Shown here in pieces: positions 1-43,241 of a stretch of DNA of 43,241 nt; positions within the stretch are counted from its first letter, which is position 1, and every line of letters begins with the position of its first letter. The DNA lies in the NCBI GenBank assembly GCA_943330455.2, contig CALQHT020000010.1, forward strand, positions 1-43,241. Direction: 5' to 3'. The translations under genes were made by a program, and so were the position numbers. Source of the DNA: Nitrosovibrio sp. Nv4 (GTDB lineage Bacteria > Pseudomonadota > Alphaproteobacteria > Acetobacterales > Acetobacteraceae). The notes beneath the pieces were generated by a model, which saw only the letters and a list, made by a program, of their open reading frames with translations, ran no database searches and was not told the origin of the DNA.

Positions 1-1356
1 AGCCGCCATCCCCGGCGTCCTTGGATCGTCAGGCCGGGACGGAGAAACGGCGCCCAACCGAACAGAGAAACACTTGAGGAAGACCGGATTGGGTCGTTAC
101 CACCCACTCCAAACAGCGAGGAGGCCGATTATGTCGAGCAGCCCGCCACCTTCCAGGGCATCCGCCGTCCCGACGGCCGTATCGCGACACGCAACTACAT
201 CGGGATCCTGACCAGCGTAAACTGTTCCGCCCATGTCGCCACGTTGGTCGCCGACATGTTCCGCCGCAATCCGTTCAGCGGAGACGATCCGCTCGCCACC
301 TACCCCAATGTCGATGGCGTAGTCGCGCTAACCCACAAGACCGGCTGCGGCATGACCCAGGATGAACCGTTGCGTCTGCTGCGACGCACGTTGGCCGGCT
401 ATGCGCGCCACCCGAATTTTTCCCACGTGATTGTCCTGGGCCTGGGCTGCGAGGTGAACCAGATTGGCGGCCTGATGGAAGAACAGAAACTCGCCGGCCG
501 CCTGAAAGCCATGGATATCCAGACCATGGGCGGCACCCGCAAGACTGTCACCGCGGGGATCGAGTTCGTGAAGGGCGTGCTGGAGGAATCCAACATGGTG
601 CGTCGCGAAACCTGCCCCGCCAGCGCGTTGACCTTGGCGCTGCAATGCGGTGGCTCCGACGGGTATTCCGGCATTTCCGCCAACCCGGCGCTCGGCGCGG
701 CCTCTGACCTTTTGGTGCGCCATGGTGGGTCGGTGATCCTGTCGGAAACGCCGGAAACCTATGGCGCCGAACATCTGCTGACCCGACGCGCGGTGTCGCG
801 CGATGTGGGCGAAAAACTGGTCGGGCTGATGCGCTGGTGGGAAGACTATACGGCTCGGGAAGGCGCCGAGATGGATGCCAATCCGTCCCCCGGCAATAAG
901 GCCGGCGGGCTGACCACGATCCTGGAGAAATCCCTGGGCGCGATGGCGAAGGCCGGCAGCACCAACCTGGTGGATGTGGTGCAATACGCGGAAGAGGTCC
1001 GGGCTCGCGGCTTCGTGTTCATGGACACGCCTGGCTACGACCCGGTATCCGCCACCGGGCAGGTCGCGGGCGGCGCCAATCTGGTGTGCTTCACCACCGG
1101 CCGCGGCAGCGTGTTCGGCTGCAAACCATCGCCGTCCATCAAGCTGGCCACCAACACGCCGATGTTCAAACATATCGAGGACGATATGGACGTGAATTGC
1201 GGCACCATCCTGGATGGCGATGAGAGCGTGCAGGACTGCGGCCAGCGGATTTTCGACCTGATCCTGCGGGTGGCGTCGGGGGAACGGACCAAGAGCGAGG
1301 CGTTCGATTGCGGCGGGGCGGAGTTCGCGCCATGGGTGTTGGGGGCGACGATGTAG
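1..1356 (+). CDS. UxaA-family altronate/galactarate dehydratase, 5'-incomplete
   Basis: This is the catalytic C-terminal part of a UxaA/GarD-type dehydratase, which removes water from altronate or galactarate-like sugar acids. Family-like sequence starts near base 127 and includes RPDGRIATRNYIGILTS, KTGCGM, LQCGGSDGYSGISANP and TGRGSVFGCKPSPSIKL, so the metal-binding core looks intact. The frame is open to the left edge but has no ATG, GTG or TTG before the TTG at 244, which lies inside the conserved core. The upstream codons (1-120) do not resemble the usual N-terminal SAF domain in any frame. A very good Shine-Dalgarno (AGGAGG, 119-124) with an ATG at 131 exists, but that ATG is in another frame and stops after 26 codons. 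The gene is either truncated or rearranged at its 5' end, or the true start lies off the window. The substrate cannot be told. Confidence 0.75.
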   Translation, partial: SRHPRRPWIVRPGRRNGAQPNRETLEEDRIGSLPPTPNSEEADYVEQPATFQGIRRPDGRIATRNYIGILTSVNCSAHVATLVADMFRRNPFSGDDPLATYPNVDGVVALTHKTGCGMTQDEPLRLLRRTLAGYARHPNFSHVIVLGLGCEVNQIGGLMEEQKLAGRLKAMDIQTMGGTRKTVTAGIEFVKGVLEESNMVRRETCPASALTLALQCGGSDGYSGISANPALGAASDLLVRHGGSVILSETPETYGAEHLLTRRAVSRDVGEKLVGLMRWWEDYTAREGAEMDANPSPGNKAGGLTTILEKSLGAMAKAGSTNLVDVVQYAEEVRARGFVFMDTPGYDPVSATGQVAGGANLVCFTTGRGSVFGCKPSPSIKLATNTPMFKHIEDDMDVNCGTILDGDESVQDCGQRIFDLILRVASGERTKSEAFDCGGAEFAPWVLGATM

Positions 1357-1419
1357 GGTCGCAGTTGACAGATCGTCCCTTGGCCGGGACGATAACGGGC
1401 CTTCGAGCACAGGTCAGCA

Positions 1420-2334
1420 ATGAAAAAGGTCTTCGTCAGTTATAGTCACCGGGATGCGGCTTGGGTTCGGGATCGGCTGGTGCCGTGCCTGGACGCAGGC
1501 GGGGCCGAGACCCTGGTTGACTACAAATTGTTCACGGGCGGACGCACCGTGGTGGGCCAGATGGATGCGACTCAGGACGCGGCGGACCGGCACGTATTGG
1601 TGCTGACCAAGGACTACCACGCAAGTCCCATGTGCCGGCATGAGATGGATCGGGCGATTGCCAAGGACCCGACCTTGAACAATGGCGTGGTGGTGGTGAT
1701 CCGGCGGGATGACGACCCCATCCCACCGGCCCTGGCCGCGACTTTGTGGGCCGACCTGCGCGATGACCAAGTCGCCGCGCCGTGGGACCTCGTGTTGAAA
1801 CCCTGCGATACGTTTCTCGGCACCACGGCGCCGCACTGGCTGGAGACGCGGGATGAGGTAGTGCGGAAGCTTGCCGATAACATTTCAGTTAATCTGGTGG
1901 TGCTTGGGCCCGACCTTGCGTGGCGCCAAATTCTGGCGGATGCAAGCTCTCGCGTGCCGGGTGGGTTGCCGCTGATCGATTTGGAAGAACCGAGAACGAT
2001 CCCCAGGGACGGCTTGGTCGCGGCGATGCTGCGGGCGGTTGGCGTGCATCAACCGGTGAAGCCGCCACCGCACGACCTGGGGCAGTTGGGGGACACCTTG
2101 GCGCACAAGACCCGCAGTCGGATCGGGCTGCTGCATTTTGATTTGGTGGCCGAGCGGGAACGATCCGAGAGCTATGGGGTGAACCTGTTCACCACTTTGC
2201 GCCATGTCATCATGGATCGGAAGAACCTGACCTTGCTGGCTCAGTCGCGGGCGCCATTTGGCGTGTTGTGTCCTACGGGGCATCCGCTATCGGTCATCGA
2301 TATCCGCACGGTTGAGTTGAAAGCTCATCCGTGA
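1420..2334 (+). CDS. TIR-domain protein, probable NADase-type effector
   Basis: 304 aa. Residues 1-125 form a TIR domain: it opens with KKVFVSYSHRD, followed by alternating strands and helices, and has the SxxCxxE motif (SPMCRHE) that places the putative catalytic glutamate at Glu75. Bacterial TIR domains of this kind cleave NAD+ or make cyclic-ADP-ribose signals in phage defence; that is family knowledge, not shown here. Residues ~150-304 are not TIR. They read like a STAND-type fold (GLLHFDLVAERE, LTLLAQSRAPFG, HPLSVIDIRTVEL) but no Walker A is visible, so an inactive-STAND module is possible. The ATG at 1420 is used because it directly precedes the TIR first strand; the Shine-Dalgarno is weak. 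The stop overlaps the next gene's GTG (GTGA), so the two are translationally coupled. No signal peptide or membrane segment is seen. Confidence 0.85.
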   Translation: MKKVFVSYSHRDAAWVRDRLVPCLDAGGAETLVDYKLFTGGRTVVGQMDATQDAADRHVLVLTKDYHASPMCRHEMDRAIAKDPTLNNGVVVVIRRDDDPIPPALAATLWADLRDDQVAAPWDLVLKPCDTFLGTTAPHWLETRDEVVRKLADNISVNLVVLGPDLAWRQILADASSRVPGGLPLIDLEEPRTIPRDGLVAAMLRAVGVHQPVKPPPHDLGQLGDTLAHKTRSRIGLLHFDLVAERERSESYGVNLFTTLRHVIMDRKNLTLLAQSRAPFGVLCPTGHPLSVIDIRTVELKAHP

Positions 2335-4715
2335 GGATATTGTCCCTGAGCCAGTTAGGGCCGGGTTGGCGTAGTCACCTGTCGGCGTTGTACTGGTTGG
2401 GACTATTATATCGGCGACCACAACGGTTTCGATCTTCTCTTAAAAAGGTTGGATGGAGGCGCTCATTACTCACTGGGACCATGCTGCTGTGGCATATCGT
2501 CCCATATCTGATGTTGAGTCCGGGCGTGCTGTTTCTCACTATCCAGAAAATGGAAGAACCGCCCGTATGGGAGGCGGATAGTAGTTATTTTCAGGCGTCG
2601 TACTACTTACTGTATGTGATGACATTCTGGGTTGCACCCTCGATTTCAGTTGGAATTGCGGCTGGGATTGCTCTCTTTATTTGTGGCTGGGCTATCTTCT
2701 GGATTAATTTCAGGATTTTTGGCGAGGGCCCCGTCGGGATTGCCGTCTGGACCGCTGCCGGGATTGGCGGCGGGATCGCCTATGGGATCGCCGGCGGGAT
2801 TACTGGCTGGCTTGGCGCCGGGATTGGCGCCGGGATTGGCGGGCGAGTTGCCGTCACGATTGCCGTCGAGATTGCCACGGGGATCGCCGTTGGGATCGCC
2901 GTTGGGATTATCGGCGGGATTACCGTTGGGATTACCAGCTGGAGCGCCAGCCGGAGCTCCAGCAGGATTGCAGACCGGATTGCCGCTGCGATTGTCTTTG
3001 GGACTGCCGGCGGGATTGGGGTTGGAATTGCCTTTGGGACTGCGGTTGGGATTGCCCTAACGCGAGTCTACTACATCCCGCTTCACATCCCCTTCCTATG
3101 GCCGATCCCCTTGGGCCGATTCTACCGATTTCATCCGGTGGCTTGGGACGACCTCTGCTCTTTCCCCTTTCCCGGACTTCATCACCTGCTCCTTGCCTAC
3201 GCCACCCATGCTCCAAAGGCCGCCGAACAGGAACTCACCCGCCTGATCGACACCTATCCCAGCCAGCGCGCCGCTGCCCTGCGGGCACGCACCACACTTC
3301 TCGCACGTTCGATGGCAAACGCTCGGCTGACACAAATCGACCTGATCGCGGCAAGCCTTCCGCAGGGTGAAAAATCGTATCTCGCCCAGGTCCCGCTGCT
3401 GCGCGATCTGATTCATGACATCGCGCAGCAGCAACGTCGCATCGACACGGTGCCGCGCGCTTCGATCCGCGAGCCGTTGGCCCGCCAGCTATGCGAAACC
3501 ATCCAGGCCTTCGGCAGCCGGGTCGGCGGCTTCAACGAGCCTCTCGCAACGGAATTCCGCACCGCCGCCCGGACCTGGAGCATTCCCGCCGAGCAGCAAT
3601 GGCGGGAAGCCAAGGCGGTGAGCGACCGCCAACCGACGCAGCAGGTGTTCCGCGCCGGTGATCCGGTGGATATCGGTCAGGAGGCGTTCGTCCCGCGCAC
3701 CGCCGTCGTGGGTGACATCGCCGCACAACTGACGCTCGCGACCGGCTGCCCTGGCCTGATCCTGTATGGCCGCCGCCGCACGGGGAAATCCACCGTGCTG
3801 CGCAACCTGCACAGCTTCCTGGGTCCTGAAACGCCGGTCCTGGTCCTGTCGATGCAGGACCCGGGATTGTTCACCTCCCAGGACATGTTCGCTGCGGGGA
3901 TCGTGCGGGCGGTCGCCGGACTGTGGCCGAATGATCCGCTGCCGCAGGACGGACCCGCCCTGGCAGGCCTGATGGCCGCCCTGACCCAGGCCAACGACCG
4001 CCTGACCCGGGAAGGCAAGCGGCTGCTGATCACGCTTGACGAGTACGAGAACATCGACGCCAAGATCGGGGAGGGTGTGTTCAACGAGGACCTGCTGCAC
4101 ACGCTGCGGGAATCCATCCAGACTCACCGCCATATCGTCTGGATTTTCGCCGGCAGCCACGCGATCGAGGAACTGCCGCATGCGCCCTGGCCGTCTTTCC
4201 TCGTCAGCGCCCGCACCATCGAAGTGCCGATGTTCACGCCCGAGGAAACCACGCTGCTGCTGACCGAACCGATGCGTTCCTCTCCGCTGTGGCCCAAAGA
4301 CGACCCGAGCCGGCCGCGCTTTGCCCCGGAGCTCTGGGGCCCCGGCGGGATCGAACGCATTCATGCCGAGACCGGTGGCTGGCCACACCTGGTGCAATTG
4401 GTGGCTGAAACGGTGATCGACCTTCTGAACCAGGGCACGCAACCCAACGCCGATGCCGCGCTGCTCAACCGAGCGTTGGACAAGGCGGTGGTGAGTGGGG
4501 ACACGGTGCTGCGGGAACTGGTGGAACGGGAATGCGGTCTGCCTGGGGAGTGGGACTATCTCCGCAACTTCCGCCGCATGGATGCGCAGGCTCCGTCCGC
4601 GGACGAGGGAATCGAACGCTCCCTTCCTCGGCGGCGGATGATCGCGGTTGATGCCGAGGGAATGTGGCGTATGCGCGTGCCGCTGATGCAGCGCTGGCTG
4701 CGGGAGAGGGCGTAG
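2331..4715 (+). CDS. Membrane-anchored STAND/ATPase_2-type NTPase with Gly-Ile repeat block
   Basis: 794 aa, GTG start overlapping the TIR gene's stop. Domains in order: basic N-terminus; hydrophobic segments at ~46-71 and ~90-128; a block at ~106-242 made of GI-x-x repeats (for example GIAVGIAVGIIGGITVGI), a glycine-zipper pattern likely to pack helices in the membrane; a soluble alpha-helical linker (~280-430); and a P-loop ATPase (~455-690). Walker A is GRRRTGKST (480-488) and Walker B is LLITLDEYENI with Asp570/Glu571. The ILYGRRR-type Walker A resembles the ATPase_2 (MNS/STAND) clade. A winged-helix-like tail may follow. Such ATPases work as ligand-triggered switches; here the fused or coupled partner is the TIR protein. 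The 5' part (to ~2640) is visibly richer in A/T than neighbouring genes, suggesting transfer. The specific trigger and mechanism are unknown. Confidence 0.8.
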   Translation: MRILSLSQLGPGWRSHLSALYWLGLLYRRPQRFRSSLKKVGWRRSLLTGTMLLWHIVPYLMLSPGVLFLTIQKMEEPPVWEADSSYFQASYYLLYVMTFWVAPSISVGIAAGIALFICGWAIFWINFRIFGEGPVGIAVWTAAGIGGGIAYGIAGGITGWLGAGIGAGIGGRVAVTIAVEIATGIAVGIAVGIIGGITVGITSWSASRSSSRIADRIAAAIVFGTAGGIGVGIAFGTAVGIALTRVYYIPLHIPFLWPIPLGRFYRFHPVAWDDLCSFPFPGLHHLLLAYATHAPKAAEQELTRLIDTYPSQRAAALRARTTLLARSMANARLTQIDLIAASLPQGEKSYLAQVPLLRDLIHDIAQQQRRIDTVPRASIREPLARQLCETIQAFGSRVGGFNEPLATEFRTAARTWSIPAEQQWREAKAVSDRQPTQQVFRAGDPVDIGQEAFVPRTAVVGDIAAQLTLATGCPGLILYGRRRTGKSTVLRNLHSFLGPETPVLVLSMQDPGLFTSQDMFAAGIVRAVAGLWPNDPLPQDGPALAGLMAALTQANDRLTREGKRLLITLDEYENIDAKIGEGVFNEDLLHTLRESIQTHRHIVWIFAGSHAIEELPHAPWPSFLVSARTIEVPMFTPEETTLLLTEPMRSSPLWPKDDPSRPRFAPELWGPGGIERIHAETGGWPHLVQLVAETVIDLLNQGTQPNADAALLNRALDKAVVSGDTVLRELVERECGLPGEWDYLRNFRRMDAQAPSADEGIERSLPRRRMIAVDAEGMWRMRVPLMQRWLRERA
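2740..3058 (+). repeat. In-frame ~12-bp quasi-repeat coding Gly-Ile-X-X
   Basis: A unit close to GGGATTGCCGTT (variants GGGATCGCC and GGCGGGATT) recurs many times, giving the four-residue GI-x-x period of the STAND protein. The cleanest tandem run is about 2875-2937. The repeat length is a multiple of three, so slippage would change repeat number without shifting frame. Confidence 0.7.
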
Positions 4716-4770
4716 ACCGAGGGTATAAGCTACTTTGCGGGTGAGTTTGTGCGCAGAGGCCAAACCAGGA

Positions 4771-4798
4771 TTGATATACAGTGCCGATATCGTATATA
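4771..4798 (+). promoter_or_regulatory. Promoter and operator-like inverted repeat of vapBC, possibly leaderless
   Basis: A -35-like TTGATA (4771-4776) and -10-like TATATA (4793-4798) are spaced by 16 bases. An inverted repeat ATATAC (4774-4779) / GTATAT (4792-4797) overlaps both boxes, as expected for a ribbon-helix-helix antitoxin operator. The ATG at 4807 lies only eight bases past the -10 and has no Shine-Dalgarno, so the mRNA may be leaderless. Confidence 0.5.
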
Positions 4799-4806
4799 GA
4801 CTGCCC

Positions 4807-5022
4807 ATGAGAACCCTGCTCGACATCCCCGACACCCAGATCCGCGCCCTGGCCGCCTTGTGCGAGCGGGTGAACCAACCGCGTGCCGTCGTGGTGCGGG
4901 AGGCGATTACCGAATACTTGGCGCGTCACCAGCACACGGCGGACGGTCAGGCATTCGGCCTGTGGGGTGCCGCAACGGAAGACGGCTTGGCCTATCAGGA
5001 GAAAGCCCGCGCCGAATGGTGA
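4807..5022 (+). CDS. vapB: VapB-like ribbon-helix-helix antitoxin
   Basis: 71 aa. The N-terminus (MRTLLDIPDTQIRALAAL) is the short beta-strand plus helix of a CopG/VapB ribbon-helix-helix DNA-binding domain. The segment NQPRAVVVREAITEYLA supplies the second helix. The C-terminal third (GLWGAATEDGLAYQEKARAEW) is the usual toxin-wrapping tail. The ATG at 4807 is chosen because it starts the ribbon strand and sits just after a plausible promoter; longer upstream starts give unrelated residues. It overlaps the VapC start by seven bases, the classic antitoxin-first layout, and probably represses its own promoter together with VapC. Confidence 0.85.
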   Translation: MRTLLDIPDTQIRALAALCERVNQPRAVVVREAITEYLARHQHTADGQAFGLWGAATEDGLAYQEKARAEW

Positions 5023-5381
5023 AGGCGCTGTTCGACACGAACATCCTGATCGACCATCTGCGCGGCATTCCGCAGGCTCAGACCGAACTGGCGCTCTACC
5101 AGGATCGGGCGATCAGTATCGTGACCTGGATGGAGGTTCTGGTGGGCGCCGCGCCCGCGGTTGCCGCCGCCACGCGGGGCTTTCTGGCCGGGTTCACCGT
5201 GATCCCGATCGACGCGCCGGTGGCCGAACGCGCGGTGGCGCTGCGACAGAGCCAGCGGCTTAAGCTGCCGGATGCGATTGTGTGGGGATCGGCGCAGGTA
5301 CATGGGATGTTGCTGGTGACGCGGGACAGCAAGGCGTTTCCCGCGGACGATCCCGGAGTTCGGATGCCTTACACGCTGTAA
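5016..5381 (+). CDS. vapC: VapC-like PIN-domain ribonuclease toxin
   Basis: 121 aa PIN domain covering the whole protein. The four acidic residues that hold the catalytic Mg2+ are present: Asp7 (LFDTNILID), Glu40 (TWMEVLVG), Asp86 (KLPDAIVW) and Asp104 (VTRDSKAF). VapC toxins cleave tRNA or rRNA sites and are held inactive by VapB; the RNA target cannot be predicted here. The start is the ATG at 5016, inside the last codons of vapB, which implies translational coupling; the next codon, GTG, is an alternative. The gene appears intact. Confidence 0.88.
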   Translation: MVKALFDTNILIDHLRGIPQAQTELALYQDRAISIVTWMEVLVGAAPAVAAATRGFLAGFTVIPIDAPVAERAVALRQSQRLKLPDAIVWGSAQVHGMLLVTRDSKAFPADDPGVRMPYTL

Positions 5382-5460
5382 GGGCGAGGCATCCGCCCGA
5401 TCGACGTAGCGGCGGGCCATCCGCCCCAACGGCGTAAGGGCGGGGCATCCGCCCCAACGG
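5382..5460 (+). repeat. Cluster of three REP-like GC-rich palindromes
   Basis: Three copies of a GGGCGGGGCATCCGCCCC-type palindrome lie end to end at 5382-5398, 5411-5432 and 5438-5460. The last two share the extension CCAACGG. They begin directly after the vapC stop and lie before the glycosyltransferase. Each copy can fold into a short hairpin. This is probably an extragenic repeat family of this genome; it may also stop transcription from vapBC. Confidence 0.6.
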
Positions 5461-5518
5461 TCCGACCGAAGACGAGGCGTCCCTGCGCAACCCCCTGCCC
5501 CCGTGATACTCCTTGTTG

Positions 5519-6670
5519 ATGGCGTCGAACCACATCCGTCCGGTCATCCTGCAGGTACTGCCGTCCCTCGTCACCGGTGGGGTGGAGCGCGGCACGGTCG
5601 AAATCACCCAGGCGATCGCCGACACGGGCTGGCTTCCCCTGGTGGCGAGCCAGGGCGGACCGATGGTGCAAGCGGTCGAAGACGCCGGTGGCCGTCACAT
5701 CGCCCTGCCCCTGAAAGCGAAAACCCCGATCGGCATCTGGCGCAACGCCGAACGGTTGGAGGCGGTGATCCGGGAGCACGGAGTGTCCATCGTGCATGCA
5801 AGGTCGCGCGCGCCCGCCTGGTCCGCCTGGCTCGCCTGCCAGCGGACCGGGACCAAATTCGTGACCACCTATCACGGCACCTATGGGGAGAACCTGCCCT
5901 TCAAGCGCCGCTACAACGCGGTCATGGCGCGTGGGGAAATCGTGATCGCCGCCAGCCGCTTCATCGCCGATCTGGTGACGGCTCGCCACGGGGTCGATCC
6001 GTCCCGCATGCGCGTCATCCCCCGCGGTGTGGATACCGCTGTGTTCGACCCCGCCGGCGTGTCGGACGAGCGGCTTGGGCGGCTGCGGCAGACATGGCGT
6101 CTGCCGGAAGGGATGCGCGTGGTCATGCTGCCCGGCCGGCTGACCGCGTGGAAAGGCCATTCCGTATTGCTGGATGCCATCGCTCGCCTGAACCGGAAGG
6201 ACGACGTGGTCTGCGTCCTGGTCGGATCGGACCAGGGGCGGTGGCGCTATTCGGCGCAACTCCGCCAGCGCGCCGAGGACCTTCGCATCGGCGAACGGCT
6301 GCGGATGGTCGGCCATTGCGACGATATGCCGGCCGCGATGATGCTGGCGGATGTGGTGGTGCATGCCTCGACCCAACCCGAAGCCTTTGGTCGCGTGGTG
6401 ATCGAGGCACAGGCAATGGGCCGCCCCGTGGTCGCCTCCGATCTGGGGGGGCCGGTGGAAACCGTCGCCCACGGCGTCAACGGCTGGCGCATCCGCCCGA
6501 ACGACCCGGTCGGGCTTGCCGCCGTGATCGAGCAGGTGCTGGCGATGGATGCGACCGCGCTTGCGGCGCTGAGCGAGCACGCCCGCGCGTCCGTGCCAAC
6601 GGTCAAGGCCATGCAGCAGGCCACGATCGACGTCTACCGAACGATCTTGGCGCGATCGGAGCGATCGTGA
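5519..6670 (+). CDS. Glycosyltransferase family 4 (GT-B) protein
   Basis: 383 aa from ATG 5519; TTG codons at 5513 and 5516 are in-frame alternatives. The N-terminal acceptor domain opens with VILQVLPSLVTGGVERG, the usual GT4 glycine-rich loop. The C-terminal nucleotide-sugar domain contains VMLPGRLTAWKGHSVLLDAI and the E-x7-E motif EAFGRVVIE (about Glu288 and Glu296), followed by AMGRPVVASDLGGP. GT4 retaining enzymes move a sugar from a nucleotide donor to lipid or polysaccharide acceptors, so a role in lipopolysaccharide or exopolysaccharide assembly is likely. No other envelope-sugar gene is adjacent, so donor and acceptor are unknown. No membrane segments are seen. The Shine-Dalgarno is poor. 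Confidence 0.88.
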   Translation: MASNHIRPVILQVLPSLVTGGVERGTVEITQAIADTGWLPLVASQGGPMVQAVEDAGGRHIALPLKAKTPIGIWRNAERLEAVIREHGVSIVHARSRAPAWSAWLACQRTGTKFVTTYHGTYGENLPFKRRYNAVMARGEIVIAASRFIADLVTARHGVDPSRMRVIPRGVDTAVFDPAGVSDERLGRLRQTWRLPEGMRVVMLPGRLTAWKGHSVLLDAIARLNRKDDVVCVLVGSDQGRWRYSAQLRQRAEDLRIGERLRMVGHCDDMPAAMMLADVVVHASTQPEAFGRVVIEAQAMGRPVVASDLGGPVETVAHGVNGWRIRPNDPVGLAAVIEQVLAMDATALAALSEHARASVPTVKAMQQATIDVYRTILARSERS

Positions 6671-7048
6671 TCCCAGTGACGGTGCTCGGGTTGGCACCGT
6701 CCTGTTCTGGCCGCGTTGTAGGAACAGCCGATGTCCAAAAATTACCGCTCCAACAGGGATACGGACGCCAAACCCCGCCATGGCAGCAAGAGGAGCAGGT
6801 GCCACCGTCCCCGGACCAGGTTCGTCGCCATAGGGTCTCGGACCAGCGCATATCGCTGGGACGCCCGTGGTTCGACGCGCTCCGCAACGCGCCCGTTGCC
6901 GCCACCGTCGTGGTCCTGTCCTACCCGCATCCCCGGTTTTACCGCTCGGCATCGTCTTGGTCCGATTTTTGCGATTAGGCAAACGTCTCGGCGAAAGATT
7001 GCCGTGGCAAGCGTCATTTCGCTCAACCAAAGCCCACGGGAAACCACG
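6671..7048. other. 378-base gap between glycosyltransferase and secreted-protein gene
   Basis: No convincing gene is seen. It begins with a terminator-like hairpin (6678-6701). A short inverted repeat TTTGC/GCAAA (6968-6983) lies about 65 bases before the next start, where a promoter for that gene would be expected; no clear -35/-10 pair could be assigned. Confidence 0.4.
6678..6701 (+). terminator. Terminator-like hairpin after the glycosyltransferase gene
   Basis: A perfect 8-bp stem GACGGTGC/GCACCGTC with an 8-base loop starts seven bases after the stop codon. The following bases (CTGTTCTGG) are only weakly T-rich, so termination may be partial or Rho-assisted. Confidence 0.45.
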
Positions 7049-7540
7049 ATGCGCAAATTTACAGCAATGATTGCTGCCGGTTTGATCATGCTCAGTCATT
7101 CAACCGTGATGGCGGCCACCTATTCTGCCCTGATCAGCAGCGACAATCAGGTCGCGGCGGCCGCCAACACGCCATATCCGGTCAAAATGACTGGCGATGC
7201 CACGCCAGGCTACAAGGTTGACGGCTCCAAGGTAACGATCCTCAAGGCCGGCGATTATTTCGTCATCGGCGCCGCACAGGTCGGCGGTTCCGTGCCCGGC
7301 AACATCTATCTGTGGGTGCGCCTCAACGGAAAGGATGTCCCCGATTCCAATTCCATCCAGTACATCCCGTCGGCTCAATTCACGACCGTGCTGGTTTCGC
7401 AGGGCGAAATGACGTTCAAGGCCAACGACGTGCTCGAATTCGTCTACGCGGCAAGCGCACCCGGCCTGGGCCTGATCGCGTCGAAGCCGGCGAACATGCC
7501 CGCGGTGCCGTCCATCATCTTCACGATCTACAAGAACTGA
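7049..7540 (+). CDS. Secreted small protein with possible C1q/TNF-like jelly-roll fold
   Basis: 163 aa. A signal peptide is clear: MRKF, a hydrophobic core (TAMIAAGLIMLSHSTVMA) and an A-x-A-like cleavage site near residue 23. The mature part has no cysteine and looks all-beta, with spaced strands such as YKVDGSKVTILKAGDYFVIG, IYLWVRLNGKDVPDS, FTTVLVSQGEMTFKANDVLEFVY and PSIIFTIYKN. This order (G-x-Y-x-h strands, LNG turn, late D-x-h-E-h strand, final aromatic strand) recalls C1q/BclA-C-like domains, but that is a fold guess. The start at 7049 is chosen because it opens the signal peptide; longer in-frame reading upstream is implausible. Function unknown; likely extracellular or periplasmic. 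Confidence 0.7.
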   Translation: MRKFTAMIAAGLIMLSHSTVMAATYSALISSDNQVAAAANTPYPVKMTGDATPGYKVDGSKVTILKAGDYFVIGAAQVGGSVPGNIYLWVRLNGKDVPDSNSIQYIPSAQFTTVLVSQGEMTFKANDVLEFVYAASAPGLGLIASKPANMPAVPSIIFTIYKN

Positions 7541-7552
7541 CGCGGGCCGTCC

Positions 7553-7574
7553 GACCCGTTCCATGGAGCGGGCC
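7553..7574 (+). terminator. Hairpin after the secreted-protein gene
   Basis: A near-perfect palindrome centred on CCATGG lies 12 bases after the stop codon and can fold into a stem of about ten pairs. No T-run follows, so its role as a terminator is uncertain. Confidence 0.35.
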
Positions 7575-7737
7575 TGACACCGGCCGATATCAGGAGCGAA
7601 CCGCGATGCGACACAAGCTCGTGCGCGGTTCGCCACCCCTGGCATCGAAAACGGCCCGCCCGGGCAAATCCATCCGACGCCATCAGTCGGGCGACCGACC
7701 GCGACACCCCTTCCAACCGCTTTTACGCATGTCGGGG

Positions 7738-7766
7738 TTGCGACTTCGGACCGCTGACGCCATAGA
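7738..7766 (+). promoter_or_regulatory. Possible thrS promoter
   Basis: TTGCGA (7738-7743) and CATAGA (7761-7766) are spaced by 17 bases, about 32 bases before the thrS ATG. The boxes match the sigma70 consensus only in part. No T-box leader or tRNA-Thr-like operator was recognised. Confidence 0.3.
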
Positions 7767-7798
7767 CAGGCCTCCACATCAAATGGGAAGCCAGTCCG

Positions 7799-9733
7799 AT
7801 GCCCGCGATCACCCTGCCCGACGGTTCCGTGCGCCAGTTCGATGCGCCGGTGACGGGCACTACGGTGGCCGAGGCAATCGGGCCCGGCCTCGCACGTGCT
7901 GCCCTGGCGATGAAGGTCGATGGCAAACCCGTCGATATCTCCACCGAGATCGACCAAGACGCCCATGTCGTGTTCATCACCCGCCGGGACATCGATGCGC
8001 TGGAGATGATCCGCCACGACGCTGCCCATGTGCTGGCCGAAGCGGTGCAGGAACTGTTTCCCGGCACCCAGGTCACCATCGGCCCGTCGATCGAAAACGG
8101 CTTCTACTACGATTTTGCCCGCAACGATCCGTTCACGCCGGAGGATTTCGCCCCGATCGAAGCCAAAATGCGCGAAATCGTGGCGCGTGGCGCCCGGTTC
8201 GAGCGCCAGGTGATGGACCGGGAGGAGGCGATCGCCTTCTTCCAGGCCAAGGGCGAGAAATACAAGGCGCAGTTGATCGAGGACCTGCCGCGGTCCGAAG
8301 TCATCACCCTGTATCGCCAGGGCGAATGGATCGACCTGTGCCGCGGTCCGCATCTGCGCACGACGGCCGATATCGGCACCGCGTTCAAGCTGATGAAAGT
8401 GGCAGGGGCCTATTGGCGCGGCGATCACCGCAACGCGATGCTGTCGCGCATCTATGGCACCGCCTGGCGAGACCAGAAGGAACTCGACGCCTATCTGCAT
8501 CAGTTGGAAGAGGCGGAACGGCGCGACCATCGGCGGATCGGCAAGGATATGGGGCTGTTCCATATCCAGGAAGAAGCCGTCGGCTCGGTATTCTGGCATC
8601 CGAAGGGCTGGAAACTGTATCGCACCGCGGAAACCTATATGCGCCGCCGGCTGGACGCGTCCGGCTACCAGGAGGTGAAGACTCCGCAACTGGTGGATCG
8701 GATCCTGTGGGAGAAATCCGGCCACTGGGAAAACTACCGCCAGAACATGTTCATCGCGCATGTGGAGGACGAGGATAAGTCGCTCGCCCTGAAGCCGATG
8801 AACTGCCCCTGCCACGTGCAGATTTTCCGCCAGGGGCTGCGCTCCTACCGCGAACTGCCACTGCGCATGGCGGAATTCGGCGCCTGCCATCGCTACGAGC
8901 CATCCGGCGCGCTGCACGGCATCATGCGGGTGCGAGCCTTCACCCAGGACGATGCGCATATTTTCTGCACCGAGGCGCAGATCGCCCCGGAAACCGTGCG
9001 GTTCGTGGAGTTGCTATCCTCGATCTACCGCGATTTCGGGTTCGAAAGCTTCCGGGTGAAGTTCTCCGACCGGCCGGAGGCTCGCTCCGGCTCCGACGAT
9101 GTGTGGGACCAGGCCGAGGCGGCGTTGAAGGAAGCCTGCGCGACCGCCGGCGTAGAATACGAATTGAACCCCGGCGAAGGCGCGTTCTACGGCCCGAAGC
9201 TGGAATTCGTCCTGCGCGATGCCATCGGGCGCGACTGGCAATGCGGCACCTTGCAGGTCGATTTCGTGCTGCCCGAGCGGCTCGACGCTGAATATGTCGC
9301 GGAGGACGGCGCCCGCCATCGCCCGGTCATGCTGCATCGGGCCATCCTTGGCAGTTTCGAGCGGTTCCTGGGCATTCTGATCGAACAATATGCGGGGCGT
9401 TTCCCGCTGTGGCTGGCGCCGGTACAGGCGGTGGTGGCAACCATCGTGTCCGACGCCGATGCCTATGCCGAGGAAGTCGCCACCGCCCTGACCAAGGCCG
9501 GCCTGACCGTCCGGACCGATCTGACCAACCAAAAGATCAACGCCAAGGTCCGCGAGCACAGCCTGCTGCATGTGCCCGTACTGGCTGTCGTCGGCCGCAA
9601 GGAAGCCGAAACCAGGACCGTGGCGTTGCGGCGCCTGGGCGGATCGGCGCAGGACGTGGTGTCGCTGGAAGAAGCCGTCGCTCGTCTTGCGGCGGAAGCG
9701 ACGCCGCCCGATCTGCGGGCCGATCGCGTGTAG
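7799..9733 (+). CDS. thrS: Threonyl-tRNA synthetase
   Basis: 644 aa, full family length; charges tRNA-Thr with threonine in the cytoplasm. An N-terminal TGS domain (1-65) is followed by the editing domain with HDAAH and CRGPH, which hydrolyses Ser-tRNA-Thr. The class II catalytic core follows, with [10 protein letters not shown], motif 2 ([17 protein letters not shown]) and motif 3 ([14 protein letters not shown]); Cys, His and His of these segments form the zinc site that recognises threonine. The C-terminal anticodon-binding domain (from ~540) contains [15 protein letters not shown]. The ATG at 7799 begins the TGS domain; the Shine-Dalgarno is weak (GGGAAG). The thrS-infC neighbourhood is a common bacterial arrangement. 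Confidence 0.97.
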
Positions 9734-9917
9734 GCCCCCCTTCCGAAGCGCCCGGCGTGGGGGCACCGAACGGAGCAATCTGCGTTCCCAGCGGCCGCGG
9801 GGCCTTTCACGGCCCTGCAATGTGCCCACATCAAGCGCAGTTCACTTGATCCCGAGCGCCAATATCGTCCACACTACGCCTTGGCTGCCGACGCGCGCCA
9901 TTTTTGCCAACGATGAC

Positions 9918-9931
9918 AGGAGACACCCATA
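9918..9931 (+). promoter_or_regulatory. infC: Shine-Dalgarno and non-standard AUA start of infC
   Basis: AGGAG at 9918-9922 is followed after six bases by an in-frame ATA at 9929. Discrimination against such codons by IF-3 is the known basis of infC autocontrol in E. coli, where the codon is AUU. Confidence 0.55.
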
Positions 9932-10465
9932 GCAAGAGGACCAATGCCCGCTTCGCCGACCCGCGACGGGCCCCGCGTGAATGAGGAGATTCGTTCCCCG
10001 CAGGTACGGCTGATCGACCAGGAAGGTGAGATGCTTGGCGTCATGACCGCACGTGAGGCCATTCAAAAGGCCTATGCGGTCGGCCTGGACCTGCTGGAAA
10101 TCAGTCCGAACGCCGAACCGCCGGTTTGCAAGATCCTCGATTTCGGCAAGTTCAAATACGAACAGCAAAAAAAGCGAAACGAAGCCAAGAAGAAGCAGAA
10201 GGTCATCGAGATCAAGGAGATCAAGGTCCGACCGAACATCGATGAAAACGATTATCAGGTGAAAATGCGCGCCATGAAGTCGTTCATCGAGGAAGGCGAC
10301 AAGGTCAAGGTCACCCTGCGCTTCCGGGGCCGTGAAATGGCCCACCAGGATATCGGTATTCGCGTGCTGGAACGTATCCGCGCCGAACTGGATGGCACCA
10401 CGAAAGTGGAGCAGATGCCCCGGATGGAAAATCGCCAGATGGTGATGGTCCTCTCGCCACGCTAG
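9929..10465 (+). CDS. infC: Translation initiation factor IF-3, probable AUA start
   Basis: 178 aa from ATA 9929, or 173 aa from ATG 9944. IF-3 binds the 30S subunit, keeps 50S away and checks the start codon. The N-domain contains [20 protein letters not shown] lysine-rich linker helix ([16 protein letters not shown]) and the C-domain ([30 protein letters not shown]) follow. The ATA at 9929 is in frame and has the better Shine-Dalgarno (AGGAG, 9918-9922, six bases away); the ATG has an AGAGGA only three bases off. Many infC genes use a rare start such as AUU, which lets IF-3 repress its own translation, so AUA fits the family but is not proven. The usual rpmI-rplT pair does not follow. Confidence 0.95.
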
Positions 10466-10793
10466 GGTTTCGATTCCAACGGTGGCGAGCATCGGGCTGG
10501 CCATCACCTTACACTAACCGATGACCCATGGCCGCCCCCTCACCGTGATTGCCGGACCTGACCCGGCAACCCGCCCCCGCCGCTGAAGCGTGGGTTGCCG
10601 GGCCATGCTCGGCGATGACGAGGGGGCGGGCGGTGCACCGGGCTGGGGCTCGGGTCTTTGGTATAGCCCAGCAGGCAAGCCCTTGATGCCGCGTGCGGAG
10701 CATTGAACCGGCAGGATGGGGCGCGTCCCGCGGATTAACTGCGCACGAACCCGCCATGGGAGGCTTAAGCCAGTCCGCCCCCAATCCGTGGGT
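10466..10793. other. Intergenic stretch between infC and the methyltransferase gene
   Basis: 328 bases between two converging genes. Its main content is the long composite palindrome at 10532-10629. No open reading frame with convincing protein features and no rpmI or rplT remnant was seen. Confidence 0.5.
10532..10629. repeat. Long composite inverted repeat (intergenic palindromic element)
   Basis: The outer arms CCGCCCCCTC (10532-10541) and GAGGGGGCGG (10620-10629) are perfect complements. Inner arms CCCGGCAACCC (10562-10572) and GGGTTGCCGGG (10592-10602) are also perfect, with partial pairing between. The TTGCCGG-type core resembles dispersed palindromic elements of alphaproteobacteria. 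It lies between two converging genes and may also act as a two-way terminator. Confidence 0.7.
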
Positions 10794-11396
10794 TCAAACG
10801 CTCAGGCGTGTCAGGAAGTGCAGGTTCCGTTCGAACACCAGGGACGCGGGGAACGGATACAGCCCCATATCCTCATTGCGAGCCTCCTGAACCAGGCCAA
10901 TGTCGGCAAACGCCTTCCTCCAGGCCGAATCAGACCAGTAGTTGTAGGGCAGTACGACGCCGTGATGGGCGTTCCCCACCCAATCCATCAGGCGCAGCGT
11001 CGCATAGGCGATCGGGGAGTTACGCCGGTGGTCCTTCAGAACCACCGCGACGCGGGCGACCCGCTTGGCCTCTCGCAGCAGCACCGTGGGATCGTCGGTG
11101 TGGTGCAGCACGTCGACAAACATCACCACATCGAATGACCGGTCGGCGAAGGGCAGGTGCACGCCATCGAATTCCTGGACCGGGACCTTGGTATCCGGCC
11201 GCACCATCACATCCACGCCGGTGACCGACAATTCCGGGCGGTGTTGCTGCAGCAATGCCGCGATCGTCCCGTCGCCGCACCCAACATCCAAAACGTCGCG
11301 CGCCCCACCGGGAATCGCGCCGGCAATCGCCTCGGCCAGGACACGCACGCGCCGCTTGAATACCAATTGCCCATGCAAGGCACCCACTGGATTCAT
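10794..11396 (-). CDS. Class I SAM-dependent methyltransferase
   Basis: 200 aa. Motif I (DVLDVGCGDG, residues ~34-43) binds S-adenosylmethionine. Motif II acid (SVTGVDV), the downstream FDVVMFVDVLHHTDDP (motif IV region) and VAVVLKDH complete a Rossmann-type methyltransferase of the Methyltransf_11 kind. The C-terminal half (LRLMDWVGNAHHGVVLPYNYWS) is often seen in enzymes acting on small molecules or lipids, but the substrate cannot be inferred. The ATG at 11396 is preferred over an upstream start at 11441 because it has a Shine-Dalgarno (GGAGAGG) about eight bases ahead. It stands alone on the minus strand between plus-strand genes, so it is probably monocistronic. Confidence 0.85.
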   Translation of the reverse strand: MNPVGALHGQLVFKRRVRVLAEAIAGAIPGGARDVLDVGCGDGTIAALLQQHRPELSVTGVDVMVRPDTKVPVQEFDGVHLPFADRSFDVVMFVDVLHHTDDPTVLLREAKRVARVAVVLKDHRRNSPIAYATLRLMDWVGNAHHGVVLPYNYWSDSAWRKAFADIGLVQEARNEDMGLYPFPASLVFERNLHFLTRLSV

Positions 11397-11550
11397 GCCA
11401 ATTCCTCTCCGAATTCCACAGCCCATGGTCTGCCAAACCAATCGCTGCGTTCTGGTTACGTGACCGCCGGCCCTGTGCCGATCCGCACCACGTTTGCGAC
11501 GCTCGACCGGGTCGGGCTAGCTTCACTGATCGAGACAATGGAGAAAATAC

Positions 11551-11994
11551 ATGCTTGCCCCAAAGGCCCCATCCTGGGTGGCCGAATTCCGCGCCTTCGT
11601 CATGCGCGGCAACGTCGTTGACCTTGCGGTCGGTATCATCATCGGCGCGGCGTTCACCGGCGTTGTCGGCAGTCTGGTGAAGGACGTGTTTAACCCGGTG
11701 CTGGGTATTCTTACCGGTGGGGTCGATTTCTCCAATGTGTTTTTCGCGCTGAACGGCCAGACCTATGCCAACCTGGAAGATGCCAAAAAGGCCGGCGCAC
11801 CGACCGTCAATATCGGCCTGTTCATCAACGCGATCATCCAGTTCTTGATCGTCAGCTTCGCGGTGTTCTGGCTGGTTAAGGTCCTGACCCGGCTGCAAGT
11901 CCGGGAAGACGCAAAGGCGGCCGCCCCCGGCCCCAACAAGACCGAGGTGCTGTTGGCGGAAATCCGCGATCTGTTGAAGGCGAAAGCACCCTGA
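11551..11994 (+). CDS. mscL: Large-conductance mechanosensitive channel MscL
   Basis: 147 aa, normal length. MscL forms a pentameric inner-membrane pore that opens under strong membrane tension and releases solutes during osmotic downshock. The amphipathic N-terminal helix (WVAEFRAFVMRGNVVDLA) leads into TM1 (VGIIIGAAFTGVVGSLVKD), which lines the pore. A periplasmic loop follows, then TM2 (INAIIQFLIVSFAVFWLV) and a cytoplasmic helical bundle (EVLLAEIRDLLKA). A GGAGAAAA Shine-Dalgarno precedes the ATG. No close operon partner is evident. Confidence 0.96.
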   Translation: MLAPKAPSWVAEFRAFVMRGNVVDLAVGIIIGAAFTGVVGSLVKDVFNPVLGILTGGVDFSNVFFALNGQTYANLEDAKKAGAPTVNIGLFINAIIQFLIVSFAVFWLVKVLTRLQVREDAKAAAPGPNKTEVLLAEIRDLLKAKAP

Positions 11995-12075
11995 TGCCGG
12001 CCTGAGCTGCCGGGGGGTTGCCGCGCCGGGGAGTTCCGCGCCAGGATCGCCGCTGGATTGGTGGGAGAGTGTGAG

Positions 12076-13149
12076 ATGCAGTTCGGATGGCTGACCCTGG
12101 CCCTGTCACCCTCCCCCGCGGAAGATGCCGTTCGGATCGACCAACAGATCGAGCAGGTCTGCTTCGCCGAACAACTGGGCTTCGCCGATGTCTGGCTGAC
12201 CGAGCATTATTTCACCGGTGAAAGCGTCTACAACGATGCGCTGCTGTTCGCGGCCGCGCTCTGCATGAAGACGGAGCGCATTCGCATCGGCTTCGCGGTC
12301 GTGCAGATGCCGTTCCACCACCCGGTCCGCCTCGCGGTGCAACTGGCGCTGCTGGACAATCTCAGCAAGGGCCGGATCGATGTCGGGGTCGGCAAGGGCA
12401 CCGTCTACAACGAGTATGAATTCGTCGGCCACGGCCTGCGTAGCGACGACAGCCGCGAACGGATGGAAGAGTCGATCGACATCCTGCAACGCGCCTGGCA
12501 GGAAGCGCCGCTCACCTATGAGGGCAAATACTACAAGATCCATGTGCCGGAGATCCGTCCCCGACCCGTCCAGCTTCCCGGACCGCCGCTGTGGCGCAGT
12601 GTGATCTCTCCCGGTTCATTCACCGATTGCGGGCGGCGCGGGATTCCCATTCTGACCTCTCGGCTACCGGTCGCGCGCATCAAGGAGCGGTGGCAGCTTT
12701 ACGAAGCTGGGCTGGAAGCGGGCGGGCACGATGAGGCGACACGCTCGCGTCTGCTGGCGCAGAGCGCGCTCTGGCGCAATGTCTACGTCGCGGACTCTGA
12801 TGCGCAGGCCGAGGACGAGTTGTCAGAACTGCTACTCCACACCCGATCCCACATGATGCATGTCCGGGAGGCGCATAATCCCGCCGATTTCCGGGTCGAC
12901 CCGATCAACCTGAACGCCTGGACCAACCCGAGCGTGGGCGATCCCGAGGCTCTGGCGTTCATGCTGGATAGTGGGTGTCTGTTTGGCTCCCCGGCGCGGG
13001 TCCGCGAGCAGGTGGCGGAACTGCGCAATGTCGGCGTCCAGCATCTGCTGTGTCAAACCGGTTTCGGCGACATGAGCCATGCGGCCAACATGGCGTCGAT
13101 GCGCCGGTTCGGCGAACAGGTGATGCCAGCGTTCCGGGATGCGCCCTGA
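12076..13149 (+). CDS. Luciferase-like (LLM class) flavin-dependent monooxygenase
   Basis: 357 aa. It shows the bacterial-luciferase TIM-barrel pattern: MQFGWLTLALSPS strand 1, GFADVWLTEHYF (strand 2 with the conserved E-H), TERIRIGFAVVQMPFHHPVRLA and GRIDVGVGKGTVYNEYEFVG. Such enzymes oxidise an organic substrate with reduced FMN supplied by a separate reductase; none is adjacent. The ATG at 12076 is chosen over a GTG at 12058 because GGGAGAG lies seven to twelve bases before it. A RutA-like enzyme follows after 47 bases, so the pair is probably cotranscribed. The substrate is unknown. Confidence 0.88.
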   Translation: MQFGWLTLALSPSPAEDAVRIDQQIEQVCFAEQLGFADVWLTEHYFTGESVYNDALLFAAALCMKTERIRIGFAVVQMPFHHPVRLAVQLALLDNLSKGRIDVGVGKGTVYNEYEFVGHGLRSDDSRERMEESIDILQRAWQEAPLTYEGKYYKIHVPEIRPRPVQLPGPPLWRSVISPGSFTDCGRRGIPILTSRLPVARIKERWQLYEAGLEAGGHDEATRSRLLAQSALWRNVYVADSDAQAEDELSELLLHTRSHMMHVREAHNPADFRVDPINLNAWTNPSVGDPEALAFMLDSGCLFGSPARVREQVAELRNVGVQHLLCQTGFGDMSHAANMASMRRFGEQVMPAFRDAP

Positions 13150-13196
13150 ACCAGGTGGCGGACTGCGAACAATCAGGTTTTTGACAGGAGCGGGCA

Positions 13197-14279
13197 GTGC
13201 AACTCGGCGTATTCATACCGATCGGCAACAATGGATGGCTGATTTCCACCACGTCCCCGCAATACAAGCCCAGCTTCGATCTGAACCGGACGGTGGTGCA
13301 GAAGGCGGAGGCGTACGGGTTCGATTTCGCCCTGTCGATGATCAAGCTGCATGGCTTCGCCGGGAAATCCGAGTTCTGGGACTACAATCTGGGGTCCTTC
13401 ACCCTGATGGCCGGTCTGGCCGCGGTGACCGAGCGGATCAAGCTGTTTGCCACCTGTGCGGTGCTGACCATGCCGCCTCCGCTGACAGCGCGCATGGCGG
13501 TGACGATCGACAGCATCGCCAAGGGGCGGTTCGGGATCAACATCGTATCCGGCTGGCAGCGCCGCGAATACGCACAGATGGGAATCTGGCCGGGATCAGA
13601 GCACTATCGTCGGCGCTACGAGTATTGCACCGAATACGTGACCATCATGCGAGAGCTATGGGAAACCGGGCGGTCCGACTTCAAGGGCGATTTCTTCCAG
13701 ATGGACGATTGCCGGTGCCTGCCGCTGCCGACCGACAAGATCTCCATCATCTGCGCGGCCCAGAGCGACGCCGGCACCCGCTATGCCGCGCAACATGCCG
13801 ACTATAATTTCTGCTCCAGCTTCGGGGTCAACATGCCCGAAGCGGTCGGCCAGAGCGTGTCACGTCTGGTGGCCGCCACCAAGGAGACGGGGCGCGTCTG
13901 CAACGCGCTGGTCTCGATCATGGTGATCGCGGACGAGACCGATGCGGCCGCCATGGCGAAGTGGGAGCATTACAAGGACGGGATCGACCTGGAGGCGATC
14001 GCCTGGCGCGAAGCCCAGGCCGAGGACGACCCGACTCGCGATCCCTTCGCCGGCCCCAACAAGCGCAAGACCTTCGGGACCCAACGTTTACCTTCGGTGG
14101 GCGGCGTCCTGGTCGGCTCCTACGCGTCGATCGCGCGGATGCTGGATCAGTTGGGGTCCATCCCAGGCGTGGACGGGGTAATGCTGAGCTTCGACGAGTT
14201 CGTCACGGGCATCGACAATTTCGGTCGTTACGTCTTGCCGCTGATGACGTGTCGGGAGGCAATGGTGGGTGCGTGCTAG
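13197..14279 (+). CDS. rutA: RutA-like pyrimidine monooxygenase
   Basis: 360 aa, the expected length. The N-terminus (LGVFIPIGNNGWLISTTSP) and later blocks (FDFALSMIKLHGF, KSEFWDYNLGSFTLMAGL, RFGINIVSGWQRREYAQMG, SDFKGDFFQMDDCR, ICAAQSDAGTRYAAQ) match what is known of RutA, the FMN-dependent enzyme that opens the uracil ring between N3 and C4. The start is GTG at 13197, with AGGAG nine bases upstream. None of rutB-rutG is present nearby, in particular no flavin reductase RutF, so those functions must be elsewhere or the enzyme serves another amide or N-heterocycle. A strong hairpin follows the stop. Confidence 0.82.
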   Translation: MQLGVFIPIGNNGWLISTTSPQYKPSFDLNRTVVQKAEAYGFDFALSMIKLHGFAGKSEFWDYNLGSFTLMAGLAAVTERIKLFATCAVLTMPPPLTARMAVTIDSIAKGRFGINIVSGWQRREYAQMGIWPGSEHYRRRYEYCTEYVTIMRELWETGRSDFKGDFFQMDDCRCLPLPTDKISIICAAQSDAGTRYAAQHADYNFCSSFGVNMPEAVGQSVSRLVAATKETGRVCNALVSIMVIADETDAAAMAKWEHYKDGIDLEAIAWREAQAEDDPTRDPFAGPNKRKTFGTQRLPSVGGVLVGSYASIARMLDQLGSIPGVDGVMLSFDEFVTGIDNFGRYVLPLMTCREAMVGAC

Positions 14280-14289
14280 CGGACCGTAC

Positions 14290-14324
14290 AGCGAGAAGGG
14301 CGGGTGTGACCCCGCCCTTCCGCT
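14290..14324. terminator. Bidirectional terminator between rutA-like gene and rplQ
   Basis: A 10-bp perfect stem GAAGGGCGGG/CCCGCCCTTC (14295-14304 and 14311-14320) with a 6-base loop is extended by AGCG/CGCT. On the plus strand TTGTGTCGTT follows. It lies between two converging stop codons (14279 and 14346) and can serve both. Confidence 0.75.
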
Positions 14325-14345
14325 TGTGTCGTTCGGACTGCTGGC

Positions 14346-14771
14346 TCAGTCCTCGGTCGAGTCGTCTTCGGCCTTTTCCTGCACGGGGCCGCTATCGAGC
14401 CCCTTTGCGCCGGGATCACGGTCGATCAGTTCGATGACCGCCATGTCAGCCGCATCGCCGTAGCGGACGCCGGCCTTCAGAACGCGCGTGTAACCACCTG
14501 ACCGCGCGCGATACCGTTCGGCCAACGTCCCGAACAGCTTGGCCACGATCACGTCGTCGCGCAGTTCGGCATAGGCCAAACGCCGGTTCGCGAGCCCCCC
14601 CTTCTTGCCCAGGGTGATCAGCTTCTCCGCGACGGGACGAAGCTCCTTCGCCTTGGGCAGAGTCGTGGTGATCTGCTCGTGCTTGATGAGTGCGGTGGCC
14701 ATGTTCCGGAACATGGCAAGCCGGTGAGTGGATGTAACGCCGAGCTTCCGGCCGGCTACCCCGTGACGCAT
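14346..14771 (-). CDS. rplQ: 50S ribosomal protein L17
   Basis: 141 aa, usual length with a short acidic tail. It opens with [23 protein letters not shown], the L17 signature, followed by [20 protein letters not shown]17 sits near the peptide exit tunnel of the 50S subunit. It is the last gene of the rpsM-rpsK-rpoA-rplQ group, 20 bases after rpoA, and is followed by a strong hairpin. The C-terminal residues ([10 protein letters not shown]) are variable in the family. Confidence 0.97.
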
Positions 14772-14791
14772 GGTTCAGTCCCCTTACCCGC

Positions 14792-15823
14792 CTAGAACGG
14801 CTCTTCGAGCCGCTTGGCTAGGTCTTCGATGTTTTCCGGCGGCCATCCCGGCACGGTGATGCCCAAGGACAGGCCCATGGAGGTGAGCACTTCCTTGATT
14901 TCGTTCAGGGATTTGCGCCCGAAATTCGGGGTGCGCAGCATCTCCTGTTCGCTCTTCTGCACCAGATCGCCGATATAGACGATGTTGTCGTTCTTCAGAC
15001 AATTCGCGCTACGGACCGACAATTCGAGCTCATCGACCTTGCGCAGCAGATTGCGGTTGAACGGCAGGTCATCCTGCGGCTCCTCGGCACGGATCTGTTG
15101 CGGCTCATCAAAGTTGATGAAGAGCTGAAACTGATCCTGCAGGATGCGCGCGGCCAGGGCCACGGCGTCTTCCGGCGTGACCGCGCCATTGGTTTCGACC
15201 GTCAGCAGCAGTTTGTCATAGTCGGTAACCTGACCGACGCGGGTCTGATCAACACGATAGGACACGCGACGGACCGGGGAGTAGATGCTGTCAACCGGGA
15301 TCAGTCCGATCGGGGCATCTTCAGGCCGATTGACGCCGGAGGGCTGGTAACCCTTGCCGAGATTGACCGTGAACTCCATGCCGAGCTTCACACCGTCATC
15401 CAAGGTGCAGATCACGAGTTCGGGGTTCATGATGTCGATATCGTGACCCGCCTGGATCTGGCCGGCCCGCACTTCGCCAGGACCGGTCGCGGTCAGGGTC
15501 ATACGCTTCGGCCCTTCCCCGTGCATCCGCAGAGCGAGTTGCTTGATGTTCAGCACGATATCGGTGACGTCTTCCCGCACGCCCGGAATGCTGCTGAACT
15601 CATGCAGCACGCCGTCGATCTGAACCGCGGTGACCGCCGCGCCTTGCAGAGACGACAGCAGGATACGACGGATCGCGTTCCCGAGGGTCATGCCAAAGCC
15701 GCGTTCCAACGGTTCGGCGACGATCGTGGCAACCCGCGCCGGATCGGCGCCTGGCTCGACCTCGAGTTTTTCGGGCTTGATCAGAGATTGCCAATTTCTC
15801 TGAATGACTGCGCTCTGCCTCAT
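14792..15823 (-). CDS. rpoA: RNA polymerase alpha subunit
   Basis: 343 aa. The N-terminal domain, which dimerises and nucleates assembly of beta and beta', shows [21 protein letters not shown] and [16 protein letters not shown]. After a linker (~235-250), the C-terminal domain that contacts DNA UP elements and activators shows [18 protein letters not shown]. The ATG at 15823 is used ([15 protein letters not shown] follows); an upstream in-frame start at 15862 would add 13 unconserved residues. GAAAGG lies upstream. Together with rpoB and rpoC in this window, all core subunits except omega are encoded here. Confidence 0.97.
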
Positions 15824-15922
15824 GCAACCAATACCTTTCGGACCGCTAAGAATGCGGCCCATGTCCCGTGGACAGTAGCATATCGCCGGCTCCCACCGCC
15901 CTGTGCGGCGACAGCCAGACGA

Positions 15923-16315
15923 TCAGACGCGGCGACGCTTACGCGGCCGGCATCCGTTATGGGGGATCGGCGTCATATCGCGGATGGCCGAGACCGAAAA
16001 TCCAACGGCCTGCAACGCACGCAACGCGCTCTCCCGCCCGGAGCCGGGGCCACTGACCTCGATCTCCAGCGTCTCCATGCCATGTTCGCGCGCTTTGCGT
16101 CCGGCATCCTCAGCGGCGACCTGCGCGGCGTATGGCGTGGACTTGCGGCTGCCCTTGAACCCTTGGCTGCCGGCGGACGACCAGGCGATCGCATTGCCTT
16201 GCGCATCGGTGATGGTGATCACGGTATTATTGAAAGTGGCGGCGACATGCGCCACCCCTGCAATAATGTTCTTGCGCTCCTTGCGGCGCGGGCGAGCCGC
16301 GGCGGGTTTCGCCAT
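15923..16315 (-). CDS. rpsK: 30S ribosomal protein S11
   Basis: 130 aa, standard length. Family blocks [35 protein letters not shown] and the basic C-terminus [17 protein letters not shown] are all present. S11 lies on the 30S platform next to S18 and helps form the mRNA exit. It lies between rpsM and rpoA in the alpha-operon order. Confidence 0.97.
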
Positions 16316-16394
16316 GATACTTGATCCTGCTCCAACTGCTCACCGAACCGGAAACCGGACGGTGATAAACCCTCAACGAAAACCCGTGGTCGGG

Positions 16395-16772
16395 TTACTT
16401 CGTCACTTTCTTCTTGCCGGCAATCGCGACGGCCTTGCCCTTGCGGGTGCGCGCATTGGTATGCGTGCGCTGGCCACGAACCGGGAGACCGCGACGATGA
16501 CGCAGGCCGCGATAGCAGCCCAGGTCCATCAGTCGCTTGATGTTCATCGCGACTTCACGCCGCAGATCACCTTCGACGCGATAGTCTCGGTCGATCAGTT
16601 CGCGGATCTTGAGGACCTCATCATCGGACAGTTGGTTGACCCGCCTGTCGTCAGGGATCCCGAGCTTCCCGCAGATCTCGGCGGCCTTGGTCGGGCCAAT
16701 ACCGTAGATGTAGCGGAGCCCGATGGTCACTCGCTTGTTCGTCGGGATGTTCACGCCGGCAATACGCGCCAC
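16395..16772 (-). CDS. rpsM: 30S ribosomal protein S13
   Basis: 125 aa. [26 protein letters not shown] and the C-terminal [21 protein letters not shown] are the S13 hallmarks; the extended tail reaches the P-site tRNA. It is the first gene of the alpha operon here, preceded by a leader of about 100 bases with a perfect hairpin and by a good sigma70-like promoter. The expected rpmJ is not next to it. Confidence 0.97.
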
Positions 16773-16788
16773 GCTCGACTCTCCTGTC

Positions 16789-16808
16789 GTCTGATGCTGT
16801 CATCAGAC
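16789..16808 (-). promoter_or_regulatory. Leader hairpin upstream of rpsM
   Basis: A perfect 8-bp stem GTCTGATG/CATCAGAC with a 4-base loop lies 16 bases upstream of the rpsM start. In E. coli the alpha-operon leader is folded and bound by S4; rpsD is not in this cluster, so any control by this hairpin is a guess. Confidence 0.4.
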
Positions 16809-16880
16809 CGTTAACTGCCCCGAAGGACTGGAATGCGCACAAGCGGCGCCAACCCACATGGGGCTGCGCCGGAGCGCGGG

Positions 16881-16908
16881 ACTATAGTCGGCAGCGCGCC
16901 AGAGTCAA
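16881..16908 (-). promoter_or_regulatory. Sigma70-type promoter of the rpsM-rpsK-rpoA-rplQ group
   Basis: On the minus strand TTGACT (16908-16903) and TATAGT (16886-16881) are spaced by 16 bases. Both boxes match the consensus at five of six positions. Transcription would start near 16874, giving a leader of about 100 bases before rpsM. Confidence 0.65.
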
Positions 16909-17033
16909 CGAGTGTTTGGCACGTACTCGCCGGGATTCCGCTCGCAGGGTACGAATAACCCTACATTGCGCACCACCAGGTCGAAACCGCCCGAGCAACA
17001 GGCTTCCCACCGGAACCCTTGCCCTCTCGGCGG

Positions 17034-17693
17034 TCAATTCGCCGACTGACGCAACAGAATCGCGTCGATCTGCCGTGCAACCGTGTCGATCGGCGCCATC
17101 CCGTCGACCGCCCGCAGCATACCTTGCCCCGAATAATGGGGCAGAATCGGTGCTGTCTGGCGGTGATATTCGTCGAGTCGCGCCTTCACGGTTTCTCGGT
17201 TGTCATCCGCGCGCCGCGTGAACTCCCGCGAGCCGCAGACGTCGCATATCCCGGGGACCACGGTCTGTTTGAACGTGTCATGATAGCCGGTGCGGCATTG
17301 CGCGCAGGAGAAGCGGCCGCTGACACGGTCGACGAGCGCGTTGTCATCGACCATCAGTTCGATCACCGCGTTCAGATGCAACCCCTTTTGCGCTAGCAAA
17401 ACATCCAGCGCCGCCGCCTGGGGCACGGTCCGCGGGAAACCATCCAGGATGAAACCCTTGGCGCAATCGGCTTGATCGATCCGGTTGCCGAGCATGCGGA
17501 TGATGATCTCATCGGAGACCAGCTTGCCGGCAGCCATCACCGCCTTCGCTTCCTTACCCACCTCGGACCCGGCCGCGACCTCAGCCCGCAGCATGTCCCC
17601 CGTCGAGATCTGAGCGATCCCGTGCAGGTTCTGGAGGCGTTGCGCTTGTGTGCCCTTGCCCGCGCCAGGCGGGCCCAGAAGGATCAGATTCAC
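17034..17693 (-). CDS. adk: Adenylate kinase, zinc-LID type
   Basis: 219 aa. It interconverts ATP + AMP and 2 ADP in the cytosol. The P-loop is [10 protein letters not shown] (residues 7-16); [11 protein letters not shown] and [14 protein letters not shown] form the AMP site. The LID (about 126-160) carries two Cys-x2-Cys pairs (CAQC and CDVC), so it is a zinc-stabilised long-form enzyme rather than the E. coli zinc-free type. The start overlaps the secY stop by four bases (ATGA), showing translational coupling. The secY-adk-rpsM order is common in alphaproteobacteria. Confidence 0.97.
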
Positions 17694-19027
17694 CGACGTC
17701 CCTTCACGCGTGCCTTACGGATCAGGCCTTCATATTGATGTGCGAGCAGATGAGACTGTATTTGCGTGACCGTGTCCATGGTCACTGACACCACAATCAG
17801 AATCGACGTGCCGCCGAAATAGAAGGGGACCCCATAATTGGAGATCAATATCTCCGGCAACAGGCAGATGACGACCAGATAGATGCCGCCAACGGTGGTC
17901 AGACGGGTGAGGACTCGGTCGAAATACTCCGCCGTGGCGCTGCCGGGGCGAATACCAGGGATGAACCCGCCATATTTCTTCAGGTTGTCGGCGGTCTCCT
18001 CCGGGTTAAATACGACCGCCGTGTAGAAATAGGCGAAGAAGATGATCATGAACGCATACAGCGCCATGTAGGCCGGCTGACCATGGGCCAACGCCGAGGA
18101 AATGGTGTGCAGGATGCCGGGCTCGTCGCTGGAGAAACCGGCCACGGTCGCGGGGATCAGCAGAATCGAACTCGCGAAGATTGGAGGAATCACGCCCGAC
18201 GTGTTGATCTTCAGCGGCATATGCGTCGAGTCGCCGCCAAACATGCGGTTGCCAACCTGGCGCTTCGGATACTGGACCGGGATTCGCCGCTGCGCTCTCT
18301 CGACGAACACGATGACGGCAATGGTCGCGACGGCGATGACCAGGAACGCCAGAATGAAGAACGGCGACAATGCGCCCGTACGGCCAAGTTCCAACAGCGA
18401 GGCCATCGCGGAGGGCAGATTCGCGACAATGCCCGCCATGATGATCAGACTGGTGCCGTTGCCGATGCCGCGCGCGGTGATCTGCTCGCCCACCCACATC
18501 AGGAACATCGTCCCGCCAACCAGGGTGATCATGCATGAGACGCGGAAAAAGAGGCCGGGATCAATGACCGCGGACCCAAAAGTGCCGCGCATGCTCTCCA
18601 AACCAACGGCAATGCCGTAGGACTGGAACATGGCGATAAACACCGTCAGGTAGCGGGTGTACTGATTGAGCTTCTTACGCCCCTGCTCACCTTCCTTCTT
18701 CAAGGCCTCCAGCGAGGGAACGGCGGCCGTCATCAACTGAATGATGATGCTGGCGCTGATGTAGGGCATGATGTTCAGCGCAAACACGGTCATGCGGCCA
18801 AGCGCGCCGCCGGTGAACATGTCGAACATGCCGAGAATGCCGCCGCCGTGAGAGCGGATCATCTCCGCCATCACCGAGGCATCAACCCCGGGGACCGGGA
18901 TATAGGTGCCGATGCGGTAGACGATCAGCGCGCCAAGCGTGAACCAGATGCGCTTCTTGAGCTCGGTCGCCTTCGAGAAGACACCGAGGTTGAGATTGGC
19001 CGCAAGCTGTTCGGCAGCGGAAGCCAT
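17690..19027 (-). CDS. secY: Preprotein translocase subunit SecY
   Basis: 445 aa, full length. SecY is the protein-conducting pore of the inner membrane. Ten hydrophobic segments can be traced, starting with [21 protein letters not shown]. Known family stretches include [23 protein letters not shown], the loop [18 protein letters not shown] and the late [23 protein letters not shown]. It follows rplO at the end of the spc operon as usual. The partners SecE and SecG are not in the window. Confidence 0.97.
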
Positions 19028-19169
19028 ACGCTGATCCTCTTGGAGTGTGCCCTATTGTCCCCCCAGCTTCGGGGGAGTGCAAGGCCGCATCGCGGTCAAG
19101 ATAAAGGCCACACGAACCGCGAAGGCAAGCAACCTTCAGATCCGCGTGGCCTCAATCGATGTATCCTGC

Positions 19170-19655
19170 TCAGGCTGCCGGTTCGGCCGCGGGCTTGACC
19201 ACCGTGGTCGTCACCGAGCCGCCGGCCTGCTCGACCGCGGCCTTCGCCGCGGCGGAAGCGCCGGAGACGGTGATCGTGATCGCGCGCTTGATCTCCCCGT
19301 CGGCAAGCAGCCGGACGCCGTCGAGACGCGCATGGGCCAGACCGGCCGCGATCAGCACCGCTTCGGTGATGGGCTGGCTACCATCGACCCGGCCCGATTC
19401 GATCGCCGCGTCCAGCACCCCGAGATTGACCGGGGCATAGACCTTGCGGAACAGATTGTGGAAGCCGCGTTTCGGCAGGCGTCGATAGATCGGCAACTGA
19501 CCGCCTTCGAACCCGTTCAGCGCCACGCCTTCGCGCGCCTTCTGACCCTTGACGCCCTTGCCGGAGGTCTTGCCTTTGCCCGACCCGATGCCACGCCCAA
19601 GCCGCTTGGACTTGAGCCGCGAGCCCGGATTGTCGCGCAGTTCGTTCAGCTTCAT
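19170..19655 (-). CDS. rplO: 50S ribosomal protein L15
   Basis: 161 aa. The glycine/lysine-rich N-terminal arm ([20 protein letters not shown]) and [18 protein letters not shown] are typical of L15, which binds 23S rRNA late in 50S assembly. It starts one base after rpmD ends. A 142-base gap to secY contains nothing recognised. Confidence 0.97.
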
Positions 19656-19656
19656 G

Positions 19657-19839
19657 TCAGGACAGCTCCTCCACCTTGATCAGGTGGGCGACCTTGCGGA
19701 TCATGCCGCGCACGGACGGGGTGTCTTCCAGTTCCCGAGTACGGCGAATCTTGTTGAGCCCCAAACCAGTCAGAGTTTCCTTCTGACCTGGCTTGCGACC
19801 GGCGGGTGAGGCCATCTGGGTAACACGCACCTTAGGCAT
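19657..19839 (-). CDS. rpmD: 50S ribosomal protein L30
   Basis: 60 aa, normal L30 size. [20 protein letters not shown] followed by [20 protein letters not shown] is the family pattern. The ATG at 19839 is chosen over upstream in-frame starts because it opens the first beta strand; it overlaps the last eight bases of rpsE, so the two are coupled. Confidence 0.96.
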
Positions 19840-20431
19840 TTGCGGCGGCCTCCGGCGTCTGACCTTGCGGCGTGTCACGGCGGCCGAAAAGCTCCGACAC
19901 CTTCTTGCCACGACGCGTGGCAACCGAGCGCGGGCTGGCGCATTTCTGCAGAGCCGCAAAAGTCGCCTTCACCATATTATGCGGGTTCCGGCTACCGAGG
20001 CTCTTGGCCACCACGTCGCCAATCCCCAAAGTCTCGAACACCGCGCGCAACGGGCCACCAGCGATAATGCCGGTGCCGGCCGTCGCGGACCGCAGGATCA
20101 CGTTGCCGGCGCCGAAGTGGCCCTCGACGTCGTGATGCAATGTCCGGCCTTCCTTCATCGGCACCCGGATCATGCCACGCTTGGCACGTTCCGTTGCCTT
20201 GCGGATGGCTTCCGGCACTTCACGCGCCTTACCGGCGCCATAGCCGACCCGGCCCTTCTGGTCACCCACGACAACGAGCGCGGCGAAGGCGAACCGACGG
20301 CCGCCCTTCACCACTTTCGCGACGCGGTTGATGGTTACCAGCTTGTCGATAACGCCATCATCGGGTTCGCGGTCACCACCACGGTCGCGCTCCCGGCCCC
20401 GGCCGCCACCTTCTCTCGGTTCACGTGCCAT
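19832..20431 (-). CDS. rpsE: 30S ribosomal protein S5
   Basis: 199 aa. An Arg/Gly-rich N-terminal tail ([19 protein letters not shown]) precedes the S5 core: [53 protein letters not shown] and [17 protein letters not shown]5 lies at the mRNA entry tunnel and affects decoding accuracy. The start at 20431 is used; a longer reading to 20476 adds 15 unconserved residues. Confidence 0.96.
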
Positions 20432-20444
20432 TCGTTCGTTCCCT

Positions 20445-20807
20445 TCAGAAGGCCAACCCGCCTTCGCGGGCCGCATCGGCCAGGGCCTGGACCCGACCGT
20501 GATACAAATAAGAACCGCGGTCGAAGACCACTTCCGTCACACCGGCGGCTAGCGCACGTTCCGCCACCAGCTTGCCGACGGCAGCGGCGGCAGCCTTGTC
20601 GGCGCCGGTCTTCAACGCTTCCCGCAAGGTCTTGTCCAGGGTAGAGGCCGCGGCCAGGGTCTTGCCCTGTGCGTCGTCGATCACCTGGGCATAGATGTTC
20701 TTGCCTGACCGAAAAACCGACAGGCGCGGACGCCCATGGGATTTCTGGCGCAACTGGTACCGAAGGCGCTCGCGCCGCCGATTCCGTAGATCCTGACTGA
20801 CGCTCAT
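20445..20807 (-). CDS. rplR: 50S ribosomal protein L18
   Basis: 120 aa. A basic N-terminus ([22 protein letters not shown]), [16 protein letters not shown] and the C-terminal [24 protein letters not shown] identify L18, which binds 5S rRNA with L5. It lies 13 bases before rpsE. Confidence 0.97.
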
Positions 20808-20844
20808 TGGCTCTTTCCCGCTCGTGCTGCGCTACCGCTGAAGG

Positions 20845-21378
20845 TCACTTCTTCTTCCCTTCCTTGCGACGGATCGTCTCATCCGTGTAGCGCGCGCCCT
20901 TGCCTTTATAGGGCTCCGGCGGCCGGAAGGCGCGAATCTCGGACGCTACCTGCCCGACCAGGCGTTTGTCGACACCTTCGACCTTGATCGACGTTGGCCG
21001 ATCGCACGTGATCTTGATGCCTTCCGGAACCGGATAAACAACCGGATGCGAGAAACCGAGATTGATCTCGAGATTTTTGCCTTGCACCGCGGCGCGATAA
21101 CCTGTGCCAGTGATCTCCAGGGAGCGCGCGAACCCGGTGGAAACACCCCGAACCATATTGGCGATCAGGGAGCGCGTGGTTCCCCACATCATGCGAGCCT
21201 GCGCCTCGCTGCCTTTCGGCTGGACCGAGACCTTGTTGCCATCGACCGTTGCCTCGACATGTTCTGTCAGCGGCAACGTCAACACGCCCAAGCGACCCGT
21301 CGCGGTCAGGATACCATCGACAATGGCAATCTGGACCCCGGCGGGGATTTCGACCGGATATTTTCCGACGCGAGACAT
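20845..21378 (-). CDS. rplF: 50S ribosomal protein L6
   Basis: 177 aa. Two repeated L6 folds are seen, starting [15 protein letters not shown] and ending [20 protein letters not shown]6 sits near the factor-binding site of the 50S subunit. The ATG at 21378 starts the conserved domain; an upstream start at 21426 would run into the rpsH end. Confidence 0.97.
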
Positions 21379-21391
21379 GACCGATCCTCCG

Positions 21392-21790
21392 TCAGAACAC
21401 GCGGCAGAGAACTTCGCCGCCAACATTGGCAGCGCGAGCCTCGGCGTCGCTCATCACGCCACGCGGCGTGGACAGGATGGAAATGCCCAAGCCGGCATAG
21501 ACCCGCGGCAGTTCCTTGATCTTCGAGTAGACGCGTCGGCCTGGCTTGGAGACCCGGTGGATCTCCTTGATGACCGGCTCGCCCTCGTTGTATTTCAACT
21601 CGATACGCAGTTGCGCGATACCGGGACGCAGTTCCTCGGCCGCATAACCGCGGATGAAGCCTTCGCGCTTGAGCACGCCGAGAACGTTCTGGCGTAGCTT
21701 GGACGCAGGCGCGACGCACACCGAATGACGCGCACGCTGCGCGTTGCGGATTCGGGTGAGCATGTCGCCCAGGGGATCAGACATTGACAT
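21392..21790 (-). CDS. rpsH: 30S ribosomal protein S8
   Basis: 132 aa. [19 protein letters not shown] at the start and [19 protein letters not shown] near the end are S8 signatures. S8 binds the central domain of 16S rRNA and in E. coli represses the spc operon at the rplX-rplE region. Two ATG codons lie two codons apart (21790 and 21784); the first has the better spacing to AGGGGA. Confidence 0.97.
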
Positions 21791-21801
21791 CGACGATTCC
21801 C

Positions 21802-22107
21802 CTACCAGCTCGCCTTGACCATGCCCGGGATCTGCCCGGAACTGGCCAACTCACGCAACGCGATACGGCAGAGCTTGAACTTGCGGTAATTCCCGCGCGA
21901 CCGCCCGGTCAGCTCGCACCGAAGACGGACGCGAACCTTCGCGCCATTGCGGGGCAGCTGCGCCAGTTTCAGCGACGCGTTGAACCGATCCTCGACGGGA
22001 AGCGTGCGGTCCATGACCACATCCTTCAGCGTCTGACGTTTCGCCTTGTCGCGCTTCGCCATCCGTTCACGCATCGCATTACGGTTGACCTGTGAGACCT
22101 TGGCCAT
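21802..22107 (-). CDS. rpsN: 30S ribosomal protein S14, long zinc-free form
   Basis: 101 aa. This is the long form without the Cys-x2-Cys pairs of the short zinc-binding type. [31 protein letters not shown]-like [19 protein letters not shown] and the end [15 protein letters not shown] pattern are characteristic. S14 is in the head of the 30S subunit. It has 11 bases to rpsH. Confidence 0.97.
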
Positions 22108-22164
22108 CCTACTAAATTCCTCCGGAACCTGCCGGGGTCTGACCCGGCGGTTTTCCCAAAAACC

Positions 22165-22869
22165 TCAATTGGCGAACGGAAGGTCGAAAGCCTTGAGCAG
22201 GGCCTTCGCCTCGGCATCGGTCTTGGCGGTCGTGACAAACTGGATGTCCATGCCGCGAACCTGATCGACCCGGTCATAGTTGATTTCCGGGAAAATGATC
22301 TGTTCCTTCAGGCCCATCGCAAAGTTACCGCGACCGTCGAAGCCCTTCCCGGTGATCCCGCGGAAGTCACGTACGCGGGGCATGGCAATGGTCACCAAGC
22401 GATCCAGGAACTCATACATCCGAGCCTTCCGCAGAGTGACCTTGCAGCCGATCGGCAGACCCTTGCGGATCTTGAACCCTGCGATCGCCTTCTTGGCCAC
22501 GGTCTTGACCGGGCGCTGCCCCGCAATCGCGGTGAGTTCTGCCACCGCGGCGTCGAGCTTCTTCTGATCCGCCGTGGCGTCACCGACGCCCATGTTGATC
22601 ACGATCTTTTCGAGCTTCGGGACCTGCATCTCGTTCTTGTAGTTGAACTCAGCCCGCAGCTTTGCCCGGATTTCATCGTCGTAGCGCTTGCGCATACGAG
22701 GCATCTCATCCGGCGCGGCGGCCGGGTTCTCGACGCCAACCATCTCAATCCGACGCGCCGCGCGCTGGGCTTCCTTGCCGGCTGGAGGCCCAGCTTGACC
22801 GCCGCGTGCGCCACCCTTTGCCCCGCCCTTGGAGGCGGCCCCTTTCGGGGCGTTCTTCGTTCCGCTCAT
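22165..22869 (-). CDS. rplE: 50S ribosomal protein L5 with N-terminal extension
   Basis: 234 aa, about 50 longer than the family norm. The L5 core begins near residue 58 ([16 protein letters not shown]) and includes [59 protein letters not shown] and [21 protein letters not shown]5 binds 5S rRNA and contacts the P-site tRNA. The extra N-terminus is a Gly/Ala/Lys-rich low-complexity tract ([19 protein letters not shown]). The ATG at 22869 lies ten bases after rplX and has only a weak Shine-Dalgarno (GAGAGA); later in-frame ATGs are possible starts, which would remove the extension. Confidence 0.94.
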
Positions 22870-22879
22870 CGTTCGTCTC

Positions 22880-23200
22880 TCAACTGCCGACCACTTCGCC
22901 CGTCGCTTTCGCGATGCGGACCTTGCGGCCGTCTTCCAGAACGCGGAAACCAACCTTGGTGGGCTTCTCGCTGGTGGGATCGACCAGCATCAAATTCGAC
23001 AGGTGAATCGATGCTTCCTTGTCGATGATCCCGCCAGGCTGACCCGCCCCGGTCGGCTTGGTGTGGCGGTGAACGATGTTCACCCCCCGCACGATCGCAC
23101 GATCATCGCGCGGCGCCACCGAGAGAACCTCACCGCGGCGCCCTTTGCTGGAGCCGCTGATCACCACGACGGTATCGCCCTTGCGAATGCGCGCTGCCAT
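22880..23200 (-). CDS. rplX: 50S ribosomal protein L24
   Basis: 106 aa. The KOW motif [20 protein letters not shown] and [18 protein letters not shown] identify L24, an early 50S assembly initiator. The ATG at 23200 shares two bases with the rplN stop (TGATG), so translation is coupled; a GTG one codon earlier is less likely. Confidence 0.96.
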
Positions 23201-23568
23201 CACAGCACCTCCGGCGCAAGGCTGATGATCTTCATGAACTTGCGTCCACGCAGTTCACGCACGACCGGGCCAAAGATGCGGGTCCCGATCGGCTCTTGCT
23301 GCTTGTTGATCAGCACGGCGGCATTGCGGTCGAAGCGGATCGCGGAGCCGTCCGGGCGACGGACCGGGTAGCTGGTCCGAACGATCACCGCCTGGTGGAC
23401 GTCGCCCTTCTTCACCTTGCCGCGCGGGATCGCCTTTTTGATCGACACCACGATGACATCGCCGACCGAAGCGAACTTGCGCTTCGAGCCACCGAGCACC
23501 TTGATGCACTGCACGCTCTGAGCGCCGGAATTGTCGGCGACGTCGAGTGTGGTTTCCGGATGGATCAT
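23200..23568 (-). CDS. rplN: 50S ribosomal protein L14
   Basis: 122 aa, invariant length. [20 protein letters not shown] and [19 protein letters not shown] with [12 protein letters not shown] are the L14 signatures. L14 makes an intersubunit bridge. It overlaps rpsQ by four bases. Confidence 0.98.
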
Positions 23569-23849
23569 GCGGCGACTCCTTCAACCACAGCGACTACCGG
23601 ATCGGCGAGCGGGGCGCCATTGCGCTCCACCACCAGCCAGGTCTTGCGCTTGCTGATCGGCTTGCATTCCTCGATCCGCACATTGTCGCCAATCTTGCAC
23701 AAATTGGCCTCATCATGCGCCGCGTATTTCTTCGAGCGACGAATGAATTTCTTGTAAAGCGGGTGCATAATGCGACGATCAACCAAAACCGTGACGGTCT
23801 TGTCCATCTTGTCGCTGGTCACTCGCCCACTCAGGACGCGCCTTGGCAT
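23565..23849 (-). CDS. rpsQ: 30S ribosomal protein S17
   Basis: 94 aa. [20 protein letters not shown] and [19 protein letters not shown] are the S17 pattern. S17 binds the 5' domain of 16S rRNA early in assembly. The stop overlaps the rplN start (ATGA). Confidence 0.97.
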
Positions 23850-23861
23850 CGCCCTCTCTCC

Positions 23862-24086
23862 TTACGACTGGGCCGCGGCGGAGCGTTTCTTCTCCGCCAT
23901 GATTGTCTTTACCCGCGCGATCTCGCGCCGAGCTTCACGCACACGACCAACCCCTTCGGTCTGGCCGGTCGCCCGCTGGAAGCGCAGGTTGAACTGCTCC
24001 TTGCGCAAATCCAGCAGCAGGGTGGCTAGTTCGTCCGGCGTCTTCAGCCGCACGTCACCCACCTTATACATCACGGACTTTGCCAT
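23862..24086 (-). CDS. rpmC: 50S ribosomal protein L29
   Basis: 74 aa. The two-helix core contains LLDLRKEQFNLRFQRATGQ and RVREARREIARVKTI. L29 lies at the tunnel exit and touches trigger factor and SRP. It starts one base after rplP ends. Confidence 0.96.
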   Translation of the reverse strand: MAKSVMYKVGDVRLKTPDELATLLLDLRKEQFNLRFQRATGQTEGVGRVREARREIARVKTIMAEKKRSAAAQS

Positions 24087-24087
24087 A

Positions 24088-24504
24088 TCAGGCGTCTCCG
24101 ATCCGGGCGATGAACTTGGTCTTGATCGGCAGCTTTGCCGCTCCGAGCGTCAGTGCCTCACGGGCCAGCTCAGCAGTCACGCCATCGATCTCGAACATGA
24201 TGCGTCCCGGAGCCACACGGGCCACCCAGAATTCCGGGGATCCCTTGCCGGAGCCCATGCGGACTTCAGCCGGCTTCGTGGAGACCGGCACATCCGGGAA
24301 AATCCGGATCCATACCCGCCCGGCCCGCTTCATGGCGCGGGTGATCGCACGTCGCGCGGATTCGATTTGGCGAGCGGTGATCCGCTCCGGCTCCAACGCC
24401 TTCAAGCCGTAGGTGCCGAAATTCAATGCAGTCCCGCCCTTGGCCAGGCCGTGGATGCGGCCCTTGTGCTGCTTGCGGTATTTGGTTCGCTTGGGTGATA
24501 ACAT
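24088..24504 (-). CDS. rplP: 50S ribosomal protein L16
   Basis: 138 aa. [18 protein letters not shown] at the start and [20 protein letters not shown] are family hallmarks. L16 shapes the A-site entry of the 50S subunit. It lies six bases after rpsC in the standard order. Confidence 0.98.
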
Positions 24505-24510
24505 CTTCGT

Positions 24511-25188
24511 CTACCTCTGCGGCGCCTGTTCGGCGGCGCGACGGTCTTGCGACATCGGGTCGTGGGTCAGGATTTCGCCCTTGAACACCCAGACTTTCAC
24601 GCCGCAGGTGCCATAGGTCGTCTTGGCGGTGGCAACACCGTAATCGACATCGGCGCGCAACGTATGCAGGGGAACGCGTCCCTCGCGATACCACTCGACC
24701 CGGGCGATTTCGGCGCCACCCAACCGGCCACCACAGTTGATCCGGATGCCCTGGGCACCCAGGCGCATCGCCGACTGCACGGCCCGCTTCATCGCGCGCC
24801 GAAAGGCAACCCGGCGTTCTAGCTGCTGGGCGATGTTCTCGGCCACGAGGGTCGCGTCGATTTCCGGCTTACGGATTTCGACGATATTCAGAGCGACCTC
24901 GGCGCGCGCCATTTTGGAGAGGTCCTTCTTCAGAACCTCGATATCCTGACCCTTCTTGCCGATCACCACGCCCGGACGCGCAGCATAGATGGTCACGCGC
25001 GGCTTCTTCGCCGGACGCTCGATCACCACGCGGGAAACGCCGGCGCCATGCAGCTTCTTGCGCAGATGCGCGCGCAGCTTCAGGTCTTCGTGCAGCAGCT
25101 TGGAATAGTCGGCGCCGGCAAACCAGCGGCTGTCCCAGGTGCGGTTAATGCCGAGCCGGAGCCCGATCGGATTGACTTTGTGACCCAT
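24511..25188 (-). CDS. rpsC: 30S ribosomal protein S3
   Basis: 225 aa. [20 protein letters not shown], the KH domain loop ([18 protein letters not shown]) and [21 protein letters not shown] are present. S3 forms part of the mRNA entry helicase. The ATG at 25188 overlaps the rplV stop by one base (TAATG); an upstream start at 25251 would lie within rplV. Confidence 0.97.
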
Positions 25189-25580
25189 TATGCGGCCTCC
25201 CCGGCGTCCTGTTCCCGCTCCGCCACGACGATCTTGAGATGGCTGAACCATTTCTCGACCCGGGCAGCGCGCCCACGGCCACGGGCCTGGAAACGACGCA
25301 TTACGACCGACCGGCCCACTTCGGCGCGGGTAACGACCAGACGGTCGACGTCCAGCTGATGGTTGTTTTCCGCATTTGCTATCGCACTCTCCAGGGCCTT
25401 GCGAACCTGATGGGCGATGCGGCGCTTGCTGAAGGTCAGGGTGGCGATGGCATTCTGCGCGGGCAGATTGCGGATCATGCCAGCAACCAAGTTCAACTTG
25501 CGGGGGCTGACCCGCAGGTTGCTAACGATTGCCTGAGCCTCATTGTCGGCCAGGCCCCGCGGGTGATTGGGCTTGCTCAT
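25188..25580 (-). CDS. rplV: 50S ribosomal protein L22
   Basis: 130 aa. [39 protein letters not shown] and [20 protein letters not shown] are the family blocks; the hairpin loop near residues 85-100 lines the exit tunnel. The ATG at 25580 directly follows rpsS; a longer reading to 25613 overlaps that gene. Confidence 0.97.
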
Positions 25581-25581
25581 G

Positions 25582-25860
25582 TCAGCCTCGCTTCGCCTTC
25601 TTGTCGGCGGCATGGCCGGTGAACGTCCGGGTCGGCGAGAATTCGCCGAACTTGTGGCCCACCATATTCTCGTTCACCTGCACGGGCAGGAACTTGTGGC
25701 CGTTGTAGACGCCGAAGGTCAGGCCGACGAATTGCGGCAGGATCGTCGAGCGGCGCGACCAGATACGAATGATCTCGTTGCGGCTCGACGCCCGCGAAGC
25801 TTCGGCCTTGGCCAGGAGGTAGCCGTCTACGAACGGACCTTTCCAGACAGAACGCGCCAT
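25582..25860 (-). CDS. rpsS: 30S ribosomal protein S19
   Basis: 92 aa. [16 protein letters not shown] and [20 protein letters not shown] are S19 signatures. S19 pairs with S13 in the 30S head. It starts one base after rplB ends. Confidence 0.98.
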
Positions 25861-25861
25861 A

Positions 25862-26692
25862 TTACTTGCCCTTGTTGCGGCGGCGGATGATCAGGCTATC
25901 CGTCCGCTTGTTGGTGCGCGTCTTGTAGCCCTTGGTCGGCTTGCCCCACGGCGTAACGGGGTGCCTGCCACCGGAGCTGCGGCCTTCGCCACCACCATGC
26001 GGGTGATCGACCGGGTTCATGACCACACCGCGATTGTGCGGCCGGAAACCGAGCCAGCGCATGCGACCGGCCTTGCCGATCTTCTGGTTCATGTTGTCCG
26101 GGTTGGACACCGCACCGATGCTGGCCATGCACTCGGCCCGCACGACGCGGAGTTCACCCGACATCAACTTGATCTGGGCGTAACCCGAGTCCTTGCCCAC
26201 GAGCTGCGCGTAGGTCCCGGCCGAACGCGCGACCTTCGCACCGGCGCCAACTTTCAACTCGATGTTATGGATGATGGTCCCAACCGGGATCGCCCCCAAC
26301 GGCATCGCGTTGCCCGGCTTGATATCGACCCTTGCACCGGCGATCACCATATCGCCCACCTTCAGGCGCTGAGGTGCCAGGATATAGGCCAACTCGCCGT
26401 CCTGGTACTTCACAAGCGCGATGAACGCGGTGCGGTTTGGGTCGTATTCCAAGCGCTCGACCGTCGCGGGCACATCGAATTTGCGCCGCTTGAAGTCGAT
26501 GGTCCGGAACGTTTGCTTATGCCCACCACCCCGGAAGCGGCTGGTGATGCGCCCGTGATTGTTCCGACCGCCAGAGCTATGCTGCCCCTCGGTCAGTCCC
26601 TTGACGGGCTTCCCCTTCCAGAGCTCGCTGCGGTCGATAAGGACCGTGCCGCGAAGACTGGCGGTAACGGGATTGAATTGCCTGAGTGCCAT
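25862..26692 (-). CDS. rplB: 50S ribosomal protein L2
   Basis: 276 aa, full length. [20 protein letters not shown] at the N-domain and [16 protein letters not shown] near the C-end, with the conserved histidine close to the peptidyl-transferase centre, identify L2. It is essential for subunit joining. A 37-base gap separates it from rplW. Confidence 0.98.
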
Positions 26693-26729
26693 CTGAGTCC
26701 TGTGCCCTCTCGGGTTCCCGCTGGGCGCC

Positions 26730-27056
26730 CTATGCGAGGCCGGTGGTGAAATCGATCGACTGGCCTTCAGCCAACCGGACGAACGCTTTCTTCACGTCCG
26801 AGCGCTGGCCCGGCCGTCCCTTGAAGCGCTTGGTCTTACCCTTTTGCACCAAGGTATTGACCCCGAGCACCTTGACCCCGAACAGGGTCTCAACGGCGAT
26901 CTTGATCTCCGGCTTGGTCGCGTCGTTGGCAACCCGGAAGACGACCTGGCCGTGTTCGGACAGCAGGGTTGCCTTCTCGGTGATGACCGGACCGCGGATG
27001 ATCTGATACATCGACTCCCGCGACAGGGCCGGCTTCTTTTTGGCAGTCCCGCTCAT
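26730..27056 (-). CDS. rplW: 50S ribosomal protein L23
   Basis: 108 aa. [36 protein letters not shown] and [17 protein letters not shown] form the L23 pattern. L23 is the main docking site for trigger factor and SRP at the tunnel exit. The start overlaps the rplD stop by four bases. Confidence 0.97.
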
Positions 27057-27703
27057 GCGGCGTCTCCTTCGGCGGGCGCTGAGGGCGCGCCGTTCAACCG
27101 AGCGGTCAGACCTGCGACACCGGCCGTCGTGATCGCCAGAACGTCGTGCTTCAGAATGTCATAGACATTGGCGCCGATGGTCGGGAGCACATCGACGCCA
27201 TGAATGTTGCGGCTGGCGCGGAGGAAGATCGGATCCACCACATTGTCCACAATCAACGCCGACGACCAGCCCAACGCCTTGAACTTGCGAGCCAGCTCGG
27301 CGGTTTTGTCGGGACCCGAGGCAACGTCCAGGATCACAAGCTTGCCCTCGGCTGCCTTCTGCGACAACGCGGAGATCAGCCCGAGACGGCGCACCTTTTT
27401 GTTCAGGCTGTATTCATGCGACCGAACGACCGGGCCATGAACCACGCCACCGGTCCGGAACTGCGGCGAGCGCAAGCTGCCCTGACGCGCGTTGCCGGTG
27501 CCCTTCTGGCGGTAAGGCTTCTTGGTTGTGCCCGACACTTCGGACATTCCCTTGACCTTATGATTGCCGGAGCGGCGCTTCGCGAGCTGCCAGTGCACGA
27601 CCCGCGCCATGATGTCGGCGCGCGGCTTCGTCGCGAAGATATCATCCGGCAGTTCGGCACTACCGGCGCTTCCCTGATCCAAGGTGGTGATTTCGACCTG
27701 CAT
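27053..27703 (-). CDS. rplD: 50S ribosomal protein L4
   Basis: 216 aa. [19 protein letters not shown] and [19 protein letters not shown] form the tunnel-lining loop. The globular part ends with [14 protein letters not shown] and [19 protein letters not shown]. In E. coli L4 also represses the S10 operon through a leader attenuator, which is of interest given the terminator-like hairpin before rpsJ here. Confidence 0.97.
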
Positions 27704-27714
27704 CGTCTTTATCC

Positions 27715-28452
27715 TCAGCCCTCGGCCGGCGCTGGCGTTTCTGGTGTCGCCGGGATCGGCGCCGCAATCGGCGGAGCCGCCTGGATCAGTGCCGCCGGAT
27801 AGGGGGCATCGGCCGGACGAGCGCGCTTGATGGCGTCGCGCACCATGACATAACCGCCCTTGGCACCGGGCACCGCGCCCTTGATCATCAGCAGCCCCTT
27901 GTCGGCATCGACGAGGGCAACTTCCAGATTCAGGGTCGTGATCCGCTCTACACCCAGATGGCCGGCCATCTTCTTGTTCTTGAAGGTCTTGCCGGGATCC
28001 TGACGGTTACCAGTCGACCCAAGGCTTCGATGGCTGACGGACACGCCATGGCTTGCTTCGAGGCCGGAGAAGTTCCAGCGCTTCATGCCACCGGCGAAAC
28101 CCTTGCCCTTCGAGGTGCCGCAAACATCGACGATCTGGCCGACCGCGAAATGCGCCGCCGAAAGCGTCGCACCGGGTTCGAGCAGCGCATCGGGAGCCAC
28201 CGCAAACTCCACGAGCTTCAACTTGGGCTCGACCTTCGCCTTGGCGTAGTGGCCGCGGTTCGGCTGGGTGACATTCTTTACCTTCGCCTTACCCCAGCCG
28301 ATCTGAACGGCGGTGTAACCGTCCTTCTCCTGGCTGCGGGCGGCGACAACCTGCACCTGGTCCAGGTGCAAAACGGTGACCGGGACATGGGTCCCGTCAT
28401 CCTTGAACAGCCGGGTCATACCCAGCTTTTTGGCCAGCAATCCGGTGCGCAT
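27715..28452 (-). CDS. rplC: 50S ribosomal protein L3 with Pro/Ala-rich tail
   Basis: 245 aa, somewhat longer than usual. [35 protein letters not shown] and [18 protein letters not shown] are L3 hallmarks; the latter loop reaches the peptidyl-transferase centre. The last ~30 residues are a low-complexity Ala/Pro tail ([21 protein letters not shown] without family similarity). It lies 15 bases after rpsJ. Confidence 0.97.
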
Positions 28453-28467
28453 GACTCTGATTCCGCC

Positions 28468-28776
28468 TCAGATCTTGATCTCGACGTCCACGCCGGCGGC
28501 GAGGTCGAGCTTCATCAGCGCGTCCACCGTCTGTGGCGTGGGCTCGACGATATCGAGCAACCGGCGATGCGTCCGGATCTCAAACTGCTCGCGGCTCTTC
28601 TTGTCCACATGCGGTGAACGATTGACCGTGAAACGCTCGATATGGGTCGGTAGCGGGATCGGTCCGCGAACCCTGGCGCCCGTGCGCTTGGCCGTGTTCA
28701 CAATCTCCTTCGTGCTGTTGTCGAGCACGCGGTGATCGTAGGCCTTAAGCCGGATGCGGATATTCTGGTTGTCCAT
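28468..28776 (-). CDS. rpsJ: 30S ribosomal protein S10
   Basis: 102 aa. [39 protein letters not shown] and [19 protein letters not shown] identify S10, also known as NusE, which takes part in transcription antitermination. It opens the S10 gene group. Its ATG is only about 35 bases after the terminator-like hairpin that follows tuf. Confidence 0.98.
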
Positions 28777-28811
28777 CGTTCGCTCTTACGCTTTCCCGCC
28801 GAAACGAAAAC

Positions 28812-28849
28812 CGGCGCCCCGCCCAATAAGATGGCTGGGCGAAGCGCCG
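28812..28849 (-). terminator. Intrinsic terminator after tuf, possible S10-operon attenuator
   Basis: On the minus strand CGGCGC/GCGCCG outer arms and CGCCCA/TGGGCG inner arms form a 12-pair stem with a two-base internal loop, followed directly by GTTTTCGTTTC. This is a convincing Rho-independent terminator 16 bases after the tuf stop and close to rpsJ. Confidence 0.8.
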
Positions 28850-28865
28850 ATTGTCGTTGTGTCTA

Positions 28866-30056
<1,191 letters not shown>

Positions 30057-30109
30057 AGTCGTCTTCTCCGCGAATCCGTGTTCAGGGTTCGTGTTGCTGA
30101 AAGCTGCCG

Positions 30110-30586
30110 TTACCAGCGGTAATGGCTGAAGGCCTTGTTGGCTTCCGCCATCCGGTGGGTGTCTTCACGCTTTTTAACCGCTGAGCCACGGTTGTTCACC
30201 GCATCCAGCAGCTCGTTTGAAAGCCGGTCCTGCATCGTATGCTCGCCGCGCTTGCGCGCCGCGTCGATGATCCAGCGGATCGCCAGCGCCTGACGGCGTT
30301 CGGTGCGCACTTCGACCGGCACCTGGTAGGTGGCGCCACCGACACGACGCGACCGCACTTCGACGGCCGGCTTCACATTGTCCAACGCCTCATGGAACAT
30401 GCGCACCGGGTCAGCCTGTTGACCGCCACGACGCTTAAGCACATCCAGGGCGGTGTACACGATGCCCTCGGCAGTGGACTTCTTGCCGTCATACATCAGC
30501 GCGTTCATGAAACGGCTGAGCACAACGTCGCCGAATTTTGCATCCGGCAGGATTTCGCGCTTAACGGCGCGGCGGCGGCGGGACAT
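30110..30586 (-). CDS. rpsG: 30S ribosomal protein S7
   Basis: 158 aa. [41 protein letters not shown] and [18 protein letters not shown] are S7 signatures. S7 organises the 3' domain of 16S rRNA and contacts E-site tRNA. It starts 12 bases after rpsL. It is followed directly by tuf. Confidence 0.98.
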
Positions 30587-30598
30587 GGTCTGCTCCCC

Positions 30599-30970
30599 TT
30601 ACTTCGGCCGCTTCGCGCCATACAGCGAACGGCGCTGACGACGCTTGGCGATTCCCTGGGTGTCGAGCACACCGCGCAGGATGTGGTAACGCACGCCGGG
30701 AAGATCCTTGACGCGACCGCCGCGGATCAACACCACCGAGTGCTCCTGCAAGTTATGTCCCTCACCAGGGATATAGCTCACGACCTCATACCCATTGGTC
30801 AGGCGCACCTTGGCGACCTTCCGCAAGGCCGAGTTCGGCTTTTTCGGCGTGGTCGTATAGACGCGCGTGCAAACACCACGCTTCTGCGGGCAGCCCTGCA
30901 GGGCCGGAACAGTGTTCCGAACTTTCTGCGGCTCGCGCCCCTTGGCGATGAGCTGGTTGATGGTCGGCAT
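30599..30970 (-). CDS. rpsL: 30S ribosomal protein S12
   Basis: 123 aa from ATG 30970, standard length; a reading from 31078 would add 36 unrelated residues. [33 protein letters not shown] and [18 protein letters not shown] are present. The two lysines in PKKPNS and VKDLPG, where streptomycin-resistance changes usually occur, are wild type. S12 controls decoding accuracy. It is the first gene of the str group, with its own promoter. Confidence 0.97.
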
Positions 30971-31039
30971 GGACCTCTTTCTCTTCTCCGTTCCGCCTTG
31001 CCGGGATGACTTGGAAGACCACCTGCTAACAGACATAAC

Positions 31040-31077
31040 CCGCCGGCCTGGGGGAGTGCCCCAACCCGCGGGTTCCA
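31040..31077 (-). promoter_or_regulatory. Structured element in the rpsL leader
   Basis: AACCCGC (31040-31046) and GCGGGTT (31071-31077) can pair around an inner GGGG/CCCC stem; AACCCGCGGGTT (31066-31077) is also a perfect palindrome. It lies about 70 bases upstream of rpsL in the transcribed leader and could be a control site. Confidence 0.35.
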
Positions 31078-31078
31078 T

Positions 31079-31538
31079 GAGGCAGGCGGCCTAAGCCCCG
31101 GGAACCGGGACGGCGCCGCATGCGTCGTTGGCCTGCATTCGGTGGCCACCCAAAGACGTTAACGCCGGGGTTGGCCGAGGGGGCGGAACCTAGTTGGGGG
31201 GCGGCGGCGAGTCAAGCGGTTGCTCGTGGTTTTGTGGCAATCTCTGAATCCGCCCCCGTTAACGCCTCGGCAAGCCTGTCATTTCGGTCGCTTTTGGCCT
31301 CGCGAAGCAGGGGAGAGCGAGATTTGTTGGCCGGAAACGCCATGACGATCGGGCCCGAGCCATCGGCAGCCGCCCATTGGCACCTCGTTTTGGCCGATTT
31401 TCACCGAAATTCACTGACCGGGGTGTGCTCGGCGCCCGAGTCGGCAATCCGCATTCCGTGCGCTGCCCGCTACACGCGTAGCTGCCGACCCAGGCCGGTC
31501 CCCATGCCCAAGTGGGCGGCGAGCGCCAGACACACTAA
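31079..31538. other. Intergenic region between rpsL and rpoC
   Basis: About 460 bases on top of the rpsL leader. It holds the str promoter (31187-31215), two exact GTTAACGCC direct repeats 100 bases apart (31158 and 31258) that flank it, and the rpoC terminator at its far end. No protein gene was supported. Confidence 0.55.
31187..31215 (-). promoter_or_regulatory. Sigma70-type promoter of rpsL-rpsG-tuf
   Basis: On the minus strand TTGACT (31215-31210) and TAGGTT (31192-31187) are spaced by exactly 17 bases. Transcription from near 31180 would give an untranslated leader of about 210 bases before rpsL. Confidence 0.6.
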
Positions 31539-31564
31539 GGGCCGCTCTCATACAAGAGCGGCCC
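31539..31564 (-). terminator. Intrinsic terminator after rpoC
   Basis: A perfect 10-bp stem GGGCCGCTCT/AGAGCGGCCC with a 6-base loop lies 30 bases after the rpoC stop. On the minus strand it is followed by TTAGTGTGTCT, a moderate T-run. It ends the rplK-to-rpoC transcription unit. Confidence 0.8.
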
Positions 31565-31594
31565 CGGCTTGAAGTTAGGATCGCGGAGCGAAGC

Positions 31595-35770
<4,176 letters not shown>

Positions 35771-35840
35771 TCACGTGGGTGCGTAACGCGTGTGTCGTCG
35801 TCAAATGCGATGCGCCCACCCCGGGGTGGGCGCATCGGTC

Positions 35841-38800
35841 TCAAGCCGCCCGGTTGTCCAGGTCGACGTTCAGGCCGAGGGATTTCAATTCCTTGACCAG
35901 CACGTTGAAGCTTTCCGGAATCCCCGCCTCGAAATTGTCCTGCTCGCGCACGATCGCTTCGTAGACCTTGGTGCGGCCGGACACGTCGTCCGACTTCACC
36001 GTCAGCATTTCCTGCAAGGTGTAGGCGGCGCCATAGGCTTCCAGCGCCCAGACCTCCATCTCCCCGAAACGCTGCCCGCCGAACTGCGCCTTGCCGCCCA
36101 ACGGCTGCTGGGTAACCAGGGAGTAGGGCCCGATCGAGCGCGCGTGGATCTTGTCGTCGACCAAATGGTGCAGCTTCAGCATATAGATGTAGCCGACGGT
36201 CACCTTGCGCTCGAACGGTTCGCCGGTGCGACCATCCGTCAGCCAGACCTGGCCCGAGGTGGCCAGCCCGGCGCGGGTCAGCATGCCCTCGATATCCGAC
36301 ATACGGGCGCCGTCGAACACCGGCGTCGCAATCGGAATGCCCTTGCGCAGGTTCTCGCACAGCTCGATCAGTTGGTCGGTGGTCAGATCGGCGATCTGAT
36401 CCTCGAACACCTCATCGCCATAGACTTCCCGCAGACGGGCCAGCAGATCGGCATGACGCGCGCCGGTGCGCTGGTATTCGTCCACCAGCGCCCCGATCTG
36501 CTTGCCGACCGCCGCGCAAGCCCAACCCAGATGCGTTTCCAGGATCTGCCCCACATTCATCCGGCTTGGCACGCCCAGCGGGTTGAGCACGAGGTCCACA
36601 TGCGTGCCGTCGTCGAGGAACGGCATGTCCTCCACCGGCACGACGCGGGAAACCACACCCTTGTTGCCGTGACGACCGGCCATCTTGTCCCCGGGTTGCA
36701 GCTTGCGCTTCACCGCGATGAACACCTTGACCATCTTCATCACGCCAGGCGGCAGCTCGTCACCGCGCTGGAGCTTCTCGACCTTGCTGTCGAAGCGGGC
36801 CTGCAAGCGGCCGACCGCGGCATCGAACTCGCGCTTCAGGACCTCAATCTCGGCCATCACCGCGTCGTCCTGCACGCCGATATGGCGCCATGACCCGCGC
36901 GGATGTTCGGCGAGCACGGCCTCATCCAGGATCGTGCCGGATTTCAGGCCTCGGAACCCGCCGGCAGCCTTGTGGCCCAGCAGCTTCTCGCGCAAGCGGT
37001 TGAGGAACGAGCGCTCCTGGATGGCCTTTTCGTCGTCGCGGTCCTTGGCGAGCCGTTCGATCTCCGACCGTTCGATCGCCATCGCGCGTTCGTCCTTGTC
37101 GACGCCGCGGCGGCTGAACACGCGCACATCCACCACCGTCCCGGTCACCCCGGGGGGCAGCTTCAGCGAGGTGTCACGCACGTCGGAGGCCTTTTCGCCG
37201 AAGATCGCGCGCAGCAGCTTTTCTTCCGGCGTCATCGGGCTTTCGCCCTTCGGCGTAACTTTGCCGACCAGGATGTCGCCCGGATTCACTTCCGCGCCGA
37301 TATAGACGATGCCGGCTTCGTCGAGGTTTTTCAGCGCCTCCTCACCCACGTTCGGAATGTCGCGGGTGATTTCCTCCTGACCCAGCTTGGTGTCACGCGC
37401 CATCACCTCGAATTCCTCGATGTGGATGGAGGTGAACACGTCATCGCGCGCGATGCGCTCGCTGATCAGGATCGAGTCCTCGAAGTTGTAGCCATTCCAG
37501 GGCATGAACGCGACCAGCGCGTTGCGACCAAGGGCCAGCTCGCCGAGCTCGGTGGACGGGCCGTCGGCGATGATGTCCCCTTCGTCGACGCGATCACCAA
37601 CCTTCACCAACGGGCGCTGGTTGATGCAGGTGGACTGGTTCGACCGCATGAACTTGCGCAAGCGATAGATGTCCACACCTTTGGTCGTCGCGTCTTCGTT
37701 GGTCGCGCGCACCACGATGCGCGCGCCGTCGATCTGATCGACGATGCCGGGCCGGCGGGCCACGATGGTCGCACCGGAGTCGCGCGCCACTGCGGCTTCC
37801 ATGCCAGTGCCGACCAGCGGTGCATCGGCGCGGATCAAAGGCACCGCCTGCCGCTGCATGTTGGAGCCCATCAGCGCGCGGTTGGCGTCATCGTTCTCCA
37901 GGAACGGGATCAGCGCCGCGGCCACCGAGACCAACTGCTTCGGCGACACGTCGATCGCGGTCACGTCTTCCGGCTTCACCAGCCGGAAATCGCCTTGTTT
38001 GCGGACGGAGACCAGTTCCTGCGTGAAGCGACCATCGGCGTCCATCGGCGCGTCGGCCTGGGCGACCACGAGACGCTCTTCCTGCATCGCAGAGAGATAC
38101 TGAGCGCCCTTCTGCACGACGCCGTCCTTGACCAGCATGTACGGCGTCTCGATGAAGCCGTATTTGTTGACCTTGGCATAGGTCGCCAGTGAGTTGATCA
38201 GGCCGATATTCGGGCCTTCCGGCGTTTCGATCGGGCAGATGCGGCCGTAATGCGTCGGGTGCACGTCGCGCACTTCGAACCCGGCACGCTCGCGGGTCAG
38301 CCCCCCCGGCCCAAGCGCGGACAGGCGGCGCTTGTGGGTGACTTCCGAGAGCGGGTTGGTCTGGTCCATGAACTGGCTGAGCTGCGAGGATCCGAAGAAC
38401 TCCCGCACCGCCGCCGCCGCCGGCTTGGCGTTGATCAGATCGTGCGGCATGACGGTATCGATATCGACCGAGCCCATGCGTTCGCGGATCGCCCGCTCCA
38501 TGCGCAAGAGGCCGATACGATACTGGTTTTCCATTAGTTCACCGACCGAACGCACCCGGCGATTGCCGAGATTGTCGATGTCGTCGATCTGCCCGCGCCC
38601 GTCCTTCAGGTCGCAGAGGGTCTTGACCGTGCGCAGAAGGTCTTCCTTGCGGAGTGTCCGGACCGTGTCGGCCACATCGGTGAAGCCCAGGCGCATGTTC
38701 ATCTTCACGCGACCGACCGCCGACAGATCGTAGCGATCATTGTCGAAGAACAGGCCACGGAACAGCGCCTCGGCGGTCTCCGGCGTCGGCGGCTCACCCG

Positions 38801-40016
38801 GGCGCATGACGCGATAGATGTCGATCAGCGCGTCGTCGCGGTTGCTGTTCTTGTCCACCGTCAGCGTGTTGCGAATCCACGGGCCGTTCGACTGATCGAC
38901 GGCGAGCGTGGGCAGCTTCGTGACGCCGGCATCTTCCAGCGCGGCCAGGCGGGCTTCGACCAGTTCCTCACCGGCTTCGGCGTAGATTTCGCCGGTTTCG
39001 GCGTTGACCAGATCCTCGGCGACGTAGCGGCCGAGAAGATCGGTGCGCCCGACCAGCACTTCCTTGGTGTTTTCCGCGATGCGGCGCGCCTGGCGGGCGG
39101 TCAGCTTCGCTTCGGCTTCGGCGACGACCTCCCCGGTTGCGGCGTCGATCAGCGGTTCCAGCAGCTTGACGCCGCGGAACGCATCGGGCTCGAACGGACG
39201 AGCCCAGCCCTTGGCAGTGTAGTCGAAGACGACCTGGCCGTAGAAATAGGTCAGGATCTCTTCCTGATCCATGCCACGGATCTCACCGGGTTCGACGACT
39301 TCGCCCTTGGCTTCGCGCGCGGCTCGCAACGCCTCGGTATGGGCGCCTTCCAGCGCATACAGAAGCGTCGTGACCGGCAGCTTCCGCTTGCGGTCGATGC
39401 GGACGTAGACGAGATCCTTGCTGTCGAATTCGAAATCGAGCCACGACCCGCGATACGGAATCACCCGCGCGGCGAACAGGTATTTGCCGCTGCTGTGGGT
39501 CTTGCCCTTGTCATGGTCGAAGAACACGCCGGGGGAGCGGTGCATCTGGCTGACGATGACGCGTTCGGTGCCGTTGATGATGAACGTGCCGTTGTCCGTC
39601 ATCAGGGGCATGTCGCCCATATAGACGGGCTGCTCCTTGATGTCGCGGATGGAGCGGGCGCCGGTGTCCTCGTCCACGTCCCACACGATCAGTCGCAGGA
39701 TGACCTTCAACGGCGCGGCAAAGGTCATGCCGCGCTGGATGCATTCCTCGACGTCGTATTTCGGCTCTTCGAGTTCGTAATAGACGAACTCCAGGCGGCC
39801 ACGGCCGGCGAAATCGTCGATCGGGAAGACCGATTTGAACACTTCCTGCAGGCCGGTATGGGTCCGGTTGTCCGGGTGGACATTCATCTGCAGGAACGCT
39901 TCGTAGCTGGAGCGCTGCACATCGATCAGATTTGGCATCGGCGCCACTTCGGGGATGCGTCCGAAGCTTTTTCGGATCCGCTTGCGCCCGGTAAACGACC
40001 TGCTGATCGCGTTCAT
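35841..40016 (-). CDS. rpoB: RNA polymerase beta subunit
   Basis: 1391 aa, full length. The rifampicin-binding cluster reads [18 protein letters not shown] then [14 protein letters not shown], with the usual Asp, His and Ser at resistance positions, so the sequence predicts sensitivity. Other blocks are [58 protein letters not shown] and the C-terminal [24 protein letters not shown]. It is encoded between rplL and rpoC in the standard order. Confidence 0.98.
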
Positions 40017-40157
40017 GGCCTGTCCTGCCTTAGCTGTGTCTGTGTCGGTGCCATCAATCCAACCCGCGACGTGCCATTGTGGCCCACACGGGTCGTTCCG
40101 CCGAAAACGGGAATGCGGGCGGGAATCATGCGATTCCCACCCAATCCCGGCTCAAAC

Positions 40158-40187
40158 GCACGAACGGTCCGGCGGACCCGTTCGTGC
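40158..40187 (-). terminator. Hairpin between rplL and rpoB, attenuator or processing site
   Basis: A 10-bp perfect stem GCACGAACGG/CCGTTCGTGC is extended by TCC/GGA with a 3-base loop. It lies 24 bases after the rplL stop and is followed on the minus strand by GTTTGAG. In E. coli a partial terminator and an RNase III site lie at this place and lower rpoBC relative to rplJL. Confidence 0.6.
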
Positions 40188-40211
40188 GGTCTGTGATGCG
40201 TCCGGACCGCG

Positions 40212-40586
40212 TTACTTGACCTCCACGGTGGCGCCCGCGTCTTCGAGCATCTTCTTGATCTTCGCCACTTCGTCCTTGCCGACCGCTTCCTTGACCGCCT
40301 TCGGCGCCGCTTCGACCAAGTCCTTGGCTTCCTTCAGGCCAAGCCCGGTGATCGTACGGACTTCCTTAATGACGTTGATCTTCTTGTCTCCAGCGGAGGC
40401 CAGAATCACGGTGAACTCGGTCTGTTCCTCCACCACAGCGGCGGCGGCGGCAACCGGCGCGGCCGCGGCGGCCACTGGCGCGGCCGCGGAAACGCCCCAC
40501 TTCTCTTCGAGCAGCTTCGACAGTTCCGCCGCTTCGAGCACGGTGAGGGTGGAGAGCTGGTCCACCAGGTTCTGCAAGTCAGCCAT
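40212..40586 (-). CDS. rplL: 50S ribosomal protein L7/L12
   Basis: 124 aa. N-terminal dimerisation helices ([25 protein letters not shown]) are joined by an Ala-rich hinge to the C-terminal domain ([25 protein letters not shown]). L7/L12 dimers form the flexible stalk that recruits EF-Tu, EF-G and IF-2. It lies 90 bases after rplJ. Confidence 0.98.
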
Positions 40587-40676
40587 TGTCTGTATCCCTT
40601 AATGTAGCGCTTGATAGGTTCGATGCAAGCCGTTGTTTCCGGCTGCGTTCGGTCTTGTCGGCGGCCTGATCCGCGA

Positions 40677-41204
40677 TCAGGCTGCCTCGGCTGTCTCATC
40701 CTTCTTGGCGAAGGCCCCAAAGACCCGGGCGAGTTGTGCCGCCGGCGCCTGCAGAATGCCCGCGATCCGCGTGGCGGGGGTCGAGATCATCCCCACCAGC
40801 CTGGCGCGCAGTTCATCCAGCGACGGCAGTTCGGCCAGTGCCTTGATCCCATCCGCATCCAGCGTCTGGGTCCCAAGCGCGCCGCCGATCAGCACGAACT
40901 TGTCGTTGGTCTTGGCGAACTCGACGGCTGTCTTGGCCACCGCGACCGGATCCATCGACCACGCAAGCGCGGTCGGGCCGGTCAGCATTGGCGCGATGCC
41001 TTCGAATCGGGTCCCTTCCAAGGCGAGGTGGGTCAGCCGGTTCTTCGCGACTCTGTAAGTTGCCCCCGCGGCTCGCATCTTGACCCTGAGCGCCGTTGCG
41101 TCGGCGACCGTCAGACCCGCATTGCGCGTGACAACGATCATCGACGTGGCGGACAGGGCCTGATTGAGCTCGGTGACGAACTCCCGCTTCTCCGTACGGT
41201 CCAC
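40677..41204 (-). CDS. rplJ: 50S ribosomal protein L10
   Basis: 175 aa from a GTG at 41204. [17 protein letters not shown] at the start, [20 protein letters not shown], and the C-terminal helix that binds L7/L12 ([18 protein letters not shown]) are typical. The GTG is chosen because it starts the conserved domain and has GGAG eight to eleven bases ahead; an in-frame upstream ATG at 41372 adds 56 unrelated residues. In E. coli the L10-L12 complex represses its own leader. Confidence 0.95.
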
Positions 41205-41588
41205 GTATCGTCTCCGTCCCCCGGAAATCCCCCGGAGGCTTTTGGCTCGCCGCGATCGAAACCGCGCCGAACCGGGTTGCCCAAGGACCAAAACGCCGGC
41301 CGGGATACCCCGACTTGCGGCATGGTCCGGTTCGCCTGTCCTGGAGTCCTCACCACCCGAAGATGGCGACACCCCTGCAAGCCGGAACCACCAAGGCTGT
41401 TCCAGAAACCGTTCCCAGGGGGTGTTCGCCCCGCGTTCCCGTCTCCATCATCACCTGGCTTCCCCGTCTCCCACCCGCGGACCGAAGTCCCTTAAGATCA
41501 CCGACTGGCGATCACGTGCGGTCTCGGACAGGTTCGGGAACGCCGGAGCGTTCCCTGCCCGCGGAGCAATCGTGCTCCGCGTATTTCC
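41205..41588 (-). promoter_or_regulatory. rplA-rplJ intergenic leader with two tandem hairpins
   Basis: 384 bases upstream of rplJ. Right after the rplA stop lie two perfect hairpins: CGCGGAGCA/TGCTCCGCG with loop of four (41560-41581) and GGGAACG/CGTTCCC with loop of six (41536-41555). Neither has a T-run. The position is that of the L10 autoregulatory leader; I could not trace its conserved kink-turn by eye, so that name is tentative. No gene was supported here. Confidence 0.45.
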
Positions 41589-42281
41589 TCAGACGCCGAG
41601 CGAGCCGACATCCACGCGCACGCCGGGCCCCATGGTGGAGCTGACGGATACGCGTTGCACATAGGTGCCCTTGGCGCCGGTCGGCTTGGCGCGCTGGATC
41701 GCGTCGGCCAAGGCGCGCGCGTTTTCCAGCAGCTTGTCTTCGTCAAAGCTGACCTTGCCGATACCGGCATGGATGATCCCGGCCTTTTCGGCGCGGAATT
41801 CGACCTGGCCGGCGCGGGCGGCGGTGACCGCACCCTTCACGTCCATGGTCACGGTGCCCAAACGGGGGTTCGGCATCAGGCCGCGCGGGCCCAGGATCTT
41901 ACCCAGACGTCCGACGATGCCCATCATATCTGGCGTCGCGATGCAGCGATCGAACTCGATCTGGCCGGCCTGGATCTTTTCCATCAGGTCTTCGGCGCCG
42001 ACCACATCGGCTCCGGCGGCCAAAGCCTCATCGGCCTTCGGGCCACGCGCGAACACGCCGATCCGGACATTCTTGCCGGTGCCGTTCGGCAGGCTGGTCA
42101 GACCGCGCACCATCTGGTCCGCATGGCGCGGATCGATGCCCAGGTTCATCGACATCTCGATGGTTTCGTCGAACTTGGCCTTCGCGGTGGATTTCACCAG
42201 CTTGATCGCCTCGACAAGGCTGTAAGCCTTGTTCCGGTCCACCATCGCCGCAGCCGCCGTCAATCGCTTGTTCTTTGCCAT
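41589..42281 (-). CDS. rplA: 50S ribosomal protein L1
   Basis: 230 aa. [21 protein letters not shown]-type block, [38 protein letters not shown] and the C-terminal [15 protein letters not shown] are L1 signatures. L1 forms the mobile stalk that releases E-site tRNA and in many bacteria represses rplK-rplA at an mRNA site. It lies three bases after rplK. Confidence 0.98.
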
Positions 42282-42284
42282 GGC

Positions 42285-42719
42285 TCAGCCCTCCACCACG
42301 GTCAGACCCATCGACCGCGCCGATCCGGCCAACATGCGAACCGCGCCGTCGATATCGTTCGCGTTCATGTCCTTCATCTTGATCTCGGCGATCTCTCGCA
42401 ACTGGGTCATGGTGACCCGCCCGGCCGGGGCGCCCTTCCCGACGGTGGGGCTGCCCTTGTCGATCTTGGCGGCCCGCTTCAGGAAATAGGTGTTCGGCGG
42501 CGTCTTGGTGATGAAGGTGAAGCTGCGATCCGCATAGGCCGTGATCACCACCGGGGTCGGGGTGCCGGGCTCCATGTTCTGGGTGAAGGCGTTGAATTCC
42601 TTCACGAAGGCCATGATGTTCAGGCCGCGCTGGCCGAGTGCCGGGCCGACGGGCGGCGACGGGTTGGCCTTCCCGGCCGGAATCTGTAGCTTGATATAAC
42701 CGACGATCTTCTTCGCCAT
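42285..42719 (-). CDS. rplK: 50S ribosomal protein L11
   Basis: 144 aa. [40 protein letters not shown] and the C-terminal rRNA-binding domain with [20 protein letters not shown] identify L11. It works at the GTPase centre and in RelA activation. In most bacteria nusG and secE lie directly upstream; here a small unknown gene does. Confidence 0.98.
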
Positions 42720-42760
42720 TATCCCTGGTCCTTACCGTGCCGAGGGACCGCGGTGCATAC

Positions 42761-42792
42761 GAGGCCCGCCGCTTCACGCGCGGTTCGGCCTC
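42761..42792 (-). promoter_or_regulatory. Hairpin in the rplK leader, possible L1 target
   Basis: GAGGCC (42761-42766) and GGCCTC (42787-42792) pair around an inner CCGC/GCGG stem, 42 bases upstream of the rplK ATG. On the mRNA strand a GTGGGAG lies just before it, as in known L11/L1 leaders of other bacteria. The assignment to L1 control is inference. Confidence 0.35.
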
Positions 42793-42819
42793 TCCCACGT
42801 TCCGATTGAGCGGCGGCGT

Positions 42820-43062
42820 TTACCGGCTGGGGTCGTCGGTGTCCAGCGGAATCTCCGCCTCGGCGGTATCGTGCGGCGCCAGGCGCGACATCAGGTCCCA
42901 TGCGAAGGCGTCGAGTTCCTTGCGCAGGGCCGCAACGGTGGCGGTGGCCGACATATCGTAAGCGTGGGGAGACGACGGGAACTGAAACATGGGCGCGGAC
43001 CTCCGGGGCATTGTGCAATCGGAATTGTCGGCAAAGTCCCGTTCGGCGGCGTCGATCGGCAT
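42820..43062 (-). CDS. Small uncharacterised protein upstream of rplK
   Basis: 80 aa. The ATG at 43062 has a perfect Shine-Dalgarno (AAGGAGGT, 43075-43068, five bases away), which argues that the gene is translated. The sequence is acidic at both ends with a central predicted helix (TVAALRKELDAFAWDLMSRL); there is no signal peptide, membrane segment or recognised motif. Internal in-frame ATGs follow at codons 18, 25 and 37. It occupies the place of nusG before rplK and could share the rplK transcript (100-base gap). I do not recognise a family. Confidence 0.55.
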   Translation of the reverse strand: MPIDAAERDFADNSDCTMPRRSAPMFQFPSSPHAYDMSATATVAALRKELDAFAWDLMSRLAPHDTAEAEIPLDTDDPSR

Positions 43063-43082
43063 CGGGGACCTCCTTTCCGTCT

Positions 43083-43111
43083 TATCTACGATCCCTAGTG
43101 CCCCCCGTCAT
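43083..43111 (-). promoter_or_regulatory. Weak promoter-like pair before the small gene
   Basis: On the minus strand ATGACG (43111-43106) and TAGATA (43088-43083) are spaced by 17 bases. If the IS630-like element begins near 43098, the -35 would lie within the element. The boxes fit the consensus only partly. Confidence 0.25.
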
Positions 43112-43241
43112 TGATTTTGTCGTGAATTTCGGACTCGCTCCTCCCGGAAGAATGCGGAGATGAGTCGTGACCGCGAAACAAAGTTCTGTAAAGAAGTACG
43201 TCGTGAAGCTCAGCGATGAAGAACGTGCACAGCTCAGCACG
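43098..43241 (+). mobile_element. Left end of an IS630-like insertion sequence, truncated by the window
   Basis: A transposase start follows a TA dinucleotide (43096-43097) and a G/C-run (GTGCCCCCCGTCATTGAT) that could be the terminal repeat. IS630 elements insert at TA. The right end is outside the window, so the boundary is a guess. Confidence 0.4.
43167..43241 (+). CDS. IS630-like transposase, N-terminal fragment
   Basis: Only 25 codons from a GTG at 43167 are in the window. The residues SVKKYVVKLSDEERAQLST match the common opening of IS630-family transposases, where a short KY-x-V-x-L-(S/T)-x-E-E-R-x-x-L segment leads into the helix-turn-helix domain. The DDE catalytic domain would lie beyond the right edge. 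An ATG at 43160 is in another frame and stops quickly. Whether the element is complete cannot be judged. Confidence 0.65.
   Translation, partial: MTAKQSSVKKYVVKLSDEERAQLST

Follow-up and report, generated by a model that had tools for sequence, protein, structure and literature searches.

Absence of fusA from the str operon of sampled Acetobacteraceae and a divergent EF-G encoded elsewhere

The sampled Acetobacteraceae lack fusA, the gene for elongation factor G (EF-G), in their str operon, where rpsG runs directly into tuf. The EF-G gene found elsewhere in the genome analysed here appears, from its place in the phylogeny, to be a different, paralogous one, a point absent from an earlier reading of this DNA made from the sequence alone (the sequence-only reading). 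We consider it likely that displacement of an essential translation factor by its paralogue explains the loss of str fusA, with relatives at intermediate stages.

Results

The str locus of the window

The str operon is a textbook example of conserved gene order. The window, that is the whole stretch of DNA analysed (43,241 bases), is the entire contig C10 of draft genome G000, an assembly of 470 contigs with a listed completeness of 98.6%. The canonical order rpsL-rpsG-fusA-tuf is not found at its str locus. Instead, the minus strand reads rpsL-rpsG-tuf without fusA, followed by rpsJ and the S10 operon:

30599..30970, minus strand: rpsL, ribosomal protein S12 (open reading frame list and sequence; start read as ATG at 30970)
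30110..30586, minus strand: rpsG, ribosomal protein S7 (open reading frame list; Pfam PF00177, 216.9 bits; TIGR01029 match)
30057..30109, minus strand: rpsG-tuf junction, 53 nt (sequence), the site of fusA in most sampled alphaproteobacteria
28866..30056, minus strand: tuf, EF-Tu (open reading frame list and profile search)
28809..28852, minus strand: terminator-like hairpin of 18 pairs between tuf and rpsJ (hairpin scan)
28468..28776, minus strand: rpsJ, which opens the S10 operon after tuf (open reading frame list; named from sequence)

The spacing between rpsL and rpsG is 12 nt. Within the rpsG-tuf junction a Shine-Dalgarno-like GGAGAA precedes the tuf ATG, and no fusA remnant was seen by eye in its 53 nt. 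A genome-wide profile search returned one tuf match over the cut-off in G000. The hairpin downstream of tuf might part the str and S10 transcripts; it is a weak candidate, since the scan of the stretch gave two sites, no more than in shuffles (mean 2.5).

The EF-G gene of the same genome lies on another contig

The sequence-only reading had held that fusA is missing between rpsG and tuf and that EF-G must be encoded elsewhere. Both points stand: the 53-base gap on the minus strand holds no fusA, and a genome-wide search places the EF-G gene at G000:C27:11843-13915(-), on a contig other than C10. This protein is the only one of 13 TIGR00484 matches in G000 to score over the cut-off (1013.5-1013.7 bits; cut-off 659.4), which is the equivalog threshold for EFG I, the canonical EF-G, and it comprises all five domains (Pfam GTP_EFTU, EF-G_D2, EFG_III, EFG_IV and EFG_C). 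With no rpsG alongside, the gene falls outside EFG I as delimited by the str-operon context used in PMC3150367. Against NF009379 it scores 487.4 bits, under the cut-off of 513. A second EF-G-like gene, on contig C117 (L018), reaches 872 bits in that model (cut-off 513) and can be read as EFG II-like if NF009379 is taken to stand for EFG II. On that reading the genome has an EFG II-like paralogue, from which the main EF-G of the family differs by its low score in NF009379 (487) and its high one in TIGR00484 (1014).

The C27 gene starts with GTG, preceded by GGAGG. Its upstream neighbour diverges from it and a downstream ABC-transporter-like open reading frame (a label read from the sequence) converges on it, so that fusA is probably transcribed alone. 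Codon adaptation, with the ribosomal proteins of the window as reference, is 0.788 for fusA, close to that of tuf (0.795), rpoB (0.778) and rpoC (0.805) and above the eight neighbouring open reading frames (0.655-0.742), which makes high expression of fusA likely. The proposal of the sequence-only reading that the stoichiometric link between EF-G and EF-Tu is broken finds no support. A promoter scan around the C27 gene found none, the scan being uninformative for a GC-rich genome. No fusA neighbourhood conserved across the family was found; the open reading frame caller used was crude and failed to recover fusA itself at 14/34 loci. In five family loci (L133, L135, L137, L138 and L142) a short open reading frame upstream of the standalone fusA resembles L28 (rpmB), a name read from the sequence.

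The family EF-G belongs to a clade distinct from str EF-Gs

EF-G from 21 family genomes has a mean mutual identity of 84%, and is 58% identical to 58 alphaproteobacterial str EF-Gs and 55% to 11 non-alpha sequences. The 58 str EF-Gs are 72% identical to one another and 59% to 11 non-alpha sequences. We refer to the family EF-G and the non-str copies that group with it as ALT. Some class genomes encode two EF-Gs: G233, G269 and G392 each have one next to rpsG and a second away from it, and in each the non-str copy is closer to the family EF-G than is its own str copy. Azospirillum thermophilum carries a non-str EF-G on a 406-kb plasmid.

One clade of a 90-sequence EF-G tree (FastTree 1.0, UFBoot 100) takes in the 21 family sequences, the EF-Gs of G346 and G245, and four second copies from outside str (G233, G269, G392 and A. 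thermophilum); within it the A. thermophilum sequence groups with that of G269. A separate clade holds 47 str EF-Gs, the str-encoded ones of G233, G269 and G392 among them (UFBoot 92). Among the alignment columns listed, 17 split ALT from str, and at five of these the 47 str sequences do not vary.

Transfer of ALT from outside the sampled alphaproteobacteria, replacing the native gene, is an improbable account of this pattern. ALT does sit alone on a long branch: its best identity beyond the family is 63% among the matches listed from 181 class genomes, G346 (78%) apart, and 62% among those listed from 299 phylum genomes. Moreover, a tree with str monophyletic and ALT free outside scores equal to the best tree. 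Against such an origin, ALT and the alphaproteobacterial str copies together form a clade relative to gamma, beta and other phyla (UFBoot 100; other phyla represented by six sequences), and none of 93 plasmid records reaches 60% identity, the eight top-ranked being from alphaproteobacterial genera.

We think it highly improbable that str fusA itself simply left the operon in the family ancestor and then evolved fast. Operon rearrangements are common, nearly all matched family genomes have one full-scoring EF-G (G018 has two pieces at contig ends), and the deep placement of ALT depends on a long branch, all of which would suit relocation. The family EF-G groups, however, with the second copies of genomes that retain a str copy (UFBoot 100), and the 17 columns above separate ALT from the str type. 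With 40 sequences, LG+F+R4 and full tree searches under site-homogeneous models, a tree that forces the family EF-G (with G346) together with str copies and apart from other ALT sequences is rejected (delta lnL 73.6, p-AU 1.7e-18, p-SH 0.02), and relocation of str fusA is rejected with it.

The same tests do not reject that ALT arose locally, from str copies of the Azospirillum-like kind (p-AU 0.25), nesting of ALT among Rhodospirillales-like str copies (p-AU 0.15) or ALT outside all str copies (p-AU 0.63). Faster constrained searches had given lower p-AU values for local duplication (0.036) and nesting (0.049); these were under-searched, as a constraint that the best tree already satisfies came out 36 log units below it. 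The identity of ALT is thus firmer than its birth: it may stem from an ancient duplication, from a local one followed by fast evolution, or from transfer. Because local duplication and nesting both pass the topology test, a long-branch effect may explain how deep ALT sits.

A species tree from RpoC, S12 and S7, in which several taxa have only 273 sites and L021 is not included, leaves deep nodes unresolved (many supports <70) and G346 unplaced. The EF-G of G346 (L157/L158) is 77.5% identical to that of the window's family, nearer than its RpoC, S12 and S7 are (71-73%), while these three are 79% identical to those of G269. This difference hints that horizontal transfer of ALT EF-G may have involved G346.

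The rpsG-tuf junction recurs across the family

Profile matches in 150 genomes of the window's family were found for fusA in 137, rpsG in 135 and tuf in 121. The comparison of the str operon in relatives that the sequence-only reading had suggested bears out its observation: among the 120 genomes with both rpsG and tuf, tuf lies directly downstream of rpsG, without fusA, in 116, and in the remaining four the genes sit at contig ends, consistent with contig breaks. The gap is ∼11-223 nt, measured between HMM match edges. In the 128 genomes with both fusA and rpsG, the two are on separate contigs in 101 and on the same contig in 27, with fusA <5 kb from rpsG in one (G113) and the next closest pair 42 kb apart. 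The G113 contig bears a second, lower-scoring rpsG, and that genome is listed with 5% contamination; this contig is likely a contaminant.

The nearest named rpsG matches are from Komagataeibacter xylinus (90%), Lichenicoccus roseus (89%) and Bombella apis (87%), which we take to be members of the Acetobacteraceae, and all three have rpsL-rpsG-tuf without fusA. At the other 77 named rpsG loci an EF-G match follows rpsG in 74, some cut by a contig end; of the last three, two stretches stop shortly past rpsG, and the third, L021, carries a broken EF-G. An assembly or annotation artefact that dropped fusA, which the sequence-only reading had named as its refutation and which a draft of 470 contigs might invite, has a negligible chance of being correct and is refuted by the recurrence of the same junction across the sampled family, including these three named species, and by the full-scoring EF-G present once elsewhere in G000. 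For the same reason of recurrence the loss of fusA is a family trait rather than an assembly accident: absence of fusA from str is a trait of the window's family as sampled.

A draw of 120 genomes at the level of the order came entirely from the window's family. In the class outside this family, fusA lies ≤3.5 kb from rpsG in 135/137 genomes with both genes among the matches listed, the two exceptions, again among the matches listed, being G346 and G362. This tally takes the best 150 matches per search (190 genomes) and leaves out the lowest scorers, among them G245, whose str copy is absent, and G233, G269, G392, G339 and G395, whose str copy is present. In G346 and G245, which belong to other families, tuf directly follows rpsG, as read by eye at contig ends, so that these genomes too are without str fusA; one f27 genome and one f128 genome have thus lost the gene from str.

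Two further departures were seen. In G362 (contig C3, L123) fusA and tuf stand together with rpsG on a separate contig, another kind of str break. Two tuf matches occur in 14 of the 121 tuf-matched family genomes (G045, G063, G102, G104 and others), the second lying in several cases ∼15-21 kb upstream of the str copy; G000 has one tuf.

Many str EF-Gs of ALT-bearing relatives are altered in domain IV

We compared six motifs, G1, G2, G3 and three loops at the tip of domain IV, in 218 aligned sequences, with eight doubly fetched loci and four partial ones dropped and two short ones unaligned; five str copies to which a residue rule gave no type were assigned to str from their position in the genome. 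All six motifs are intact in every ALT copy (37/37). In the Azospirillum-like order of G269, the str copy has a changed loop in 33/51 genomes with ALT, which is not an unbiased rate because the hand-chosen str copies favoured low scorers, and in 0/10 genomes without ALT among the matches listed. Str copies were read in 61 of the 82 genomes of this order, 30 being the best-scoring, taken automatically, and 31 chosen in favour of low scorers. An ALT match, judged by hand on how long the match is and where it ends, is present in at least 71/82; an assembly gap could account for its absence from G691 and G708.

Outside the order of G269, 0/106 str-type copies are changed, ALT presence having been checked for a minority of them. 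All but L177 and L178 (104 of the 106) were seen beside rpsG and/or tuf. Two changed copies were set aside from this count: that of G233 and that of L039, a Rhodospirillales MAG kept apart from the sets with and without ALT. As the genomes are kin, none of these motif counts represents independent events. All loop motifs are kept in the str copy of 18/51 ALT-bearing genomes, so ALT does not always go with str change.

Loop 1 is changed in 29/33 changed str copies, and the other four (L205, L210, L211 and L248) deviate only in a different loop, L205 mildly. The loss of identity is greatest in domain IV: measured against canonical str EF-Gs from that order, 28 changed copies are 58% identical in domain IV and 74% in the G domain, versus 78% and 80% in the 18 ALT-bearing copies with loops intact. 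GTPase motifs are kept in 28/33 changed copies. The remaining five, from a single genus (g414; G761-G765; L218, L219, L220, L246 and L247), have the P-loop Lys replaced by Arg, and in four of them the G3 glycine is also altered; these str EF-Gs are full-length with non-canonical domain-IV loops, and a standalone EF-G is encoded elsewhere in the genome.

The domain-IV tip loops of EF-G enter the decoding site during translocation, and str EF-Gs with changed loops are for this reason unlikely to translocate normally; they may have a new job. Ten str loci (L152, L213, L215, L216, L217, L221, L241, L242, L244 and L245) have in common a Q[TML]GDRAQ domain-IV loop, which suggests selection for a maintained new function rather than plain decay.

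Between rpsG and tuf on a Rhodospirillales MAG contig, an open frame (L021:1331-2530(+)) encodes a 399-aa EF-G fragment that matches domains I-II only, with G1, G2 and G3 degraded. By BLAST its best str EF-G match (280 bits) exceeds its best ALT match (268 bits) by a narrow margin. The frame may be a relic or a new protein.

Discussion

From the observed gene positions, family pattern, ALT clade and motif states we infer a functional takeover with the following order of events. A Rhodospirillales-like alphaproteobacterial ancestor would have had two EFG-I genes, fusA in str and ALT outside it, and in this ancestor ALT would have assumed translocation. The str copy, then freed from constraint, would have had its domain-IV tip loops altered in many Azospirillum-like relatives, together with its GTPase motifs in one genus, and would have been reduced to the 399-aa fragment with degraded G1-G3 in one MAG. 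In the sampled genomes of the window's family and in one genome each of f27 and f128 it would have been deleted, so that rpsG runs into tuf, and the EF-G of the window's genome would be supplied by the lone ALT gene on a separate contig.

The stages seen run from both copies intact, through altered str loops, altered str GTPase motifs and a truncated str copy, to its absence, and such a series makes the replacement of an essential translation factor testable. The copy outside apparently won, the opposite of what is assumed in passages of Margus et al. 2011 (PMC3150367), where the str copy remains stable under its original constraints after duplication. Those passages mention two single-EF-G genomes without a str location. 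Among the papers listed by searches of the open-licence literature, none reports EF-G displacement or family-wide fusA loss in Acetobacteraceae, or the loop changes. In Azospirillum-like bacteria, the gene beside tuf is not safely taken to be a working EF-G.

Displacement might have gone further in these relatives. Since 28/33 changed copies keep GTPase motifs and have non-canonical loops partly common between genomes, their str EF-G could conceivably be no longer a translocase and instead a new ribosome-bound factor, with the standalone EF-G translocating and the window's family having discarded the factor, though we hold this reading to be somewhat doubtful. If it is true, the relatives show an essential translation factor displaced and then repurposed or deleted.

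Passages of PMC3832671 describe a comparable pair of EFG-I genes in Pseudomonas aeruginosa, EF-G1A in str and EF-G1B elsewhere, which are 84% identical and both retained. There the non-str copy is reported to be the translocase: EF-G1B is 75-fold more active than EF-G1A in poly-Phe synthesis, and EF-G1A is reported as non-functional in elongation and perhaps a recycling factor. Unlike that pair, ALT and str types are about 50-63% identical, many str loops are changed, and the window's family, as sampled, is without a str copy. The spdEFG1/spdEFG2 and mtEFG1/mtEFG2 pairs, as presented in parts of PMC3150367 and PMC4342817, are likewise EF-G paralogues at work where str EFG I is absent; ALT, in contrast, scores as canonical EFG I (TIGR00484) and is the only full-scoring EF-G of G000. 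A three-residue KDG insertion in switch I is given as a feature of spdEFG1 in passages of PMC3150367, and an alignment of ALT with a solved EF-G chain (6not) shows no gap in that stretch.

The second EF-G called gcEFG2, of undefined function, is attributed in passages of Atkinson 2015 (PMC4342817) to cyanobacteria, gammaproteobacteria and nine alphaproteobacteria, and those nine could overlap the carriers of ALT. The one gamma non-str EF-G compared, L177 from a Pantoea plasmid, falls beside an EF-G from a Cupriavidus megaplasmid and apart from ALT.
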